Positions 1 to 64,000 of a stretch of DNA of 64,000 nucleotides are shown in pieces. The DNA is taken from assembly GCF_004025585.1 (NCBI RefSeq), contig NZ_QTZO01000012.1, forward strand, positions 1 to 64,000. Reading direction: 5' to 3'. The translations under genes and the position numbers were made by a program. This DNA comes from Pseudodesulfovibrio sp. S3 (GTDB taxonomy: Bacteria; Desulfobacterota; Desulfovibrionia; Desulfovibrionales; Desulfovibrionaceae). Under the pieces are notes generated by a model. That model searched no databases. It saw only the letters and a list, made by a program, of their open reading frames with translations, and was not told where the DNA came from. The first letter of the stretch is position 1, and each line of letters opens with the position of its first letter.

Positions 1-48
1 GGCTTGCTGTCGTAGGGGGAGGCTTGTGCGGGAGGGGGGCGGGGACGA

Positions 49-86
49 GAGCCGCTGTTGGATGCCGTTGGCATCCAAGGCGCTCC
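49..86. repeat. 38-bp REP-like hairpin, copy 1
   Basis: This 38-bp element has conserved ends GAGCCGCTGTT and GGCGCTCC around a stem TTGGATGCC/GGCATCCAA with a GTT loop. Two copies of the same length and with the same ends occur at 56150-56187 and 56212-56249, where the stem is TTTGCAGCC/GGCGGCAAA. The pairing is therefore kept while the sequence changes. This resembles a repetitive extragenic palindrome; no REP-associated transposase is in the window. Confidence 0.6.
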
Positions 87-146
87 ACTGGATGCGAAAG
101 GCAATCCGCTTTTTTTCCGAACTCGCCACGTCGTTTTTGAAGCATC

Positions 147-838
147 TTACAGCGAGGGGCAATTGGAAGCGGGGCTTAGAGCCTGTTGTGCGCGGCGGAG
201 CGTGGCCCGGAAAGCGTTCGTTCACGAACTTTTTTTCCCGGGCAGTGGAGCCGCGCTACAGGCTCTTGGTCCCGATTCCAGGATTACAGCCCAAAAAAGG
301 CGTTTTTGCCTACTTTTGTCGCCTTGAACAAAAGTAGGGCGCTGTAAGAGCGCAACACTTCAAAAGGATATAGAGCCTAACCCTCACCGCGAATGCGCTA
401 CGAACAAAACAACCAACCCCACCCTGAAGGGAATACGCGCTCATCACCACCGCGAATGCGCGCACACCCTCCCTTCAACAAATTCAACAAACCACCCCCA
501 CCACCCTTACAACGCCGAACAATTGGCCCCGAAGCCTAGAGCCTGTCTTGGGCGGCGAAGCGCAGCCCGATTGAGTCCACTGGGTGGACAATCGTTTCGG
601 GCAGCGAAAGCCGCCTACAGGCTCTTGGCTTCGGGGCCAGGCTCACAGCGCAGAAAAGCGTTTTTTGCTTCATTTTTGTCGATTCGGACAAAAAGAAGTC
701 GCTGTAAAAGCGAAACACTTCGTAGGGAAAACGAGCCTAAGCCTCACCGCGAATGCGCTACGAACCTAACAAACAACAACACTCGGTATAGAGAACGACT
801 CATCACCACCGCGAATGCGCACACAACATATGAAGAGA
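147..838. repeat. Two tandem ~360-bp structured non-coding units
   Basis: Two copies of one non-coding unit lie in tandem, copy 1 at about 147-478 and copy 2 at about 506-838. Each starts near a shared CTTACA...AATTGG, then runs through a long imperfect inverted repeat (179-265; 539-624, both GAGCCTGT...ACAGGCTC), three smaller hairpins (298-311, 309-338, 339-353; 656-670, 667-698, 699-713), and a shared tail containing CACCGCGAATGCGC. The copies differ in many bases, but paired positions change together: the last hairpin is GCGCT/AGCGC in copy 1 and TCGCT/AGCGA in copy 2. No plausible gene is present. It could be a structured RNA, a REP-like DNA element or a decayed mobile element; I cannot choose between these. 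Confidence 0.7.
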
Positions 839-853
839 AAGGGAAAAAAAGGG

Positions 854-1693
854 TCAGGCCTGCGCAGCCTCTCCTGTGGAGATGGTCCGTCCGTCCCTGG
901 CCTTGTCCGTGTCGATGAACCGATGCAGCATCGTCTCCACCTCGCCGAGATTCACGGTGGTATCAAGACAGGGACCATTGGGCCGCTGGTTGAGTACCCC
1001 GTAAACAGGCAGGGGATAGGTGTCCTGGATGCCGCTGGAAAGGTCGCGGTAACAGGCCACGGCGATGATCAGCCGGGGCCTGAGCTGGACCACGATGCGG
1101 CGGGCGATGGTGCCGCCCGTGGCTATGGCCAGATTGACGCCGTACCTGTCGTGCAGGTCGAGCAGTCCGGCCATGGGGCATTTGCCGCACCGCTTGCAGT
1201 TGTTGATGTCATAGGTAAGGCGCCGGTCGCATTTGGAATTTTGCAGACAGTGCGGCATGAGCAGCAGGATGTCCTTGGGCGCATACCGTCCGGCTTCGGC
1301 CAGAACCAGTTCGTTATTGACTGTGATGAAGGAAAGTTTGATGTGCTGCTTATCGATGCCGAGCACGCGACCGAGCAGGACCATGAGCGGCAGGAAGAGC
1401 TTGATGGTCAGGCCCCGGAAACGCTTGGCTCCGGGCAGTGGCTTCTTGGTGATGATATTCAGGAAAAGGCCCCAATAGGCAACGCAGACGAACCCTATCA
1501 GGATGAGGATCACGCCGCCCAGCACCCATTTTGCCGCCGGGTGGATGGTGTCCAGCCCAATGAACGGGACCACCCATAGCAGGGCCAGGAACAGGCAGAT
1601 GATCAGGCATGAAAAGCTGATCAGGCCGACAAAGAGGCGTTTGCGCGCTGTGCGTATGGACCTGGGCTGTTCCAAGGCACTTCCTACTTGCAT
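854..1693 (-). CDS. DUF116 family membrane protein
   Basis: The 279-residue product has two hydrophobic segments in its first ~90 residues, followed by a soluble domain with many cysteines (MPHCLQNSKCD, NNCKRCGKCPM, VACYRDL). The pattern CxxCGxCPM is typical of DUF116 proteins, which probably bind a metal or Fe-S centre; the function is unknown. The start is taken as the ATG at 1693, inside the last codons of fmt, giving a 10-nt overlap and implying translational coupling. A much longer open frame continues upstream to 2512 but is only the shadow of fmt. Gene order def-fmt-DUF116 suggests a link to N-terminal methionine processing or simply shared expression. Confidence 0.85.
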   Translation of the reverse strand: MQVGSALEQPRSIRTARKRLFVGLISFSCLIICLFLALLWVVPFIGLDTIHPAAKWVLGGVILILIGFVCVAYWGLFLNIITKKPLPGAKRFRGLTIKLFLPLMVLLGRVLGIDKQHIKLSFITVNNELVLAEAGRYAPKDILLLMPHCLQNSKCDRRLTYDINNCKRCGKCPMAGLLDLHDRYGVNLAIATGGTIARRIVVQLRPRLIIAVACYRDLSSGIQDTYPLPVYGVLNQRPNGPCLDTTVNLGEVETMLHRFIDTDKARDGRTISTGEAAQA

Positions 1694-2685
1694 TCCTTCA
1701 TGTATCCGCAGCTGAAAGCCGTGGCATCCATGGCTTTTTTCCCCTGGGGCTTTACTTCCGGGGTCAGGTATATCTTGTCGGCGGTGACGATGCCGAGGTG
1801 GCCGTCCATCTCGCCGAGGATGGTGCCGGGAGCGACCTTGGGGGCCGACTCCTCCGAGACCATGCCGGGGGAGACGTTCAATCGGATGGTCTTGCCTTCC
1901 GGATTGGTCCAGTCGAAAAACGCGCCGGGCCAGGGATACATGGCTCGTATCTGGTTGTGGATGGCCTTGGCGGGGCGGTTCCAGTCGATCCCGCCTTCTT
2001 TTTTTTCCAGTTTTTTTGCGTAGGTGGCGATCGTATTGTCTTGCGGTTTGAGGTCGTAAGCCCCTGTTTGCAGCCGGGCCAGGGCCTCGCAGATGCAGAT
2101 GCCGCCGAGCTTGGCCAGTTCGTCGTGGATGGTGCCCGCGTGGTCGTTGTGGCCGATGCGCAGGGCGCGCTGCACCATGACCGGACCGGTGTCCAGGCCC
2201 GCTTCCATCTTCATGATGGAAATGCCGGTGACCACGTCGCCGTTCTCGATGGCCCGCTGGATCGGGGCCGCACCGCGCCATTGGGGCAGCAGGGAGGCGT
2301 GGATGTTCAGCGGGTGCAGGACGGGGATATCGAGCACGCTCTGCGGCAGGATCAGGCCGTAGGCCGCCACCACCAGCACGTCCGGCTTGAGTCGGGCCAG
2401 TTGGTCGATGTCCGCCCGGTCCTTGAAATTCACGGGCTGGAATACCGGGATATCGTTTTCCAGGGCCACCACCTTGACGGGTGAGGGCTTGCACTGCTGT
2501 CCGCGTCCGCACGGGCGGTCGGGCTGGGTGTATATGCCGACGAGTTCGGCGGCATCGAACTTGAGCAGGATACTGAGCGCCTCGGCCGCGAAGTCAGGGG
2601 TGCCCATGAACACGGTGCGCAGGGGTTTCAGTTTCACTGCGCCCCAGGCCTCGGGAGTGTTTGTGCTGGTGGCCTTTACTTCCAT
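1684..2685 (-). CDS. fmt: Methionyl-tRNA formyltransferase
   Basis: This enzyme formylates initiator Met-tRNA using 10-formyl-tetrahydrofolate. The family motifs are visible: the N-terminal VFMGTPDFAA, the folate-binding HPLNIHASLLPQWRGAAP with the catalytic Asn-His pair, and ITGISIMKMEAGLDTGP-type sequence after it. The annotated ATG gives 333 residues, about 20 more than usual before the conserved core. A GTG at 2637 would start the protein just before the core (KLKPLRTVFMG), so the true start may lie there; the ATG has AAGG eight bases upstream. It overlaps the end of def, consistent with the common def-fmt operon. Confidence 0.95.
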   Translation of the reverse strand: MEVKATSTNTPEAWGAVKLKPLRTVFMGTPDFAAEALSILLKFDAAELVGIYTQPDRPCGRGQQCKPSPVKVVALENDIPVFQPVNFKDRADIDQLARLKPDVLVVAAYGLILPQSVLDIPVLHPLNIHASLLPQWRGAAPIQRAIENGDVVTGISIMKMEAGLDTGPVMVQRALRIGHNDHAGTIHDELAKLGGICICEALARLQTGAYDLKPQDNTIATYAKKLEKKEGGIDWNRPAKAIHNQIRAMYPWPGAFFDWTNPEGKTIRLNVSPGMVSEESAPKVAPGTILGEMDGHLGIVTADKIYLTPEVKPQGKKAMDATAFSCGYMKECK

Positions 2686-3170
2686 CTGAGCGCCTTTTTT
2701 CTATATATGGCCTTTTTCAGGCGGCCGGTCCGGTCGGCCAGGGTGATGCCGTTCAGGTGGTCGATCTCGTGCTGCAGGATGATGGCCAAAAAACCGTCCG
2801 TATCCACGCAGACGTCCTTGCCGTCGCGGTCCAGGGCCTTGACTTTGACCCGTTCCTTGCGCTGGACCTTGACGTTCAGCTCCGGGCAACTCAGGCAGCC
2901 TTCTTCAGACTCCACCTCACCGTCACATTCCACGATCTCCGGGTTGATGAACACCCGCAGGTCGCCCCTGATCTTCGGGCCGGTCTGGTCCACGCAGATC
3001 AGTCGGATGGACTCGCCCACCTGGGGTGCGGCCAGACCCACCCCGTCGGACTCGTACATGGTCTCGATCATGTTCTCGATGAGCTCCTTGAGCTCAGGGG
3101 TGACCTCGGTGATCGTTTCGGCCTTGGCCGCCAAAACCTCATCGGGCCAGGTACATATTTCCAGTTTCAT
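2676..3170 (-). CDS. def: Peptide deformylase
   Basis: This metalloenzyme removes the formyl group from nascent proteins, acting after Fmt in the same cycle. All three family motifs are present: GVGLAAPQVG, EGCLSCPE (metal-ligand Cys) and QHEIDHLNG (HExxH). The start at 3170 (MKLEICTWPDEVL) gives 164 residues, the usual length, and has GGAGG about nine bases upstream. A longer frame begins at 3227, but its extra 19 residues are not family-like and lie in repeat sequence. The next gene, fmt, overlaps its 3' end by ten bases. Confidence 0.96.
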   Translation of the reverse strand: MKLEICTWPDEVLAAKAETITEVTPELKELIENMIETMYESDGVGLAAPQVGESIRLICVDQTGPKIRGDLRVFINPEIVECDGEVESEEGCLSCPELNVKVQRKERVKVKALDRDGKDVCVDTDGFLAIILQHEIDHLNGITLADRTGRLKKAIYRKKALRWK

Positions 3171-3220
3171 TTTTCTTGCCTCCGGCGGCCCAAGAACCTT
3201 TTGAAAAAGGTTTTTGGGAA

Positions 3221-3245
3221 TCTCCAAAACTTTTTGTCGCGTCGC
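3221..3245 (+). repeat. Dispersed AAACTTTTTG element, copy a
   Basis: The sequence CTCCAAAACTTTTTGTCGC belongs to a family also found at 3408-3445 (minus), 24677-24705 (minus), 29922-29964 and 53990-54028. All copies share a CTCC stretch, AAACTTTTT and then a GCGC/TCGC-rich tail, and all lie between genes. Confidence 0.5.
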
Positions 3246-3407
3246 AGAGCCGGTATACGGCCTCGAAAAGATGGGTGCGACGTTAAGTGACAGGTCTTGT
3301 GTATATTAATAAGTTCTAAAATTCAAAAGGCGAGTGTTTGCACGACTCGCCATCTTCACCAAAGGTTTTTGCCATTGAGCGGTGCGCCTGTTGATTCCGC
3401 ATGGCTT

Positions 3408-3445
3408 CGAACGGAGTGAGCTATAAAAAGTTTTGAAGGGAGAGC
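3408..3445 (-). repeat. Dispersed AAACTTTTTG element, copy b
   Basis: Read on the minus strand this gives CTCCC, AAAACTTTTT, then CTCACTCCG. It matches the core of the other copies and sits directly beside the aspS terminator hairpin. Confidence 0.45.
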
Positions 3446-3481
3446 GCGAGAGGGAAACTTTTTCAAAAGTTCCCCTCTCGC
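3446..3481 (-). terminator. Terminator-like hairpin after aspS
   Basis: A 17-bp inverted repeat with one mismatch (GCGAGAGGG...; right arm ends CCCCTCTCGC) starts ten bases beyond the aspS stop codon. There is no clean T-run directly after it, so termination may be inefficient or need help. Confidence 0.6.
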
Positions 3482-3490
3482 ATCTTTCTC

Positions 3491-5308
<1,818 letters not shown>

Positions 5309-5364
5309 TGTCTCTCCGTCTCAAATGATGTCGGTCCAGGGTGTCCGGACCGTTTTAGTCGTGT

Positions 5365-6606
5365 TTACAGACTCGCCAGGTACAGGGCGCGGTCCAGGGT
5401 TTCCTGTTCCATGTCGCCGACCATGTCCTTGACGGTGATGGTCTTGTTCGCCAGTTCCTCTCCGCCCATGATCAGGCAGGTTCGGGCGCCGGATTTGTTG
5501 GCCGATCTCATGCGGGATTTCATGGACCCGCCGCAGAAGCTGACTTCGCCCGAAAGTCCCTTGTCGCGCAGGGCCTGGGCAAAAAGCATGGCCTCGTTGG
5601 CCGCGTCCTGATCCACCACGGCCAGGTAGAAATCCGGTTTTGCGGCTTCGAGCTGATCCAACAGCAGGGCGAGGCGCTCCATGCCGCAGGCAAATCCCGT
5701 GGCCGAACAGTCCGGGCCGCCGAGGGTCTTGATCAAGCCGTCGTACCTGCCGCCGCCCGCCACCGCGGTCTGGGAGCCGATGTCGTAGCTGGCCACCTCG
5801 AAACAGGTGCGCACATAGTAGTCCAGGCCGCGCACCAGCCGGGTGTTCAGCTCATAGGCCACGCCCGCGCCGGTCAGGATGGATTTCACGTCCGAGAAAT
5901 GGGTCTCGCATTCGCCGCAAAGATGGTCGGTGATGGCCGGGGCGTCCGCCACCAGTTCCTTGCAGGCGGGCACCTTGCAGTCGAGCACGCGCAGGGGATT
6001 GGTCTCCATGCGGCGCTGGCAGTCCTCGCAGAACGCGTTCTTGTCCTTGGACTTGTAGAAGTCGATGAGGGCCTGCTTGTAGGTCGGGCGGCATTCGTGG
6101 CAGCCCAGCGAATTCAGTTCGATGGTCAGTTTGGTCAGGCCTATCCGGTTGAGGAACGTCTTGAGCATGAGGATCAGCTCGGCATCGGCCTGGGCCTCGG
6201 GCGCACCGAAAATCTCCGCATTGATCTGGTGGAACTGACGCTGGCGGCCTTTTTGCGGACGTTCGTAGCGGAACATGGGGCCAAAGGTGAAAAATTTCGA
6301 GATGGCACCCGGCTGATGAATCTTGGACTCGATGAAGGCGCGGACCACACCTGCCGTGGCCTCGGGACGCATGGTAAGGGAGCGGTCCTTGCGGTCCGGG
6401 AAGGTGAACATCTCCTTGCCCACCACGTCCGTGTCTTCGCCGATGGATTTCTGGAAAAGTTCGGTCTTCTCGAGAATGGGCGTGCGCAGTTCGCCGAAAC
6501 CGTATCGGGAAAACACCTCGCGGGCGTTGTTTTCCATGTGCGTGAACTTGGCGGCCTCTTCCGGGAAAAGGTCCACGAATCCTTTGATCTTTTGTATTTT
6601 GGCCAT
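5365..6606 (-). CDS. hisS: Histidyl-tRNA synthetase
   Basis: This class II synthetase charges tRNA-His. Motif 1 and 2 regions (LRTPILEKTELF, TMRPEATAGVVRA, MFRYERPQKGRQRQFHQ) and the histidine-binding motif GLDYYVRTCFE are visible. The protein ends with the anticodon-binding domain. I chose the ATG at 6606 (MAKIQKIKGFVDLFP), which matches the usual start of the family; it has AAGGAT about 12 bases upstream. An ATG at 6636 would add ten residues. A four-cysteine insertion (CHEC, CEDC, CKVPACK, CGEC) is present around residues 170-240 and could bind zinc. Confidence 0.96.
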   Translation of the reverse strand: MAKIQKIKGFVDLFPEEAAKFTHMENNAREVFSRYGFGELRTPILEKTELFQKSIGEDTDVVGKEMFTFPDRKDRSLTMRPEATAGVVRAFIESKIHQPGAISKFFTFGPMFRYERPQKGRQRQFHQINAEIFGAPEAQADAELILMLKTFLNRIGLTKLTIELNSLGCHECRPTYKQALIDFYKSKDKNAFCEDCQRRMETNPLRVLDCKVPACKELVADAPAITDHLCGECETHFSDVKSILTGAGVAYELNTRLVRGLDYYVRTCFEVASYDIGSQTAVAGGGRYDGLIKTLGGPDCSATGFACGMERLALLLDQLEAAKPDFYLAVVDQDAANEAMLFAQALRDKGLSGEVSFCGGSMKSRMRSANKSGARTCLIMGGEELANKTITVKDMVGDMEQETLDRALYLASL

Positions 6607-6734
6607 ATCGTGTTCAATATCCTTAATGATTGTCATGTGGCTGGAACCGAATCTGGTTAGACCATACGCGTTGGATTGTCAAAAAGAGAGTGGCGTATTG
6701 TGCTGGGGAAATGACGAATATGTCAAATGGCACA

Positions 6735-6759
6735 GCGCCTCCGAAGTTCACGGAGGCGC
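6735..6759 (-). terminator. Hairpin after the acyltransferase gene
   Basis: A perfect nine-base-pair stem, GCGCCTCCG/CGGAGGCGC, with a seven-base loop lies 33 bases beyond the stop codon of the acyltransferase gene. It lacks a T-run. Confidence 0.5.
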
Positions 6760-6791
6760 AGCCAGGACGGTTTCTGTAGGATGGAGTGGTG

Positions 6792-7979
6792 TCAGATGAA
6801 TATCAGGAAGCCGAAAAAACAGGCAGAAGCCAGTCCGAGTTGGAGCAGACGGCTTCTGGTTCCTTCAGCCTGACTGATGCCCCAGCAGATGGTCACAGGC
6901 ACGGTAAATGCGGTGGCTGCCTTCACCCAGAGGGGCAGCGGCATGTGCAGGAGGACGGCCTGCGCGTAGACCACCAGCGGCATGTGCCATATATAGATGG
7001 TGTAGGAAGCCTTGCTCAAGGATTCCCGCCAAGGGGACGGTCCGGCCAGGAAGCGGCGGGTCAGGTTCACGGCCAGTGCTGTGGCGGAGACTGCCATTAC
7101 GGCTCGGAGCAGCCCATGGATCGCGGCGTACCCGAGCGGGCTAGAGGGAGTGGTCATGAACGTGGGAACCAGGGCCAGCATGGCCGCCTGCGCCGAAAGG
7201 AACAGAAGGAGCCAGAGCCATGTGGTGCCGGGGAAAGGCCGTGGCGAATCCACGTGGGGACGGGCCAGGACCCCGAATACGAATATACCTGCATAGAGGG
7301 GCAGTCGGGTGGGTTGGAAGAGCAGGAATGGGCCGAATCTGGCCCAGGCCCAGTCCGGGACCAGCAGGTTGATGGCGGCGAATCCCAGGGCCGGAATCAT
7401 GATGGCAAGCAGGATGAGGGGTTTCAGACTGTGGAAGTTGGGACGAAATCGGAACAGCCTGCGGCAGCCCGCATAGGCGAGGAAAAAGAGGAGCAACAGG
7501 GAAAGGAACCACAGGTGGTGGGGGGAAACTGCGTCCGCATAGTGTGCACCCTGCTGCATGTCGGCGATGACCACGAATCCCCAGTCCGTGAAAGTGGATA
7601 TCCAGTGCATCCAGTATCTGAAGAACGTGAGAGGGGTCTCGGTTCTATGCAGGTAGCCCAGGTAGACCATGGTCGGCAGGTAGATAATGGGCAGGGCCAG
7701 CAGGGGGATGCCCAGTCGTTGGGATTTGGCCTTGAGGAATCCGGCAGTGCCGTTTCGGTCCAGGGAGGGCGTGGCAAATACGCCAGCCACGAAGAAGAGT
7801 ACGGGGAGGGCGAAGGTGTCGATGAGCAGAATCAGAATGTCGAAGACCGGAGCCTGCGCATCCCGGGCGTGCCACCACGGGATGATCGCGGCGTATGCGC
7901 AGGCCGCGTGGAGCAGGACGATACACAGGACCATGAGGGCCCGGAGGTTGTCGAAGGAATGGTTTCTAGGCGGTGTCAT
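6792..7979 (-). CDS. Acyltransferase family membrane protein
   Basis: This 395-residue protein of about ten transmembrane segments begins with the family signature SFDNLRALMVLCIVLLHAA, whose conserved Arg and His belong to the acyltransferase-3 / MdoC-like family. Such proteins O-acylate sugars or other membrane-exposed substrates; the substrate here cannot be told. The start codon lies inside the last 14 bases of the TetR gene, so the two are probably translated together and co-regulated. Confidence 0.85.
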   Translation of the reverse strand: MTPPRNHSFDNLRALMVLCIVLLHAACAYAAIIPWWHARDAQAPVFDILILLIDTFALPVLFFVAGVFATPSLDRNGTAGFLKAKSQRLGIPLLALPIIYLPTMVYLGYLHRTETPLTFFRYWMHWISTFTDWGFVVIADMQQGAHYADAVSPHHLWFLSLLLLFFLAYAGCRRLFRFRPNFHSLKPLILLAIMIPALGFAAINLLVPDWAWARFGPFLLFQPTRLPLYAGIFVFGVLARPHVDSPRPFPGTTWLWLLLFLSAQAAMLALVPTFMTTPSSPLGYAAIHGLLRAVMAVSATALAVNLTRRFLAGPSPWRESLSKASYTIYIWHMPLVVYAQAVLLHMPLPLWVKAATAFTVPVTICWGISQAEGTRSRLLQLGLASACFFGFLIFI

Positions 7980-8667
7980 TGTTCCCCCTTGCGGTTAAGA
8001 GGGGTGGTATTTCCCCCTTTTCCAGCGCATCCCTGGTGGCAGTCAATCCCGCCATGGAGAAGCGCATGATGTGGTCGATCAGCGGCTCCTGGTATTTGCT
8101 GATGCCGGGATGCTCCGGGTAGACCCGGCTGAACACCGGCCAAAAGGCCAGGTAGTAGAATATCTGGCCGCCCACGCTGGCCAGGCTGTCCCGGATCAGG
8201 AAGTCCGGGGCGTCCTCCCCGAGGATCTCCCGGATGATGCCTGACAGTTCCTCGTTGTCCGGACGGGTGAACTGTTCCACGAGGTCGTCAAGGTGCTGTG
8301 ACGGCGACATCATCTCCCTGAGGACGATGGTGGTGATGTCCTTGGCCACAGGGTGGTCGCTGAATCCCACCTCCACCATGATGGTCAGGAACCGTCGCAG
8401 TTTTGCCTTCGGGGAAAGCCCGTTTGAAGGCTGCGCTTTTTCCTGTTCTGTCCTGCGCCGCAGGTTCTCTGCGAAAACCATGTCCAGAATGGCTTTGTAG
8501 AGCTTTGCCTTGGAGCCGAAATAGTAGTTCACTGCCGTGGCATTGGCCGTGCCGGCTTCGCGGCAGATATCCCGGACCGTTGCCTGGTCGTATCCGTCCC
8601 GGGAAAAAAGCCGCACTGCCGCGAAGAATATCTTGTCTTTGGTGGTCGGATTGTCCGGCATACCCAT
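7966..8667 (-). CDS. TetR/AcrR family regulator with CerR-like C-terminus
   Basis: This 233-residue repressor-like protein has a TetR helix-turn-helix near the N-terminus (TVRDICREAGTANATAVNYY). The C-terminal part (LREMMSPSQHLDDL, IREILGEDAPDFL) looks like the DUF1956/CerR ligand domain. The ATG at 8667 has GGAGG seven bases upstream; the frame opens earlier at 8721, but without a good ribosome site. It is divergent from the molybdopterin oxidoreductase, and a palindrome in the gap is the likely operator. It overlaps the acyltransferase gene downstream. Confidence 0.9.
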   Translation of the reverse strand: MGMPDNPTTKDKIFFAAVRLFSRDGYDQATVRDICREAGTANATAVNYYFGSKAKLYKAILDMVFAENLRRRTEQEKAQPSNGLSPKAKLRRFLTIMVEVGFSDHPVAKDITTIVLREMMSPSQHLDDLVEQFTRPDNEELSGIIREILGEDAPDFLIRDSLASVGGQIFYYLAFWPVFSRVYPEHPGISKYQEPLIDHIMRFSMAGLTATRDALEKGEIPPLLTARGNNDTA

Positions 8668-8731
8668 GGTCGTTCCTCCTGGTTGCCCGTCAAGGATAGC
8701 CGGTTGCCCGCCAAATAACAATGCAGGTGTA

Positions 8732-8762
8732 TAATGCGATCGATTAATGCAATCGCATTAAT
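8732..8762. promoter_or_regulatory. Palindromic operator between divergent genes
   Basis: A near-perfect 20-bp palindrome, ATTAATGC, four bases, GCATTAAT, occupies 8743-8762. A further half-site, TAATGCGAT (8732-8740), precedes it, so TAATGC occurs as repeated half-sites about 11-13 bases apart. It lies 65 bp upstream of the TetR start and about 90 bp upstream of the oxidoreductase start, the expected place for an operator of the TetR protein. Confidence 0.65.
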
Positions 8763-8850
8763 CTGTGGTTCTTGTCAAGGGGGAGTATCAATAATTTGGA
8801 TTTGACCTGGACAGACAAATTCTCCACTCTTGCCGGTGAAGGAGCAAAAC

Positions 8851-10752
8851 ATGACCACTATCACGGCCTGTACCATGGATTGCGGCGACGCCTGTTCGTT
8901 GGTGGTCGACGCGGAGAGGAGGTCCGTCAAGGGCAACCCGAAGCATCCGTTCACCAAGGGGTTCTGCTGCAAGAAGGGGAGCCGCTATTTCGAGCGGCTG
9001 GATGCCGAGGATCGCATTGTCGAACCGCTCGTCAAACGCGGTTCCGGGTTCGAGCCGGTGTCCTGGGATGAGGCCATGGGGCTGGTCGCCTCCAGGCTGG
9101 ATGCGGCCCGTGCCGTGCCCGAGTCCATCCTGCATATCCATGGCCACGGCTACAGGGGAATCCTGGGCAAGGCCAGTTCCATCTTTTTCGAGAAGCTCGG
9201 CGCCGCCACCACCTACGGCGCGGTCTGCGACGACACCGGCATAACGGCCTGCGTCCGCGACTTCGGCGTGCTCAATCACAATGCTCCCGAAGATATCCTC
9301 AATGCCGACCGGGTGGTCAACTGGGGCCGGGACATGACCCGCTGTTCCATCCATCAGTTGGCGCTCATCCAGAAGGCGCGCAAGCAGGGTGCCGAGGTGC
9401 TGACCATCTCGCCCGGCGGCGACGGCACGCCTGAGTTCTCTGACGTCAACGTCCAGATCCGGCCCGGCACTGACCGGTTCCTGGCCGCAGCCGTGCTCAA
9501 GCTCTATCTGGAATCCGGCGCTCTCAATCCCTGGGTGCTCAATCGTACTGCCAATTGGCCCATTCTGCGAGGTCTTGTCGACGGCCTGAATTTCAAGGAG
9601 TTGTGCGCCGCATGCGAGGTCCGGGTGACCGATGCGGAGATGGTCTACGACTGGTACGCGGACACGGGCAACGTGGCCACGGTTCTGGGCTGGGGGTTGC
9701 AGCGTCACCTTTTCGGCGGTGAGAACGTCCGGTTCATCAACGCCCTAGCCATGATCTCCGGCAATGTCGGGGTCAAGGGCGGCGGGGCCTATTTCAATAT
9801 TTCCTCGAACCGCAACCTGGGCACCTGGGCCCATCTGGTCAAGGGCGGGGTCAAGCCCGGCCAGCGGCGGGAATTGCTCATCCAGAATATCGGCATGGAG
9901 ATTCGAAAGGCGGACCCGGCCGTGGAGTTCGTCTGGATAGACGGCCACAACGTGGTCAACCAGGTGCCGGACTGTCTGGCCGTGGTCGATGCCCTGGCCG
10001 CGCCCTTTGTGGTGGTTGTGGAGGGGTTCATGACCGACACGGCCATGCAGGCCGATGTCATCCTGCCGCCCGCCTTCATGTTCGAGCGGCGGGACGTGCT
10101 CGGTTCGTTCGTGCACAACTGCGTCAACCATTGTGCCCCTGCCGTGGAGCCGCGCGGTCAGGCCCGTTCCGATTTCGACATCCTTTCCGAGTTGGGTTCC
10201 CGTCTCGAAAAGCCGCTTGTCCTGCCGGATGCCGAGACCTGTATTCGCGAAGGACTCAAACCAGCCAATATTTCCTATGGCGAGCTCATGGAAAACGGGT
10301 TCGTCAGGGTGCATTATCCACAGGTGGCTTTTGAGAAAATGGAGTTCGGGCATCCGGACGGGCTGTACCGGTTCCCCGAGGAGCTGCACCCCGAGCCGGA
10401 GCGCGACCCGGATTACCCTCTCCAGCTTTTGACCCTGGTGCGTGGTGAATCCCTGCATTCGCAGATCGCAGAGCTGGACCAGCGGGGTATACCCACAGTA
10501 TGGGTGTCCAAGAAGAACCCGGCCTGGGCCGCTCTCAATCCTGCCATGGATGCCTACCTGGTCACGGAACAGGGGGCCATGCAGGTGCGGGTGGAAACTC
10601 TGGAAGACCTGCATCCACGGGCCGTGATCATCCGCCGGGGCGGGTGGATGAAGTACGGCCACAGCGCCAATGTCATCATCAAACCCATGGTTACGGACAT
10701 GGGCGACGGCACGGCCTACTACAGCCAGACCTGCCGTTTGGAAAACAGATAG
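8851..10752 (+). CDS. Molybdopterin-dependent oxidoreductase
   Basis: This 633-residue protein belongs to the formate dehydrogenase/DMSO reductase superfamily. Its N-terminus carries a 4Fe-4S motif with Cys7, Cys11, Cys15 and Cys40 (ACTMDCGDAC; FCCKKG). The rest shows the molybdopterin-binding pattern and a C-terminal dinucleotide-binding domain (VIIRRGGWMKYG, SANVIIKPMVTDMGDG). The ATG at 8851 has AAGGAGC upstream. No iron-sulfur or membrane-anchor subunit is adjacent and no Tat signal is seen, so it is probably a cytoplasmic single-subunit enzyme of unknown substrate. It is likely controlled by the divergent TetR protein. Confidence 0.9.
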   Translation: MTTITACTMDCGDACSLVVDAERRSVKGNPKHPFTKGFCCKKGSRYFERLDAEDRIVEPLVKRGSGFEPVSWDEAMGLVASRLDAARAVPESILHIHGHGYRGILGKASSIFFEKLGAATTYGAVCDDTGITACVRDFGVLNHNAPEDILNADRVVNWGRDMTRCSIHQLALIQKARKQGAEVLTISPGGDGTPEFSDVNVQIRPGTDRFLAAAVLKLYLESGALNPWVLNRTANWPILRGLVDGLNFKELCAACEVRVTDAEMVYDWYADTGNVATVLGWGLQRHLFGGENVRFINALAMISGNVGVKGGGAYFNISSNRNLGTWAHLVKGGVKPGQRRELLIQNIGMEIRKADPAVEFVWIDGHNVVNQVPDCLAVVDALAAPFVVVVEGFMTDTAMQADVILPPAFMFERRDVLGSFVHNCVNHCAPAVEPRGQARSDFDILSELGSRLEKPLVLPDAETCIREGLKPANISYGELMENGFVRVHYPQVAFEKMEFGHPDGLYRFPEELHPEPERDPDYPLQLLTLVRGESLHSQIAELDQRGIPTVWVSKKNPAWAALNPAMDAYLVTEQGAMQVRVETLEDLHPRAVIIRRGGWMKYGHSANVIIKPMVTDMGDGTAYYSQTCRLENR

Positions 10753-10770
10753 CTGACCCAAGGAGAAAGA

Positions 10771-10929
10771 ATGGAATCCTGGAAAAGAATACTGCTGGCG
10801 GCGTGCCTTATCTTAACCCTTGTTTCGGTCATTGGGTGCAGCGAGGAAGGCCCCATGGAAAAGGCGGGCAAACAGCTCGACCAGGCGGCTGAGGACGCCG
10901 GCAAGGCCGCCAAGAAGATATTCGAATAG
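10771..10929 (+). CDS. Small lipoprotein, entericidin-like
   Basis: A 52-residue protein starts 18 bases after the oxidoreductase, with AAGGAG five bases before the ATG. It has a hydrophobic signal peptide ending in the lipobox VIGC, so the mature lipoprotein is only about 31 residues. The mature part is rich in Ala, Lys and Glu (KAGKQLDQAAEDAGKAAKK) and probably helical. Entericidin-type and other small envelope lipoproteins look like this, but no function can be assigned. Confidence 0.75.
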   Translation: MESWKRILLAACLILTLVSVIGCSEEGPMEKAGKQLDQAAEDAGKAAKKIFE

Positions 10930-11016
10930 GTACGCATTGTTGGGGGATGGTCGTGCTCCCGGTTTGATGGCGTCTGGCTCCTTGCTAATATCTTCGGACG
11001 GGGATACCTTTTGCGC

Positions 11017-12291
11017 ATGCATGATCATTCACTAAAGCCGCTTCCTCCGGCGAGACGGGTGGCTCTTGAAGCCCTTTTCCGTTGTCTTATGGAAAAGCAG
11101 GATATTCAGGCCGCGCTTGATAAGGCCCTGAGCGCTGGCGTTGGCGATCCCCGCGATGTAGGCCTGGCCACGGAGTTGTCGTATGGCTACCTCCGGCTCA
11201 AGGGGCGGCTCGAATACATTCTTTCCCGATTCCTCAAGGACCCCGGAAAACTCGGTCCCAAGATGCGCCTTGCCATGGGCCTGGCGACTTACGAAATCCT
11301 GTTTCTCGACAAGATTCCGGCCTATGCCTCCGTGGACTGGGCCGTGGAGTTTTCCAAATCCAAGCCCGGCGCACGCATGGCCGGCCTGTTCAATGCCGTG
11401 CTCCGGCGCGTGTCCGAATTGGGCGATATCGCTTTTGATCCCGATTACTTCCGCAAGGATGCCTCCCTGCCCGAGTTCCTGACCCGATGGTACTCCTGCC
11501 CGCAGTGGCTGGTGGACATGTGGTGGCGCGAATACGGCCAGGAGGTTGCCACCAGATATCTGGAGGCACAGATCAAGCCGCCTGCGCTCGGCTTCAACCT
11601 TTTCGGCCACCCGGAAGCGGATGAGCTGTACGCCGAGATCGCGGGTTGGCCCGAGGTCATCGACATTGAGGGCATGAGTTTTGCGCTGCCTGCCGGTACG
11701 GTTTTCGAAGGGGAGCCGGACCCGCCCATGGCCCGCCAGTCCTTTGCAGCCCGCCAGGCCGTGGAGGCGCTGGGACCGGAATCCTGGCCCGGTCCGGTCT
11801 GGGACGCCTGTGCAGGACGGGGCGGCAAGACGCGAATCCTGCTGGAAAAAGGCATCGATGTCTTTGCCTCGGACCCGCACAGCGGGAGGCTGTCCGCACT
11901 GCAACACAATCTGCCCGGAGTGGAGACTTTCGTGGCCAATGCGGCCACGGCGTCCCCGCCCCGCAAACCCGGAACCATCCTTCTGGACCTGCCGTGCTCC
12001 GGGTTGGGTGTCCTGTCGCGACGTCCTGACACCAAATGGAAGCGCAAGCCCTCCGACTTGGCCGATCTGACCATCCTTCAATCGGAAATCCTGGAAAATG
12101 CCTTTGAGCAGGTTAAGCCCGGCGGCCGGATCGAGGTCATCACCTGTACCCTCAATCCCGAGGAAAACCAGGGACTGATCGGGCGGTTTCTCAAGGAGCA
12201 TCCCGAGGTTTCCGTCAAGCGGGAATGGACTACCCCGTCGGATTCTCCGTTGAACGAGTTCTTTTACGCCGTGTCGCTCAAACTGGGCTGA
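11017..12291 (+). CDS. rsmB: 16S rRNA (cytosine-967-C5)-methyltransferase-like protein
   Basis: The N-terminal third is a NusB-like RNA-binding domain (ARRVALEALF, ELSYGYLRLKGRLEYIL). The C-terminal half is a SAM-dependent methyltransferase with the DACAGRGGKT SAM motif, the DLPCSGLGVLSRRPD motif containing one catalytic Cys and the TCTLNPEEN motif with the other. This is the RsmB/NOP2 family, which methylates cytosine in 16S rRNA. The ATG at 11017 is preferred over a TTG two codons earlier. The length, 424 residues, is normal for RsmB. Confidence 0.9.
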   Translation: MHDHSLKPLPPARRVALEALFRCLMEKQDIQAALDKALSAGVGDPRDVGLATELSYGYLRLKGRLEYILSRFLKDPGKLGPKMRLAMGLATYEILFLDKIPAYASVDWAVEFSKSKPGARMAGLFNAVLRRVSELGDIAFDPDYFRKDASLPEFLTRWYSCPQWLVDMWWREYGQEVATRYLEAQIKPPALGFNLFGHPEADELYAEIAGWPEVIDIEGMSFALPAGTVFEGEPDPPMARQSFAARQAVEALGPESWPGPVWDACAGRGGKTRILLEKGIDVFASDPHSGRLSALQHNLPGVETFVANAATASPPRKPGTILLDLPCSGLGVLSRRPDTKWKRKPSDLADLTILQSEILENAFEQVKPGGRIEVITCTLNPEENQGLIGRFLKEHPEVSVKREWTTPSDSPLNEFFYAVSLKLG

Positions 12292-12318
12292 CGCCGGTGT
12301 CGTTGTTCTGTTGTGTGC

Positions 12319-12346
12319 GGACCCAGGGCGAAACAGTCCTGGGCCC
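12319..12346. terminator. Hairpin between rsmB and phage tail gene
   Basis: An imperfect stem, GGaCCCAGG pairing with CCTGGGcCC, lies between the two convergent genes and could terminate both. No T-run follows on either side. Confidence 0.45.
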
Positions 12347-12366
12347 GCATTGTCTTTCGGGGAGGG

Positions 12367-12948
12367 TCAGCGTCCCATCTTGGCCCCCATCCAACTGGCC
12401 GGGGTGACGGATTCGGGAACGCCTTCGCGAGCGTCCACGCCGCGGGCTTCCATGAGTTTGTCCTGGTACATCTGCCAGTATGATTGGGCCAGGGCCGTGG
12501 ACCCGGACAGCGGATAGGCCAGGGTGGCGGCCAGCCGGGCGGACAGGGCCTCGGAGAGCAGGGCGTCGTACTTTTTTGGGTCTGTCTCTCGACGGACATA
12601 GGAGATGTAGAGGGGCGCTTCCTCGTCGCACAAAATGATGCCGGACTGAATCTCCCAGTCCTCCACCTCTTCTCCGTCCTGTCCTACTATGCGGATAATG
12701 CGCAGGAAGTCCGCAGGCAGGACGTACTTGTACTCCCATTTCCACAGGGGCGCAGTGGTTCCGGCGGCCAGTTCGGCCTGGGCCATGGCGCAGTTCCATG
12801 GGTGCGCCCGGAGCACGGCGTCGCGTACGGCGGGCCAGCGGTGGTTGCACAGCCCGGCTGCCTTGGACTCGTCGCCAAGGGACATGATGACGTCCTCTCC
12901 CAGATCCAGCAGGGCGTTGTTGCAGATTTCAATCACACTTGTTGCCAT
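12367..12948 (-). CDS. Orphan phage tail tubular protein A (T7 gp11-like)
   Basis: The 193-residue product opens with SVIEICNNALLDLGED and contains CNHRWPAVRDAVLRAHPW, a pattern typical of podovirus tail tubular protein A / head-to-tail adaptor proteins. The chosen ATG at 12948 has GAGG eight bases upstream; the frame extends to 13227 without family-like sequence. It is flanked by host genes (rsmB, HD-GYP), with no other phage gene nearby. The partner gene, encoding a nozzle/tail tubular B-like protein, is at 39547-41643. The frame is intact, so it is either recently acquired or retained. Confidence 0.8.
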   Translation of the reverse strand: MATSVIEICNNALLDLGEDVIMSLGDESKAAGLCNHRWPAVRDAVLRAHPWNCAMAQAELAAGTTAPLWKWEYKYVLPADFLRIIRIVGQDGEEVEDWEIQSGIILCDEEAPLYISYVRRETDPKKYDALLSEALSARLAATLAYPLSGSTALAQSYWQMYQDKLMEARGVDAREGVPESVTPASWMGAKMGR

Positions 12949-13284
12949 ATCCATTACCTCGTTTCGCCTGAAGTTGCAGGGTGCATCCCGGTCGCCCGGA
13001 GCCGCGGCCGCGGGCGGTAAAAGCGTATCACGGGTTTTTCGCGATAGCCTGAACAGGCAAAGAATGTCAGGGAAAAGCGGACGATTGGTATATAAAAGCA
13101 GCTTGACACCGTTTGCCAGTAAGGGGCGAGGTGTGATTCCATCCACGGAATGAATGCCAAGGTTGACACGCGGCCCGGAAAGACTAACCCTGTCACATTC
13201 GGGAATGATTGCAGGCTGACACGACATCGGAGCAGCCAGTCATGACGGCGTAGAAGAGCGTCCTATTGGAGTTGTGCGAGTATC
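12949..13284. other. Gene-free divergent promoter region
   Basis: This 336-bp gap separates the divergent phage-tail-like gene and the HD-GYP gene and presumably holds both promoters. TTGACA hexamers occur on the plus strand (for example at 13103), but none has a convincing -10 partner. I saw no RNA gene or repeat. Confidence 0.4.
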
Positions 13285-14538
13285 ATGGAAGATGTTTCAC
13301 TGATCGATCTCGTGAGCGGTATTTCCACCGCGCTTGATTATGTATCGCCTACGGTCACCGGCCATCACCGCAGGGTGGGGATGGCTTCGGTGGTCATGGG
13401 CAATCATTTCGGGATTGGTTCCCCTTCGATCCTTGACCTGCTGCTGGCCGGGTTGATGCATGATATTGGCGCGTTTTCCCTTGATGCAGTGCTTGACGGC
13501 CTGTCCTTCGATTCCACCCTTACGGAACATGCAGCGGTGGGGCATCGACTCCTCAAAGACCATCCTTTCCTTGAAAGGCCTTCCCGAATGATCAAGTACC
13601 ACCATACCAACTGGGAGGACTTGCAGGCCGTTCGGTCGGAGGAGGATCGGGAGGTACTGCTCATGTCCAACATCCTCAACCTGGCCGACCGTGTGGATAT
13701 CTTGCGAAATGCCGAACGGAAAGGCCACACCCGGGAAGAGGTTCAGGCCATTGTGGCCGGGTATGGTGCAGAGTTGTATGCGCCTGAGATCCTGTTTGCT
13801 TTTGAAGAGTTGTCTCAAAGCGGGTTGTTCTGGCCGCTGATGGAGAACATGAGCACGCCCGTGAAGAACGTGTTGGGTCAGGACCTCTTGGAGGTGCGTA
13901 TCACCCCGGACCAACTGGTCGAATTTTCGCATTTTTTCTCGCACATCATTGACTTCAGGAGTCGGCATACGGCCACCCATTCCCTCGGTGTCGCCGAGAC
14001 GGCCGTGCAACTGGCCAAGCTGGCCTGTATGGACGAGCAAGAGCAGAAGTGTATGCGCCTTGCCGCGAATCTGCATGATATAGGCAAGTTGTCCGTGCCA
14101 GTCGCACTTTTGGACAAACCTGCTGCCCTTGATGAACAGGAATATGCCAGGATGCAAGACCACGCTCTGGTTTGCGAGAAGGTGCTGCGCGCGCTTCCAG
14201 GGCTGGGAGAGGTGGCGGACTGGGCCTGCCAGCACCATGAAAGACTGAACGGCAAGGGGTATCCGCACGGTTTGAACGCCGGGCAGCTATCGCTGGGAAG
14301 CCGGATACTGCAGGTGGCGGATGTGCATACGGCCATAACCGAAGACAGGCCCTATCGCTCCGGGATGAACAAGGAGAGCGCCATTGCCGTGCTCCAATCC
14401 ATGGCGAAACAGGGCTTTCTGGATAGGGACATAGTGGGCCTGGTCATCGAGAACCATGACCGTATCGATGCGATTCGGCGCATAGTTCAGGTCCGGGCCT
14501 TGTCCGATTTCAAGAAATTCACGTCCCTGGATCAGTAG
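13285..14538 (+). CDS. Double HD-domain protein with HD-GYP output
   Basis: The 417-residue cytoplasmic protein has two HD modules. The first (about residues 10-200) contains LMHDIGAFS and a following HH pair (IKYHHTNWED). The second (about 215-400) is a complete HD-GYP domain: HTATHS, LHDIGKLSVP, HHERLNGKGYPHG. HD-GYP proteins usually hydrolyse cyclic di-GMP. No receiver or sensor domain is present; the N-terminal HD module may serve as a regulatory or second catalytic domain. It is convergent with the asparaginase gene, only 16 bases away. Confidence 0.88.
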   Translation: MEDVSLIDLVSGISTALDYVSPTVTGHHRRVGMASVVMGNHFGIGSPSILDLLLAGLMHDIGAFSLDAVLDGLSFDSTLTEHAAVGHRLLKDHPFLERPSRMIKYHHTNWEDLQAVRSEEDREVLLMSNILNLADRVDILRNAERKGHTREEVQAIVAGYGAELYAPEILFAFEELSQSGLFWPLMENMSTPVKNVLGQDLLEVRITPDQLVEFSHFFSHIIDFRSRHTATHSLGVAETAVQLAKLACMDEQEQKCMRLAANLHDIGKLSVPVALLDKPAALDEQEYARMQDHALVCEKVLRALPGLGEVADWACQHHERLNGKGYPHGLNAGQLSLGSRILQVADVHTAITEDRPYRSGMNKESAIAVLQSMAKQGFLDRDIVGLVIENHDRIDAIRRIVQVRALSDFKKFTSLDQ

Positions 14539-14554
14539 CAGGCGGTCCGCCGGA

Positions 14555-15550
14555 TCAGGCTTCTGCAAATATCTCCCGAATCTCCTTGATGTCCGAGGTC
14601 AGGCCAAGGGCGCACATGAGGCGTATCCGGGCCTTGGGACCGCCGAGCCGCCCAGCCATGATGACGCCCTTTGATTTCAGGTCGGCCCCGCCGCCAGGGT
14701 ATCCATAGATGGGCCAGACTCCGCCTTCGATACAGCGGGTGGTCAAGACCACGGGCACCCGTGCCTGCAGACAGGTTTCTATGCCTTCGACCATGGCCGG
14801 GGGGACATTCCCGGCTCCGAATCCTTCGATGACAATTCCTTTTGCCCCAATGCTTATTGCATGATCGAGAAGTGATCGGTCAATGCCGGTATAGGCAGTG
14901 ATGAGGGGTACTTCCGGGACAATGTTCTCGGGGCTGATCTTGCGGCGCGGGGAGGGGGTGGAGTTGCGTTTGGCCAGGATCACGGACTCTCCGGCAACGT
15001 AGCCGACCACGCCCGCCTCGCGGGATTCAAAGGCGTCCACGTTCAGGGAGTTGACCTTGACCGCTTCGCGCGCGGCAAAGATGCGGTCGGTCATGAGGAT
15101 GCAAGCGCCGACGCCCGGGGGCAGGGGGAGTAGGCAGGCCCGGATGGTGTTGGCCAGATTGCGGATGCCGTCGTACCCGGATTCGGAATAGTAGCGCATG
15201 GACCCGGTCAGGATGACGGGCTTGTCGGAGTCGATGATCAGGTCGCACATGTAGGCTGTTTCGGCCAGGGTGTCGGTGCCGTGCAGCACCACCGCGCCGA
15301 GGACGTTCTCCTGCTTCAGGGCCGTTTCCACGTCGCGGGCCAGCCGGAACATATCCTTGGGGGTCATGTGAGGACTTGGCTTGTCCGACCACAGGATCGG
15401 GCGCAGGGCAACATCCGCTTCCGACGGTTTGAATTGGTTGAGCAGGGCTTCGAAGTTGCCGCCGGGAGCCACGCCGTCACTGCCCTCGACCGGGGACATG
15501 CCGATGGTTCCTCCAGTAAAAAATACTACTATTTCAGCTTTTTTTGTCAT
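14555..15550 (-). CDS. L-asparaginase
   Basis: This 331-residue type I/II asparaginase hydrolyses asparagine to aspartate and ammonia. Both catalytic threonine motifs are present: FTGGTIGMS near the N-terminus and VLHGTDTLAETAY in the middle. No signal peptide is seen, which suggests a cytoplasmic enzyme. It follows the selenoprotein gene by 40 bases on the same strand, downstream of the nitrogen-regulation genes, though co-transcription is only possible, not shown. Confidence 0.93.
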   Translation of the reverse strand: MTKKAEIVVFFTGGTIGMSPVEGSDGVAPGGNFEALLNQFKPSEADVALRPILWSDKPSPHMTPKDMFRLARDVETALKQENVLGAVVLHGTDTLAETAYMCDLIIDSDKPVILTGSMRYYSESGYDGIRNLANTIRACLLPLPPGVGACILMTDRIFAAREAVKVNSLNVDAFESREAGVVGYVAGESVILAKRNSTPSPRRKISPENIVPEVPLITAYTGIDRSLLDHAISIGAKGIVIEGFGAGNVPPAMVEGIETCLQARVPVVLTTRCIEGGVWPIYGYPGGGADLKSKGVIMAGRLGGPKARIRLMCALGLTSDIKEIREIFAEA

Positions 15551-15590
15551 GTCTCATGCTTGTTGCGGTTGGTTGCGGTCGTTTGTTGAC

Positions 15591-16202
15591 TCAGCTTGGA
15601 ATAACACTTGCCGCTTGTTGCAGGGCCTTGCGGATGACTTCCTCGTGCACGGCCCCGGTGATGGGTGGCTGGCCGGGGATGAGGAAGGTCGGAATGGCGG
15701 TGACACCGGCCGCCCGTGCAGCCATGGACCCTTCGGCCACGGTGCCTGCATGGACCCTTTCATCGAGGGCGGTTTTCAACGCGTAGGTATCCAGTCCGCA
15801 CCGGACCGCCTCATCCAGGATGACCGACAGGTCTCCGATGTTCCGGCCGTCAGTGAAATACGCCTCGAATATGCGCCCGTGAAAGGCCTGGAAGGCTCCG
15901 GCGTCCCTGGCGAACTCGGCGGCTTCAAGGGCGAGCCGTGAATTGGCGAGCAGGGTCATCTCTTTGAACCGGATGCCGTAGGGCTTGCCCCGTTGGTTGC
16001 AGGACATGGTCACCTGGTCGATGTCAATTTGATCGAAGAGTTCGGTCATGATCCGCCCCTGGGGTGGGGTGTCCGGGTGTATCTCATGGGGAATCCAGGT
16101 CTCCTCTATGTCGAACTCGTTCTTGAAGTGGTCGACAATGCCCTTGCCGACAAAGCAGAACGGTCAGATGAAATCCGAAAATATGGTGAGCTTGATCGGC
16201 AT
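15591..16202 (-). CDS. Selenocysteine-containing DsbA/FrnE-like oxidoreductase
   Basis: Read from the ATG at 16202, the frame gives MPIKLTIFSDFI, then TGA, then PFCFVGKG, and continues without another stop to 15591 (203 residues). The TGA (16164-16166) falls exactly where DsbA/FrnE proteins have the first Cys of their CPxC redox motif, so it most probably encodes selenocysteine (UPFC). Upstream there is AAAGGACGG as ribosome site. The downstream part (PHEIHPDTPPQGR; then residues to the end) is FrnE-like, a thioredoxin-fold family of dithiol oxidoreductases. A conventional caller would start at 16049 and lose the active site. The possible alternative is a nonsense mutation, but the continuing coding sequence on both sides argues against it. 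Confidence 0.88.
16139..16166 (-). promoter_or_regulatory. TGA selenocysteine codon and candidate SECIS hairpin
   Basis: Starting seven bases after the TGA, the mRNA can form UGC-CUUUG-like pairing: UGCUUUG with CAAG(G)GCA around a UCGG loop, one G bulged. Bacterial SECIS elements are small hairpins just downstream of the UGA with a G-rich apical loop, which this resembles. The loop begins about 14 bases after the UGA, slightly close. Confidence 0.55.
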
Positions 16203-16292
16203 GGCCCGTCCTTTGGGTAACGTTTTCTCTACTCTAAGGATGGCACTTGAAAAGTAAAGTCGTTTCAGGGCGTGGTCTGCGCCGTAGATGCC

Positions 16293-18926
16293 TCACTGTG
16301 CCTTGGCCGCTTGCAGCAGGGCCTGCTTCAGCAGGTTGATCCGTTCCGTGTCGAGCAGCCGTTGGCCGTCCAGGGTGCGGACGTGGAATATGTCGGCGGC
16401 CCTGCCCTTGATGGTGGTGATCTTGGCCAGGTGGATGGACAGGGAGTGGTCGGCCAAGGTGCGGGCCATGTCAAAGAGAAACCCGGTCCGGTCCGTGGCG
16501 GCCACTTCGACCACGGTGTAGAAATCGCTTGTCTTGTTTTCGATGGACACCAGCGGGCGGAGCTTGGGGCCGGTGCGTCCCCTGGTCAGCGGCGAGTTGC
16601 GCCGCTCTTCCAGGCGCGCTGCCAGATCGAGTTTGTTGACCAGGGCGTACCCGATGGAACGGCTGACGCGGGCCCAGACCTCTTCGAGATAGAGGTTTTC
16701 AGGTGGTTCGTTCACGGTGAAGACATCCACCACCGTGCCGTCTTTCCAAGTGAAGATGTCGGCGGCCAGGATGTTCAGGCCGTGCAGGGAGATGGCTCCG
16801 GCCACGGTGGCGAACAGGCCTTGTTGGTCCATGGCGGCAATGGTCAGTTCATAGGTGTTTTCCGCCTTGCCCGGTGCGGCTTCGATGAAATTGACTCCTT
16901 TGCCGCCGATGGAGGAGGGTTTGCGTATGCGGTCTTCGGCCACGCCGTCCCTGAGCCGTTTTGCCAAACGGATGTGTGCGGCGATTGCCGTTGGAGTGAG
17001 GGCCAGAAAGGCACGATGGGGCATGGCCTGCACTGCCGCGCTGACAAGGGCCGAGTCCTGATCCGAGGCGGAGATGAACACGGCGCTTTTGGCGTGGGAC
17101 AGGTGTTTGGCGGCGTCCGGCTCTGACAGGGGACCGTGCTCAAGGAGGTTGCGGACCTTGAAATAGAGTTCGCCGAACAGGGAGCGGGTCCAGGAATTCC
17201 AGGCGCGCGGGCCGGTGGCCATGGAATCGGCCACGGACAGAAGGTAGAGCATGTCCAGTCGTTCGGGCGTGGCCACAATCCCGGCGACTTCGGCGGCCAC
17301 ACGTTCGTCCGACAAGTCGCGCCGGGTTGCGGCCTTGGGGAGGAGCAGGTGGTGTTCCACCAGGAAAGCCACATCGTCGATGACCTGTTGTTCCCGTTCG
17401 TAGATGGTCAGAACCTCACGGGCGATATCGGCACCGGCCTTGGAGTGGCTCGGTTCGCCCTTGCCCAGGTCGTGAAAAAAACCGGCCAGGATCAGCCGCT
17501 TTGGGTCAGGGATTCGGGCTGCCAGTTCGCCTGTCCAGTCCGAGTCGTCGGACAGGAAGCTGGACAGAAGGGCAACGGTAGCCAGGGTATGCCTTCCTAC
17601 GGGGTGGACGTGGTAGTCGTTGAACTGGATGAGGTGTTCCACGTCGCCGAATTCCGGGAAGAGGGCAGGCAGCAGGCGGGTTTCGAGCAGCCCCTCGCAG
17701 GCCACGCCGCAGTGCGGGGCCATGAAGATTTCCACCAGTATGGACAGGGTCTCTGCACGGGCCACGAGCCTGCCTGCGAACCGGCCGGGATTACGTCGGA
17801 TGATGCGGCGTGCGCCCCAGGTCAGGGGCAGCCCGCTGCGGGCGGATTCCAGGAATGCGCCCAGTACGTTGCCAGCGGTTACAGCCGACTGGCTCTTGAA
17901 AAACAGGCCCTCGGGGCAGGCTGCGATGTTGCGGATGGAGAGCTTTGGCAGCGGAGCGGGGTGCTTTTCGGGAAAGCCCTCCTGGAACATGGCTTCGCGC
18001 ATGGTCTTGATGCGGGTCATGGCCTGGTGCAGCCGGGAGAGGAAGAACTCCACGGCCCGACCCGTGTCCTGGGGGGATGCGTCCTTGACCGCAAAACCCA
18101 TGAGTCGTGCCGTGGGCGGTTGGAGGTCAAAGAACAGCCGGTCGTTCTTGCGCCCCGCTGCCAGGTGCAGGGCCGTGCGTACCCGGTTCAGAAAGGCCTG
18201 GTCATCGCGAAGGCGCGAGAATTCCTCGGGCAGGAAGACCGGTTTCAGGCCCGTTGTTTCGAGCACGCGTCGCAGCCAGAACACCTGCTGGCCGTCGCGC
18301 AATCCGCCGAGTCCGTTTTTCAGTTCGGGTTCGAGCAGGCCGGAGGCGTCACCGTACTGCCGGGCGCGTGACCTGTTGTGATCGCGCAGGCTCCGGGCAA
18401 AAAAAGTGCCCGTCTTCTTGAGGACCTTGGCTTCAAAGTCGGTTTGGAACAGGTCGAAGACCTCGGCGTCTCCGGCCAGGGGGCGGGCGTCCATGAGCGA
18501 GGCCAGAACCTGGAAATCCTTTTTGGACAGCGAGACGCAGTCCGAGATGGTGCGCACGCCGTGGCCCAGGTCAAGGCCGAGATCCCAGAGCGGGAAGAGC
18601 AGGGTCTTGATGAAGGGTTCGGCCCCTGCGGGGATGCGCTGTTTGAACAGGACCAGTACGTCCACGTCCGAGCCTGGACAGAGTCTTCCTCGACCATATC
18701 CACCCACGGCGACCAGGGCAAAGGCGAATTTTTGTGCCCCGGCTTCCCTGATGCGGTCCCGGAAGTAGCGATCAACCAGATGGGTGTACTCCCAGGCGAA
18801 CCCGCCCACGGAACCGGCTTTGGCCCGCTTCCACAGATCAGCCCTGGCCTGTTTCAGCTTGACGGCGGAGTCGGGCAGGTGGCTGTCTGGTCGCATGGGA
18901 TGAACCTGGGGCGTCAAGGGTTGCAT
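16293..18926 (-). CDS. glnD: PII uridylyltransferase / uridylyl-removing enzyme
   Basis: GlnD senses glutamine and adds or removes UMP on PII. The nucleotidyltransferase motif (VGGYGRGRLCPGSDVDVL) lies near residue 80, the HD domain (GFFHDLGKGEPSHS) is central, and two ACT domains end the protein (TIAAMDQQGLFATVAG; VAATDRTGFLFDMA). The ATG at 18926 is used; another at 18896 is equally possible, and the frame is open to 19025. It sits directly downstream of glnK, its substrate, so amtB-glnK-glnD form one functional unit. Confidence 0.94.
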   Translation of the reverse strand: MQPLTPQVHPMRPDSHLPDSAVKLKQARADLWKRAKAGSVGGFAWEYTHLVDRYFRDRIREAGAQKFAFALVAVGGYGRGRLCPGSDVDVLVLFKQRIPAGAEPFIKTLLFPLWDLGLDLGHGVRTISDCVSLSKKDFQVLASLMDARPLAGDAEVFDLFQTDFEAKVLKKTGTFFARSLRDHNRSRARQYGDASGLLEPELKNGLGGLRDGQQVFWLRRVLETTGLKPVFLPEEFSRLRDDQAFLNRVRTALHLAAGRKNDRLFFDLQPPTARLMGFAVKDASPQDTGRAVEFFLSRLHQAMTRIKTMREAMFQEGFPEKHPAPLPKLSIRNIAACPEGLFFKSQSAVTAGNVLGAFLESARSGLPLTWGARRIIRRNPGRFAGRLVARAETLSILVEIFMAPHCGVACEGLLETRLLPALFPEFGDVEHLIQFNDYHVHPVGRHTLATVALLSSFLSDDSDWTGELAARIPDPKRLILAGFFHDLGKGEPSHSKAGADIAREVLTIYEREQQVIDDVAFLVEHHLLLPKAATRRDLSDERVAAEVAGIVATPERLDMLYLLSVADSMATGPRAWNSWTRSLFGELYFKVRNLLEHGPLSEPDAAKHLSHAKSAVFISASDQDSALVSAAVQAMPHRAFLALTPTAIAAHIRLAKRLRDGVAEDRIRKPSSIGGKGVNFIEAAPGKAENTYELTIAAMDQQGLFATVAGAISLHGLNILAADIFTWKDGTVVDVFTVNEPPENLYLEEVWARVSRSIGYALVNKLDLAARLEERRNSPLTRGRTGPKLRPLVSIENKTSDFYTVVEVAATDRTGFLFDMARTLADHSLSIHLAKITTIKGRAADIFHVRTLDGQRLLDTERINLLKQALLQAAKAQ

Positions 18927-19104
18927 GACAAGATGGGAAAAAAGGCGGTCGGGGGCCTTTCCATTCCCCCGACCGCTGGCCGGCCTTGGGTCAGGCCGGT
19001 TCCGGGCAGGCGTCGGGACTCTCAAACCTCGCGTGCGGCCCGGGAGAATCGGCCCGGAATCGTCCGGGACGATGGTGTTCTAGATGTCCGGGATGGCCGG
19101 CCGG

Positions 19105-19455
<351 letters not shown>

Positions 19456-20661
19456 TTACTGCCACTGATATCCGGTCTCTGAATGTTCGGCAATGTCCAT
19501 GCCCTTGTCCTGCTCCTCTCCGGTTGCCTTGAGGCCGATGGTGGCGTCCACCGCCTTGAAGAGGATGAAGGTCATGACAAAGCAGAATCCCCAGGTGGCG
19601 ACCACGGATACGAATTGGACCCAGAGTTGGTGGGGGTTGCCCGCGATCAGCCCTTCTGCGCCGACCGTGGCCAGCACGCCGGTGGCCAGTGCTCCGTAGG
19701 TGCCGCCCACGCCATGTATGCCGACCACGTCCAGGGCATCGTCATACCCGAACCTGTTCTTGAGCATGATGCCCCCGTAGCAGATGATGCCCGCACCCAG
19801 GCCGAGCACGATGGCCCACATGGGGGTGACAAAGCCTGCCGCCGGGGTGATGGCGACCAGACCGGCCACAGCGCCCGAGGCTGCGCCCAAGGTGGTGGCC
19901 TTTCCGCCGTGCACCCATTCCGCGATGATCCAGGACAGGGCCGCAGCGGCCGCAGCCATGTGGGTGGTCACAAAGGCGTTGGCTGCAACGCCGTCAGCGG
20001 ACAGGGCGGAACCGGCATTGAAGCCGAACCAGCCGAACCAGAGAATGCCCGCGCCCAGAATGGTCATGGGCAGGTTGTGGGGGATGAACGCTCTGGTGCC
20101 GTGGCCTTTCCTTTTACCTATGAGGATGGCGCAGCACAGGGCCGCGGCCCCGGAGCTCATGTGTACGACCGCGCCGCCGGCAAAGTCCAGGGCGCCCATC
20201 TCGCCCATCCAGCCGCCGCCCCAGACCCAGTGGCACATGGGGGCATAGACCAGGATCAACCAGAGGGCGGAAAAGACCATGAATCCTGCAAACTTCATGC
20301 GCTCGGCAAAGGCGCCCGTGATCAGTGCGGGCGTGATGACCGCGAACATGCACTGGAAGATCATGAAGGTCAGGTGGGGCAGGTTTTCGGCAGGCGACCC
20401 GGCGTTGTCCAGGCCGACGCCGCTCAGGAAAGCGAAGTCCAGCCCGCCGATCAGCCCGTTGATGTCGGAACCGAAGGACAGGGAATATCCTATGACCGCC
20501 CACAGCACGGACACCAGCCCGAGCATTATGAAAGACTGCATTATGGTCGCGAGAACGTTTTTCGAGCGGACCAGCCCGCCGTAGAACAGTGCCAGGCCGG
20601 GGGTCATGAACATGACCAGGGCCGCACAGATCAGTATGAAAGCGTTGTCTGTGTAGTTCAT
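19456..20661 (-). CDS. amtB: Ammonium transporter
   Basis: The 401-residue membrane protein has about eleven transmembrane segments and the family sequence VHMSSGAAALCCAILIGKR and DALDVVGIHGVGGTYGAL, including the conserved channel histidine. It imports ammonium under nitrogen limitation. GGAGG lies seven bases before the ATG. A candidate sigma-54 promoter is just upstream. Gene order amtB-glnK is near universal. Confidence 0.96.
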   Translation of the reverse strand: MNYTDNAFILICAALVMFMTPGLALFYGGLVRSKNVLATIMQSFIMLGLVSVLWAVIGYSLSFGSDINGLIGGLDFAFLSGVGLDNAGSPAENLPHLTFMIFQCMFAVITPALITGAFAERMKFAGFMVFSALWLILVYAPMCHWVWGGGWMGEMGALDFAGGAVVHMSSGAAALCCAILIGKRKGHGTRAFIPHNLPMTILGAGILWFGWFGFNAGSALSADGVAANAFVTTHMAAAAAALSWIIAEWVHGGKATTLGAASGAVAGLVAITPAAGFVTPMWAIVLGLGAGIICYGGIMLKNRFGYDDALDVVGIHGVGGTYGALATGVLATVGAEGLIAGNPHQLWVQFVSVVATWGFCFVMTFILFKAVDATIGLKATGEEQDKGMDIAEHSETGYQWQ

Positions 20662-20961
20662 CGTTATACCTCCGGGGTGCCCTAATGCAAAAGAGGGGCC
20701 AATGAAAAACGGCTAAAATAAGGGGTTTTATACAAAATGGTTTTGTTTTCGATTAACAAAAGTGCAAAAAAATCGTAAAATTTACGAAATTTGTTAAAAA
20801 TGTGGATAATGATGTAGGTTTGCTCCGGGCGCGGTGCCATTCTTACGGGAAAGGCAGGGCGCTTTCCTGTGACCGATTTGACCACATTGCTTCAAAACGA
20901 TAGGACTTGTTGAGATTATGAAAGAAGGGAGTCGGCGCTGCACGGCCAGGGAGGTTGGACC
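20662..20961. other. AT-rich divergent regulatory region
   Basis: This gap separates amtB from the divergent secreted-protein gene. It is markedly AT-rich at 20700-20815. Apart from the candidate sigma-54 promoter it holds a perfect 15-bp palindrome, TCGTAAA-A-TTTACGA, at 20773-20787, a possible binding site for an activator or repressor. No NtrC-type TGCACC...GGTGCA site was found. Confidence 0.5.
20686..20701 (-). promoter_or_regulatory. Candidate sigma-54 promoter for amtB-glnK-glnD
   Basis: On the minus strand the sequence is TGGCCCCTCTTTTGCA. It matches the -24/-12 consensus TGGCAC-N5-TTGCA with the required ten bases between GG and GC and one main mismatch. The predicted start near 20675 would leave only a very short leader before the Shine-Dalgarno at 20669-20673, which lowers confidence. 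Confidence 0.45.
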
Positions 20962-21414
20962 ATGCACATGAGAACCAAGAGCGCGTTGGTCGTTATTGTC
21001 GGGCTGGCCCTGGCTTTTGCCGTGGTTTTCAGCTTCGATTACACGGATCGCTATGTCAGCGACCGTTTTAACAAGGCGATTCAAAACGCTCCGGCAGGGA
21101 CTGGCGAGTCCTTTTCCCTGGACGCCCTGATGGAATACTACGACTGGGATTCGGTCTGTGTGGTTCTGCCCGGCTCGGATCACGGCTTCACCACCCTGAT
21201 GGGCCGCGATTACGAACATCAGGCCACGGATATTGGCTCCTGGAGCCTGGTTTTCATCAAGGGAGAGGCGGTTACCGCCGAGATTACCATTGATCGGACC
21301 TTTCTCGAATACCCTGATAATCTGGAAGCGCACTGCTTCGACCGATGGGGTGCTGTCTTCTTCCTGAACAGGGATGATCAGGGCCAACTGCATCTTACCT
21401 TTTCCGGGCATTAG
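20962..21414 (+). CDS. Hypothetical exported or membrane-anchored protein
   Basis: The 150-residue product has a single N-terminal hydrophobic helix (ALVVIVGLALAFAVVFSF), acting as signal peptide or anchor, then a soluble domain containing CVVLPGSDHGF and two later cysteines-poor strands. GGGAGG precedes the ATG. I do not recognise a family. The sirtuin gene follows within nine bases, so they may share a transcript. Confidence 0.7.
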   Translation: MHMRTKSALVVIVGLALAFAVVFSFDYTDRYVSDRFNKAIQNAPAGTGESFSLDALMEYYDWDSVCVVLPGSDHGFTTLMGRDYEHQATDIGSWSLVFIKGEAVTAEITIDRTFLEYPDNLEAHCFDRWGAVFFLNRDDQGQLHLTFSGH

Positions 21415-21422
21415 GGTTGAGT

Positions 21423-22166
21423 ATGTCCAATCAAGCCCTGGAAAATGCAGCCCTTGCACTGAAGAATGCCCGGTGCGCCCTGGCCTTCACCGGGGCGGGT
21501 ATCTCCGTCGAGTCCGGCGTTCCACCCTTTCGCGGGCCGGGCGGCGTGTGGTCAAAGTATGACCCGGACATGTTTGAAAAGGGATACTTCAAGCGCCACC
21601 CGGAAGAGGTCTGGCCTCTGCTGAAAGAGATTTTTTACGACACGCTCGGCCGGGCCAGGCCCAACCCCGCCCATACGGCCTTGGCCGAACTTGAAGCTGT
21701 GGGCAAGCTGGCCGGGATCATCACCCAGAACATCGACTCCCTGCATCAGGCCGCCGGAAGCGGGGTGGTCCATGAATACCATGGCTCCACCCGGCGTATG
21801 CAGTGTATGCACTGCCGGGAGTTCTTTGCCTCCGAGACCATATCCCTGGAAAAACTGCCGCCCCTGTGCCCGCATTGCAGCGGTCTGCTCAAGCCGGATT
21901 TCGTGTTTTTCGGCGAGGGTATTCCCACGGCCGTGCACATTGCTGCCGTTGAACTGGCCGAACAGTCGGACGTCTGCCTGATTATCGGCACGGGCGGTCA
22001 GGTCATGCCTGCCGGACGCATTCCCTATATCGTCAAGAATCGGGGAGGCACGATCATCGAGGTCAACCTTCACGATACGGATTACTCCTACACCACCAGC
22101 GACTATTTCCTGCAAGGCAAGGCGGGCGAGATGACCCCGAAGCTGGTCCGCTTGGCGTTGGCCTGA
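21423..22166 (+). CDS. cobB: NAD-dependent protein deacylase, sirtuin
   Basis: This Sir2-family enzyme removes acyl groups from lysines using NAD. It shows the NAD-binding AFTGAGISVESGVPPFRG, the catalytic TQNIDSLHQ and HEYHGS, and the zinc-binding pairs CMHC and CPHC. Its 247-residue length is typical of bacterial class III sirtuins. The ATG at 21423 is chosen over a TTG two codons earlier. Confidence 0.93.
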   Translation: MSNQALENAALALKNARCALAFTGAGISVESGVPPFRGPGGVWSKYDPDMFEKGYFKRHPEEVWPLLKEIFYDTLGRARPNPAHTALAELEAVGKLAGIITQNIDSLHQAAGSGVVHEYHGSTRRMQCMHCREFFASETISLEKLPPLCPHCSGLLKPDFVFFGEGIPTAVHIAAVELAEQSDVCLIIGTGGQVMPAGRIPYIVKNRGGTIIEVNLHDTDYSYTTSDYFLQGKAGEMTPKLVRLALA

Positions 22167-22200
22167 CTGTCCGCTGAACCGGGATTCGTCGTTGCTCCCT

Positions 22201-22226
22201 CCCCACGGTGCTGATATTGCGTGGGG
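22201..22226 (+). terminator. Hairpin after the sirtuin gene
   Basis: A seven-base-pair stem, CCCCACG/CGTGGGG, lies 35 bases after the stop codon. It has no T-run, so it is only a possible terminator. Confidence 0.4.
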
Positions 22227-22265
22227 TCGGAGATAATAGCTGTAAACAATAAAGGCCTGATGTTG

Positions 22266-22305
22266 ACAGTATAGGATCTTTATTTCTTATTCACAGTATA
22301 AGACC
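22266..22305 (+). promoter_or_regulatory. Direct repeats upstream of the AEC transporter
   Basis: ACAGTATAGGATC (22266-22278) recurs as ACAGTATAAGACC (22293-22305), 27 bases apart, just upstream of the AEC gene. TTGACA overlaps the first copy at 22263. This could be a regulator site; the regulator is unknown. Confidence 0.35.
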
Positions 22306-22361
22306 AGTACGTTATTGCAGGGCAAGGAATCTGTTAACCGTGAATTCAATGAGGGTTGCGT

Positions 22362-23315
22362 ATGGAGATGTTTATCAATCTTACTCAAGCAATTGTCAGT
22401 CTGGTCATCGTGTACATGTTGGCCTTGTACTTACGGCATCGGAACGTTCTTGAGGAACAGCATTCCTTAATTCTTGCGCGGATCGTCACGGAATTATGTC
22501 TCCCTGCAGTGGTTTTTGTCAATCTGGCTAGCGCAAGCATATCCCCGGAATACATGCGTCCTGCATTCGTGATGTTAGGAGCAGAGCTGTTATGCATAGC
22601 TCTGGCCTGGGGTGCAGGAACGGCGTTTCGTTTATCCAGAGCGGAAAAGGGAGCAATAGTATTTTGTGCTGCCTTCGGGTCATCAACTTTTCTGGGATAT
22701 GCGATTATAATGCAACTGTATCCCGACACCCCGCAAGCCATGACCGAGGCTGTTCTCATCTCAGAAGTCGGCGTCGGCTACCCCATTTTCATCTTGGGCC
22801 CCATGCTGGCTGCGTACTTCGGCAGTTCAGGGGTATCTTTCCGGGAGAACATCGGAGCCTCCCTGGCCTTTTTTAAATCTCCGGTCTTTTTTGCGCTGCT
22901 TCTGGGCCTGGCCTGGCAGCCACTGGGATTGCCCGGGGAAGAAAACGGCTTGCTCCGCCCTCTTTTTGATGTCTGTCATGTACTGAGTCAGGCATTGACG
23001 CCGCTTGCAATTCTTGCCGTCGGACTGATGTTCAAAATTCCAAATCTCAGGCAATGCCTGGTAATGCTGACGATTGTGGTTGCCATAAAACTCCTGATCA
23101 AACCGTTTATGCTGTCCTACGTGTCCGATTTAATGGGATTTGAAAAACTCTGGAAGGATGTTCTGGTCCTGTTGGGAGCGATGCCCCCGGCAGTGCTGGG
23201 AGTTGTTTTCTTGCGCCGGTACGGCGGAGATGCTTCCCTGGCCTCGGCCTTGTTGCTGGTGGCAACCATTCTGAGTTGCGTGACAATTCTGGGAGTTTTC
23301 TGGGCCGTGGGGTAG
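22362..23315 (+). CDS. AEC family (auxin efflux carrier-like) transporter
   Basis: The 317-residue protein has about ten transmembrane segments in two halves with a shorter hydrophilic centre, the pattern of the AEC / malate-permease family (CAAFGSSTFLGYAIIMQLY; LGAMPPAVLGVVFLRRYGG). Bacterial members export or import organic acids such as malate or malonate. GAGGG lies about seven bases before the ATG at 22362. The gene is visibly less GC-rich than its neighbours, which may reflect transfer. Confidence 0.82.
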   Translation: MEMFINLTQAIVSLVIVYMLALYLRHRNVLEEQHSLILARIVTELCLPAVVFVNLASASISPEYMRPAFVMLGAELLCIALAWGAGTAFRLSRAEKGAIVFCAAFGSSTFLGYAIIMQLYPDTPQAMTEAVLISEVGVGYPIFILGPMLAAYFGSSGVSFRENIGASLAFFKSPVFFALLLGLAWQPLGLPGEENGLLRPLFDVCHVLSQALTPLAILAVGLMFKIPNLRQCLVMLTIVVAIKLLIKPFMLSYVSDLMGFEKLWKDVLVLLGAMPPAVLGVVFLRRYGGDASLASALLLVATILSCVTILGVFWAVG

Positions 23316-23349
23316 CTGGAACACCTGCTGCGCTTGCGAAGTCTGACCG

Positions 23350-23378
23350 TCCATGCCGGAAGAATGACTCGGCATGGA
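23350..23378 (+). terminator. Hairpin after the AEC gene
   Basis: A perfect nine-base-pair stem, TCCATGCCG/CGGCATGGA, lies 35 bases after the stop codon; no T-run follows. Confidence 0.45.
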
Positions 23379-23530
23379 TGTACTTGATAAAAGCCGGAAA
23401 CTCACATGATCCCCAGTCCTTGAAACAGGGAGACCCTCACCCGTTAGGGAGCCTCTACTCGAAGCAGATACTATAATGGGAAACTTGACGATGTACGGGG
23501 AAAGCGTTTGACAGAGTGTCGCTTCAGCCA

Positions 23531-23572
23531 CCCCAAAAGCCCCTCGCCTTACGATGGCCAGGGGCTTTTGGG
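23531..23572. terminator. Strong bidirectional terminator before galE 3' end
   Basis: A long stem, CCCAAAAGCCCCT pairing with AGGGGCTTTTGGG, with a 15-base loop sits 17 bases beyond the galE stop codon. Its A and T tracts inside the stem allow function on either strand. Confidence 0.7.
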
Positions 23573-23588
23573 CGGTCATGGATGCCGA

Positions 23589-24566
23589 CTAGGCCAAGTC
23601 TTTTTGATGCCAGTTCCAGGCTGTGCGCACGATGTCGTGGACATCGCCGAATTGCGGGTGCCATCCAAGGATTTCGCGGGCGGCGGAGGCTGAGGCGACC
23701 AGGGCCGGGGAGTCTCCGGCGCGGCGTTCGGATTCCGTGACCGGAATCTCCCTGCCGGAGACCTCGCGGGCCACGTCAATGATCTCGCGTACGGAAAAAC
23801 CGTTGCCGTTGCCCAGGTTGAAGGCGCGGGACGCACCGCCTGATTCCAGGAAGTCGAGGGCCTTGACGTGGGCGTCGGCCAGGTCCGTGACGTGGATGTA
23901 GTCGCGCAGGCAGGTGCCGTCCGGGGTCGGGTAGTCAGTGCCGAAGATGGTGATGTTGTCGCGCAGTCCCAGGGCCGCATGCAGGATGAGCGGGATGAGA
24001 TGGGTCTCGGGCTGGTGGCGTTCTCCGATCTCGGCATCCCTGTCTGCCCCGGCCGCGTTGAAATAGCGCAGGCAGACGTGCTTCAGGCCGTAGGCGTGGT
24101 CATAGTCGGCCAGGATCTGCTCGATCATCCGCTTGGACCAGGCATAGGGCGACAGCGGCGAGAGCGGGTGATCCTCGGCGATGATGTCCGTGATTGGCTC
24201 GCCGTAGACCGCAGCGGTGGAGGAGAAGACCAGTCTTTTCACGTCCGCCTTGAGCATGGCGTCCAGGAGATTCAGGGTGTTGCGCACGTTGTTGCCGTAG
24301 TAGATGCGCGGCCTTTGCACGGATTCGCCCACGGCGATGAAGGCGGCGAAGTGCAGGACCTCGCCGATGTCGTGACGGGAGAACACGCCCTCGATAAAGG
24401 CGGGATCGCCCAGGTCGCCGTGCTCGAACGCTCCCCATTTGAGGAAGTCGCGGTGTCCGGCCACCAGGGAATCCAGGACCACCACTTCGCGCCCGAGCTG
24501 CGTCAGGGCCTTGGCCGCATGGGAACCGATATATCCGGCGCCGCCGGTGATGAGTGTCTTTTTCAT
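23589..24566 (-). CDS. galE: UDP-glucose 4-epimerase
   Basis: This extended short-chain dehydrogenase interconverts UDP-glucose and UDP-galactose. It has the N-terminal NAD motif GGAGYIGSH, the catalytic SSTAAVYG and the YAWSKRMIE (YxxxK) motif. The length, 325 residues, is normal. It supplies galactose for surface polysaccharide. Confidence 0.95.
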   Translation of the reverse strand: MKKTLITGGAGYIGSHAAKALTQLGREVVVLDSLVAGHRDFLKWGAFEHGDLGDPAFIEGVFSRHDIGEVLHFAAFIAVGESVQRPRIYYGNNVRNTLNLLDAMLKADVKRLVFSSTAAVYGEPITDIIAEDHPLSPLSPYAWSKRMIEQILADYDHAYGLKHVCLRYFNAAGADRDAEIGERHQPETHLIPLILHAALGLRDNITIFGTDYPTPDGTCLRDYIHVTDLADAHVKALDFLESGGASRAFNLGNGNGFSVREIIDVAREVSGREIPVTESERRAGDSPALVASASAAREILGWHPQFGDVHDIVRTAWNWHQKDLA

Positions 24567-24676
24567 GCCCGTTCAATACTCCACGCCGAAGGAAAAGAGA
24601 AGCCTGCTTCGCCCGTCCGAAAGGTTTGAGCTCTGTATTTTTGAAAAAGGCTTTGTTCCTGAGGGCGCGTGCTTTA

Positions 24677-24705
24677 GCCGAAGGCGCAATAAAAAAGTTT
24701 GGGAG
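24677..24705 (-). repeat. Dispersed AAACTTTTTG element, copy c
   Basis: On the minus strand it reads CTCCCAAACTTTTTTATTGCGCCTTCGGC in pieces matching the other copies: CTCC, AAACTTTTTT, then GCGCCTTCGGC. The rest of the 24567-24788 gap contains several GC-rich hairpins that could terminate the chemotaxis gene's antisense side or galE promoter read-through. Confidence 0.45.
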
Positions 24706-24788
24706 AGTTCAGAGAACCCTTTTCAAAGGGCTCTCCGGCGAGGAGCCGCCGGAGGCCATCCTGAAAAGGGCCTCTGGAAGAGAGTACT

Positions 24789-26423
24789 CTAGGACTGCAT
24801 CCGCCCGATCAGTTCCTTGAGGGAGGCGGCTAGGGTGGACAGGGCATCGAGGTCGGCCCTGGCTTCGGTCATGGCGTGCGCCGTTTCGCTGGAAATGGTG
24901 TTGATCTCTTCGGTGGCCCGGGCAACTTCCTCACTGGTGGCGGACTGCTCCTCGGCTGCCGTGGCGATGGAGCGCACCTGGTCGGCGGCCATGATCACGC
25001 TTTTGTGGATATTTTCGATGAATTTTCCAGCCTCGTTGGCCAGTTCCGTGGATTTCTGGATGGAGGAGACCGCGCTTTCCGTGGCCGTCACGTTTTCGTG
25101 GGTGCCGGTCCTGATGGCCTGAATGGCCTCGTCCACTTCCTTGGTGGCGGTCATGGTTTTTTCGGCCAATTTGCGGACCTCGTCCGCGACCACGGCAAAG
25201 CCGCGCCCGGCCTCTCCGGCGCGGGCGGCCTCGATGGCCGCATTCAGGGCCAGGAGGTTGGTCTGGTCTGCGATGTCGTCGATGACCTGCATGATCGCTC
25301 CGATGTCCTTGGTCTGCTGGTCCAGGACGGCCATGGATGTCTTCAGGGCTTCGGATTGGCGTCCCACACCCTGGATGGCTTCGACCACCTGGTTCACGAG
25401 CGAGGCGCCCTCTTCTGCCAGATCCCGCATCTGGTCGGCGTTGACCGATGCGTCGGATGCGTTGCGTGCTACCTCCAGGACCGTGGCGTTCATTTCCTCC
25501 ATGGCCGTGGCGGTTTCTCCGGCCCGGTCGCGTTGGATTTCCGAACCGTGGCTGGCCTCGTCCACCTGTTGGGACAGGGTTGTGGAAGCGGTGTCCAGCT
25601 GTTCGGCGATGGCTTCGGCCTCTTTGGCAGCGTCCACGATGATCTTGTGCTGGTGCAGGGCTTCGGCCTCGCTCTGTTTGATTTGCGTGGTCTCGGTCAG
25701 GATGGTGAATGCGCCGACAATGCGTCCATCCAGGTCCTTGATGGGGGATATGTCCACCAGCAGGTGGTAGGGACGGCCCTTGCGCCCTTTGCCCTCGGTG
25801 ACCTGGGCCACGACGACCTTGTCTTTGCGCATGCATTCGCCGAGCATGGTGGGTTTGTTCTTGTCGCCATAGATGAATTGAGCCATGTGCATGCCGATGA
25901 ATTTTGAGGGCGGGTCGTCGATCTGGAGGAGGTCCAGCTCCGGCTGGTTGAGAAAGGTGATGATCTCGTTCGTGTCCACCACCACGCAGGGCTGGGTCAG
26001 GCCTGACAGCAACCCCTGGGCCAGGCCGAGCTTGGTCTTGAGTTCGCCCGTCATGCTCTTTACGGCTTCGATAGCCTCGCTGATGGCGTCTTTAGGCAGG
26101 TATTCGATGGTGGTGTCGTAGTTGCCCCTGGCCACCTCATGGGTGAAGTTCGAGAGCTTGCGCAGAGGTTTGATCAGGGTGCGCACCAGAATGATGCTTC
26201 CAAGAGTCGCACCCAGTATGCCTGCAACGACAATGATGCCGGCCATTATCAGGAGACTCTGCTTCATTTCAACCAATTTGGCCGGGTCTACCTGTAGCTC
26301 TCCGAGGGCCGTGTCCACCTGATAAATGATGCCGGCTGCAAGAGCGATGGCGGTCAACGCCACCATGCCGGTCACGCCGATGGAGAGCTTGAACCGAAAG
26401 GGAACTCTTTTGGGATCGAACAT
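24789..26423 (-). CDS. Methyl-accepting chemotaxis protein with PAS domain
   Basis: The 544-residue receptor has two transmembrane helices (about residues 15-35 and 58-80) with almost no periplasmic loop, a HAMP domain, a PAS domain ([17 protein letters not shown]), and a C-terminal signalling domain with the conserved hairpin tip [20 protein letters not shown]. The short periplasmic part suggests cytoplasmic sensing through PAS. The ATG at 26423 has GAGG seven bases before it; an ATG two codons upstream is too close to that site. Confidence 0.92.
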
Positions 26424-26549
26424 ACACATGCCTCTGTGTGGTTTCAGATAACGAGCGTTTGCCCTTAACTGTTCGGGATATTACTCTAGATATTCTTTAG
26501 ATTCTGTACGGGGGTCAGCCCTTTCTGTCAACATGCCCCGGCGCTCGAA

Positions 26550-27713
26550 TCAAAAAAGCAGTGTGCTGACCGCGGCCCCGGCCAGGACCACCCACAGGAC
26601 ATCCACGCCCAGGCGCAGGGCCGCAAAGGCGAGCAGGGTGAAGACGGCTTCGGGCGCGTCCCACTGGACGCTCATGCCGAATCTGAATGCGACCGCAGCC
26701 ATGAGACCTACCAGGGAAATCAGGCTGCCCTTGAGCACGCGCCGGGCCAGGGAGGAGCTGGTCAAACGGTCGGCAAAGGGTGTGGCGGCGCAAAGGAAGA
26801 TGAGGGAGGGAGAAAACACGGTCACGGCCGCGACCAGTGCACCGACGGCCCCGGCCAGGGCGTATCCAAGGAATGCGCCCGTCATGACGATGGGACCGGG
26901 CGTGATCTGCCCCAGTGCGATGCCGTCCATGAACTGGCTGCCGGTCAGCCAGTGGCGAACTTCCACCACCTCATGAAGCATGAGCGGCACGGACACGTAT
27001 CCGCCGCCAAAGGCGAAGCAGTCGATCTTGATCATGAGCAGGCCCAGATCGAACAGCCTGGGGTCGGTCAGGTAGAGGGCGCCCATGAAGACGGCCAGCC
27101 CGGCCAGGAGCAGTCCGGCGAATTTCAGCGGCTTGGTGTCGGTCCCGGCATGGTGGAGCGGGCGACCTCCCTGCTCATCCTTCAACAAGATTACGGCCAG
27201 AAAGCAGACCACGGCCATGGCCAGGATCGGGTTGCCCCTGAGGCCGAGCCAGACACCTGCCAGGCAGGCCAGGAGCCGGGCGGACAGGGAATCCAGGTAT
27301 TGCCGGGCGAAGTTCAAGGCGGCGTGGAGAATGAGGGCCACGATGACGAGCTGCATCCCCTGGAACGCAGCGGTCACGGCTTTTACGTTGCGGGCCGAGA
27401 AATAGAGCGCGGACAGGCCGAGCATGAGCAGGAAGGCGGGCAGGCTGAAGCCCAGATACGCGGCCAGGGCACCGGGGCCGCCGCGTGCGCGCAGCCCCAC
27501 GTAGGCCGCCACCTGCATGGCCGTTGCACCGGGAAGGAGTTGGGTCAGGGAGATGCCGAGCCGGAAGCTGTCTTCGTCAAGCCACTGTTCCCGATCCACG
27601 GCCATGGTTCGGATATACGGCACCATGGCAGGCCCGCCGAAAGCGGTCAGCCCGAGCCTGAAAAAACGGCAGAAGATGCGGATCAGGGAAGGGCTGGTCG
27701 AGGCGGCGGTCAT
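26550..27713 (-). CDS. chrA: Chromate transporter family protein
   Basis: This 387-residue membrane protein has the two homologous CHR halves, each with an FGG...P motif (LGLTAFGGPAMVPYI; CFAFGGGYVSVPLM) and the GITPGP-like QITPGPIVMT. Family members export chromate or act on other oxyanions. Its start overlaps the end of the HemW-like gene by four bases (ATGA). Assignment to chromate itself is by family only. Confidence 0.88.
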   Translation of the reverse strand: MTAASTSPSLIRIFCRFFRLGLTAFGGPAMVPYIRTMAVDREQWLDEDSFRLGISLTQLLPGATAMQVAAYVGLRARGGPGALAAYLGFSLPAFLLMLGLSALYFSARNVKAVTAAFQGMQLVIVALILHAALNFARQYLDSLSARLLACLAGVWLGLRGNPILAMAVVCFLAVILLKDEQGGRPLHHAGTDTKPLKFAGLLLAGLAVFMGALYLTDPRLFDLGLLMIKIDCFAFGGGYVSVPLMLHEVVEVRHWLTGSQFMDGIALGQITPGPIVMTGAFLGYALAGAVGALVAAVTVFSPSLIFLCAATPFADRLTSSSLARRVLKGSLISLVGLMAAVAFRFGMSVQWDAPEAVFTLLAFAALRLGVDVLWVVLAGAAVSTLLF

Positions 27714-28942
27714 TCTTCGAAGGCCAGTCGTTTGATGATCACGTTGGACACGAGCATACCGTTTTTGGTCAGCCTGAGTCGTCCCCGGCTGATGCGGACC
27801 AGATTTTCGCGGTGCAGGGCGGTGATGAGCTGTTCCTGCCTTTTGACCAGATCAAAGCCCGTGCGTTTGCGGTACTCCTTGAGATCAAGGCCCTGGCTGG
27901 TGCGCAGGGAAAGCATGACCATCTCCTTGAGCAAATCGTCGTCGGTCAGATCCTCGAAGTCGTTGCCCACCATGGCCCCCCGGATATAGGCATCGTATTC
28001 GTCCATGTAGCGCGGGGTGGAAAACCGCCTGCGCCCCAGGGTGGATACGGCGGACGGGCCGAGGCCGAGGTAGTCCGAACCGTCCCAATACCCGGAGTTG
28101 TGCGAGGACATGAAGCCCATGCGCGCGAAATTGGAAACCTCGTAGTGCATGAAGCCCATGGATTCGAGATATTCGGCCCCGTATATGAACATGCGGCCCT
28201 GCTCCTGGTCCTGGGGCAGGGTCAGGTCGCCGCCTTCGCCGCACCGTTTGGCCATGAGGGTGCCGGGTTCCAAGGTCAGGTTATACGCCGAAATATGTTC
28301 GGGCCGCATCTCGGCCACGATTCTGAGCTGGTCGAGCCAGACCTTGAGCCGCTGGTCCGGCAGTCCCCAGATGAGGTCCAGGCCGATGTTGCCGAATCCT
28401 GCCCGCCGCGCCTGGTCAAAGGCCTGGTAGGCCATGGCCACCGAGTGGGGCCGCCCCATGACATGGAGGTCGGCGTCCTTCAGGCTCTGCATCCCCAGGG
28501 ACAGCCGGTTGAAGCCGATGGAGAGCAACCCCCGAAAATAGCTCGCGTCCTGGGCCGAATCCGGGTTGGCCTCGATGGTCACTTCCATGCCGGGGTTGAA
28601 GGTGAACGCCTTGTCCAGTTCCTTCATGATCCGGTCGAGCTGGCCCAGCGGGATCAGGCTCGGCGTGCCGCCTCCGAAATATATGGTGCGCAGTTTCGGT
28701 TTTTGCAGCCGCTGGCCCCAGAGAGCGATCTCCTGGAGCAGCAGATTGAAATACCAGGAAAAGGTGACCTGATTGAAGGACTGGGAATGGAAGGAGCAAT
28801 AGTGGCAGCGGGACTGGCAGAACGGGACGTGGATGTAGAGCAACAGTCCTTTGCCGTTGTTCCCGTTGGTAGGCTTTCTCTTGCTCCCGGCCTCGGGGAA
28901 AGCGGGTTTTACCGGGACGTTTTCACCATAGATTCTGCCCAT
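27710..28942 (-). CDS. hemW: HemW-like radical SAM protein
   Basis: The radical SAM motif CQSRCHYC is at the N-terminus, followed by YFGGGTPSLIP and the HemN/HemW signature GLDLIWGLPDQ. HemW proteins bind and insert heme, unlike the true coproporphyrinogen dehydrogenase HemN. The 410-residue length and the C-terminal HemN_C region (ITALHRENLVRISRGRLRLT) fit HemW. The start has GGAGG six bases upstream. It is the first of a HemW-chrA pair. Confidence 0.9.
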   Translation of the reverse strand: MGRIYGENVPVKPAFPEAGSKRKPTNGNNGKGLLLYIHVPFCQSRCHYCSFHSQSFNQVTFSWYFNLLLQEIALWGQRLQKPKLRTIYFGGGTPSLIPLGQLDRIMKELDKAFTFNPGMEVTIEANPDSAQDASYFRGLLSIGFNRLSLGMQSLKDADLHVMGRPHSVAMAYQAFDQARRAGFGNIGLDLIWGLPDQRLKVWLDQLRIVAEMRPEHISAYNLTLEPGTLMAKRCGEGGDLTLPQDQEQGRMFIYGAEYLESMGFMHYEVSNFARMGFMSSHNSGYWDGSDYLGLGPSAVSTLGRRRFSTPRYMDEYDAYIRGAMVGNDFEDLTDDDLLKEMVMLSLRTSQGLDLKEYRKRTGFDLVKRQEQLITALHRENLVRISRGRLRLTKNGMLVSNVIIKRLAFEE

Positions 28943-28945
28943 GGA

Positions 28946-29302
28946 TCACCTCCGCACGTGGCGGCTGGAAAACGTGATCAGCGTGCCGATGAAGATATAG
29001 GCGGTCGCTGCCAGACCGATCAGGGCCACGGAGAGCGCCGCAGGGAATGCGCCCAAGGATACCAGCAGAAGGCCGGTTCCCTCATAGAGCATGATGATCG
29101 AGATGGCCCAGATGGAGATGACCCGGCCCTTGTGGGCGAACCAGGCGATGATCGCATAGGTGGCCACGGCCAGGATGCCCATTCCCCAAGTCTCGCCCGT
29201 ATTCAGCGCCAGCCCTTTGAGTACTGCGGTCACGGTCTTGATGATCAGAAAACCGACGAGCACGGTCTCGCGCCGCAGGAGAAATTCGATCAGCGTGCGC
29301 AT
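28946..29302 (-). CDS. Small membrane protein of unknown function
   Basis: The 118-residue protein has three or four transmembrane segments (WGMGILAVATYAIIAWFA; VISIWAISIIMLYEGTG; LSVALIGLAATAYIFIGTLI). Its frame is bounded closely by queH upstream and hemW downstream (3-base gaps), so it is part of one operon. It resembles DUF2127-type small membrane proteins in shape, but I cannot confirm a family. Confidence 0.7.
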   Translation of the reverse strand: MRTLIEFLLRRETVLVGFLIIKTVTAVLKGLALNTGETWGMGILAVATYAIIAWFAHKGRVISIWAISIIMLYEGTGLLLVSLGAFPAALSVALIGLAATAYIFIGTLITFSSRHVRR

Positions 29303-29305
29303 GGC

Positions 29306-29848
29306 CTAGCCCTTCAGTTCCTTCTTGTACCGCTCGTTTTCGCTGTACAGGCAGCCGCAGTACTGCTGCCGGTATATCCCCCACTCCTTGGAGGTCTCGA
29401 TGCCCTCCTGCCAGCCTTCGCGGAAGTCGTGATAGAGAAAGTTCGTATGGGCCGATTCCAGGTCGTGTGCGAGGGCCGCGATGCCATCGTGTTTCTGGTG
29501 TTTTGAATAGAGCAGCGTGGTGGTGAAAAAATTGAATCCGCCCTTCTTCGCGATCTGCGCCGTGCGCTCCATGCGCATGGCATAACAGTGGAAACAGCGA
29601 TTGTTCTCGCGGTGGGCCACGGCCCGGAACCACTCCTGCGGCCGGTATTCGTCGTCCTTGACGATGACCCTGATGCCGAGCTTCTCGGCCACGGCCAAAC
29701 ACCCGTCCCGCCGCTTCACGTATTCCATGAGCGGATGGATGTTCGGGTTGTAAAACAGACCCGTGACCTCATATCCCTGGTCCAGAAGGGTTTTCAGGGT
29801 GGTGATGGAACACGGTCCGCAACAGATATGGAGAAGCACTCTTTTCAT
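29306..29848 (-). CDS. queH: Epoxyqueuosine reductase QueH
   Basis: QueH makes the last step of queuosine synthesis, reducing epoxyqueuosine in tRNA. The 180-residue protein carries the paired cysteine motifs of the family: HICCGPC at the N-terminus, CFHCYAMRM centrally and QYCGCLYSE near the C-terminus, which bind an Fe-S cluster and another metal. The ATG at 29848 begins MKRVLLHICC; the longer frame to 29941 runs into repeat sequence and is rejected. Confidence 0.93.
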   Translation of the reverse strand: MKRVLLHICCGPCSITTLKTLLDQGYEVTGLFYNPNIHPLMEYVKRRDGCLAVAEKLGIRVIVKDDEYRPQEWFRAVAHRENNRCFHCYAMRMERTAQIAKKGGFNFFTTTLLYSKHQKHDGIAALAHDLESAHTNFLYHDFREGWQEGIETSKEWGIYRQQYCGCLYSENERYKKELKG

Positions 29849-29921
29849 ATGGCAGCCAGTTTGAGCGCATTTGCCCCGGTTTGTAAAGGGAGGGGAGGGG
29901 GTGATGCCTTCCCCCAGACCT

Positions 29922-29964
29922 CCATCCCCTCCCTTTCCCAAACTTTTTGGTGTCGCTTTGCGGG
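29922..29964 (+). repeat. Dispersed AAACTTTTTG element, copy d
   Basis: CCCTCCC, CAAACTTTTTGGTGTCGC and TTTGCGGGG match the copy at 53990-54028 closely. It lies between queH and the RHS remnant, in a gap that otherwise shows only purine/pyrimidine-rich runs. Confidence 0.5.
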
Positions 29965-30093
29965 GTGGGACGAAACATTGTCAAAGTGCTTTTCCTGTGC
30001 ATTCTTTATCAAAACGGGGTGTTGCGGATATCCCGTGTTACGCTTTTCGCAAATAATCAAGGGCTGCCGTGGGCAGTTCAAAGGAGAAAGCGA

Positions 30094-30546
30094 ATGCGCG
30101 TATTTGAAATGGAACTGAGGCGCGACCAGAACGGTCGCATTGTCGATAAAATCGAAATGGTTAAGGGAAGACCGGTCGCAGGGGTCTACGCTTATGACGC
30201 AGCGGGGCGTCTGTTTGAGGCGCGCATTGACGGGCGGCTTGTCTGCCGGTGCTATTACGACAAGGCGGGCCGCCGTATGCGGGATTATCTGCCCGCAACT
30301 GCCCAATGCCATGCGCCGGGAAGATGGGGCCGTGTTCATCCTGCACGTTGATCAGGTCGGCTCCTTGCGAATTGTTGCCGACACCAGTGGCTACGTGATA
30401 AAGGAGGTTCTGTATGATCCCTTCGGCGGCATCACGGAGGACATCAGTCCGTGGCTTGCCCGACCCCATCGGGGATGCCGGAGGCGGCCCGGACTGGTAC
30501 GGGTATTGTCTGGATGATCCGGTCAACGGGGTGGCCCCAATGTCTT
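30094..30546 (+). pseudogene. RHS/YD-repeat protein remnant
   Basis: Three reading frames must be joined to read an RHS core. The first (30094-30350) encodes GVYAYDAAGRLFEARIDG and RLVCRCYYDKAGRRMRDY, YD-repeat sequence. The second continues from about 30330 as DQVGSLRIVADTSGYVIKEV and LYDPFGGITED. The third, from about 30453, gives LPDPIGDAGGGPDWYGYC and LDDPVNG, the usual end of the RHS core. The stretch between the second and third is missing residues normally found in RHS cores, so there is an internal deletion plus two frameshifts. The variable toxin tip is absent. An AAGGAG precedes the ATG. Confidence 0.8.
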
Positions 30547-30604
30547 TTCATCGATCCCCGCTCCATGGTAGGCTGTTTTCCTGAACCGTCAGCGAGGACA
30601 CTCC

Positions 30605-31204
30605 ATGCCTGAATATACCGGTATCAATCATTTGGCCATGGTCACCGGCGATATGGACGCCACTATCCGTTTCTGGCGCGATCTGCTGGGGATGCGCATG
30701 ATCATCGGGTTGGGGCATCCCGGGTATCGCCATTACTTCTTCGAGATATCCGAAAACGACATGATCGCCTTTTTCGAGTGGCCCGGTGTGGAGCCGCTGG
30801 AAGAGCGGGACCACGGGTTCCCGGTCAAGGGGCGGATCGGTTTCGACCACATTTCCTTTGGCGTGGCTTCGGAAGACGATTTGTGGGAGATCAAAGACAA
30901 GCTGGAGGCCGCCGATATCTGGTGTTCCGAGGTGGTCGATCACGGGTTCATCCATTCCATCTACGCCTTTGATCCCAACAACATCCCCATCGAGTTCAGT
31001 TCCAGTGTGCCCGGTGTGGACCTGCGCAAAACCCCGGTCATGACCGACACCGATCCCAGCAGCGAGGCTCTCAAGGGCCCGGAGCCGCAGACCGGGGTGT
31101 GGCCCGCAGTGGGCAGCCCCACGCCCGCGAGCGAACGGGCCTCCTACGAGGGCGAGGGTCGGAAGGTGATTGAGGCCCTGCGCAAGCTGGAGGCCGGGGA
31201 ATAG
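30605..31204 (+). CDS. VOC/glyoxalase superfamily protein
   Basis: The N-terminal 135 residues form a vicinal-oxygen-chelate fold (INHLAMVTGDMDATIRFW, DHISFGVASEDDL, IYAFDPNNIPIEFS) with the expected His and Glu metal ligands. The last 60 residues are a low-complexity Pro/Ser-rich tail. Glyoxalase/dioxygenase-like enzymes of this type act on diverse small molecules; the substrate is unknown. Confidence 0.87.
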   Translation: MPEYTGINHLAMVTGDMDATIRFWRDLLGMRMIIGLGHPGYRHYFFEISENDMIAFFEWPGVEPLEERDHGFPVKGRIGFDHISFGVASEDDLWEIKDKLEAADIWCSEVVDHGFIHSIYAFDPNNIPIEFSSSVPGVDLRKTPVMTDTDPSSEALKGPEPQTGVWPAVGSPTPASERASYEGEGRKVIEALRKLEAGE

Positions 31205-31277
31205 AGCGGCCAGGCTGTCGAGTTTCTCTTGTAAATGGTCCGCAAGTCACCTAGGGCTTTTGGCTCAAGGAGAAACC

Positions 31278-32006
31278 GTGACCAGACCCGCTGCCCATAT
31301 TTCCTTTCAGTACCCCTGCCGCAGGGGCGCCTTCATCCGCCGCATAAAGCGGTTTACCGTGGAGGCCGAGGCCCTGGACGGGCCGGACAGGGGCGTCATC
31401 CTCAAGGCGCACACCAACAATACGGGTTCCATGCTCGGTCTGCTCAAGCCGGGCGCAACGGCCCTGCTTTCTCCCGCCGCCAATCCCGACCGCAAGCTCA
31501 AGTACACCCTCGAAGGGCTGGAACTGTCCGGGGCCATGGTCGGGGTGAACACCCTCACGCCCAACCGCATGTTGTATGCGGCCTGGCAGGCCGGGGCCAT
31601 GGCCGAGATGGACGGCTACGCGCATTTTCAGAAGGAAGCCAAGGTGGGGCAGAGCCGTCTTGACGCGCACCTCTTCGGCGAGCGCGGCGAGCTCTGGGTG
31701 GAATGCAAGAACGTGACCATGGTCGAGGACGGCGTGGCCTGCTTCCCGGACGCGGTCACCGAGCGGGGACAGAAGCATCTGCACGAGCTCATGTCCCTTG
31801 CTGAAACCGGGGTGCGGGTGGCCCTGTTCTTCCTGGTTCAGCGGCCTGACGGCCACTGCTTCGGCCCGGCGGATTTCGTTGATCCTGTCTATGCGCAGCT
31901 GTTTTATCGGGCCTTGGATGCAGGCGTGGAGGCGTGGCCGTATGTGGCTGAAGTGGATGAAAACGGCATACGCCTGGGCCACAGGCTGAAGGTGGTGCGG
32001 CCGTGA
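31278..32006 (+). CDS. sfsA: SfsA family DNA-binding/nuclease-like protein
   Basis: The 242-residue SfsA protein has the restriction-enzyme-like core (SRLDAHLFGERGELWVECKN with conserved D and E-x-K) and NTGSMLGLL near the N-terminus. I start it at the GTG 31278, which has AAGGAG five bases upstream and gives the normal SfsA length; the frame is open from 31170. The downstream DMT gene overlaps by four bases. Confidence 0.92.
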   Translation: MTRPAAHISFQYPCRRGAFIRRIKRFTVEAEALDGPDRGVILKAHTNNTGSMLGLLKPGATALLSPAANPDRKLKYTLEGLELSGAMVGVNTLTPNRMLYAAWQAGAMAEMDGYAHFQKEAKVGQSRLDAHLFGERGELWVECKNVTMVEDGVACFPDAVTERGQKHLHELMSLAETGVRVALFFLVQRPDGHCFGPADFVDPVYAQLFYRALDAGVEAWPYVAEVDENGIRLGHRLKVVRP

Positions 32007-32854
32007 GTTCGCTTTTGGTCGGTGCAATCCTCATCAGCTTTTCGTCGGTCATGGTGGTCCTGGCCGGGCTGCCGCCGGATGTGACCGGATTCTATCGGCT
32101 GACGATCGGCGGACTGGCCATGCTGGCGTTCCTGGCCCGGCAGGGCAAGCTCGGGTTGTTCACGCCCAATGTCCTCAAGTGGGGGTTGGTGGCCGGGGTG
32201 TTCTTTGCCGGGGACTTCGTGTTCTGGCACCGGTCCATTACCTTTGTGGGACCCGGCCTTTCCACCATGCTCGGCAATTTCCAGGTCATTCCCATGGCGG
32301 TCGTATCCGCGCTGTTCTTCAAGGAGCGGATGCCGCCACGGCTGTATATTGCCATACTTTTGGCTCTGGCCGGACTCTATCTCATGGTGGGCGTGGGATG
32401 GGACGGGTTTACTTCCGACTATCGGATGGGCGTGATCTTCGGCCTGCTCACCGCAGTGTTCTATGCCCTGTACATGCTCTCCCTCAAGTATGCCCTGGCC
32501 AAGGACCGTGCGGATTCGCTGGTCATGGCTGCTGCCGCTGCCCTGTTCACCGGTGCGCTGCTCGGGGGCCTGGCCGTGGGGCAGGGCCAGGCGTTCGCTT
32601 TCCCGTCAGTTCAATCCGTGGTCGCCATTGCGGCCCTGGCTCTGATCTGTCACGCCGTGGGCTGGTTTCTGATCACCCGGGGTATCCAGGCCGTGCGAGG
32701 GGCATTGGTGGGGCTGATCCTGTTGTTGCAGCCCACTTTGTCCTTTCTCTGGGACATCCTGTTCTTCGGCAAGCCGGTCAACTGGGTGGAATTGTCCGGC
32801 GTGGGCTTGGCCCTGGTCGGCATCTACATCGGTTCCATCAAGGACAGGAAATGA
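32003..32854 (+). CDS. EamA/DMT family transporter
   Basis: A 283-residue ten-helix drug/metabolite transporter-type protein with two EamA repeats (VTGFYRLTIGGLAMLAFLA; GALVGLILLLQPTLSFLWD). It starts with GTG inside the sfsA stop (GTGA). The substrate is unknown; DMT proteins export amino acids, metabolites or drugs. Confidence 0.85.
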   Translation: MSSLLVGAILISFSSVMVVLAGLPPDVTGFYRLTIGGLAMLAFLARQGKLGLFTPNVLKWGLVAGVFFAGDFVFWHRSITFVGPGLSTMLGNFQVIPMAVVSALFFKERMPPRLYIAILLALAGLYLMVGVGWDGFTSDYRMGVIFGLLTAVFYALYMLSLKYALAKDRADSLVMAAAAALFTGALLGGLAVGQGQAFAFPSVQSVVAIAALALICHAVGWFLITRGIQAVRGALVGLILLLQPTLSFLWDILFFGKPVNWVELSGVGLALVGIYIGSIKDRK

Positions 32855-32856
32855 AA

Positions 32857-32877
32857 AAACCGCCTTGCGGGCGGTTT
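32857..32877 (-). terminator. Terminator of the thioesterase gene
   Basis: The eight-base-pair stem AAACCGCC/GGCGGTTT with a five-base loop is followed on the minus strand by a run of T, typical of an intrinsic terminator. It also lies three bases beyond the plus-strand DMT gene, so it may serve both convergent genes. Confidence 0.8.
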
Positions 32878-32897
32878 ATCGATCAATGATTCCGGTC

Positions 32898-33398
32898 TCA
32901 GTCCTTTTGCAGACAGACCCTTTTGCCTTCTTCCAGTTCCCGTTCCTTCTTGCGCAGTTCGCGGCGCAACTCGGCTTCCTTGTAGCGCCGTTTGGCCGTC
33001 TCGGTTTCGAGTTTCAACGGAGGCACGGGCGTGGGTCTTCCGTTTTCGTCCAAGGCCACGTAGGTCAGGTAGGCGGAGTTGGTATGACGGACTTCGCCGG
33101 TCCTGAGGTTTTCCGATTCCACGCGCACGCCGATTTCCATGGAGGAGCGGCCCACGTGGTTGAGACTTGCCTTGAAGGTGAGCAGTTCGCCCATGTAGGC
33201 GGGCTGTTTGAAGGCCATCCGGTCTATGGAGACCGTGACCGTGTTGCCGCGGGAATGTCGCTTGGCCACCACTCCGCCTGCGGTGTCGATATGCTTGAGT
33301 ATGACGCCGCCGTGCAGATTGCCTGCCGGGTTGGCATCCTGGGGCAGAACCAGGTGGGTCATGAGCACCTCGGATTCTGCTGCTGATTTCGGTTCCAT
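32898..33398 (-). CDS. Acyl-CoA thioesterase, hotdog fold
   Basis: The 166-residue protein has a hotdog-fold thioesterase core (MTHLVLPQDANPAGNLHGG and the downstream GGVVAKRHSRG) of the YciA/BFIT type, which hydrolyses acyl-CoA. A charged C-terminal tail (RYKEAELRRELRKKEREL) is probably a coiled coil. GAGGAA precedes the ATG. The small protein upstream ends two bases before this start. Confidence 0.88.
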   Translation of the reverse strand: MEPKSAAESEVLMTHLVLPQDANPAGNLHGGVILKHIDTAGGVVAKRHSRGNTVTVSIDRMAFKQPAYMGELLTFKASLNHVGRSSMEIGVRVESENLRTGEVRHTNSAYLTYVALDENGRPTPVPPLKLETETAKRRYKEAELRRELRKKERELEEGKRVCLQKD

Positions 33399-33399
33399 A

Positions 33400-33642
33400 T
33401 TATTCCTCCCTGGATTTGCCGTATTGCACGCGCGCCTCCCAGACCAGTTTGCCGATCTTGCGGCCCAGGTCGGTCTGACGTGTTTTCATGAGGGCCTCGG
33501 CCGCTTCCAAATTGCCCTGCTGTTTGAGCAGGGTGGCGGACTCGAGGTCGCGCAAGTGTTTCTCGCACTCGCGTATCATAGCCGAAAGGTTCATGCTTTC
33601 CAATTCTTTTGGCACACGGACGCTGCGTACTTTCTTGCTCAT
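33400..33642 (-). CDS. Small conserved helical protein
   Basis: An 80-residue, highly charged, probably all-helical protein (MIRECEKHLRDLESATLLKQ). It has no signal peptide or recognised domain. It is translationally close to the thioesterase gene, suggesting an operon. The start is the ATG at 33642; a GTG two codons earlier is possible. Confidence 0.6.
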   Translation of the reverse strand: MSKKVRSVRVPKELESMNLSAMIRECEKHLRDLESATLLKQQGNLEAAEALMKTRQTDLGRKIGKLVWEARVQYGKSREE

Positions 33643-33748
33643 CTCCACCCCCCGGAGTTTTCACTTTGTCATTCAAAGTGATGACAGAGCGTGGGGCGAC
33701 GGTCAAGACCGTATTGCGCGATTTCCTCAAGTGGGGCAAGGTGTGGAT

Positions 33749-34078
33749 ATGAATGTCTCACCAGCCTTTCGGGGCATCGTCCGTAATATCTGCACCACCG
33801 TGACGCTCATCGGTCTGTGCCTGCTCGGCGTGGTCGGGCTGGAGGCCTATGAGGGCAAGCTGGTCGCGCTTTTTTTCCCCGGCATGGATCACAGCGTAAA
33901 ACACCAGGCATACGCCCTGCTCCTGAGTTTGCCCGTGCCGCTTCATGTCGTGTTCATCGGCCTGATCATACAGAAGCAGTGGCTGACAAGGGGCATGGCC
34001 CGGTTCGCCTGGATCGGCATCGTCGTTTCGGGCCTGTGGCTCGGCGCGGCCCTGGCCGTGAAGGCGCTTGTTCTGTGA
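33749..34078 (+). CDS. Small three-helix membrane protein
   Basis: The 109-residue product has three transmembrane segments (ICTTVTLIGLCLLGVVGLEA; ALLLSLPVPLHVVFIGLII; FAWIGIVVSGLWLGAALAV). AAGG lies seven bases before the ATG. No family recognised. Confidence 0.65.
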   Translation: MNVSPAFRGIVRNICTTVTLIGLCLLGVVGLEAYEGKLVALFFPGMDHSVKHQAYALLLSLPVPLHVVFIGLIIQKQWLTRGMARFAWIGIVVSGLWLGAALAVKALVL

Positions 34079-34118
34079 CCGACTCCGGTCCGCAAAGGCT
34101 GTTTCCCGCAATGAAAAA

Positions 34119-34146
34119 GGCGCGCCATGCTCTGACACGGCGCGCC
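34119..34146 (-). terminator. Terminator of the Xaa-Pro peptidase gene
   Basis: A perfect GGCGCGCC/GGCGCGCC stem with a 12-base loop is followed on the minus strand by TTTTTC. It lies 26 bases past the stop of the peptidase gene. Confidence 0.75.
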
Positions 34147-34172
34147 GATTGATGTTTTCAGCCTGATGCAGG

Positions 34173-35240
34173 CTACATCACCCGGCAGCCGTCTTCGGTG
34201 ACAAGCACCTGGTATTCCCAGCGGATGCCGCCCCAGGCCGGGTCGTACAGGCCGGGCTCCACGGTGACCACCATGCCGGGTTCGAGGACGCCCTGGGCGG
34301 CTCTGGACAGGCTCGGCGGCTCATGGGTCTCCAGGCCGACGCCGTGGCCCAGGCCGTGGGTGAACATGCCTTCCACCCCGTCTTTCTGGAAGACCGCGTA
34401 GGAGGCCAGGTAGGCGTCCACGCAGGACAGGCCGGGGCGGATGATGTCAATGGCCGCGGCTTGAGCGGCGCGCACCTGATCCATGGTCTTTTTGAAGCGG
34501 TCGGACGGTGTGTCGCCCACCCAGAAGGTGCGGGTCTGGTCCGAGTTGTACCCCAGGTAGCGGCAGCCGGTGTCGATGAGCACCAGTTCGTTCTCGCGGA
34601 GTTTGGTCTCGCCCGGAATGGCGTGGGGCAGGGCCGCGTTGGGGCCGACTCCCACGATGGTGGAAAAGGCCATGCCTTCGGCTCCGTGCTCGCGGAAGAA
34701 TTTCTCCACAAGCCAGGAAATCTCTCTTTCGGTCCTGCCGGGGATGAGTTGGCCTTCAATGTATTCGAACAATTCATGGTTGAGCCGGATGGACTCGTCC
34801 ATGCGCCGGATTTCGTCGGCGTCCTTGATGATGCGCAGGCTCTCCACGATGTTTTCCGTGGGCGTCAGGCTGACGAACTCGGTGAGCTTGTCGTAGTCGA
34901 ACAAATGCAGCGCCTTGGGTTCGAAACCCATGGCGGTCACGCCCTTGCCGTTGAGGAAGGTGCAGATCTCCAGATGCTTCTTGGCAGAGTAGACGCAGAT
35001 GTTTTTTTCGTCCCACGTCTTGCGGGCCGCATCGACATACCGGGGATCGGTGAAGAGGTAGTCCTCGCCCGGGGTGATCACGAGCCAGCCAGAGGATTCG
35101 TTGCACTGGGCGTCGTGCAGTTCGAATCCGCTCAGATAATAGCGGTTGGCAGCCAGGGACACGAGCATGGCGGGCAGTTCGCGCGCCTGCATTTCCTCTT
35201 TCAGGGCTTCGCGGCGTTTTTCGAAGATGTCGGTGTTCAT
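34173..35240 (-). CDS. Xaa-Pro aminopeptidase, M24 family
   Basis: The 355-residue protein has an N-terminal creatinase-like domain and a C-terminal pita-bread fold. Metal ligands are visible as VLIDTGCRYLGYNSDQTRTF (two Asp), HGVGLETHEPP (His) and TVEPGLYDPAWGGIRWEY (two Glu), the dinuclear metal site of M24 peptidases. It cleaves N-terminal residues before proline. The ATG at 35240 gives MNTDIFEKRREAL; a TTG four codons earlier opens the frame. Confidence 0.9.
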   Translation of the reverse strand: MNTDIFEKRREALKEEMQARELPAMLVSLAANRYYLSGFELHDAQCNESSGWLVITPGEDYLFTDPRYVDAARKTWDEKNICVYSAKKHLEICTFLNGKGVTAMGFEPKALHLFDYDKLTEFVSLTPTENIVESLRIIKDADEIRRMDESIRLNHELFEYIEGQLIPGRTEREISWLVEKFFREHGAEGMAFSTIVGVGPNAALPHAIPGETKLRENELVLIDTGCRYLGYNSDQTRTFWVGDTPSDRFKKTMDQVRAAQAAAIDIIRPGLSCVDAYLASYAVFQKDGVEGMFTHGLGHGVGLETHEPPSLSRAAQGVLEPGMVVTVEPGLYDPAWGGIRWEYQVLVTEDGCRVM

Positions 35241-35248
35241 GAGGTGTA

Positions 35249-36610
35249 TCAATCCAATGTGTAGGTCGTTTCAGGGGTGCCGCGAACCATGCGCTGCGCC
35301 CATTCCACCCCTTGCATGACGGAGTGGTCCATGTTGGACACCTCGTATTTCCAGCCGCCGAAACGGCCTCGCGAATAGATGCCCATGGCTTCCAGCCTCG
35401 GCTGGAGGACGCGGAGCGCGCCGTCGCGCTCCAGACACGGCACGGGATAGCCGTAATCCACGGCCATCTCCCATCGGCTCAGGATGTCGTTTACCCTGTC
35501 CGCGTGCAACATGGTGGTGTTTACCAGACCCTCGATGGTCCGGTCCATCAGTTCATCTATGTTTTCCTGCTTGTGTTTCGAAAAAGAGGATTCGCACATG
35601 AACCCGAGCTGCTCGCCGGGGCGGGCCACGTTGTTGGGGGAATAGTTGTGGAAATTGGTCACCCGGTAGAAGGGGGAATCCGGCTCGGGGTAGTACATCC
35701 AGCAGCGAGAGTTCCGTTCGGCCTGGTCGTGGATATCCAGCCCCACCCCGGCCACGTAAACCGAATTGTGCGTGAGCCTGCCTGCCGCGTTTGTCATGGC
35801 GTCGTCCTTGGCCGTGAGCCAGTCGCGAGCCAGGATGTCGATGGGCGCGGTATTGAGTAAAGTCTCATATTTCACGGTCAGTCCCGTTTCCGTGGTCGCG
35901 GTCCCGGCCTCGGCATCGATGGAGACCACGGCCTGATCATATCGTATGCGGTCTTTCACACGATCGGCCAGCCTGCGGAATATCTCGCCCGTGCCGCCGT
36001 GGAGCGGGAACTTGAAGGTGTTGTTCGGTCCCCAGGCCACGTCGTCCTGTTCTAGGATGATGTTCCGAAGCACTTTTTTGAGGTCCACCACGGACACGCG
36101 CTCGCCGATCCAGCCGAACTGCATCAGTTCGGGCGGCGTGGCCCAGACCTTGAAATTGTAGGGGGTCATGAAGTGCCTGGCGATGCCCGTCCCGAAGATG
36201 CAGTCGATCCATTGGGCGAAGTTTTCGGGCGCAATCTCGTTCCGGTTGCCCGGCAACAACCCCTTGACGCATTCCCAGCGCGCTTCCTTGGGCAGGTGGC
36301 GGATGTTGTTCTGGAACGGGTAGGGGACCCATGTCTTGTTGGAGCGCACCCAGGATTCGCGCTCATGCTCCAGCCGTTCGTCGCCGAGCAGGGAGTCCAT
36401 GAGGTCGTCGAAATACGGGTAATGGGAAAAGACCACGTGCCCCCCGATATCCCAGGTAAAGCCGTGTTCGTCACGGAAACTGGAGGCCAGACCGCCCGCA
36501 TGTCCGTGCCGTTCCAGTATCAGGAAGTCGTCCTGGCCCAGTTCCTTCAGGCGATGCGCTGCGCCCAACCCCGTGGGACCGGCTCCGATAATCAGGTATT
36601 TCGTTTTCAC
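35249..36610 (-). CDS. FAD-dependent amine-oxidase/protoporphyrinogen-oxidase-like protein
   Basis: The 453-residue flavoprotein begins TKYLIIGAGPTGLGAA, the GxGxxG FAD-binding site, and has further family sequence (ERHGHAGGLASSF; DIGGHVVFSHYPYFDDLM). It belongs to the amine oxidase / UDP-galactopyranose mutase-like group used in surface-sugar or carotenoid pathways. The start is taken as GTG at 36610 with AAGAGAG upstream. The peptidase gene follows eight bases downstream. Confidence 0.82.
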   Translation of the reverse strand: MKTKYLIIGAGPTGLGAAHRLKELGQDDFLILERHGHAGGLASSFRDEHGFTWDIGGHVVFSHYPYFDDLMDSLLGDERLEHERESWVRSNKTWVPYPFQNNIRHLPKEARWECVKGLLPGNRNEIAPENFAQWIDCIFGTGIARHFMTPYNFKVWATPPELMQFGWIGERVSVVDLKKVLRNIILEQDDVAWGPNNTFKFPLHGGTGEIFRRLADRVKDRIRYDQAVVSIDAEAGTATTETGLTVKYETLLNTAPIDILARDWLTAKDDAMTNAAGRLTHNSVYVAGVGLDIHDQAERNSRCWMYYPEPDSPFYRVTNFHNYSPNNVARPGEQLGFMCESSFSKHKQENIDELMDRTIEGLVNTTMLHADRVNDILSRWEMAVDYGYPVPCLERDGALRVLQPRLEAMGIYSRGRFGGWKYEVSNMDHSVMQGVEWAQRMVRGTPETTYTLD

Positions 36611-36687
36611 TGTGTTCTCTCTTGCAAGGGAAGTTCTTTCCAATCCCGTTTACTTATCAAGTTTGGTGCCAGGCATGTTTTGCCCTG

Positions 36688-36939
36688 TCAAACCGGCTGG
36701 TGAAAATTGATATTCTTAAGCAGCCGCTTCTTGTCCTTGATAGCCGCCTCGTGTGCCGCCTCGCCAAAGCCCTGCGCGATCATGTCCAGCCTCACATCGG
36801 CCATATCCACGCCGAGTTCGGCCTTGATCCGCTCCGACTCGTTCATGGCGGACTGCATGATTTCCATGGCCGTGTTGTCGTCCACGCCAGCCCGTTTCAT
36901 GATGTCGGCCACACAGTTATCCACTTGATACCGGGCCAT
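36688..36939 (-). CDS. Small phage-associated helical protein
   Basis: An 83-residue protein (MARYQVDNCVADIMKRAGVD...) with a TAATG stop-start overlap to the polyvalent-protein gene upstream. It is all-helical and highly charged. It belongs to the phage segment by position; the family is not recognised. Confidence 0.6.
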   Translation of the reverse strand: MARYQVDNCVADIMKRAGVDDNTAMEIMQSAMNESERIKAELGVDMADVRLDMIAQGFGEAAHEAAIKDKKRLLKNINFHQPV

Positions 36940-38738
36940 TACACGCCCCCTTTGATGATGCATTCGGCAGCCACACGGAACGCCTCGGAGAGCCGTCCAG
37001 CCTGTTCGACGCCACGGTCAGCCGCCTTGAGCTCCGCCAGCTCCTGCTCGGTCACACGACCGGCAGCGGCCATGGCCTGGACCTCCTCCACGTCACGCGC
37101 AAACGCCTCGTCCGACTCCATGTCGTCCATGGGGTCGGGCAGGTCGCGCTCCGGTCGTTCGGTACGCCAGTCCAGCCGCTCGGCCGGCGGGAATTCATTG
37201 AATCGTTCGGAAAGAATGCGGGAAAGGGATTCCCCGGCTTGATCGAGATCGGCCCCGTTGAACAAACGCACATGCGCCCTGCCGTCCGGCAGGAACTCGA
37301 CGGAACCATTAGCCTTCCCGTTCACGGAAAATCGTTGCGGCCCCTTGCGCGACACGCCCGGCTGACCGTCCATGGTCCAGCGCACCGCGTCCTTGACGAT
37401 CTCGGCAATGTCCTCGTCGGTCAACTCGACATCAAGCCCGCGCTCCCGCAGGAATTGCGCAAACCAGGCCTTGATCTGATCCCACATGGACCGCTCCATG
37501 TCGGTCAACTCGCCGCCCTGGACAAGTTTTTCGCCGATATGGGCCAGCATCTCCTCGGCAGCCTCGCGCCTGTGCGCCACATTGTCGAAATTCAGCCGGT
37601 AGGCCTGCCGGATATCCTCCAAGTTCTCGGCCCCGAAATGGTCATACACCGAATCCATCAGTGTATTGAACTTCGCATCATCCCCGATCAACCCGCGCAG
37701 CCCATGATGCACACCCTGTTCATGCATCCAGATTGCCACGGCCTGATCCACGGAATCAAAGGCATCCGCCACGATGTAGACAGACTGTCCATCGTTGACG
37801 CCGCGCACCCCGCCGACCATTTGCCGTTCCCGGTACTTTGCCTTGACGTGTTCCGGCAGCTCGGCATAGGTGTCCACCACCTTGAGCGGAGCCGCATTTT
37901 TCGCCTTGCGTTGCAACCGCTCCACAACCTTGCGCACTTCGCCCCGATGGTGTATACTTTCATCGAAAGAGGTATCGATCTGGACGACGCTCTCACTATG
38001 TGAGGCTTGGGTTGACCCCGGGGAGCCGCCGGGCGCCAGACGCGCCTCTTTCGCTTTCACCCAGTTATCAACACCCTTGGTGCTATCCATAAACGTTGTG
38101 GTAACATACGACTTTCTGCCGTTCTTGCCAGAAACGGTCTCGACAGCAACTGCTTGAGATATCCCACCATTATTTTTTACGAAGATATAAGATTTTCCAC
38201 CGTACGTATTCTTACGGGGGTCTCCCTCTATTTTTTTATCATATCCTTCAAGGACATCCATAATTAGAGGAATAGCTTGATCGGCTTCACCCGGATGGCG
38301 TTTATAAATATGATTGACCGCGTGCGAAGTGAGTAAGACACTTCCTGTTTCATGGCTTTGACCTAGTTCAAAGAAGGAAGCCTTTCCTTTTGGGTTGTTG
38401 CGAACCTGATTGACAAACTTGCCAACCGTCGCCACATCATTACGATACATGGCCGCATGGAACCGAATCCCCGGCCCGTCTTCCCCGCCCACTTCGATAT
38501 CCGCGATATGCCGCTTGACCCAGGTATCCGTATCCAAACCCTGCGCCGCTGCCAGCCCGTCCCACCGCGTCAGAAAGGCCTCTGCCTGCACAGAATCAAG
38601 CCCGCCATCAGCAAGTTGCTTGAACGCCTTGCCCCGGTTGAACTGCCCGGCCTCCACCACATCCTTCAGGATAGGCCCCACATCCACCGGCTTGCCGTCC
38701 GACACATCCAGTGTCGCCTTTTGCAACCCGCGCAACAC
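36939..38738 (-). CDS. 5'-truncated phage polyvalent protein (PBECR nuclease-like and zincin)
   Basis: This 599-residue fragment combines two recognisable parts. Residues about 125-230 (SHAVNHIYKRHPGEADQAIP; TYGGKSYIFVKNN) resemble the phage Barnase-EndoU-ColicinE5/D-RelE (PBECR) nuclease domain. Residues 330-350 hold WMHEQGVHHG, an HExxH-type zincin peptidase motif. Such combinations occur in large polyvalent proteins that are injected with phage DNA. Coding-like sequence continues upstream of the first start codon (AGGAWAKHFRGETKETVLRG) until an in-frame TGA near 38810, so the N-terminus is missing. It points away from the virion genes at 39547. Confidence 0.65.
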   Translation of the reverse strand: MLRGLQKATLDVSDGKPVDVGPILKDVVEAGQFNRGKAFKQLADGGLDSVQAEAFLTRWDGLAAAQGLDTDTWVKRHIADIEVGGEDGPGIRFHAAMYRNDVATVGKFVNQVRNNPKGKASFFELGQSHETGSVLLTSHAVNHIYKRHPGEADQAIPLIMDVLEGYDKKIEGDPRKNTYGGKSYIFVKNNGGISQAVAVETVSGKNGRKSYVTTTFMDSTKGVDNWVKAKEARLAPGGSPGSTQASHSESVVQIDTSFDESIHHRGEVRKVVERLQRKAKNAAPLKVVDTYAELPEHVKAKYRERQMVGGVRGVNDGQSVYIVADAFDSVDQAVAIWMHEQGVHHGLRGLIGDDAKFNTLMDSVYDHFGAENLEDIRQAYRLNFDNVAHRREAAEEMLAHIGEKLVQGGELTDMERSMWDQIKAWFAQFLRERGLDVELTDEDIAEIVKDAVRWTMDGQPGVSRKGPQRFSVNGKANGSVEFLPDGRAHVRLFNGADLDQAGESLSRILSERFNEFPPAERLDWRTERPERDLPDPMDDMESDEAFARDVEEVQAMAAAGRVTEQELAELKAADRGVEQAGRLSEAFRVAAECIIKGGV

Positions 38739-38852
38739 GGTTTCCTTTGTCTCGCCTCGAAAATGCTTTGCCCAGGCTCCACCGGCCCCATGTTGAGGAT
38801 AGTGGTCCTGTCAGGCAGGATAATAATCATTATAAGCCTTAGCCTCTTGCCA

Positions 38853-38871
38853 AGCGCCGGGGAGGCGCTTA
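38853..38871 (+). terminator. GC-rich hairpin between phage fragments
   Basis: AAGCGCC/GGCGCTT with a five-base GGGGA-type loop lies just upstream of the small zinc-ribbon-like gene. It may terminate transcription entering from the left. Confidence 0.4.
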
Positions 38872-38881
38872 CTTTATACCC

Positions 38882-39139
38882 ATGACCAGTAAATTTGATC
38901 CAGAATTGTTGTACGTGGAATGCAGCCAGTGCGGTCAACCGATCCTCTGGAAGCGTGGAATGACGACTCAACTGCTGAAGCTGGCCAACATCGACCCGTC
39001 CTCCCTTGACGAGCGGTGTGTGATCATGTCCGACGGGTGCCCTGCGTGCGTCCCGGAAATGACGACATTCACCACCCAGGTCATTCGCCTGAACCGCGAA
39101 AAGAGCGGGCAGAAGTCCAAATCGGCCATGGTCAATTAG
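38882..39139 (+). CDS. Small zinc-ribbon-like protein
   Basis: The 85-residue protein has CSQCGQP near residue 14 and DGCPACVPE near residue 52, a spacing that suggests a zinc ribbon. It has no signal peptide. It sits alone between the truncated polyvalent protein and the virion genes and is followed by a strong terminator. Function unknown. Confidence 0.65.
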   Translation: MTSKFDPELLYVECSQCGQPILWKRGMTTQLLKLANIDPSSLDERCVIMSDGCPACVPEMTTFTTQVIRLNREKSGQKSKSAMVN

Positions 39140-39165
39140 AGCCGATCTGAACAGCTTGGACGAAA

Positions 39166-39209
39166 GCGTCTGTTTTCCGGATAACACCCCGGAAAACAGG
39201 CGTTTTTTT
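39166..39209 (+). terminator. Strong intrinsic terminator
   Basis: A stem of about 14 pairs, GCGTCTGTTTTCCGG against CCGGAAAACAGGCG, is followed by seven T. It isolates the small zinc-ribbon-like gene from the virion operon downstream. Confidence 0.85.
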
Positions 39210-39546
39210 CTTTTCCCCGACCGTTTCCCCGAATGCTTGCCATTGTCTGATCCCGTCTGTCTGCTTTTGCTTGTCATTTGGTACCCGAACACCGACCGAT
39301 TTTTCCCGGGCGCGTCTGCTCCGTCTCGCAAAATCCACGTCGGGCACTCGATAATATGTTGAATTAATGCGTTAAAATTTTTCATATTGTTCTGTCCGCA
39401 AGTCTTCTGCCCGCCATACCCCGTCAAGCTGTTTTTTTATACCCCTCAGCTCCGCTCGATAGCCGATCTCTTCCCGGCCCGAAACCCGGGGCTATGCTCT
39501 TTCGCAAATACGGGAACTGACCCCGAAAACAAGGAGCAGACGAGAA
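39210..39546. other. Leader region of the virion gene cluster
   Basis: No gene fits here. The stretch 39345-39390 is AT-rich and may carry the promoter for the nozzle gene; AAGGAG lies ten bases before its ATG at 39547. A GC-rich inverted repeat (CCCGG...CCGGG) lies near 39475-39495. I see no repressor gene or phage immunity site. Confidence 0.4.
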
Positions 39547-41643
39547 ATGAGCTTAGCCACACCCGCAATCACCAATTTCACGGCAGGCGAGATCAGCCCG
39601 CGACTGGAAGGGAGGACCGATCTTTCAAAATACTACAACGGCTGCCGTATTCTGGAGAATTTTCATGTCCATCCGCACGGCGGGGCCACCCGGCGCTCCG
39701 GGTTCCGGTTCGTGGCCGAAACCCTGAACCCGTCCAAGCCCGTCCTGTTGATACCGTTCGAATTCAGCGCCTCCGAAACCTATGTGCTGGAATTCGGCGA
39801 GGACGACCAGGGCCAGGGGCGCATGCGCGTGTTCTCCGGCCATGGGGTCGTCCTTTCGGGCGGGGAAGAGTATGTCCGTGACATTCCCTACACCTCGACC
39901 GAGTTCGACCGGATACGCCATGCCCAGTCCGCAAACACCCTGATTCTGGTCCATCCCGACCATCCCCCACGGGAGATGCTTCGTGTGGATCACGACAATT
40001 GGACCCTCAAAGAGATGGCTTTCATCGGCCAACCGGAGAATTGGAAGGCCAATAATTATCCTTCTGCCGTGGGGTTCTATGAGCAGCGGCTGGTCCTGGC
40101 CGGGACGCCGGACAGTCCGGCCACCATCTGGATGTCCCGCACCGGCGCATTCGCCGATTTTCGTCTCAAGACCCGGGAAGTGCCCATTGACGGCTGGCGG
40201 GACCGGGAGATCAAGGACGGTAATGCGGACAGCATTCGCGACGGCAAGGCCGGGGATACCGTGGTGCTGCTGAACGGCGACGGCTTCGAGGCAAAGGACG
40301 GCCTCAAGGGACAGCATCCTGACGGGACCACCCGTTACTACAGGTACAAGGGGGCCAAGAACTACTCTGCCTCCGGTACGAACCTGACCATTACCTTTGC
40401 CGACGATCCGGCTGACAAGCAGATCGAGTCCATCTGGGATGATCGGGGTGTGTTGAATGAGGAGTACTGGGACTGTTTCGAGACAGGGGACCGAACGGAT
40501 GCTCCGGCCGGGGAAGAGCCTCTGGACGACGACGGCCTTGAAGTGACCCTGTCAGGTCGTCAGGCCAACGGCATCGAGTTCATCGTTTCGCGCAGCAGCC
40601 TGTGGATCGGCACGGCGGGCGGGGAATGGACTTTGGCCGCATCGTCGAGCGAACCTTTGTCCCCGGGGAACGTCAAGGCCAACCATGAAGGCACCTGTGG
40701 TGCCTCCTCGACCAGGCCCGAGTCGGTGGGCTTCGCCACCCTCTATATCCAGCGGGCTGGCAGAAAGATCCGCGAGATGTCCTACCGGTACGAGTCCGAT
40801 GCCTATGTTTCCAGGGATTTGACCCTGTTGTCCGAGCACATCACCGAAGGCGGCCTGACCCGGCTCGCCTATGTCCAGGAACCGGATTCCATACTCTATG
40901 GGGTGCGGTCCGACGGCGTGCTCGTGGCGTTGACCTATGTGCCGGACCAGGAGGTGGCGGCCTGGTCGCGGATCATCACCGACGGCGCGGTGGAGGAGGT
41001 CACCTCCATCTACAACGATGCAAAAAAGCGTGACGAACTGTGGATCGTGGTGGCCCGGGCCGTGAACGGCGAGCAACGCCGCTACATCGAATACCTGGAA
41101 GGGGACTTCGACGGCCGCATCGAAAACGCCTTCTACGTGGACAGCGGTTTGACGTATGCCGGCGATCCTACGGATATCGTGCAGGGATTGGATCACCTGA
41201 CGGGCAGGACCGTGTCAGTGCTGGCCGACGGTGCCGTGCAAAGAGACAAGGTGGTGGGCCAGGACGGAACGCTTGTCCTGGACCGGCCCGCCTCGATCAT
41301 CCACGCCGGGCTTGCCTATGCTTCACGGCTGCAACCCATGCGCCTGGACGCAGGCAGCCAGCGTGGAACCTCCCAGACCAAAAAGAAGCGCATCATCAAG
41401 GTTGCGGCCCGGTTCTACCAGACCTTGGGGGGCAGGATCGGGCCTGACGCGGCCAATCTGGAGCCGGTCTATTCCCGCTCGCCTGCAACGCCCATGGGAC
41501 AATCTCCGGGCGCGTTTGACGGCGACAAGATCGTGAATTTTCCCAAGGGCTGGGGGCGAGACGGCCTGTTGACCATCGTACAGGACCAGCCCCTGCCCAT
41601 GTCCGTACTGCTCATCGTCCCGCACCTGGCGGTCAATGAATAA
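39547..41643 (+). CDS. Phage tail nozzle / tail tubular B-like protein
   Basis: The 698-residue product opens with ITNFTAGEISPRLEGRTDL and HPHGGATRRSGFRFVAE, the hallmark start of the podovirus nozzle/stabilisation (tail tubular B-like) proteins. The middle is rich in beta structure (SVGFATLYIQRAGRKIREMS). It normally assembles with tail tubular protein A at the end of the tail tube. The frame is complete and of normal length. Its natural partner gene is not adjacent but at 12367-12948. It heads a run of five phage genes with gaps of at most 35 bases. Confidence 0.82.
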   Translation: MSLATPAITNFTAGEISPRLEGRTDLSKYYNGCRILENFHVHPHGGATRRSGFRFVAETLNPSKPVLLIPFEFSASETYVLEFGEDDQGQGRMRVFSGHGVVLSGGEEYVRDIPYTSTEFDRIRHAQSANTLILVHPDHPPREMLRVDHDNWTLKEMAFIGQPENWKANNYPSAVGFYEQRLVLAGTPDSPATIWMSRTGAFADFRLKTREVPIDGWRDREIKDGNADSIRDGKAGDTVVLLNGDGFEAKDGLKGQHPDGTTRYYRYKGAKNYSASGTNLTITFADDPADKQIESIWDDRGVLNEEYWDCFETGDRTDAPAGEEPLDDDGLEVTLSGRQANGIEFIVSRSSLWIGTAGGEWTLAASSSEPLSPGNVKANHEGTCGASSTRPESVGFATLYIQRAGRKIREMSYRYESDAYVSRDLTLLSEHITEGGLTRLAYVQEPDSILYGVRSDGVLVALTYVPDQEVAAWSRIITDGAVEEVTSIYNDAKKRDELWIVVARAVNGEQRRYIEYLEGDFDGRIENAFYVDSGLTYAGDPTDIVQGLDHLTGRTVSVLADGAVQRDKVVGQDGTLVLDRPASIIHAGLAYASRLQPMRLDAGSQRGTSQTKKKRIIKVAARFYQTLGGRIGPDAANLEPVYSRSPATPMGQSPGAFDGDKIVNFPKGWGRDGLLTIVQDQPLPMSVLLIVPHLAVNE

Positions 41644-41678
41644 CCGGATAAACCATTTAAATAAAAAGAGGAATAATC

Positions 41679-42140
41679 ATGGGAACCAATTCCACGCAGC
41701 CGCTGGATACCCTGGAGCAGGGATTCGGTCTGTTCAACGATTTTCAGCAGCGCATCAACAGCCGGTCAAAAGGCGAAAATTCGGTTCAGGCACGGCTTTG
41801 GGAGACCGAAGCCAAAGGCGATGCGCATGACATCCGGCAAAAGGCCGTCAAGGATGGCGAGGCCCTTCGCGAAGAACGGGAAAAGACTCGGTCCGGCCAC
41901 AACACGGACTGGGGCGGCTCAAACCTGGCCATGTCCGGCTCCAAGAAGCTCATTCGGGATGCAGAGCGCATTCAGGACAGGCAGGACGAGGAGGACGTGC
42001 TTTTCCAGGGTGAGATGGGTGCGCGCGGGGTGTTGGACGACGCCCGGCACAGGTCGAACCTGTTGCGTATCAATTCCGGTCTGTCTGCGGATCGATCCAC
42101 CCTGTCCCTGGGGTCCAAAATCTACGGAACAAGGAGCTAG
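41679..42140 (+). CDS. Putative small virion protein
   Basis: A 153-residue charged, mostly helical protein (LEQGFGLFNDFQQRINSRSK; KKLIRDAERIQDRQDEEDVL). By position between the nozzle and fibre genes it corresponds to a small internal virion protein of T7-like phages. No domain recognised. GAGGAA precedes the ATG. Confidence 0.65.
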   Translation: MGTNSTQPLDTLEQGFGLFNDFQQRINSRSKGENSVQARLWETEAKGDAHDIRQKAVKDGEALREEREKTRSGHNTDWGGSNLAMSGSKKLIRDAERIQDRQDEEDVLFQGEMGARGVLDDARHRSNLLRINSGLSADRSTLSLGSKIYGTRS

Positions 42141-42142
42141 GC

Positions 42143-43138
42143 ATGACCCTGTCTTCCACTGAATCGAAAACCATTTATGGCGGCAACGGCTCCACTTCGG
42201 CATTTGCCATCCCGTTCATGTTCCTGTGCAATGACGACATCCAGGTGGTGCTCATCAATGTCGAGGATGTCGAATCCGTGCAATTCCAAGGAACCGACTA
42301 CCAACTCACCGGGGCCGGGGAACAGACCGGAGGGGTGTGCACCATGACCGTGCCGCCTGAAGTCGGACAAACCCTGGTCATCCGTCGTGAACCGGCTATT
42401 GTACAGGAAGTGGACTATGTGGAGAACGATGCCTTTCCGGCTGCCACCCACGAGGCCGCCCTGGACAAGTTGACCATGATCTGCCAGACACTGGCCGAAA
42501 AACTGGATCGGACCATTTCTTTCCGCGTGTCCTCGGCGGTCACGGGCGTCACCTTGCCCGATCCGAGCGCCGACAAGATGCTGGGATGGGACAGTGCCGG
42601 AAACAAGCTGGTGAACCGAAACCTCGTGGCCCTCGGCTCCGTTCCCACTCCCGTTCCCATCAGTCAGGGCGGCACCGACGCGGACAACCCCACCGAAGCC
42701 CTGTTCAACCTGGGGTTCGGCTCGGCCGGGCTGACCGTGGCGGGGTGCGAGGAAAACAGCGAGGTCGTTGCCGCCATCGGTGCCCAACCGGCTGATGCGG
42801 ACATTCTCAAGGCGGATACCGCCGACCTGCTTCGGGCCGTGTATGGAGACGAGGCGCAGGCGCACATCGGCACGGACCTGTCCAACCTGACCGTGGCCCG
42901 CAATAATGTCGCATGGACCTTGACCGCGGACAGCGCGTTCAGCGAGGTGGCCCTGCCCTATGACGGCACCTATGTCTTTCACGTCTATCCGGCCGGTAAC
43001 GCCTTGACCCTTGCCGCCGCGTACAAGACCGACGGCAACCTGCCCGATCCTGATCCCGCTGCCGGAGAAATCCGTATTGCGGTGGAGCAATACAATTCGC
43101 GCAAGACCATCGTGAACTTGCAGAACATGGAGGCGTAA
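42143..43138 (+). CDS. Phage tail fibre N-terminal protein, T7 type
   Basis: The N-terminus shows the T7-like fibre attachment domain (YGGNGSTSAFAIPFMFLCND; FPAATHEAALDKLTM). This domain fixes the fibre to the tail. The C-terminal half is beta-rich (VAWTLTADSAFSEVALPYDG). At 331 residues it lacks the long shaft and tip of T7 gp17; the following gene may supply the tip. It starts two bases after the previous stop. Confidence 0.78.
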   Translation: MTLSSTESKTIYGGNGSTSAFAIPFMFLCNDDIQVVLINVEDVESVQFQGTDYQLTGAGEQTGGVCTMTVPPEVGQTLVIRREPAIVQEVDYVENDAFPAATHEAALDKLTMICQTLAEKLDRTISFRVSSAVTGVTLPDPSADKMLGWDSAGNKLVNRNLVALGSVPTPVPISQGGTDADNPTEALFNLGFGSAGLTVAGCEENSEVVAAIGAQPADADILKADTADLLRAVYGDEAQAHIGTDLSNLTVARNNVAWTLTADSAFSEVALPYDGTYVFHVYPAGNALTLAAAYKTDGNLPDPDPAAGEIRIAVEQYNSRKTIVNLQNMEA

Positions 43139-43140
43139 CC

Positions 43141-45225
43141 ATGCTGACGCCAAAAGAAACCGGCGGGACCGGCGGGGGCGGCGTCTATCCGCTCGATATC
43201 CCGTACTCGGCCCTGTGCGAAAGCGGGTACAGCTCCACGGGCGCGGTGGCCAACGACTGCACCATTGCCTTGGGGTTCAAACCCACTGCGGTGGACTCCA
43301 CCAAAACCCTGTGCGACCCGACGCACCATTACCTTTTGACCATCAAAAAGACCGGCGACACCGTTGAAGTCTGGAAACAGGGCACGCAACTGGCTAATTA
43401 TACCGGAAGTGTAGGAAGTAATTACGCTGGATTTATTGGTGCGCTGTTGTTGGCCTATGCTGGAACACACCATGGGTACTATAGTAGGCTGGTAATTGCC
43501 GAAAGCGGGTTAACACATACTGACTTCTGGCAACAATCCTCCACTGTCCCTGGCCTGTGGGTGCCGAAGTCTATCAGTGGTTTGACCCTGCACATGTTGC
43601 TTGACTTTTCCAACGCCGCCGACCTTGGAAACGATACGAGCGGGAACGGGAATCACTGGACCTTGACCAGTGCAACGCAATCCACAGATACGCCGACGAA
43701 CAATTGTTGCACAATAAACCCCTTATCCTATTCAGGCGGTGGTTACGCAAACGGTAACTTGTCTTGGTGGGTGCCCGCAAACAACCGAGGCTGTCAGGGT
43801 TGGTACGGCATGACAACCGGCAAGCACTACTTTGAGTGCCAGCATACTAACGGTAGTTGTATGATTGGAGTTACCCCCTGGCCTAGCGATACTAATCATG
43901 TAGCATACCGCCAGCATGGGATCGGGTGGTATTCATATCCGGGCGATTCACGTATTATGCATAGTAATGCAAATACAATAAATCCATATGGTTCCCCTTA
44001 TTCTCCCGGAGACATTGTACAAGTAGCGGTTGATATGGAGGTGGGTGCTGTATGGTTCGGCGTGAACGGCACATGGCATTATGGAGCCACAGAGGCTGAG
44101 ATATTGGCCGGAGATACAACCCATGCTGCTGCAACATGGACGCCTGACGGGCGAACCTATTTTCCCGGTGCCGGTATGTATGGCGGCTCTACAGTGGCCT
44201 TTGCGTTTGCCGAGAGTGACTTGACGCACACGCCGCCAACCGGGTTCCTGACGCTTGAAGACAGGAACAGGGCGGAGCCGACGCTATTGAACCCGGAAGA
44301 GTATTTCACGGTTGCGTCATTTGTCGCGCCTTCTGCTGCCTCGCAAAATATCACGGCGGGCTGGGATGCGGAGAACGAAGACTGGCTTTTGATACTCAAG
44401 TCCGTGAGTGGTGGAGCATCAATCTGGATAGACACTATGCGGGGATTGAACAAGGCTTTGTACTGTCCCGGCACAGCCGTAGAATCCACATTGGCAGCCC
44501 CATTGACCGTATCGGGTAGCACCATAACCTTGCCGGACAACCTTCTTACGGACGGCCAGGCGTACATGGCCTATATATTCCGCAAATCGGCCACCGCCGG
44601 ATTTGATATGGTCCAATATACCGGGAATGCCACAGCGGGTCACACCATCCCGCACGGCCTTGGAGCGGTGCCAAAATTCGTTGTTACAAGAGCACGGAAC
44701 AATGGGCAAAGCTGGATTACGCAGGATGCTTATACCGGGCCGACCAAGTTTATGTATCTTGACGGCGGGGCGGTTGCCGCCACGAATGCGGCTCCTTGGA
44801 ACAACGTAGCAGCAACATCCACAAACGTGACGCTTGGCAACGCCGCATACACAAACGGCAATACTGTCAATTTCATCATGTATCTTTTTGCCGACGCTGA
44901 GCTTTATAAGTTTATTGAGTACCAAGGCAATGCCAATGCAAATGGTGCGTATTTTGATACAGACGGCACGCCTCTTGCCACCATGTTTCATAGAAATACT
45001 GCCATAAATAGCAGGTGGTTCATGCACAACCGGGAGCGAAGTCCGGTCAATCCGGTGCAAGAATGGTGGTCTACCCAGGAAATTGCCGTATATACCACCG
45101 CGCTGTTTGACCTCCTGTCTACGGGTGAGAAGATGATCAGCACAGATACTTTCTCAAACGGGAACGGACAAGGGCACATAGCAATAGTCGCACGAACTCA
45201 GAACAAATACAGAAACGCCATTTAG
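43141..45225 (+). CDS. Phage fibre tip protein with SPRY domain
   Basis: The 694-residue protein contains a SPRY/B30.2-like domain around residues 210-355 (TGKHYFECQHTNGSCMIGV; AVDMEVGAVWFGVNG) and two beta-rich regions after it (FDMVQYTGNATAGHTIPHGL). Phage fibres use such domains for host recognition. It begins only two bases after the previous gene. From about 43400 to 45200 the sequence is clearly less GC-rich than the genes before it, which suggests that the tip was swapped in from another source. Confidence 0.75.
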   Translation: MLTPKETGGTGGGGVYPLDIPYSALCESGYSSTGAVANDCTIALGFKPTAVDSTKTLCDPTHHYLLTIKKTGDTVEVWKQGTQLANYTGSVGSNYAGFIGALLLAYAGTHHGYYSRLVIAESGLTHTDFWQQSSTVPGLWVPKSISGLTLHMLLDFSNAADLGNDTSGNGNHWTLTSATQSTDTPTNNCCTINPLSYSGGGYANGNLSWWVPANNRGCQGWYGMTTGKHYFECQHTNGSCMIGVTPWPSDTNHVAYRQHGIGWYSYPGDSRIMHSNANTINPYGSPYSPGDIVQVAVDMEVGAVWFGVNGTWHYGATEAEILAGDTTHAAATWTPDGRTYFPGAGMYGGSTVAFAFAESDLTHTPPTGFLTLEDRNRAEPTLLNPEEYFTVASFVAPSAASQNITAGWDAENEDWLLILKSVSGGASIWIDTMRGLNKALYCPGTAVESTLAAPLTVSGSTITLPDNLLTDGQAYMAYIFRKSATAGFDMVQYTGNATAGHTIPHGLGAVPKFVVTRARNNGQSWITQDAYTGPTKFMYLDGGAVAATNAAPWNNVAATSTNVTLGNAAYTNGNTVNFIMYLFADAELYKFIEYQGNANANGAYFDTDGTPLATMFHRNTAINSRWFMHNRERSPVNPVQEWWSTQEIAVYTTALFDLLSTGEKMISTDTFSNGNGQGHIAIVARTQNKYRNAI

Positions 45226-45233
45226 GAGGCAGT

Positions 45234-45656
45234 ATGTACAGATATCCAGACGGAACAATCAAATTGAACCCGCCGACGAAACTCGAATTTGCGGGCTTCA
45301 TCCGCAAGTTTGCAGACCTGACCCGCGAACAGCGGGACGGGCTGGGCTACAACGAGGCCGTGCCTGTCGCCCGCGACCCGTTCACCACATACACAACAGA
45401 GTGGGCCAAGGGCGCGGATATGATCTACCGCGAAGAGATCACCAGTGCCGTGGTGGACGAAGCGGCCAGGGCCGAGCATGAGGCCGGACAGGTCAGGGCC
45501 GAGCGGGATCGGTTGCTTGCCGGGTGCGATTGGACCCAGGTAGCGGACGCGCCCGTGGATCAAACGGCCTGGGCCGCCTATCGCCAAGCCCTGCGCGACG
45601 TGCCGGAACAGGAGGGCTTCCCCGGCGCGGTGGAGTGGCCGGGGGTGCCGGAGTAG
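45234..45656 (+). CDS. Phage tail fibre assembly chaperone-like protein
   Basis: The 140-residue protein ends with DRLLAGCDWTQVADAPVDQT and AWAAYRQALRDVPEQ, a C-terminus typical of tail fibre assembly proteins. Such proteins help fold the fibre encoded just before them. GGAGG lies before the ATG. GC content returns to the chromosomal level here. Confidence 0.8.
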   Translation: MYRYPDGTIKLNPPTKLEFAGFIRKFADLTREQRDGLGYNEAVPVARDPFTTYTTEWAKGADMIYREEITSAVVDEAARAEHEAGQVRAERDRLLAGCDWTQVADAPVDQTAWAAYRQALRDVPEQEGFPGAVEWPGVPE

Positions 45657-45711
45657 GGAGGCCGATTGTTCGGGCCCGGTTGAGACGTATTTATTGTCGT
45701 CTATTCCAAAG

Positions 45712-45741
45712 GGGTGTGCTCTCGTCAGGAGATGCACCCCG
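45712..45741. terminator. Hairpin closing the phage cluster
   Basis: GGGGTG pairs with CACCCC across an 18-base partly paired loop, between the phage cluster and the convergent cupin gene. No clear T-run. Confidence 0.45.
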
Positions 45742-45745
45742 TTTG

Positions 45746-46258
45746 CTATTCGGCGGTCAGTCGGATGATCCGTTCCCGAAAGTTCGGATACCGTTCCATC
45801 AGCTCGGACCGGCTGGCGTGGGCGTAATCCGCGAATTCGAATCCCGGCGCCACGGTGCAGCCCATGAGAGCGAACGCGCCGCCCGGCACCAGGCGCATTC
45901 CCTGCCAGGAATGCCGGGGCACGAGAACCTGCGGTTTGTGCCCGGCCATCAGGTCGTTGCCCAGGGTGATCACCTGGCCGGTTCCGTCCGGGTGGAGTTG
46001 GAGCATTTCGCACGGACCGCCTGCATAGAAGTGAAAGATCTCGTCCGATTCGAGGCAGTGCATGTGGGAGAAGGTCTCGGGCGTGAGCAGATAGTAAATG
46101 GCGGTCGAGTGGCAGCGGTCAGCCGTATACCGGCCCGGCAGCATGTCCTTGGCAAAGGTTTCGTTTGCGCGGTGCGTTTCCAGAAACCAGCCGCCTTCTT
46201 CTGGGTGGGGGACCAGGCCGAGTCTGGTAATGATGTCGCGGGCGGTCGGTGTACTCAT
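45746..46258 (-). CDS. Cupin_5 (DUF985) family protein
   Basis: The 170-residue protein has the DUF985 cupin signature: HPEEGGWFLETHRA near the start, IYYLLTPETFSHMHCLESDE and a late GCTVAPGFEFADYAHAS. Function is unknown; some members bind sugar nucleotides or metal. It is followed by slyX 11 bases upstream on the same strand. Confidence 0.9.
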   Translation of the reverse strand: MSTPTARDIITRLGLVPHPEEGGWFLETHRANETFAKDMLPGRYTADRCHSTAIYYLLTPETFSHMHCLESDEIFHFYAGGPCEMLQLHPDGTGQVITLGNDLMAGHKPQVLVPRHSWQGMRLVPGGAFALMGCTVAPGFEFADYAHASRSELMERYPNFRERIIRLTAE

Positions 46259-46268
46259 GATTCGCTCC

Positions 46269-46478
46269 CTAACCGTTGTAATGCGGCGGAGGCACGTCCA
46301 GGCCGCCGGACTGTTCCATGTCCGCGTCCATGTCCCGGACCTTTTTCGCCAGCCGTTCCACGACCCTGTTCAGGTCGGTGATCTGTTTCTGCTGCTCATA
46401 GAGCTGATCGTTCAGCTTTTCCATTGTCCTGTCCTGAAGGGCGACAAGGCTTTCCAGCCGCTCAAGGCGTTTTTCCAT
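46269..46478 (-). CDS. slyX: SlyX family coiled-coil protein
   Basis: A 69-residue coiled-coil protein (RLERLESLVALQDRTMEKLN) with the C-terminal PPPHYNG typical of SlyX. The ATG at 46478 has AAGGAGGG upstream. Role unknown. Confidence 0.88.
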   Translation of the reverse strand: MEKRLERLESLVALQDRTMEKLNDQLYEQQKQITDLNRVVERLAKKVRDMDADMEQSGGLDVPPPHYNG

Positions 46479-46536
46479 GGTTCCCTCCTTGGGGAGTCCA
46501 ATATGCGCCAAGGGCAAGAGAAAGGCAATAACAGGC

Positions 46537-47421
46537 TTACGGCCTGTTGGTCAGGTAAACGCCTGAGATGACCATCAGGCCGCCAAGGGCCAGGGAAAGG
46601 TGGATGGGTTCGTTCAGAATCACGAAGCCCATGATCACGGCAAAGACCGGCACCATGTTGATGAAGATGCCCGCACGGGACGCGCCGATGATGCTGACGG
46701 CGCGGTAATACCAGAAATAGGCCAGGGCCGTTGCCAGGAAGCCGAGGAAGACAACGCAGATCCAGTCCACGGGCCTGGCGCGCAACACGTCGGCAACCAA
46801 CCCCTCGGACAGGGCGGCGGGCAGGAGCATGAGGGTGCCGGTGAAGCTCGACCAGGCCACGGAGGCCAGGGGCGGCAGGGTTTTCATGACCGAGCGTCCA
46901 CCCAGGGTGTAGGCGGTCCAACTGACGACACAGCCGAGAATCATGTAGTCGCCCCGGCTGATTCCTCCGGCAAACAGGGCCAGGGGGTTGCCGTCGGCGA
47001 TGACCACGGACACGCCTATCAGCGAGGTCAGTGCGCCGAGGATGCGCACCGGTCCGAATTTTTCCTTGTAGAACAAGGCCGAAACCACGGCGATGCAGAC
47101 CGGGATGCAGGCCACGATGAGGGCGGCCCGCCCAGCCGAGGTTGTCTGTAATCCGGTGAAGAAGAAATAGCTGTAGGCGAAAACCCCCGTACCTCCCAGG
47201 AAGGTCACCGGAAGTATCTGTCTTCGTTTGAGTCTGGGGAGACGGCCTTCGGCTCGCCAGCACATGATCAACAGGATGATCGAGGCCAGCCCGAAACGCA
47301 GGAATGCCGCGGTCATGGGGTGGATGGACTGGGCCAGGATGCGCCCGGCCACCCAGGTGCCGCCCCAGAGCATCATGCTGATGACGAGCAAGGTGTAGGT
47401 GTACGAGAGGGATTGCTTCAT
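46537..47421 (-). CDS. EamA/DMT family transporter
   Basis: The 294-residue membrane protein has ten transmembrane helices in two EamA repeats (VISMMLWGGTWVAGRILAQS; SIIGASRAGIFINMVPVFAV). It is a second DMT-type exporter, distinct from that at 32003. Substrate unknown. Confidence 0.87.
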   Translation of the reverse strand: MKQSLSYTYTLLVISMMLWGGTWVAGRILAQSIHPMTAAFLRFGLASIILLIMCWRAEGRLPRLKRRQILPVTFLGGTGVFAYSYFFFTGLQTTSAGRAALIVACIPVCIAVVSALFYKEKFGPVRILGALTSLIGVSVVIADGNPLALFAGGISRGDYMILGCVVSWTAYTLGGRSVMKTLPPLASVAWSSFTGTLMLLPAALSEGLVADVLRARPVDWICVVFLGFLATALAYFWYYRAVSIIGASRAGIFINMVPVFAVIMGFVILNEPIHLSLALGGLMVISGVYLTNRP

Positions 47422-47501
47422 GGTTGAAAGCTATATATCCGCTCCAGCGACGAGTCCAGACCCCGGAGCCTGTTATTGCCGATGGGGGATATCGGCGACC
47501 C

Positions 47502-48680
47502 TTATGACCTCTGCTTCTTCGTCCCCTCGTACAGTTCATATTCCAGCAAGCGGCATTCGATCTTGGCGTTCCAGAAGATGCGGCGGCTCTTGGTGCGCAG
47601 CCCCACGCGCTTGGCCAGATCGCTGTTGCCGGTGAAGATGAAGCCGGTCTTGCCTCCGCACCGCTGCTTGAAGAAGTCCCCGATGGACTTGTAGACCTCT
47701 TCGAGTTTGTCCAGGTCGCCGAGGCGCTGGCCGTATTCCGGGTTGAGCATGATCAGGCCCGGCCCGTCCGGGATGTCGGTCTCGGAGAAGTCGCAGACCT
47801 CGAATTCGATGAAGTCGCCTACTCCTGCCAATCGGGCATTGTCCCGAGCCGCATCTACGGCCTCGGGATCGTGGTCCGTGGCGATGATCCGGCCCTTGAT
47901 CTCGGGATTTTCCGCATCTTCGGCCTCGGCCAGCATCCCATCCCAGGTCTCGGGGTCGAATCCGAGTACCTGCATAAAGGCAAAATTGTCGCGCAACAGG
48001 CCGGGCGCGCCGTTCATGGCCATGAGCGCGGCCTCGATGGCCAGGGTGCCGGCGCCGCACATGGGCGCAATGAAATGGCTGCCTGTTTTCGCCAGCTCGG
48101 GCCAGCCGGAGGCCAGGATGCAGGCTGCGGCCAGGGTCTCCTGCATGGGGGCCGTGTGCGGCCGCTTGCGGTAGCCGCGCCGGGGCAGGGGGTCGCCCGT
48201 GGTGTCCAGGTAGATGGTAGCCTGGTTTTCGCGCCAGTGCAGGAACAGGCAGACGCCGTTGGTTTCCGGGCCGGAATCCGGCCGCTCATTGTATTTATCC
48301 ATGAACCGATCGGCCACGGCATCCTTGACGCGCAGGCCTGCGAACCGGGAGTCGTTGACCGTGGTGTCGCGAATGGAGGCGTCCACCCGGAAATAGCCGT
48401 CACGGGCGATAAATTCCTCCCATGGCAGGGCCTTGATCTCGCGGTACAGCTCGTCCGCGTCAAAGGCGCGGAAGCGTTTCAGCTCGAAGAGCACCCGGTG
48501 GCCGGTGCGCACCCAGAGGTTGAGGCGCATGCAGTCGTTGAGCGTGCCGTAAGTCTCCACGCCCGCGTCCAGGGCATGGGTTCTGGCAAAGCCCAGTCCC
48601 TCAAGCTCTGCCTTGAGGTATTCGGGCATGTCCTTGGGGCAGGTGACCAGGATAGGGGCTTCTTGGGTGAAAATCGTCAT
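47502..48680 (-). CDS. RlmL/THUMP class I RNA methyltransferase
   Basis: The 392-residue protein has an N-terminal THUMP-containing part and a C-terminal Rossmann methyltransferase with IAPMCGAGTLAIEAALMA (SAM motif) and the NPEYGQRLG catalytic motif. It matches the N-terminal half of RlmL, the 23S rRNA G2445 methyltransferase. The ATG at 48680 is preceded by GGAGA; the longer frame to 48902 is antisense to the next gene and rejected. Confidence 0.9.
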   Translation of the reverse strand: MTIFTQEAPILVTCPKDMPEYLKAELEGLGFARTHALDAGVETYGTLNDCMRLNLWVRTGHRVLFELKRFRAFDADELYREIKALPWEEFIARDGYFRVDASIRDTTVNDSRFAGLRVKDAVADRFMDKYNERPDSGPETNGVCLFLHWRENQATIYLDTTGDPLPRRGYRKRPHTAPMQETLAAACILASGWPELAKTGSHFIAPMCGAGTLAIEAALMAMNGAPGLLRDNFAFMQVLGFDPETWDGMLAEAEDAENPEIKGRIIATDHDPEAVDAARDNARLAGVGDFIEFEVCDFSETDIPDGPGLIMLNPEYGQRLGDLDKLEEVYKSIGDFFKQRCGGKTGFIFTGNSDLAKRVGLRTKSRRIFWNAKIECRLLEYELYEGTKKQRS

Positions 48681-48702
48681 AGGGTGTCTCCGGTGGAAAC
48701 GG

Positions 48703-49995
48703 CTAGAGCGGACGCAGGTCCCACTGTGCAGCGGGGTCGGTGTCCGGTCGGGAAGGAGGTTCGGGCCTTTGTGGGGCGGATTCTTGTTTCTTGTTGGGCA
48801 GGGGGGTGGCAGCCGAGGCGGACAGGGCAAGGAACAGGGCCAGCCCCATGGCAGCGCCCAATGCCGGGCAGTACAGCAGGGGGGTGGACATGCCCTGGGC
48901 AAAGATGGCAGCGGCCAGTCCGGCTCCCATGCGTGTCGGCCGTCGCAAGAGCAGGATGAGGAGGCCGGACAGGAAGAGCAACGGCACGATCAATCCCCAT
49001 CCCAGCAGCAACCGGAGCCAGAAGGACGGAATCTGTTGCAGGTGCACGCCGAACAGGGCCGGCGCTCCGGTGACCGCTTCCCAGATCGAGGTCATCTCGG
49101 GCGGAAAGGTCATAGGCAATGCGCGGTCCAGGGGCAGGCCGAAGATCAGGAGCGAGGGGTCCAGTGAAAACATGTTCAATGATTTGGCCCATAGCCAATA
49201 ATCCACGAATCTGGACAGGTCCGACGGCGTGGCGGGCAGCAGAAAGGTCACCCCGATGAGCAGGAAACAGATCAGGCAGACGCACATGCGTACCACTCTG
49301 GACCCTCGGCCAAAGCACAGGAATATCCATCCGGCGGCGAACAGGCCGGTGCGGGACAGGCAGGCCATGATGCCCGCCAGGATCAAGGTGCGCCATATGG
49401 GCAAGCCCTGATCAGGCTCGAACAGGCCTCCGTCAGCCTTGCCCGGCCTCAGTCCGGCACACAGGGCCACGAGCAGCAGTCCGGCCAGCACGTTGCTGTC
49501 GCCGATCCAGCGCATGGCCGGTACGGCCTGGTGGACAAGGATTTCCACGACGAGATCCAGGATGCACAGGACGCCCAGGGCCGCTCCATATCGCTGGAAC
49601 GCGGCCCGGTCGGGCAGGCCGAAGGTGACGGCCCATAGCCAGCAGAATCCGAGCATGACGACCGGGGTCAGTTCCGGGGCCATGGAGGCAAAGGTTTCCA
49701 GCTGCCGGAGGAGTTCTTTTTGGCGCAGGAACAGGATGGACACCAGCCCCATGAACATGGCGACTTCGAAGAAGAAACGCTTTTTGAGGCGGGCGCCGGA
49801 CCGCCGGAAGAGAATGGCATGGACAGCGCCGAGTGCGGCCAGAATGACCCATGGCAGAAAGGGCGACCCATCTGTCGGGGGCATGTGTCGGATCAGCACA
49901 GTCCCCAGGGGCACGGCCAGATAGGCCACTGCAAGAGGGACAGCCGCCAGTCTGGATGCGGTCGGTGTCGAGGGGTGTGTCTGTTCCATACGCAT
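48703..49995 (-). CDS. Multi-pass membrane protein of unknown function
   Basis: A 430-residue protein with about ten transmembrane helices in the manner of O-antigen ligase or polymerase-like proteins (FRRSGARLKKRFFFEVAMF; SFWLRLLLGWGLIVPLLFL) and a Pro-rich C-terminal tail. I do not recognise a family. The ATG at 49995 has GAGG nine bases upstream; one at 50001 is also possible. Confidence 0.65.
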   Translation of the reverse strand: MRMEQTHPSTPTASRLAAVPLAVAYLAVPLGTVLIRHMPPTDGSPFLPWVILAALGAVHAILFRRSGARLKKRFFFEVAMFMGLVSILFLRQKELLRQLETFASMAPELTPVVMLGFCWLWAVTFGLPDRAAFQRYGAALGVLCILDLVVEILVHQAVPAMRWIGDSNVLAGLLLVALCAGLRPGKADGGLFEPDQGLPIWRTLILAGIMACLSRTGLFAAGWIFLCFGRGSRVVRMCVCLICFLLIGVTFLLPATPSDLSRFVDYWLWAKSLNMFSLDPSLLIFGLPLDRALPMTFPPEMTSIWEAVTGAPALFGVHLQQIPSFWLRLLLGWGLIVPLLFLSGLLILLLRRPTRMGAGLAAAIFAQGMSTPLLYCPALGAAMGLALFLALSASAATPLPNKKQESAPQRPEPPSRPDTDPAAQWDLRPL

Positions 49996-50001
49996 GGTCA
50001 T

Positions 50002-50299
50002 TTACCTCTTTGAGCAACACAGGTAAAGGCGGCTTTACGTCCGTCAAAAATGGTTTCTTCAATTATTTCAGGGCAACTTTTTTTATCGTAGGTCTTTTTT
50101 CGGGCCTTTTTTGGTTGTCAAATATTTAAGTTAACTTGATGTAATAACAGACTAAATTTAGCCGTGCCGCAGTGTGCTTTTATAACCTCCCTAAATGTTT
50201 TGAAAATATTGTCCGATAGGAATAAATAGTATATGGTAACAATGTGTTGCCAAGCCTGGGGGGGCATGGGTGGACAGTGGTATAATTGCTGGAGTATCC
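50002..50299. other. AT-rich gene-free region
   Basis: This gap is AT-rich (50060-50260), with long T and A tracts typical of promoters. It separates the minus-strand membrane protein from the divergent lipoprotein gene. No specific motif or RNA was recognised. Confidence 0.4.
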
Positions 50300-50848
50300 A
50301 TGAAAAAGGTTACACAGAACTTTTCTGTGAAAGCGGTTCTTGCCTTTTTGGTCATGAGTGTCATGGGTGGGCTGCTTCCCGGTTGCGCCGTTGTCGGACC
50401 GCTGTTGAGCCTTGGCGGCATGGCCGGGTTTGCACCGCTCCAATATGCTTCCATAGCCTATACTGTGGGCGAATTTTCCTACGAATACGCTGCCAATGAC
50501 CATGCGCCGAACGAGGTCATAGAAAACAAAATCGACTCCGTGGTCAGGGGCGAGGCCTTTACGTTGCCTGATTACATGCAGGCTGAACCGGCAGGCCCCG
50601 AGGCCCCGGTCATGGTGGCCGAGGCTGATTCGGCTGCCGAGGATCCCGCGCTTTTTGCCGATGCCCGACAGAAAAGGATCGAAAAACTGCTCGGTCACCG
50701 TCAGGAACAGTTGGAACGGCTGGAACTTAGGCGCATGGCCTTTCTTCAGGCCCGGTCCAAGGGCGACCACCTGAGCTTGACCCGGACCGCCATGGTCTCA
50801 AGCCCGGATCTGTTTCAGGGAGCGGTGGATGAGGTGTCCCTGGATTGA
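50300..50848 (+). CDS. Hypothetical lipoprotein
   Basis: A 182-residue protein with a lipoprotein signal peptide ending LLPGC (Cys near residue 29). The mature part carries a basic helical C-terminal region (RQKRIEKLLGHRQEQLERLE). The ATG at 50300 has GGAG five bases upstream; an earlier start at 50270 would disrupt the signal peptide. No family recognised. Confidence 0.75.
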   Translation: MKKVTQNFSVKAVLAFLVMSVMGGLLPGCAVVGPLLSLGGMAGFAPLQYASIAYTVGEFSYEYAANDHAPNEVIENKIDSVVRGEAFTLPDYMQAEPAGPEAPVMVAEADSAAEDPALFADARQKRIEKLLGHRQEQLERLELRRMAFLQARSKGDHLSLTRTAMVSSPDLFQGAVDEVSLD

Positions 50849-50874
50849 GCGATTTCAGGCCAGTGAGTATTTCA

Positions 50875-50897
50875 AACCCCGCCTCGCGGGGTTTTTT
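50875..50897 (+). terminator. Intrinsic terminator after the lipoprotein gene
   Basis: ACCCCG pairs with CGGGGT across a five-base loop (CCTCG), followed by seven T. It lies 27 bases past the stop codon. Confidence 0.9.
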
Positions 50898-51197
50898 TGT
50901 CATGATCGGTCAGAGCGGCCTTGGATTCGTATTTGCCCATGCCTTGTCTTGGTGATCGTATGCGCCTGTCGGTTTAGCGTCTCGTCATCGTTGATTGCGC
51001 CTCTGAACATTCCGGGAATAATTTCAGGAATCCATGTGGGCAGGAGCCTCTTTGCTTGACTGCCTCATGGCGGTGGCCAGGCGGGCGCTGCCCTTGCCCT
51101 GTTTCCCGAATCATAAAAACCCGTTGATTGAGCAATTTTGTCCAAGCTTTTCCCTTGTGAGCAGACTATTCCTAGCAGACAGGACAGAGGTTGAATC
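50898..51197. other. Gene-free region upstream of AraC regulator
   Basis: No gene, repeat or RNA was recognised in this stretch. It should hold the promoter of the AraC-LysE pair; no confident hexamers were identified. Confidence 0.35.
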
Positions 51198-52031
51198 ATG
51201 GCCGTAATGCAATCCAATCGTTTCCAATTTGTAAAAGCCGAGAGCGAAATCGGCATGACGGTTCTCAATGCCGTCATGTCGGATTTTTCCTACGCCAAGC
51301 ATGCGCACCAGGAGCTGGCTCTGGGTGTCACGATCGAGGGTGTCCAGGAGTTTTCCTGCAACGGCAGTTTGTTTCGCAGCCATCCGGGCAACATCATGCT
51401 GTTCAACCCCGGTGATGTGCACAACGGCAACCCGGGAAACGAGGATGCCTTGAAGTACACAATGCTTTATCTTGACCCGGACGACATGCTCCGACTCGTG
51501 GGCAGTACCGCGGATTCCGGCAGGGCGCAGTTTCGGTTTCTGGAAACGCATTTTGAGGACAGGTGTCTTCAGTCCCTGATCCTGAACATGTCGCATCTTG
51601 TTACCGCAACAGGCCGCTCATCCCTTGAATACGAACACTGTCTGTACGAGCTGGCGAAAAGGCTTGCCCAAAGAATGGGCATTTTCAGTCCTGATGCCTG
51701 GACCGGTCACAAAGATGTTTTGCTGTTGAGGGCCAAGGACTACATCCATGACAACATAGCAGAGGATATTTCGCTCGCTGATCTCAGCCGGGTGGCAAAT
51801 ATTTCGAAATTCCATTTCATTCGTTTGTTCCGAAGCCAGTTCGGGTTGACTCCCCACAAGTATATCCTCATCCACAAAATCAACAGGGTGAGAGAGGCTC
51901 TCGGAACCGGGGCATCCCCTTCCGTGCTTGCACAGGAGTTCGGTTTTTTTGATGCAAGCCACATGAATCGCCACTTCAAGCGGTCATACGGCATCACGCC
52001 CAAACAGTACCAACATCAGTTGATGAAATGA
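51198..52031 (+). CDS. AraC family transcriptional regulator
   Basis: The 277-residue protein has an N-terminal cupin sensor (FSYAKHAHQELALGVTIEGV; NIMLFNPGDVHNGNPG) and a C-terminal pair of helix-turn-helix units (DISLADLSRVANISKFHFIR; AQEFGFFDASHMNRHFKRSY, GITPKQY). It is followed after ten bases by a LysE-type exporter, the usual arrangement of a regulator and the exporter it controls. Confidence 0.93.
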   Translation: MAVMQSNRFQFVKAESEIGMTVLNAVMSDFSYAKHAHQELALGVTIEGVQEFSCNGSLFRSHPGNIMLFNPGDVHNGNPGNEDALKYTMLYLDPDDMLRLVGSTADSGRAQFRFLETHFEDRCLQSLILNMSHLVTATGRSSLEYEHCLYELAKRLAQRMGIFSPDAWTGHKDVLLLRAKDYIHDNIAEDISLADLSRVANISKFHFIRLFRSQFGLTPHKYILIHKINRVREALGTGASPSVLAQEFGFFDASHMNRHFKRSYGITPKQYQHQLMK

Positions 52032-52041
52032 GGACCGCCGC

Positions 52042-52644
52042 ATGGTTGGCATTCTACTCTATTGCGTGGCGGTGATGTACACCCCCGGCCCCGTGAATAT
52101 CCTCAGCCTCAATTGCGGAGTGCAGCGCAGGTTCGCCGCACACATCCCGTTCTGCCTGGGAGTGGCTGTTGCGTTGAGTTTCTGGTTTCTGCTGATGGGC
52201 TATGCGGGCAGTGCGGTGGTCGATGAAAAAGCGATGCCTCTCATTACCGCTTTCGGCGTCAGTTTTATCCTGTATCTCGCCTACAGGGTCATCTCCTCGG
52301 ACGTAGACACCGCTCGGGACGGAAACAACGCTGCCGTCCTCAAATTCAGTGACGGCCTGCTCATGCAATTGCTGAATCCGAAATCGTTTTTGGCCGTCCT
52401 GCCCGTGACCGCAGTGCAGTTCCCGGCCGCAGGTATTGGAGGAAGCGGGATCGCGGTCTGGTCCATCGGGCTTGGCCTTCTCGGTTTCGGAGCGCCACTC
52501 GCCTACGCCGCCTTTGGCTCGGCAGTGGCCCGACATGTCGAAAACAGCTGTTTTCTCAAGTATTTCAATGTTGTAATGGGCGTGACGCTGGCCGTTGTCG
52601 CTTTGGATATGGCGTATCAGCATATATACCTCGCGCTGCGATAG
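52042..52644 (+). CDS. LysE/RhtB family amino-acid exporter
   Basis: The 200-residue protein has about five or six transmembrane helices and the family start YTPGPVNILSLNCGVQRR, the PGP motif of LysE-type exporters. The C-terminal half contains LLNPKSFLAVLPVTA, also conserved. Family members export amino acids; the substrate is unknown. GAGGA precedes the ATG. Confidence 0.87.
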   Translation: MVGILLYCVAVMYTPGPVNILSLNCGVQRRFAAHIPFCLGVAVALSFWFLLMGYAGSAVVDEKAMPLITAFGVSFILYLAYRVISSDVDTARDGNNAAVLKFSDGLLMQLLNPKSFLAVLPVTAVQFPAAGIGGSGIAVWSIGLGLLGFGAPLAYAAFGSAVARHVENSCFLKYFNVVMGVTLAVVALDMAYQHIYLALR

Positions 52645-52695
52645 CAGCCCTGCCGAGAGGCTTGCAGGGGACGGGACCTGTGCCCCGGATGCCGT

Positions 52696-53973
52696 TTATC
52701 CCGCCGTGACCGTCAATATTTCTTTCCACACGGTGGTGTATCTCGGAGAGCGCATCTCCCGTTTCATCTTCCATCCCTGCTTTACGCCCGATGCGGCAAA
52801 AGAGACCGTGTCCCGGCCCCATCGGGAGTTGAGGCTGTCCACGGCCTGCATGAGCGGCCGGTCATCCGGCCTGTGTGCCGGAGGCAGGGCCAGCAGGTTG
52901 AGCCACCGGCCTCGCTCCGGCTCCAGTCCCGAAAGCATGATGCCGCACTTCTTGTATTGGTAGCCGTCACGAAAAATGCGCTCCATGCCGGATGTGGCTG
53001 CCCGGATCAGGGTGGGGGTGTGGGCCGTGGCCACGGCCAGGGGGACGGACAGGGCGTTGGAATACTGGGGCTGGCCGAGTTTGAAGGTGTTGGTCTCCAG
53101 GGAAATCAGCAGGTTTGAGGTCACCGACCGCTGTCTGCGCAATTTTTCGGCGGCCCTGGTTGTGTACTTTGCCGTGGCTTCCAGTATGTCTTCAAGCCGT
53201 GTCACCGGATGGCCGAAGGAACGCGAGGAAACAATGGTCTTCTTGCTTGCCGGGCCGTCCGTCAAACCAAGGCATGGCAAGCCGCGCAATTCAAGCAAGG
53301 TGTGCAGTCCGGCAACCGTCATCTTCTTTTGCACCCAGTCCCGTTTCAGCCCGCGAAACTTGAGCGCGTTGTCCACGCCCATCTTGCGGAGCCGTTTGGC
53401 GTGGCGCGGTCCGATGCCCCAGATGTCGCCGATTCCGGTCCATTCAAGTACCCGGTCTGGGGCAGGGCTGGTCCCGAAGTCGAAGACGCCCCGGCATCGG
53501 GCCTGCTTTTTGGCGAACCGGTTGGCCAGTTTGGCCAGGGTCTTGGTCGGGCCGATGCCCACTGACACCGGGATGCCGGTCCAGGCCTGGACCGTGGCCC
53601 GCAACCGGCGCCCGAAAGCCTCGGCCCCGCCCGGTACGCCGGTCAGGTCACAGAAAGCCTCGTCAATGGAATAGACCTCCACGCCCGGACAGAATCGCGA
53701 CAGCACCCGCATGACCCGAGCGGACATGTCCCCGTACAAGGCGTAGTTGGACGAAAATACGGCCACCCCATGCCGTTCCAGCATGGACCGGCATTTGAAA
53801 TACGGCGCTCCCATGGGCACGCCCACCCCTTTGGCCTCGTCCGAACGTGCGATCACGCACCCGTCGTTGTTGGATAACACCACCACGGGCCGCCCCACCA
53901 ACTCCGGTCGAAACGCCCGTTCACACGAAGCATAAAAATTGTTGCAGTCCATCAATGCATAACTGTTCGGCAT
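52696..53973 (-). CDS. umuC: DNA polymerase V subunit UmuC
   Basis: This Y-family translesion polymerase shows DCNNFYASCERAFRPEL (catalytic Asp), LSNNDGCVIARSDEAK and YSIDEAFCDLTGV (catalytic Asp-Glu). The 425 residues end with the UmuC C-terminal region. The ATG at 53973 begins MPNSYALMDCNNFY; the longer frame to 54066 runs through repeat sequence. It lies 131 bases downstream of umuD, an unusually wide gap that contains a dispersed repeat. Confidence 0.95.
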   Translation of the reverse strand: MPNSYALMDCNNFYASCERAFRPELVGRPVVVLSNNDGCVIARSDEAKGVGVPMGAPYFKCRSMLERHGVAVFSSNYALYGDMSARVMRVLSRFCPGVEVYSIDEAFCDLTGVPGGAEAFGRRLRATVQAWTGIPVSVGIGPTKTLAKLANRFAKKQARCRGVFDFGTSPAPDRVLEWTGIGDIWGIGPRHAKRLRKMGVDNALKFRGLKRDWVQKKMTVAGLHTLLELRGLPCLGLTDGPASKKTIVSSRSFGHPVTRLEDILEATAKYTTRAAEKLRRQRSVTSNLLISLETNTFKLGQPQYSNALSVPLAVATAHTPTLIRAATSGMERIFRDGYQYKKCGIMLSGLEPERGRWLNLLALPPAHRPDDRPLMQAVDSLNSRWGRDTVSFAASGVKQGWKMKREMRSPRYTTVWKEILTVTAG

Positions 53974-53989
53974 AGGTTCCCCCCCCTGG

Positions 53990-54028
53990 ACTCCCCCTCC
54001 AGAACTTTTTGTCACCGCTTCGCGGGGC
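53990..54028 (+). repeat. Dispersed AAACTTTTTG element inside umuDC
   Basis: CTCCCCCTCCAG, AACTTTTTGTC and CGCTTCGCGGGG match the copy at 29922-29964. Placed between umuD and umuC, it may have been inserted within the operon, or act as an attenuator or processing signal between the two. Confidence 0.5.
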
Positions 54029-54104
54029 CTGGCAATCAAGACGGGTTTCGTCTGGTACCCAAGCAACCTCTCTTTCCGGCCTTACAAAGCAAATGGAAAG
54101 CCGC

Positions 54105-54566
54105 TTAAACCTTATGGACCACATGCAAGACCACGCCCCAGACCTGAAACTCCGTCTCCTCGGAGAGGGGGATCGGGGTGAAGTCCGGATTTTCCGGGGC
54201 CAGTTCCAGCCCTGTGGGCGTCTTCCTGAGTCGTTTCACCGTGAACTCGCCGTCCACCAGGGCGATGATCACGTTTCCCGGCCGCGGGGTCTGGGACCGG
54301 TCCACCACGAGGATGTCGCCGTGGTGGATGGATGCCCCGATCATGGAGTCGCCGGACACGCGCACGAAAAATGTCGCTTCCGGGCGGGGCACCAGATATT
54401 CGTTCAGGTCCAGGGTCTTTTCCAGATATTCTTCGGCCGGGGAGGGGAAACCGGCGGCCACGCTTTCGCCGGCCAGGCCGAGCTGTAACCGCATCCGGTA
54501 ATCAAACCGCGATACCTGACCGACCCAGACCCCGGTCAGGCTGTCCGGATATGTATACAAGGGCAT
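54105..54566 (-). CDS. umuD: UmuD/LexA-type autopeptidase
   Basis: The 153-residue protein is processed to UmuD' and joins UmuC to form DNA polymerase V in the SOS response. The cleavage site is AAGFPSPAEEYLE (Ala-Gly), the catalytic Ser is in VSGDSMIGASI and the Lys in EFTVKRLRK. The ATG at 54566 (MPLYTYPDSLTG) is chosen; the frame extends to 54614 without family-like sequence. Confidence 0.95.
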   Translation of the reverse strand: MPLYTYPDSLTGVWVGQVSRFDYRMRLQLGLAGESVAAGFPSPAEEYLEKTLDLNEYLVPRPEATFFVRVSGDSMIGASIHHGDILVVDRSQTPRPGNVIIALVDGEFTVKRLRKTPTGLELAPENPDFTPIPLSEETEFQVWGVVLHVVHKV

Positions 54567-54601
54567 GTGTGCTCCGTTTTTTTTGTTAAGCTTAGAAAAA
54601 C

Positions 54602-54630
54602 ATTTTGCTGTCAAACAGTCTGTTTGTCAA
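54602..54630 (-). promoter_or_regulatory. umuDC promoter with palindromic operator
   Basis: On the minus strand, TTGACA is followed after 17 bases by CAAAAT, a good -35/-10 pair. Overlapping the -35 and spacer is the palindrome CAAACAG-A-CTGTTTG (54612-54626). Its location over the promoter suggests a repressor site, probably for LexA or a LexA-like regulator, but it does not match the E. coli consensus CTGT-N8-ACAG exactly. Confidence 0.6.
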
Positions 54631-54810
54631 GGTTTGATTGACATCGGTGTTGCGTCAATCGGGTCGAGAGAAAATGCGCTCTCACCGGTGAGTTGTTGAC
54701 GATTGTGTGCGGCCCACTTGCAATTAACAGTGAAGTCATGCAGGTTTTTTCAGTATGCCAAGAATTGGGGTTTTAGGGCGACTGAAACAACGTCTACCTC
54801 TGGAGGAACC

Positions 54811-55941
54811 ATGAAAAGACGTGATTTTTTGAGCAAAGCCGCCATTGCCGGTCTCGCGGGCGGCACTGCGTTGCTTGTAGGCTGTCAGGGCGAGGACAAA
54901 CCTGCCAATCAGGCTGCCGCACCGGTGCAGGTCAAGAAAACCGTCACTTGGAAAATGGTCACCACATGGCCGCCCAAGTTGCCCATCTTGCAGACCGGCG
55001 CAGAAAATTTTGCCAAAAAAGTGGAGGCCCTGTCTGACGGCGAGATGGTCATTCAGGTCTACGCCGCCAATGAACTTGTCCCTGCACTGGGCGTGTTCGA
55101 CGCTGTTTCCGCAGGCACGGCTGAGTGCGGTTCCGGTTCAGCCTATTACTGGGCTGGCAAGGACCCGGCATGCCAGTGGTTTTCCGCAGTTCCCTTTGGC
55201 CTGAACGCGCAGGGTCTGAATGCTTGGTTCTATTCCGGCGGCGGCCTCGACTTGTGGGACGAAGTCTATGGGCAGTTCAACCTGATCGGCCGCCCCATGG
55301 GCAACACCGGTGTCCAGATGGGCGGTTGGTTCAACAAGGAAATCAACGACATCAAGGATTTTGAAGGCCTCAAGATGCGCATCCCCGGCCTGGGCGGCAA
55401 GGTCATTGCCAAGGCTGGCGGCACCGTGGTCCTGTTGGCCGGCGGCGAAATATACACTTCCCTTGAGCGCGGCGTCATCGACGCCACCGAATGGGTCGGT
55501 CCCCTGCATGACCTGCGCATGGGCTTCTACCAGGCCGCCAAGTATTATTATTACCCTGGGTGGCACGAGCCTGGAACCTGCCTGGACGCCATGTTCAACA
55601 GGGATAAGTTCATGGCCCTGCCCAAGCGCCTCCAGGCCGTCCTCAAGACAGCCGCTGCCGAGACCAACCTTGAATCCCTGTGCGAATTCGAGGCCCGCAA
55701 CGGTGCAGCCCTGGAAGAACTGGTCACCAAGCACAACGTGCAGCTCAAGCGCTTCCAGGAAAATATCCTGGCCGACCTGCGCGTCATGGCACGAGAGGTC
55801 ATTGCCGAAGAGGCGGCCAAGTCCCCGCTGGCCACCAAGGTCGCTGCCGGTTTCGACACGTTCCAGAAGCAATGGGGAGCCTGGTCCGACGTGTCCTCGC
55901 GTGCCTATTTCGACACCATAGCCGAACGCTACATCAAGTAG
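54811..55941 (+). CDS. TRAP transporter substrate-binding protein (DctP family)
   Basis: A 376-residue DctP-family receptor with a Tat-like twin-arginine start (MKRRDFLSKAAIAG) and a lipobox-like LLVGC, so it may be a lipid-anchored periplasmic protein. The family sequence MTTWPPKLPILQTGAENFA-like and VYAANELVPALGVFDAVSAG resembles alpha-keto-acid binding TakP-type receptors. GGAGG precedes the ATG at 54811. Its permease genes lie convergently at 56297-58155. Confidence 0.88.
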   Translation: MKRRDFLSKAAIAGLAGGTALLVGCQGEDKPANQAAAPVQVKKTVTWKMVTTWPPKLPILQTGAENFAKKVEALSDGEMVIQVYAANELVPALGVFDAVSAGTAECGSGSAYYWAGKDPACQWFSAVPFGLNAQGLNAWFYSGGGLDLWDEVYGQFNLIGRPMGNTGVQMGGWFNKEINDIKDFEGLKMRIPGLGGKVIAKAGGTVVLLAGGEIYTSLERGVIDATEWVGPLHDLRMGFYQAAKYYYYPGWHEPGTCLDAMFNRDKFMALPKRLQAVLKTAAAETNLESLCEFEARNGAALEELVTKHNVQLKRFQENILADLRVMAREVIAEEAAKSPLATKVAAGFDTFQKQWGAWSDVSSRAYFDTIAERYIK

Positions 55942-55963
55942 TCCGGCGCCTTGGCGCAAAAAC

Positions 55964-55995
55964 AAGGCGCGGCTGAAGAGGCCACGCCTTTTTTT
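55964..55995 (+). terminator. Terminator of the TRAP receptor gene
   Basis: AAGGCGcGGC pairs with GCCaCGCCTT around a short loop, followed by seven T, 22 bases past the stop codon. Confidence 0.85.
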
Positions 55996-56040
55996 GCGCC
56001 TCGCGCCGGAGTGCCGGCTTGCGATAGCGGGCCATCTGCA

Positions 56041-56111
56041 CATTTTCCGGGTGCCTCCCAATCCTCAGCGTAGCTGGGCTACGCCTCCGGTTGGGAGGCA
56101 CCCGGAAAATG
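56041..56111. repeat. 71-bp palindrome
   Basis: Twenty-base arms at 56041-56060 and 56092-56111 are perfectly complementary, and the centre adds a second small stem, CGTAG/CTACG. It lies between two convergent TRAP genes and may act as a bidirectional terminator or as a REP-related element. Confidence 0.7.
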
Positions 56112-56149
56112 CACATCTGACCCACTCTTGCAAGCCTCGGTGCGTCGGA

Positions 56150-56187
56150 GAGCCGCTGTTTGCAGCCTTTGGCGGCAAAGGCGCTCC
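56150..56187. repeat. 38-bp REP-like hairpin, copy 2
   Basis: It has the ends GAGCCGCTGTT and GGCGCTCC and stem TTTGCAGCC/GGCGGCAAA; the same 38 bp recur 62 bases later and a variant occurs at 49-86. Confidence 0.6.
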
Positions 56188-56211
56188 GTGAGGGCGAAGG
56201 GATTGGCAGGG

Positions 56212-56249
56212 GAGCCGCTGTTTGCAGCCTTTGGCGGCAAAGGCGCTCC
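56212..56249. repeat. 38-bp REP-like hairpin, copy 3
   Basis: This is identical to copy 2 over all 38 bases. The close spacing indicates a recent tandem duplication. Confidence 0.6.
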
Positions 56250-56296
56250 AGGGGGGGGAGAAAGACGTTGCTGGCGCAACGGGTGTGTGTGTTCTG

Positions 56297-57619
56297 TTAG
56301 TTGCTGAAGATGGCTCTGGGGAGCCAGGTGGCCATTTCGGGGAAGATGACTACCAGGCTCAGGCCGATCAGTTGGAGGATGACGAACGGGATGATGCCCT
56401 TGTAGATGTGTCCGGTCTTGACCTGGGGCGGGGCCACGCCCTTGAGGTAGAAGAGGGAGAAGCCAAAGGGCGGCGTCATGAACGAGGTCTGGAGGTTCAC
56501 GGCGAACAGGATGGCGAACCAGAGCGGGTCGAATCCGAAGTCGGCCATGATCGGGGCCAGCACCGGGATGTGGATGAAGGTGATTTCGATGAAGTCCAGG
56601 AAGAAGCCGATGACAAAGATGATGGACATGACGATGAGCATGACCGTCCATTTACCGAAGGCCAGGTGGGTGATGTAGTCGCGGATGACGTGGTCGCCGC
56701 CCAGGCCCCGGAAGACCAGGCCGAAGGCGCTCGCGCCCACCAGGATGATGAAGACCATGCAGGTCAGCACGGTCGTGGTGGTCATGGTTTCCTGCAATCG
56801 TTTGAAGGTGAAGCGGCCGTTGGCGATGGACAGGATCATGGCCCCGGCGGCACCCACTGCCGCAGCCTCGGTCGGGGAGGCCACGCCCGCGAAGATGGAG
56901 CCGAGCACGCAGGTCATGAGCAGCAGCGGCGGGATGAGCGCCTTGACCACGCGGGTCCACAGACCGGCCCTGAGGATCTCTTTCCATTCCTTGTCCGGGA
57001 TGGCCGGGGCGCAGGTCTTGTTGAAGTGCGAGTAGACGATGATGTAGAGGCAGTACAGGCCGACCAGGACCATGCCCGGAATGACCGCGCCCATGAACAA
57101 TTCGCCCACGGACACGCCGATGATGTCGCCGAGCAGGATGAGCACGATGGATGGCGGGATGATCTGCCCCAGGGTGCCCGAGGCGGAGATGACGCCGGTG
57201 GACAGCTCTGTCTGGTAGCCGCGCCGGAGCATGGTGGGCAGGGAGATCAGGCCCATGGTGACCACGGTGGCGCCGACGATGCCGGTGGACGCGCCGAGCA
57301 GCATGCCCACGATGACCACGGACACGGCCAGGCCGCCGCACATGCGGCCGAACAGCAGGGCCATGGTCTCCAGCAGGTCTTCCGCCAGCCCTGACCGTTC
57401 CAGCATGACGCCCATGAAGATGAAGAGCGGCACCGCGATCAGCGTGAAGTTGTTCATGATGCCCCAGATGCGCATGGGGAGCAGGTTGAAGAAATCCCAT
57501 CCGAAGCCGACGAGGCCAAAAATCAGGGACGTGCCGAGCAGGGTGAAGGCCACGGGGAAGCCGAACATCAGCAGGACGGTCAGCACCGCGAACATGATCA
57601 GCGGGAGGGCTTCCGTCAT
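56297..57619 (-). CDS. dctM: TRAP transporter large permease (DctM)
   Basis: The 440-residue permease has about twelve transmembrane segments and the DctM sequence VASPTEAAAVGAAGAMILS. It works with DctQ and the DctP receptor to import an organic acid with Na+. It overlaps dctQ by four bases (ATGA). Confidence 0.93.
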   Translation of the reverse strand: MTEALPLIMFAVLTVLLMFGFPVAFTLLGTSLIFGLVGFGWDFFNLLPMRIWGIMNNFTLIAVPLFIFMGVMLERSGLAEDLLETMALLFGRMCGGLAVSVVIVGMLLGASTGIVGATVVTMGLISLPTMLRRGYQTELSTGVISASGTLGQIIPPSIVLILLGDIIGVSVGELFMGAVIPGMVLVGLYCLYIIVYSHFNKTCAPAIPDKEWKEILRAGLWTRVVKALIPPLLLMTCVLGSIFAGVASPTEAAAVGAAGAMILSIANGRFTFKRLQETMTTTTVLTCMVFIILVGASAFGLVFRGLGGDHVIRDYITHLAFGKWTVMLIVMSIIFVIGFFLDFIEITFIHIPVLAPIMADFGFDPLWFAILFAVNLQTSFMTPPFGFSLFYLKGVAPPQVKTGHIYKGIIPFVILQLIGLSLVVIFPEMATWLPRAIFSN

Positions 57620-58155
57620 TTATGCGCCCTCCCTTTCGGTTCTTCATGAGGCCTGTCGATGAGTGTCAGGAATGACTTGATGCCCATGGAAATGCCCTGA
57701 AGGGCCACCAGGATGAAGCCGACGAGGATGAAGGCCTTGAGCACGTAGCGGGCAGGCAGTCCGCCCGGGTCCGGGGAGCCTTCGCCGATGACATAGGACA
57801 TGCGGAAGAATTGCCAGGAGGTGTCGAGCACGAGAAAACAGCCCGGCAGCAGGAAGAGGATGACGCCCAGAAGGTTGGTCCAGGCTTGTCCTTTGGGGCT
57901 GAGTCGCTGGTAGAAGACGTCCACGCGCACATGCCCGTCCACCAGCAGGGTATAGCCTGCACCAAGGAGGAACACGACCCCGAACAGGTGCCATTCAAGC
58001 TCTTGGACGGCTACAAAGGAGGTGTCGAAAGCGTATCGCATAATCACGTCCGCGGTGACCACCATCACCATGAGCAGGGCGATATAGCCCGCCAGTTTGC
58101 CGAACCAGGTGTTCAGCCGGTCGATGCATCGGATGAGGCCAGTCAGAATTCCCAT
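57616..58155 (-). CDS. dctQ: TRAP transporter small permease (DctQ)
   Basis: The 179-residue small membrane subunit has four transmembrane helices and the DctQ pattern YIALLMVMVVTADVIMRYAF followed by FVAVQELEWHLFGVVFLLGA. The ATG at 58155 has AAGGAAGGG upstream, while an earlier ATG at 58272 adds residues not typical for the family. Its overlap with dctM implies coupled translation. Confidence 0.9.
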   Translation of the reverse strand: MGILTGLIRCIDRLNTWFGKLAGYIALLMVMVVTADVIMRYAFDTSFVAVQELEWHLFGVVFLLGAGYTLLVDGHVRVDVFYQRLSPKGQAWTNLLGVILFLLPGCFLVLDTSWQFFRMSYVIGEGSPDPGGLPARYVLKAFILVGFILVALQGISMGIKSFLTLIDRPHEEPKGRAHK

Positions 58156-58344
58156 CAAAACCCTTCCTTGGAACGCAGTGGCATGTTCGTCCAACCAGAT
58201 GAACACGTTGGGATCATCGCCCGGCAGGGCAGGCAGGAATGCCGGACAACCATCCATTATGACCGATGACACCGGGCAGGACTCCGGGTGATTGTAAAAA
58301 GGGGGACGCGTCTTGCAAACCGGGAATCGCCTGGCTGATCGGAG

Positions 58345-60012
58345 TTAAAGTGCTTTTTCCACGCCGTCGGCATTCGGTTTTATCGGGAAGGCAATATGGA
58401 AGGTGCTCCCCCGGCCAACCTCGGAGTCGGCCCGGATGGAGCCGCCGTACCGTTCCACGATCTGTTTGGTGATGGCCAGTCCCAGGCCGGCTCCGCGCGC
58501 GCCATAGTCTTGCGCGGTCTTGTCCTTGACCTGATGGAATTTGGTGAAGATGTTCTCTATGTCTTGGGCGGGGATGCCGCTGCCGGTGTCCTCCACCTGG
58601 ATGGTGAGGGTCTGGCCGTCCGCTTCCGATCCGGCCCGCAGGATGACCCGGCCCGATCGGGTGAACTTGGCGGCATTGTTGAGCAGGTTGATGATCACCT
58701 GGGTCAGGCGGTCCGGGTCCACGGTCATTTCGGGCAGGTCGTCTGCGATCTCCACCAGCAGCCTGAGGTCGGGGTTTTGGGCATAGAGTCCGGTCACGGC
58801 CTGGGCCGCATGTCTGAGCACCGGGGCCGGAGCGATCAGCTGATCGTCCCAGTTCATGCGTCCGGCTTCGATGCGGGTCAGGTCCAGGAAGTCGTTGACC
58901 AGTCTGGTCAGTCGCTCCCCTTCCTGAACGATGATATCCAGGTTGTTGCATATGCGGCTTCCCATTTTGTGCATATCAGCCTGGCATTTGGCCGCAGGCA
59001 GGAAGACCTTGCAGAAGTCCCTGTGAATCAACTTGGCAAAGCCGAGCACACTGGTCAGGGGGGTCCGCAGTTCGTGGGAGACCGAGGACAAAAATGCGGT
59101 TTTGAGCTGGTCCAGTTCCTTGAGGCGCAGGTTGGCCTGCTCCAGCTGCAGGGCCTTGTTTTCCAGATCCATGGTGCGCTCGGCGACCAACCGCTCTAGC
59201 TGCCGGTTCATCTCGGCCAGCTCCTGTTCGGCCTGTTTCCGCTTGGTGATGTCCACGGCAAATCCTTCGATGATCTCCAGATCGCCGTTTTCGTCAAAGA
59301 TGCCCCGGCTGTTGATGATGACCCATCTTTTGGATCCATCCTTGCGGAAGATTTCCGCTTCAAATCCAGAAACCGTTCCGCTTCTCTCCAGGATGGCGAG
59401 CATGTTCTTGCGGGTGTCGCTGCGGACGTAATGCTGGTCTTTGATGTGGGTGACTGCCTCAATCATTTCTTTGGGCGAGTCGTATCCGAGGAGCTGGGCC
59501 ATGGCCGGGTTGGCGCTGATGAATTTCCCCGACGGGGTGGACTGGAATATGCCTTCGACCGCACTCTCGAAAAGGATGCGGTATTGTTCCTGGGCGTCGA
59601 GCTGTTTTTGCTGGGCGCGTTTGCGCTGGCGGCGGCTGTCGGCTTCGCGCAGTTCGCGTTCCACTGCCGGGATGAGTCTGGCCCAGTTGCCTTTGCGGAC
59701 ATAGTCGCTGGCCCCCTCCTTGAGGATCATGACCGCATTGTCCTCGATCAGCACTCCTGAGATGACGATGAACGGGATGTCCAACCCCTTTTCCTTGACT
59801 ATTCTCAAGGCCTCATGCCCGTCAAAGGCCTGCATCTGGTAGTCGGACAGGATGATGTCCCAGGTGCCTTTGTCCAGGGCGTCGGTCAGGGCCCTGGCCG
59901 TTTCCACCATTTTCCAGTCCGGCTCGTAGCCGCCCCGACGGAGTTGGCGCAGTGTGAGCAGGCCATCATCTTCACTGTCTTCAACGATCAAAACACGGAT
60001 CGGTATGCCCAT
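58345..60012 (-). CDS. Hybrid REC-PAS histidine kinase
   Basis: The 555-residue soluble protein starts with a receiver domain (PIRVLIVEDSEDDGLL, phosphorylatable Asp in DIILSDYQMQ), then a PAS domain (ILFESAVEGIFQSTPSGKFI), a coiled coil, a HisKA phosphoacceptor (FLSSVSHELRTPLTSVLGFA) and an ATPase domain (VEDTGSGIPAQDIENIFTKF). It has no membrane segment. The start at 60012 has GAGGAGG. It overlaps the next kinase by 32 bases. Confidence 0.9.
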   Translation of the reverse strand: MGIPIRVLIVEDSEDDGLLTLRQLRRGGYEPDWKMVETARALTDALDKGTWDIILSDYQMQAFDGHEALRIVKEKGLDIPFIVISGVLIEDNAVMILKEGASDYVRKGNWARLIPAVERELREADSRRQRKRAQQKQLDAQEQYRILFESAVEGIFQSTPSGKFISANPAMAQLLGYDSPKEMIEAVTHIKDQHYVRSDTRKNMLAILERSGTVSGFEAEIFRKDGSKRWVIINSRGIFDENGDLEIIEGFAVDITKRKQAEQELAEMNRQLERLVAERTMDLENKALQLEQANLRLKELDQLKTAFLSSVSHELRTPLTSVLGFAKLIHRDFCKVFLPAAKCQADMHKMGSRICNNLDIIVQEGERLTRLVNDFLDLTRIEAGRMNWDDQLIAPAPVLRHAAQAVTGLYAQNPDLRLLVEIADDLPEMTVDPDRLTQVIINLLNNAAKFTRSGRVILRAGSEADGQTLTIQVEDTGSGIPAQDIENIFTKFHQVKDKTAQDYGARGAGLGLAITKQIVERYGGSIRADSEVGRGSTFHIAFPIKPNADGVEKAL

Positions 60013-60736
60013 TTGGCCTCCTCTGGTCATCATTCACCCGGAAAAATATCGTACAGCCCCTGCCAGTCTCGGCCTCGGCCAGGATTTCGCCGTGATGGCG
60101 GTTGACGATCCGGCGGGCCGTGGCCAACCCTGTGCCCGGGCCCGGATATTCATCTTCGCCGTGCATGCGCTGGAACACGCCGAACAAGCGGTCTTTGGCG
60201 TAATGCATGTCGAATCCGGCTCCGTTGTCGCGGATGAAGCAATAGTGTAGGCCGCCATGCTCTTCGATCCCGAAGGTGATGCGGGGATCATTTGCTGCGG
60301 CCGTGAATTTCCAGGCGTTGTCCAGCAGCCTGGTCAGCAGCGTCCGGGCGAGCAGCCGGTCCATGATTACGGTGACACCCTGTTCCACAGTCAACTTCGG
60401 GGTGTGGTCTGGGTAGGTTTTAGCCAGGACGGCATTGACCTCTTCGGCCAGTGCCGAAAGATTCACCGCCTCAGGGGTGATGTCGTTCCGGGACTCGCGG
60501 GACATCTCCAGCAGGGCATCGATGTACCGGTTGATCTTCATGCCGTTGCTGCGCACCCGTTCCAGAGAGTCTCTGCCCGAGTCTCCCAGAGCATCGGCAT
60601 GGTCTTCGATGACGGCTTGGCTGAACCCGTCGATGGCCCTGAGCGGCGCGCGCAGGTCATGGGAAATGGCATAGAGCATGAGGTCCATCTCCCTGTTCAG
60701 CTCTTCAAGCATGCGTTGGCACTGGGCGGGCGTCAT
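59981..60736 (-). CDS. Short cytoplasmic histidine kinase
   Basis: The 251-residue protein is almost only a transmitter: YAISHDLRAPLRAIDGFSQ with the phosphoacceptor His and an ATPase domain (FIRDNGAGFDMHYAKDRLFG). No sensor or membrane part is present. Its HisKA region closely resembles the C-terminal transmitter of the symporter-kinase at 61210 (SYSVSHDLRAPLRAIDGFSQ), which suggests a duplication. The ATG overlaps the response regulator's stop (ATGA). Confidence 0.88.
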   Translation of the reverse strand: MTPAQCQRMLEELNREMDLMLYAISHDLRAPLRAIDGFSQAVIEDHADALGDSGRDSLERVRSNGMKINRYIDALLEMSRESRNDITPEAVNLSALAEEVNAVLAKTYPDHTPKLTVEQGVTVIMDRLLARTLLTRLLDNAWKFTAAANDPRITFGIEEHGGLHYCFIRDNGAGFDMHYAKDRLFGVFQRMHGEDEYPGPGTGLATARRIVNRHHGEILAEAETGRGCTIFFRVNDDQRRPNGHTDPCFDR

Positions 60737-61194
60737 GGCGTTGGCTGGCCTCCGTTCGGACCGATGTTCAGGACCAGCCAGTACAGCCCCAGTTGCCGCA
60801 CCGCCTCTGAGAACTGGTTGAAGTCCACGGGCTTGCGGATATAACTGTTGGCTCCCAGGCTGTATCCGTCCAGGAGATCCTGCTGTTCTTTGGAGGAGGT
60901 CAGGATGATGACCGGCAGCAGCCTGGTCCGTTCGTCCTCGCGGATGCGCGTCAGTACTTCCAGGCCGTTTATCTTGGGCAGCTTGAGGTCGAGCAGGATG
61001 ATCTGGGGGGTATCCTTGCAATCCCGGCCGGCATGTTTCCCGGTGCAGAAGAGATAATCCAAAGCCTCGGCCCCATCCGTTGCTATGACCACGTTGTTCA
61101 TGATGTTGTTCTTTTGGAAAGCCCGCAAGGTCAGAGCGACATCGTCAGGGTTGTCCTCTATCAACAGGATGGATTTTGCAGCGTCTTGGGACAT
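60733..61194 (-). CDS. Single-domain response regulator
   Basis: The 153-residue receiver protein (SILLIEDNPDDVALTLRAFQ; IILLDLKLPKINGLEVL with the acceptor Asp; VILTSSKEQQDL; YIRKPVDFNQF) resembles the Rcp1-type single-domain regulators that serve phytochrome-like kinases. It has no output domain, so it probably relays phosphate to another protein. Confidence 0.92.
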   Translation of the reverse strand: MSQDAAKSILLIEDNPDDVALTLRAFQKNNIMNNVVIATDGAEALDYLFCTGKHAGRDCKDTPQIILLDLKLPKINGLEVLTRIREDERTRLLPVIILTSSKEQQDLLDGYSLGANSYIRKPVDFNQFSEAVRQLGLYWLVLNIGPNGGQPTP

Positions 61195-61209
61195 GATGAT
61201 CTCCCGCGT

Positions 61210-63936
61210 CTATAGTGTGAATGAAAATGTCGCGCCCTTGCCGATTTCGCCTTCGGCCCGGATTTGGCCGCCGTGCTTGCGGATGACGCGGTCCACTATG
61301 GCCAGACCGATGCCGGTTCCTTCGAACTCGTCCTGGGTGTGCAGGCGGGAAAAGGCCTGAAACAGTTTGTCGGCGTAGCGCATGTCAAACCCGGCCCCGT
61401 TGTCTCGCAGCACGAACCACTTGGTGCCGTCAATGGTTTTGGCCTTGAATGTGACCTTGGGGTGTTCGTTGGCACTGCTGAATTTCCAGGCATTGCCCAC
61501 GAGATTGGTCATCAGCAGCCGGACGAGGTGCGGGTCGGCGCGGGTCTTGAGGTCCGGTTCGATTTCTATCTCCACAATGGTGTCGGGGTCGTGCTCCCTG
61601 ATTTCCAGGATCACATCGAGCATGATTTCGCCCAGATCCACTGTTTCGCAGGTGACGCCGAGACGGCTCATGTGCGTCAGGGCCAGAATGTCGTCGATGA
61701 GCATGCCCATGCGCTGGCTGGCCAGCCGGACGCGGTCAAGATAATTGAGGGCTTCCTGTTCGAGCTTGTCTCCGTAGTCTTCGATCAATGCCTGGCTGAA
61801 GCCGTCGATGGCTCTGAGCGGCGCACGCAGGTCGTGGGATACCGAGTAGGAGAATGATTCCAGCTCGGTGTTGGCCGCTTTCAGTTCCATTGTCCGTTCC
61901 CTGACGCGTCTTTCCAGATCTTCGGCCTGGGAGGAGAGCAGGGCTTCCCGTTCCATGTAGTAGTCCACGCGCTGTTTGAGTTCCCCGGGCGAGAGCTTCA
62001 GCTCGGCCAGGATTTCGGCATACATGCTGGAGAGCTTGTCTCGCTCTTTTTCCGTGTAGACATTGGCGGACATGATGGCTGCATGGGCTTCGGCCGTGCC
62101 GACGGCCCCGGCCAGGGCGTTCTCCACCTCGCCCAACAGTTCAGCCAAATCGGCAAGAGATATCATGCGCTGCTCGGCCAGACCGGCTCGCCGCACGCTC
62201 TTTACGAACAAGGCTCCGGCTTCTGAGTCGTCCATGTAGCGCGTCAGGGCCGCGACGATGCTGTGGGTCTTTTCCTCCAGGTCGATGCTGGCCTCGCTGG
62301 AGGCGATGGCTCGTTTGTCCTCGCGTTGGAGGATGTTGACGAATCCCTTGGCCAAGGTCATGCCCGTGGCGCTTTGGGTGCAGGCCATGGACCCGGACAC
62401 GTAAAGACCGATGTTGACGAACATGGACCAGAACACACTTTGGCCCAGGGGGTCCATGGAGGTCAGACCGAACAGCGCTTCCGGCTTGAGCAATTCGATG
62501 CCGAAGGGGCCGTTTAGGGTCATGGACTGGAATGCCCAGTCGCTGCGGGCAAAGGCGGGGACGACCAGGGTATAGAACCAGATGGTGTAGCCGCCGGCCA
62601 GGGCGAGTTGCGCACCGATCTTGTTGCCCTGTTCCCAGAAGAGCCCCCCCAGGATTGGCGGTGCAAATTGGAGGGCTGCGGCAAAGGATATCAGTCCCAT
62701 GTTGACCAGCATGAACGAATTGCCCACCGCGACTTCGAACCAGTATCCGGTCAGAATCACCAGGGCCACACAGAACCACCGGAGCCTGATCAGATGGCGT
62801 CGCAGGAACATCAGTTGTTTGAAATTCCCTATGATGGGCAGCAGGATATGATTGGTGAGCATGGTCGAGAGCGTCATGCTTGAAATCATGACCATGGAAA
62901 TGGCCGCGGACACGCCTCCGATATAGACGAGCATGGTCAGCCATGGGCGTGAGTACCACATGGGCAGCTTGAGAACGAAGGTGTCGGCCATGTCCGGTGA
63001 AAAACCGATACGCAATCCCTCCAGCGCGATGGGCACCACGAAAATGGAGATGAGCAGCATGTAGAGGGGGAACAGCCACATGGCCGTGGTCAGGTGTCTT
63101 TGGTCACTGTTCTCGATGACGGCCACATGGAACTGGCGGGGCAGGAACATGATGGCGGACATGGACAGGACCAGATAGGTGGCCCAGGTCGAATACGGAG
63201 TTTCCACGGGACCGGTCAATGAGATGATTTCGTTGAGGTGCAGGCCCATGGCTTCGGCATTGGCGAAGACGTCGCGGAATCCGTTGTGGGCCACGAAGGT
63301 AATGAAGATGCCGCAGGCCAGGAATGCGGCCAGCTTGACGATGGATTCCACGGCGACCACGGTGATCATGCCCGGATGCCGTTCCGTGGGATCGAGTTTG
63401 CGGACGCCGATCATGATGGTGAAGCCGATCATCAGGATGATCGAGAGGGGGCCGACCTGCTCCCGCACCCAGGAAGTTGTGGGGCCGGGATCTCCGGCGA
63501 TGGTGTTGAAGGTCGCGACAACGGATTTGATTTGCAGGGCCAGATAGGGAGTGGAGCCCACCAGGGCCGCGCAGGAGGCCATGGCCGCCAGACTGAGAGA
63601 CCGATCGTATCGGGCAGAAATGAAATCCGCGATGGAGGTGATGTGGAACTTGTTCTTGATGCGCACCATGCGCCGCATGATCTGCCACCACAGTATGATG
63701 GTCAGGGTGGGACCGATGTAGATGGTGGTGAAGAGCATGCCCGAGCTCACGGCCTTGCCCACACTGCCATAATAGGTCCAGGATGTGGCGAACACGGCCA
63801 GGGACAGTCCATAGACAAAGGGATTTCCGGCGATTCTTTTGCTCAAGGGCGAACGGCTTTCCACCCACAGGGCCAGCAGGAAGAGCAGACCGAAATAGAT
63901 GAGCATGACAATGACCACGACCAGTGGATTGAACAT
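61210..63936 (-). CDS. Sodium:solute symporter-histidine kinase fusion
   Basis: The 908-residue protein has a ~13-helix sodium:solute symporter domain (PutP-like, residues about 1-540), a linker with coiled coil, a HisKA-type phosphoacceptor (FSYSVSHDLRAPLRAIDGFS) and an ATPase domain (VLRDNGAGFDMRYADKLFQA) at the C-terminus. Such fusions (CbrA-like) couple solute transport or binding to signalling. It is the first of four co-directional genes and has AAGGAC before its ATG. Its upstream neighbour, cut by the window edge, ends two bases before it. Confidence 0.92.
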   Translation of the reverse strand: MFNPLVVVIVMLIYFGLLFLLALWVESRSPLSKRIAGNPFVYGLSLAVFATSWTYYGSVGKAVSSGMLFTTIYIGPTLTIILWWQIMRRMVRIKNKFHITSIADFISARYDRSLSLAAMASCAALVGSTPYLALQIKSVVATFNTIAGDPGPTTSWVREQVGPLSIILMIGFTIMIGVRKLDPTERHPGMITVVAVESIVKLAAFLACGIFITFVAHNGFRDVFANAEAMGLHLNEIISLTGPVETPYSTWATYLVLSMSAIMFLPRQFHVAVIENSDQRHLTTAMWLFPLYMLLISIFVVPIALEGLRIGFSPDMADTFVLKLPMWYSRPWLTMLVYIGGVSAAISMVMISSMTLSTMLTNHILLPIIGNFKQLMFLRRHLIRLRWFCVALVILTGYWFEVAVGNSFMLVNMGLISFAAALQFAPPILGGLFWEQGNKIGAQLALAGGYTIWFYTLVVPAFARSDWAFQSMTLNGPFGIELLKPEALFGLTSMDPLGQSVFWSMFVNIGLYVSGSMACTQSATGMTLAKGFVNILQREDKRAIASSEASIDLEEKTHSIVAALTRYMDDSEAGALFVKSVRRAGLAEQRMISLADLAELLGEVENALAGAVGTAEAHAAIMSANVYTEKERDKLSSMYAEILAELKLSPGELKQRVDYYMEREALLSSQAEDLERRVRERTMELKAANTELESFSYSVSHDLRAPLRAIDGFSQALIEDYGDKLEQEALNYLDRVRLASQRMGMLIDDILALTHMSRLGVTCETVDLGEIMLDVILEIREHDPDTIVEIEIEPDLKTRADPHLVRLLMTNLVGNAWKFSSANEHPKVTFKAKTIDGTKWFVLRDNGAGFDMRYADKLFQAFSRLHTQDEFEGTGIGLAIVDRVIRKHGGQIRAEGEIGKGATFSFTL

Positions 63937-63938
63937 GT

Positions 63939-64000
63939 TCAGTCCTTCTTGTCCGTGGTTGTTGCGCGGTGGAGGGCGTACCCTGTGACCATGAGCAGAG
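63939..64000 (-). CDS. 3' end of an upstream protein (partial)
   Basis: The minus-strand frame ends LLMVTGYALHRATTTDKKD with stop at 63939-63941. The hydrophobic run followed by a charged tail resembles the C-terminus of a small membrane protein. The start is outside the window. The stop is two bases before the symporter-kinase start, so the two are likely co-transcribed. Confidence 0.4.
   Translation of the reverse strand, partial: LLMVTGYALHRATTTDKKD

Follow-up and report, generated by a model that had tools for sequence, protein, structure and literature searches.

The window analysed here, a 64,000-nt stretch of Pseudodesulfovibrio sp. S3 (contig NZ_QTZO01000012.1, positions 1 to 64,000), contains a reverse-strand gene of the FrnE/DsbA-like type with a TGA codon at the place of the first cysteine of its redox motif. 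Does this codon end a protein, mark a decayed gene, or specify selenocysteine (Sec)? We hold with high confidence that the product of this gene is a cytosolic FrnE-type DsbA-like thiol-disulfide oxidoreductase, in which the first active-site Cys is replaced by Sec through SelB and a hairpin. The basis of this reading is the frame, the exchange of Sec and Cys at one codon, a covarying hairpin, the genes for Sec decoding, and the predicted fold.

Reading frame and gene product

Translation of the reverse-strand frame 15591-16202 gives MPIKLTIFSDFI, followed by a stop and then by PFCFVG and the remainder of the protein, the TGA at 16164-16166 being the sole internal stop (Table 1). When this TGA is read as a residue, the product matches the DSBA family PF01323 with 78.7 bits (cut-off 25.6), and the only Cys residues besides Sec13 are found at positions 16, 68, and 135. 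The list of open reading frames contains only 15591..16049 in this frame (152 aa, ATG); the mechanical call thus begins at 16049 and the active site of the FrnE-type protein is lost. Reading the TGA as Sec corrects the start site of frnE and restores the active site of the enzyme. The first-pass annotation had placed the TGA at the first Cys of a CPxC motif, with coding sequence of the family on both sides, a ribosome site at the upstream ATG, and a standard gene call that starts at 16049 without the catalytic site; the translation and the Cys homologues agree with the first point, the aligned frames of relatives and the PF01323 match with the second, and the AAAGGA motif and the list of open reading frames bear out the other two.

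It is very improbable that UGA terminates and that translation from the ATG at 16049 yields a shorter protein: a 152-aa frame with an ATG does start there, but its product would be without both active-site residues and without the first strand and first helix of the fold, coding conservation extends past the TGA as far upstream as the ATG at 16202, and the SECIS-like hairpin described below lies upstream of 16049. In the full-length product, the N-terminus (read by eye) enters the first strand directly with no signal-like stretch, for which reason a cytosolic role appears likely.

Table 1. Features of the frnE locus and its neighbours in the window
Feature	Position	Strand	Remarks and basis
glnD-like PII uridylyltransferase	16293..19025	-	upstream of frnE, same strand; PF08335
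AAAGGA, likely ribosome-binding site	16209..16214	-	6 nt before ATG 16200-16202; sequence
ATG, start of full-length product	16200..16202	-	sequence; aligned frames of relatives begin there in most rows
frnE-type gene, predicted selenoprotein	15591..16202	-	203 residues, Sec13; terminal stop TGA 15591-15593; translation and PF01323
In-frame TGA, predicted Sec	16164..16166	-	residue 13, first of UPFC; TGA/Cys exchange in relatives
TGC, Cys16	16155..16157	-	second of redox pair; invariant in 57-row alignment A4
SECIS-like hairpin	16131..16151	-	stem 7-8 bp, loop AGGGCAU (16138-16144), starts 12 nt after TGA; pairing and covariation
Internal ATG	16047..16049	-	start of truncated 152-aa ORF in mechanical call; ORF list
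Pro171 codon	15690..15692	-	invariant in alignment A4
ansA-like L-asparaginase	14555..15550	-	40 nt downstream of frnE; PF00710 and PF17763

The codon at the active site in relatives

Of 118 genomes (S3 included) searched at the protein level, 32 gave a match, and loci were taken from 30 of them (G041 and G082, with 38.5 and 24 bits, were left out of this set). Among the 30 loci, i.e., the S3 gene and 29 relatives, 23 have TGA as the active-site codon and 7 have a Cys codon. Named genomes were scanned with an alignment from which the TGA and everything before it had been removed; this gave 188 relatives, of which 80 were kept (the same scan with a single protein as query returned no matches). 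TGA was found in 65 of these 80 loci and Cys in 13, and the codon was masked in two (L114, L121); five of the 80 (L046-L049 and L075) are second records of relatives, and without them the counts are 62 TGA, 11 Cys, and 2 masked. According to the record titles, which may misname metagenome bins, the Sec forms belong to Bacillota (25), Thermodesulfobacteriota (16), Nitrospirota (6), Myxococcota (5), Actinomycetota (4), Chloroflexota (4), Armatimonadota (1), and Pseudomonadota (1), with 3 unplaced. In a sample of 395 genomes of the phylum, 99 had a match (S3 included); among the 77 matches other than S3 with at least 73 bits, exactly one TGA (at any position) was present in 64, no stop in 13, and TAA or TAG in none. 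The Sec form is widespread, with TGA at the active site in 65 of the 80 named-genome loci and, probably, in the 64 of the 77 strong matches of the phylum sample.

Further in-frame stops before the terminal one, which the first-pass annotation had named as grounds for abandoning its reading, were absent from 29 of the 30 loci, and none of the 30 frames contained TAA or TAG. Only in L042 does a second TGA follow, at residue 196; this one is probably the terminator of L042, because the FrnE-type family ends there. The possibility that a Cys codon decayed or was misread as TGA in a dead gene is even less credible than early termination: the intact Cys codon in 7 of the 30 loci does point to a functional Cys form in the genus, but 22 of the 29 relative loci and 65 of the 80 named-genome loci share this TGA, a recurrence that refutes decay or error, and the remaining frame is intact and aligned, with no TAA or TAG in the 30 loci.

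L042-L044, which form a more distant group with UPWC from other families of the order, also carry TGA. In Oceanirhabdus (L106:2995-3045), the motif is UGFC instead of UPFC and the hairpin is kept. For alignment A4, to which the invariant positions of Table 1 refer, 57 rows were selected out of 75 candidate references; L054, which had been read beyond a stop, was omitted from A4 and also from the Ile-codon count and the synonymous-codon test given below.

A conserved hairpin downstream of the TGA

The RNA after the UGA can form the hairpin GUCGGCA-AGGGCAU-UGUCGAC with 7 pairs, or 8 if an additional A-U, which leaves a GGGCA loop, is counted. The 49-nt region of the TGA folds with -16.2 kcal/mol (z -2.2; 4 of 200 shuffles were as good), which is only moderate support for a SECIS element from the S3 sequence by itself; the 21-nt hairpin alone folds with -9.5 kcal/mol. 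In the synonymous-codon test the S3 gene alone gave a p value of 0.05, and the case for a SECIS element therefore rests on the set of sequences.

Hairpin alignment A2 comprised 77 of the 80 distinct Sec sequences (the UPWC loci L042-L044 were left out). Six pairs are held in 98.9% of its 462 cells, compared with 17.3-55.8% for structures slid along the alignment; 12 cells were changed on both sides versus 0.8 in shuffles, none of 500 shuffles being as high, and RNAalifold arrived at these six pairs without guidance. Next to the loop, the pair is A-U in 65 of the 77 sequences, G-C in 7, C-G in 3, U-A in 1, and unpaired in 1. In 17 Cys sequences 65.7% of the cells are paired, and the same controls were unremarkable. 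As the hairpin is inside coding sequence, it was also compared with draws of synonymous codons: 81 Sec rows have 5.93 of the 6 pairs versus 4.15 expected and are complete in 76, and 18 Cys rows have 3.94 versus 3.40 expected and are complete in 2. At least one of the six pairs is missing in the other 5 of the 81 Sec rows (the worst, L104, misses two). The two complete Cys rows are L024 (region L024:2005-2055, genome G018) and L095 (L095:2998-3048); the hairpin thus also occurs outside the Sec forms. A preference at a single codon was also seen: of the 63 Sec rows with Ile at codon +9, 55 use ATT, compared with 35% of 846 Ile codons elsewhere in the genes; within the genus ATT stands there in 15 of 17 Sec rows versus 53 of 159 elsewhere, and the genus Cys rows have ATC (5), CTC (1), and ATT (1).

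Constraints on bacterial SECIS elements are listed in the available text of a recent review (PMC13188914): a loop of 3-9 nt, an upper stem of 4-16 bp, a G in the first two loop positions, an apical loop 16-37 nt away from the TGA, and an energy of at most -7.5 kcal/mol. The S3 hairpin has a stem of 8 bp with a 5-nt loop, or of 7 bp with a 7-nt loop, the loop reads (A)GGGCA(U), the distance from TGA to apical loop is 19-20 nt, and both the hairpin (-9.5) and the 49-nt region (-16.2) are below the energy limit. In the 7-nt loop, column 3 is G in all 80 distinct Sec sequences and column 2 in 49 of them. A search of positions 15400-16400 against Rfam matched no family. The small G-loop hairpin that the first-pass annotation had noticed after the TGA is thus seen again in the Sec sequences, where it covaries, and it falls within the constraints given in the available text of PMC13188914.

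In the UPWC loci L042, L043, and L044, 6, 6, and 7 of 7 positions are paired in the fixed register, and the free fold of L042 and L044 prefers another structure. The Sec forms L104, L115, and L118 from Chloroflexi have different hairpin sequences (an inner C-G pair, loops other than GGG), and L104, with two of the six pairs broken, may use another register.

Genes for Sec decoding

The first-pass annotation had proposed to look for the Sec machinery, and all of its parts that were searched are present in the S3 genome: a tRNA-Sec (79.3 bits; identified by ARAGORN as tRNA-SeC with anticodon TCA), SelB (395 bits), SelA (606 bits), and SelD (330 bits), the last with an in-frame TGA near its N-terminus (L013). 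Three FdhA-like genes exceeded the cut-off, and in two of them (L126, L127) a TGA precedes His, the usual arrangement in Sec FdhA; the third (L128) has no TGA. Read by eye, a G-loop hairpin follows the TGA in the SelD gene (GGG loop about 20 nt downstream) and in the two TGA-bearing FdhA genes (GGC loop about 24 nt after the TGA), all of them outside the window. SelA was found in 30 of the 31 relatives with an FrnE match; the SelA search gave no match in G080, a TGA-bearing relative from the UPWC group whose genome is 94% complete.

Readthrough of UGA as a residue other than Sec (Trp or Cys) is formally possible but deserves next to no weight, as all 20 loci with a readable codon other than TGA (7 and 13 from two sets that share second records) encode Cys at this position and none encodes Trp, the gene's own terminator is TGA, and tRNA-Sec, SelA, SelB, and SelD are all present.

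Family, predicted fold, and proposed reaction

In a sequence search of the PDB, the best match was FrnE of Deinococcus radiodurans (DR_0659; PDB 5cnw, 5co3, 5coh, 5cp1, 5xwh) with an E-value of 1.2e-19, its CPWC-type motif being aligned with UPFC. The structure predicted from 57 input sequences has a mean pLDDT of 97.3 and a DsbA-like thioredoxin fold, with Sec13 and Cys16 at the start of helix 1 (residues 14-26), as expected for the CXXC-type motif of the FrnE subfamily; the invariant Pro171, which we take to be the cis-proline position of the DsbA-like family, comes before a strand. The five best matches of this model in a fold search of the PDB were all Deinococcus FrnE (E 4.3e-15 to 1.8e-14). 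DsbM, 2-hydroxychromene-2-carboxylate isomerase, and kappa glutathione transferase came next, with the DsbA-like architecture in common but only 13-19% identity and weaker E-values than FrnE. No NCBIfam model reached its cut-off on the FrnE-type protein. Among the NCBIfam models matched, only one is named as a selenoprotein, the Rcas_1661 family thioredoxin-like (seleno)lipoprotein NF041057; it scored 38.8 bits, far under its cut-off of 190 bits, and covered residues 86-194 only, with the active site outside.

The Deinococcus protein is predicted to be cytoplasmic, like the S3 protein, but has Cys where the latter has the predicted Sec. It also has a C-terminal CXXXXC at residues 239-244, which is absent from the 203-residue S3 protein. 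According to the consulted part of PMC8945050, this motif occurs in many but not all FrnE members; it is no strict requirement, because the FrnE proteins of D. maricopensis and S. roseofulvus are also without it.

For the S3 protein we infer Sec insertion, a cytosolic location, and the reaction with its substrates and electron donor. SelA and SelD would make Sec; SelB with Sec-tRNA(Sec) would bind the hairpin as the ribosome meets the UGA, and Sec13 would be inserted as in the established bacterial pathway. By the chemistry of FrnE and DsbA, the selenolate of Sec13 at the start of helix 1 may then attack the disulfide of a substrate, and Cys16 would resolve the selenenylsulfide. D. radiodurans FrnE is described, in the same part of PMC8945050, as a cytoplasmic disulfide reductase in which the C-terminal CXXXXC helps regenerate the active site; since the S3 protein ends before such a motif, another donor would have to regenerate it.

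Gene neighbourhood

The ansA-like gene, probably co-transcribed with frnE, lies directly downstream of it in all 24 loci of the genus (L015-L038), in Sec and Cys forms alike, and was not seen beside frnE in the distant loci (flanks up to 3 kb). A glnD-like gene is found upstream in 13 of the 24 genus loci within 1.5 kb of flank. In distant loci the commonest recurring neighbour, named by eye, is aldo/keto reductase-like (8 loci), and a thioredoxin reductase-like neighbour, also named by eye, occurs in 3. As a clue to the function of FrnE the neighbours were set aside, as no convincing partner emerged and an operon with an asparaginase gives no redox story.

Alternation of Sec and Cys within Pseudodesulfovibrio

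Of the 24 loci of the genus, 17 are Sec and 7 are Cys forms. A single clade of the seven Cys forms was rejected (p-AU 2.3e-5), four changes being needed. When a Sec relative of the same family was used to root the tree, 4 changes were needed with Sec as the ancestral state and 6 with Cys; across 1000 bootstrap trees, ancestral Sec was cheaper in 877, tied in 122, and dearer in 1. When a change from Sec to Cys was charged double, ancestral Cys became slightly cheaper (6 vs 7). Sec and Cys have been interchanged at least about four times in the genus, and the direction from Sec to Cys is the more likely one. SelA is present in all 7 Cys carriers and in all 16 Sec carriers other than S3 itself.

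The complete hairpin of the Cys form L024, which has a TGC codon, looks like a SECIS relic in its sequence: its six pairs give p 0.012 against synonymous choice, with p of about 0.01 reached by 2 of the 18 Cys rows, uncorrected. The hairpins of L024 and L095 look as if these genes had been recently converted from Sec forms. We lean towards repeated and recent replacement of Sec by Cys in one genus whose members have retained the Sec machinery, traces of the SECIS surviving in at least one Cys form. If true, a family of thiol-oxidoreductases would join the small number with documented loss of Sec to Cys. The related Sec (17) and Cys (7) loci, with SelA-positive carriers, also offer a natural panel for studying what Sec buys the enzyme. 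A description of such alternation of FrnE in Pseudodesulfovibrio was not found in the literature searched, mostly non-subscription papers.

Comparison with known selenoproteins

DsbA-like UXXC selenoproteins of COG2761 have been in print since 2005, as far as the accessible parts of the literature show. The Sargasso Sea study reports them in its available text (PMC1088965), and COG2761 is given as the COG of Deinococcus frnE in the portion seen of PMC1978522. From the excerpts at hand, four DsbA-like selenoproteins, one of them ('DSBA-like') in Desulfovibrio desulfuricans, are listed in PMC1794560, which counts 0 Sec-to-Cys and 1 Cys-to-Sec events for the DsbA-like family; DsbA 1-3 appear in a list of selenoproteins (PMC2398784), and two DsbA-like sequences are reported for Asgard archaea (PMC11227280). 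The 2026 review, in the sections available, names a 'DsbA-like protein form 1' (PF01323, UxxC) and describes Sec-to-Cys substitutions as rare and primarily found in FdhA and SelD (PMC13188914). The name FrnE was not found in the accessible text of PMC13188914, PMC1794560, PMC2398784, PMC9312934, and PMC1088965. Searches of the available literature for FrnE with selenoprotein and selenocysteine gave, judged by titles, no paper about bacterial FrnE, and selenoprotein with Pseudodesulfovibrio gave only work on mercury methylation.

The selenocysteine-containing FrnE/DsbA-like oxidoreductase proposed by the first-pass annotation is thus supported at the level of sequence, with Cys at the homologous position in 7 of 30 loci, in 13 of 80 named-genome loci, and in Deinococcus FrnE. 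The family is already known, because COG2761 UXXC selenoproteins have been published and one is listed for Desulfovibrio desulfuricans; the S3 protein is well supported as a predicted new example of a selenoprotein family on record and not as a new kind of gene. What is modestly new is the repeated exchange of Sec and Cys in FrnE within one genus that keeps SelA. The S3 protein, with PF01323 and UPFC, corresponds to 'DsbA-like form 1' as defined in the available text by PF01323 and UxxC, an identity at the subfamily level that COG and motif suggest. With the published DsbA-like UXXC selenoproteins, as far as they are described in the parts consulted, it has in common the PF01323 domain, the (here predicted) Sec in the first position of the motif, a SECIS-like element directly downstream, and Cys homologues.
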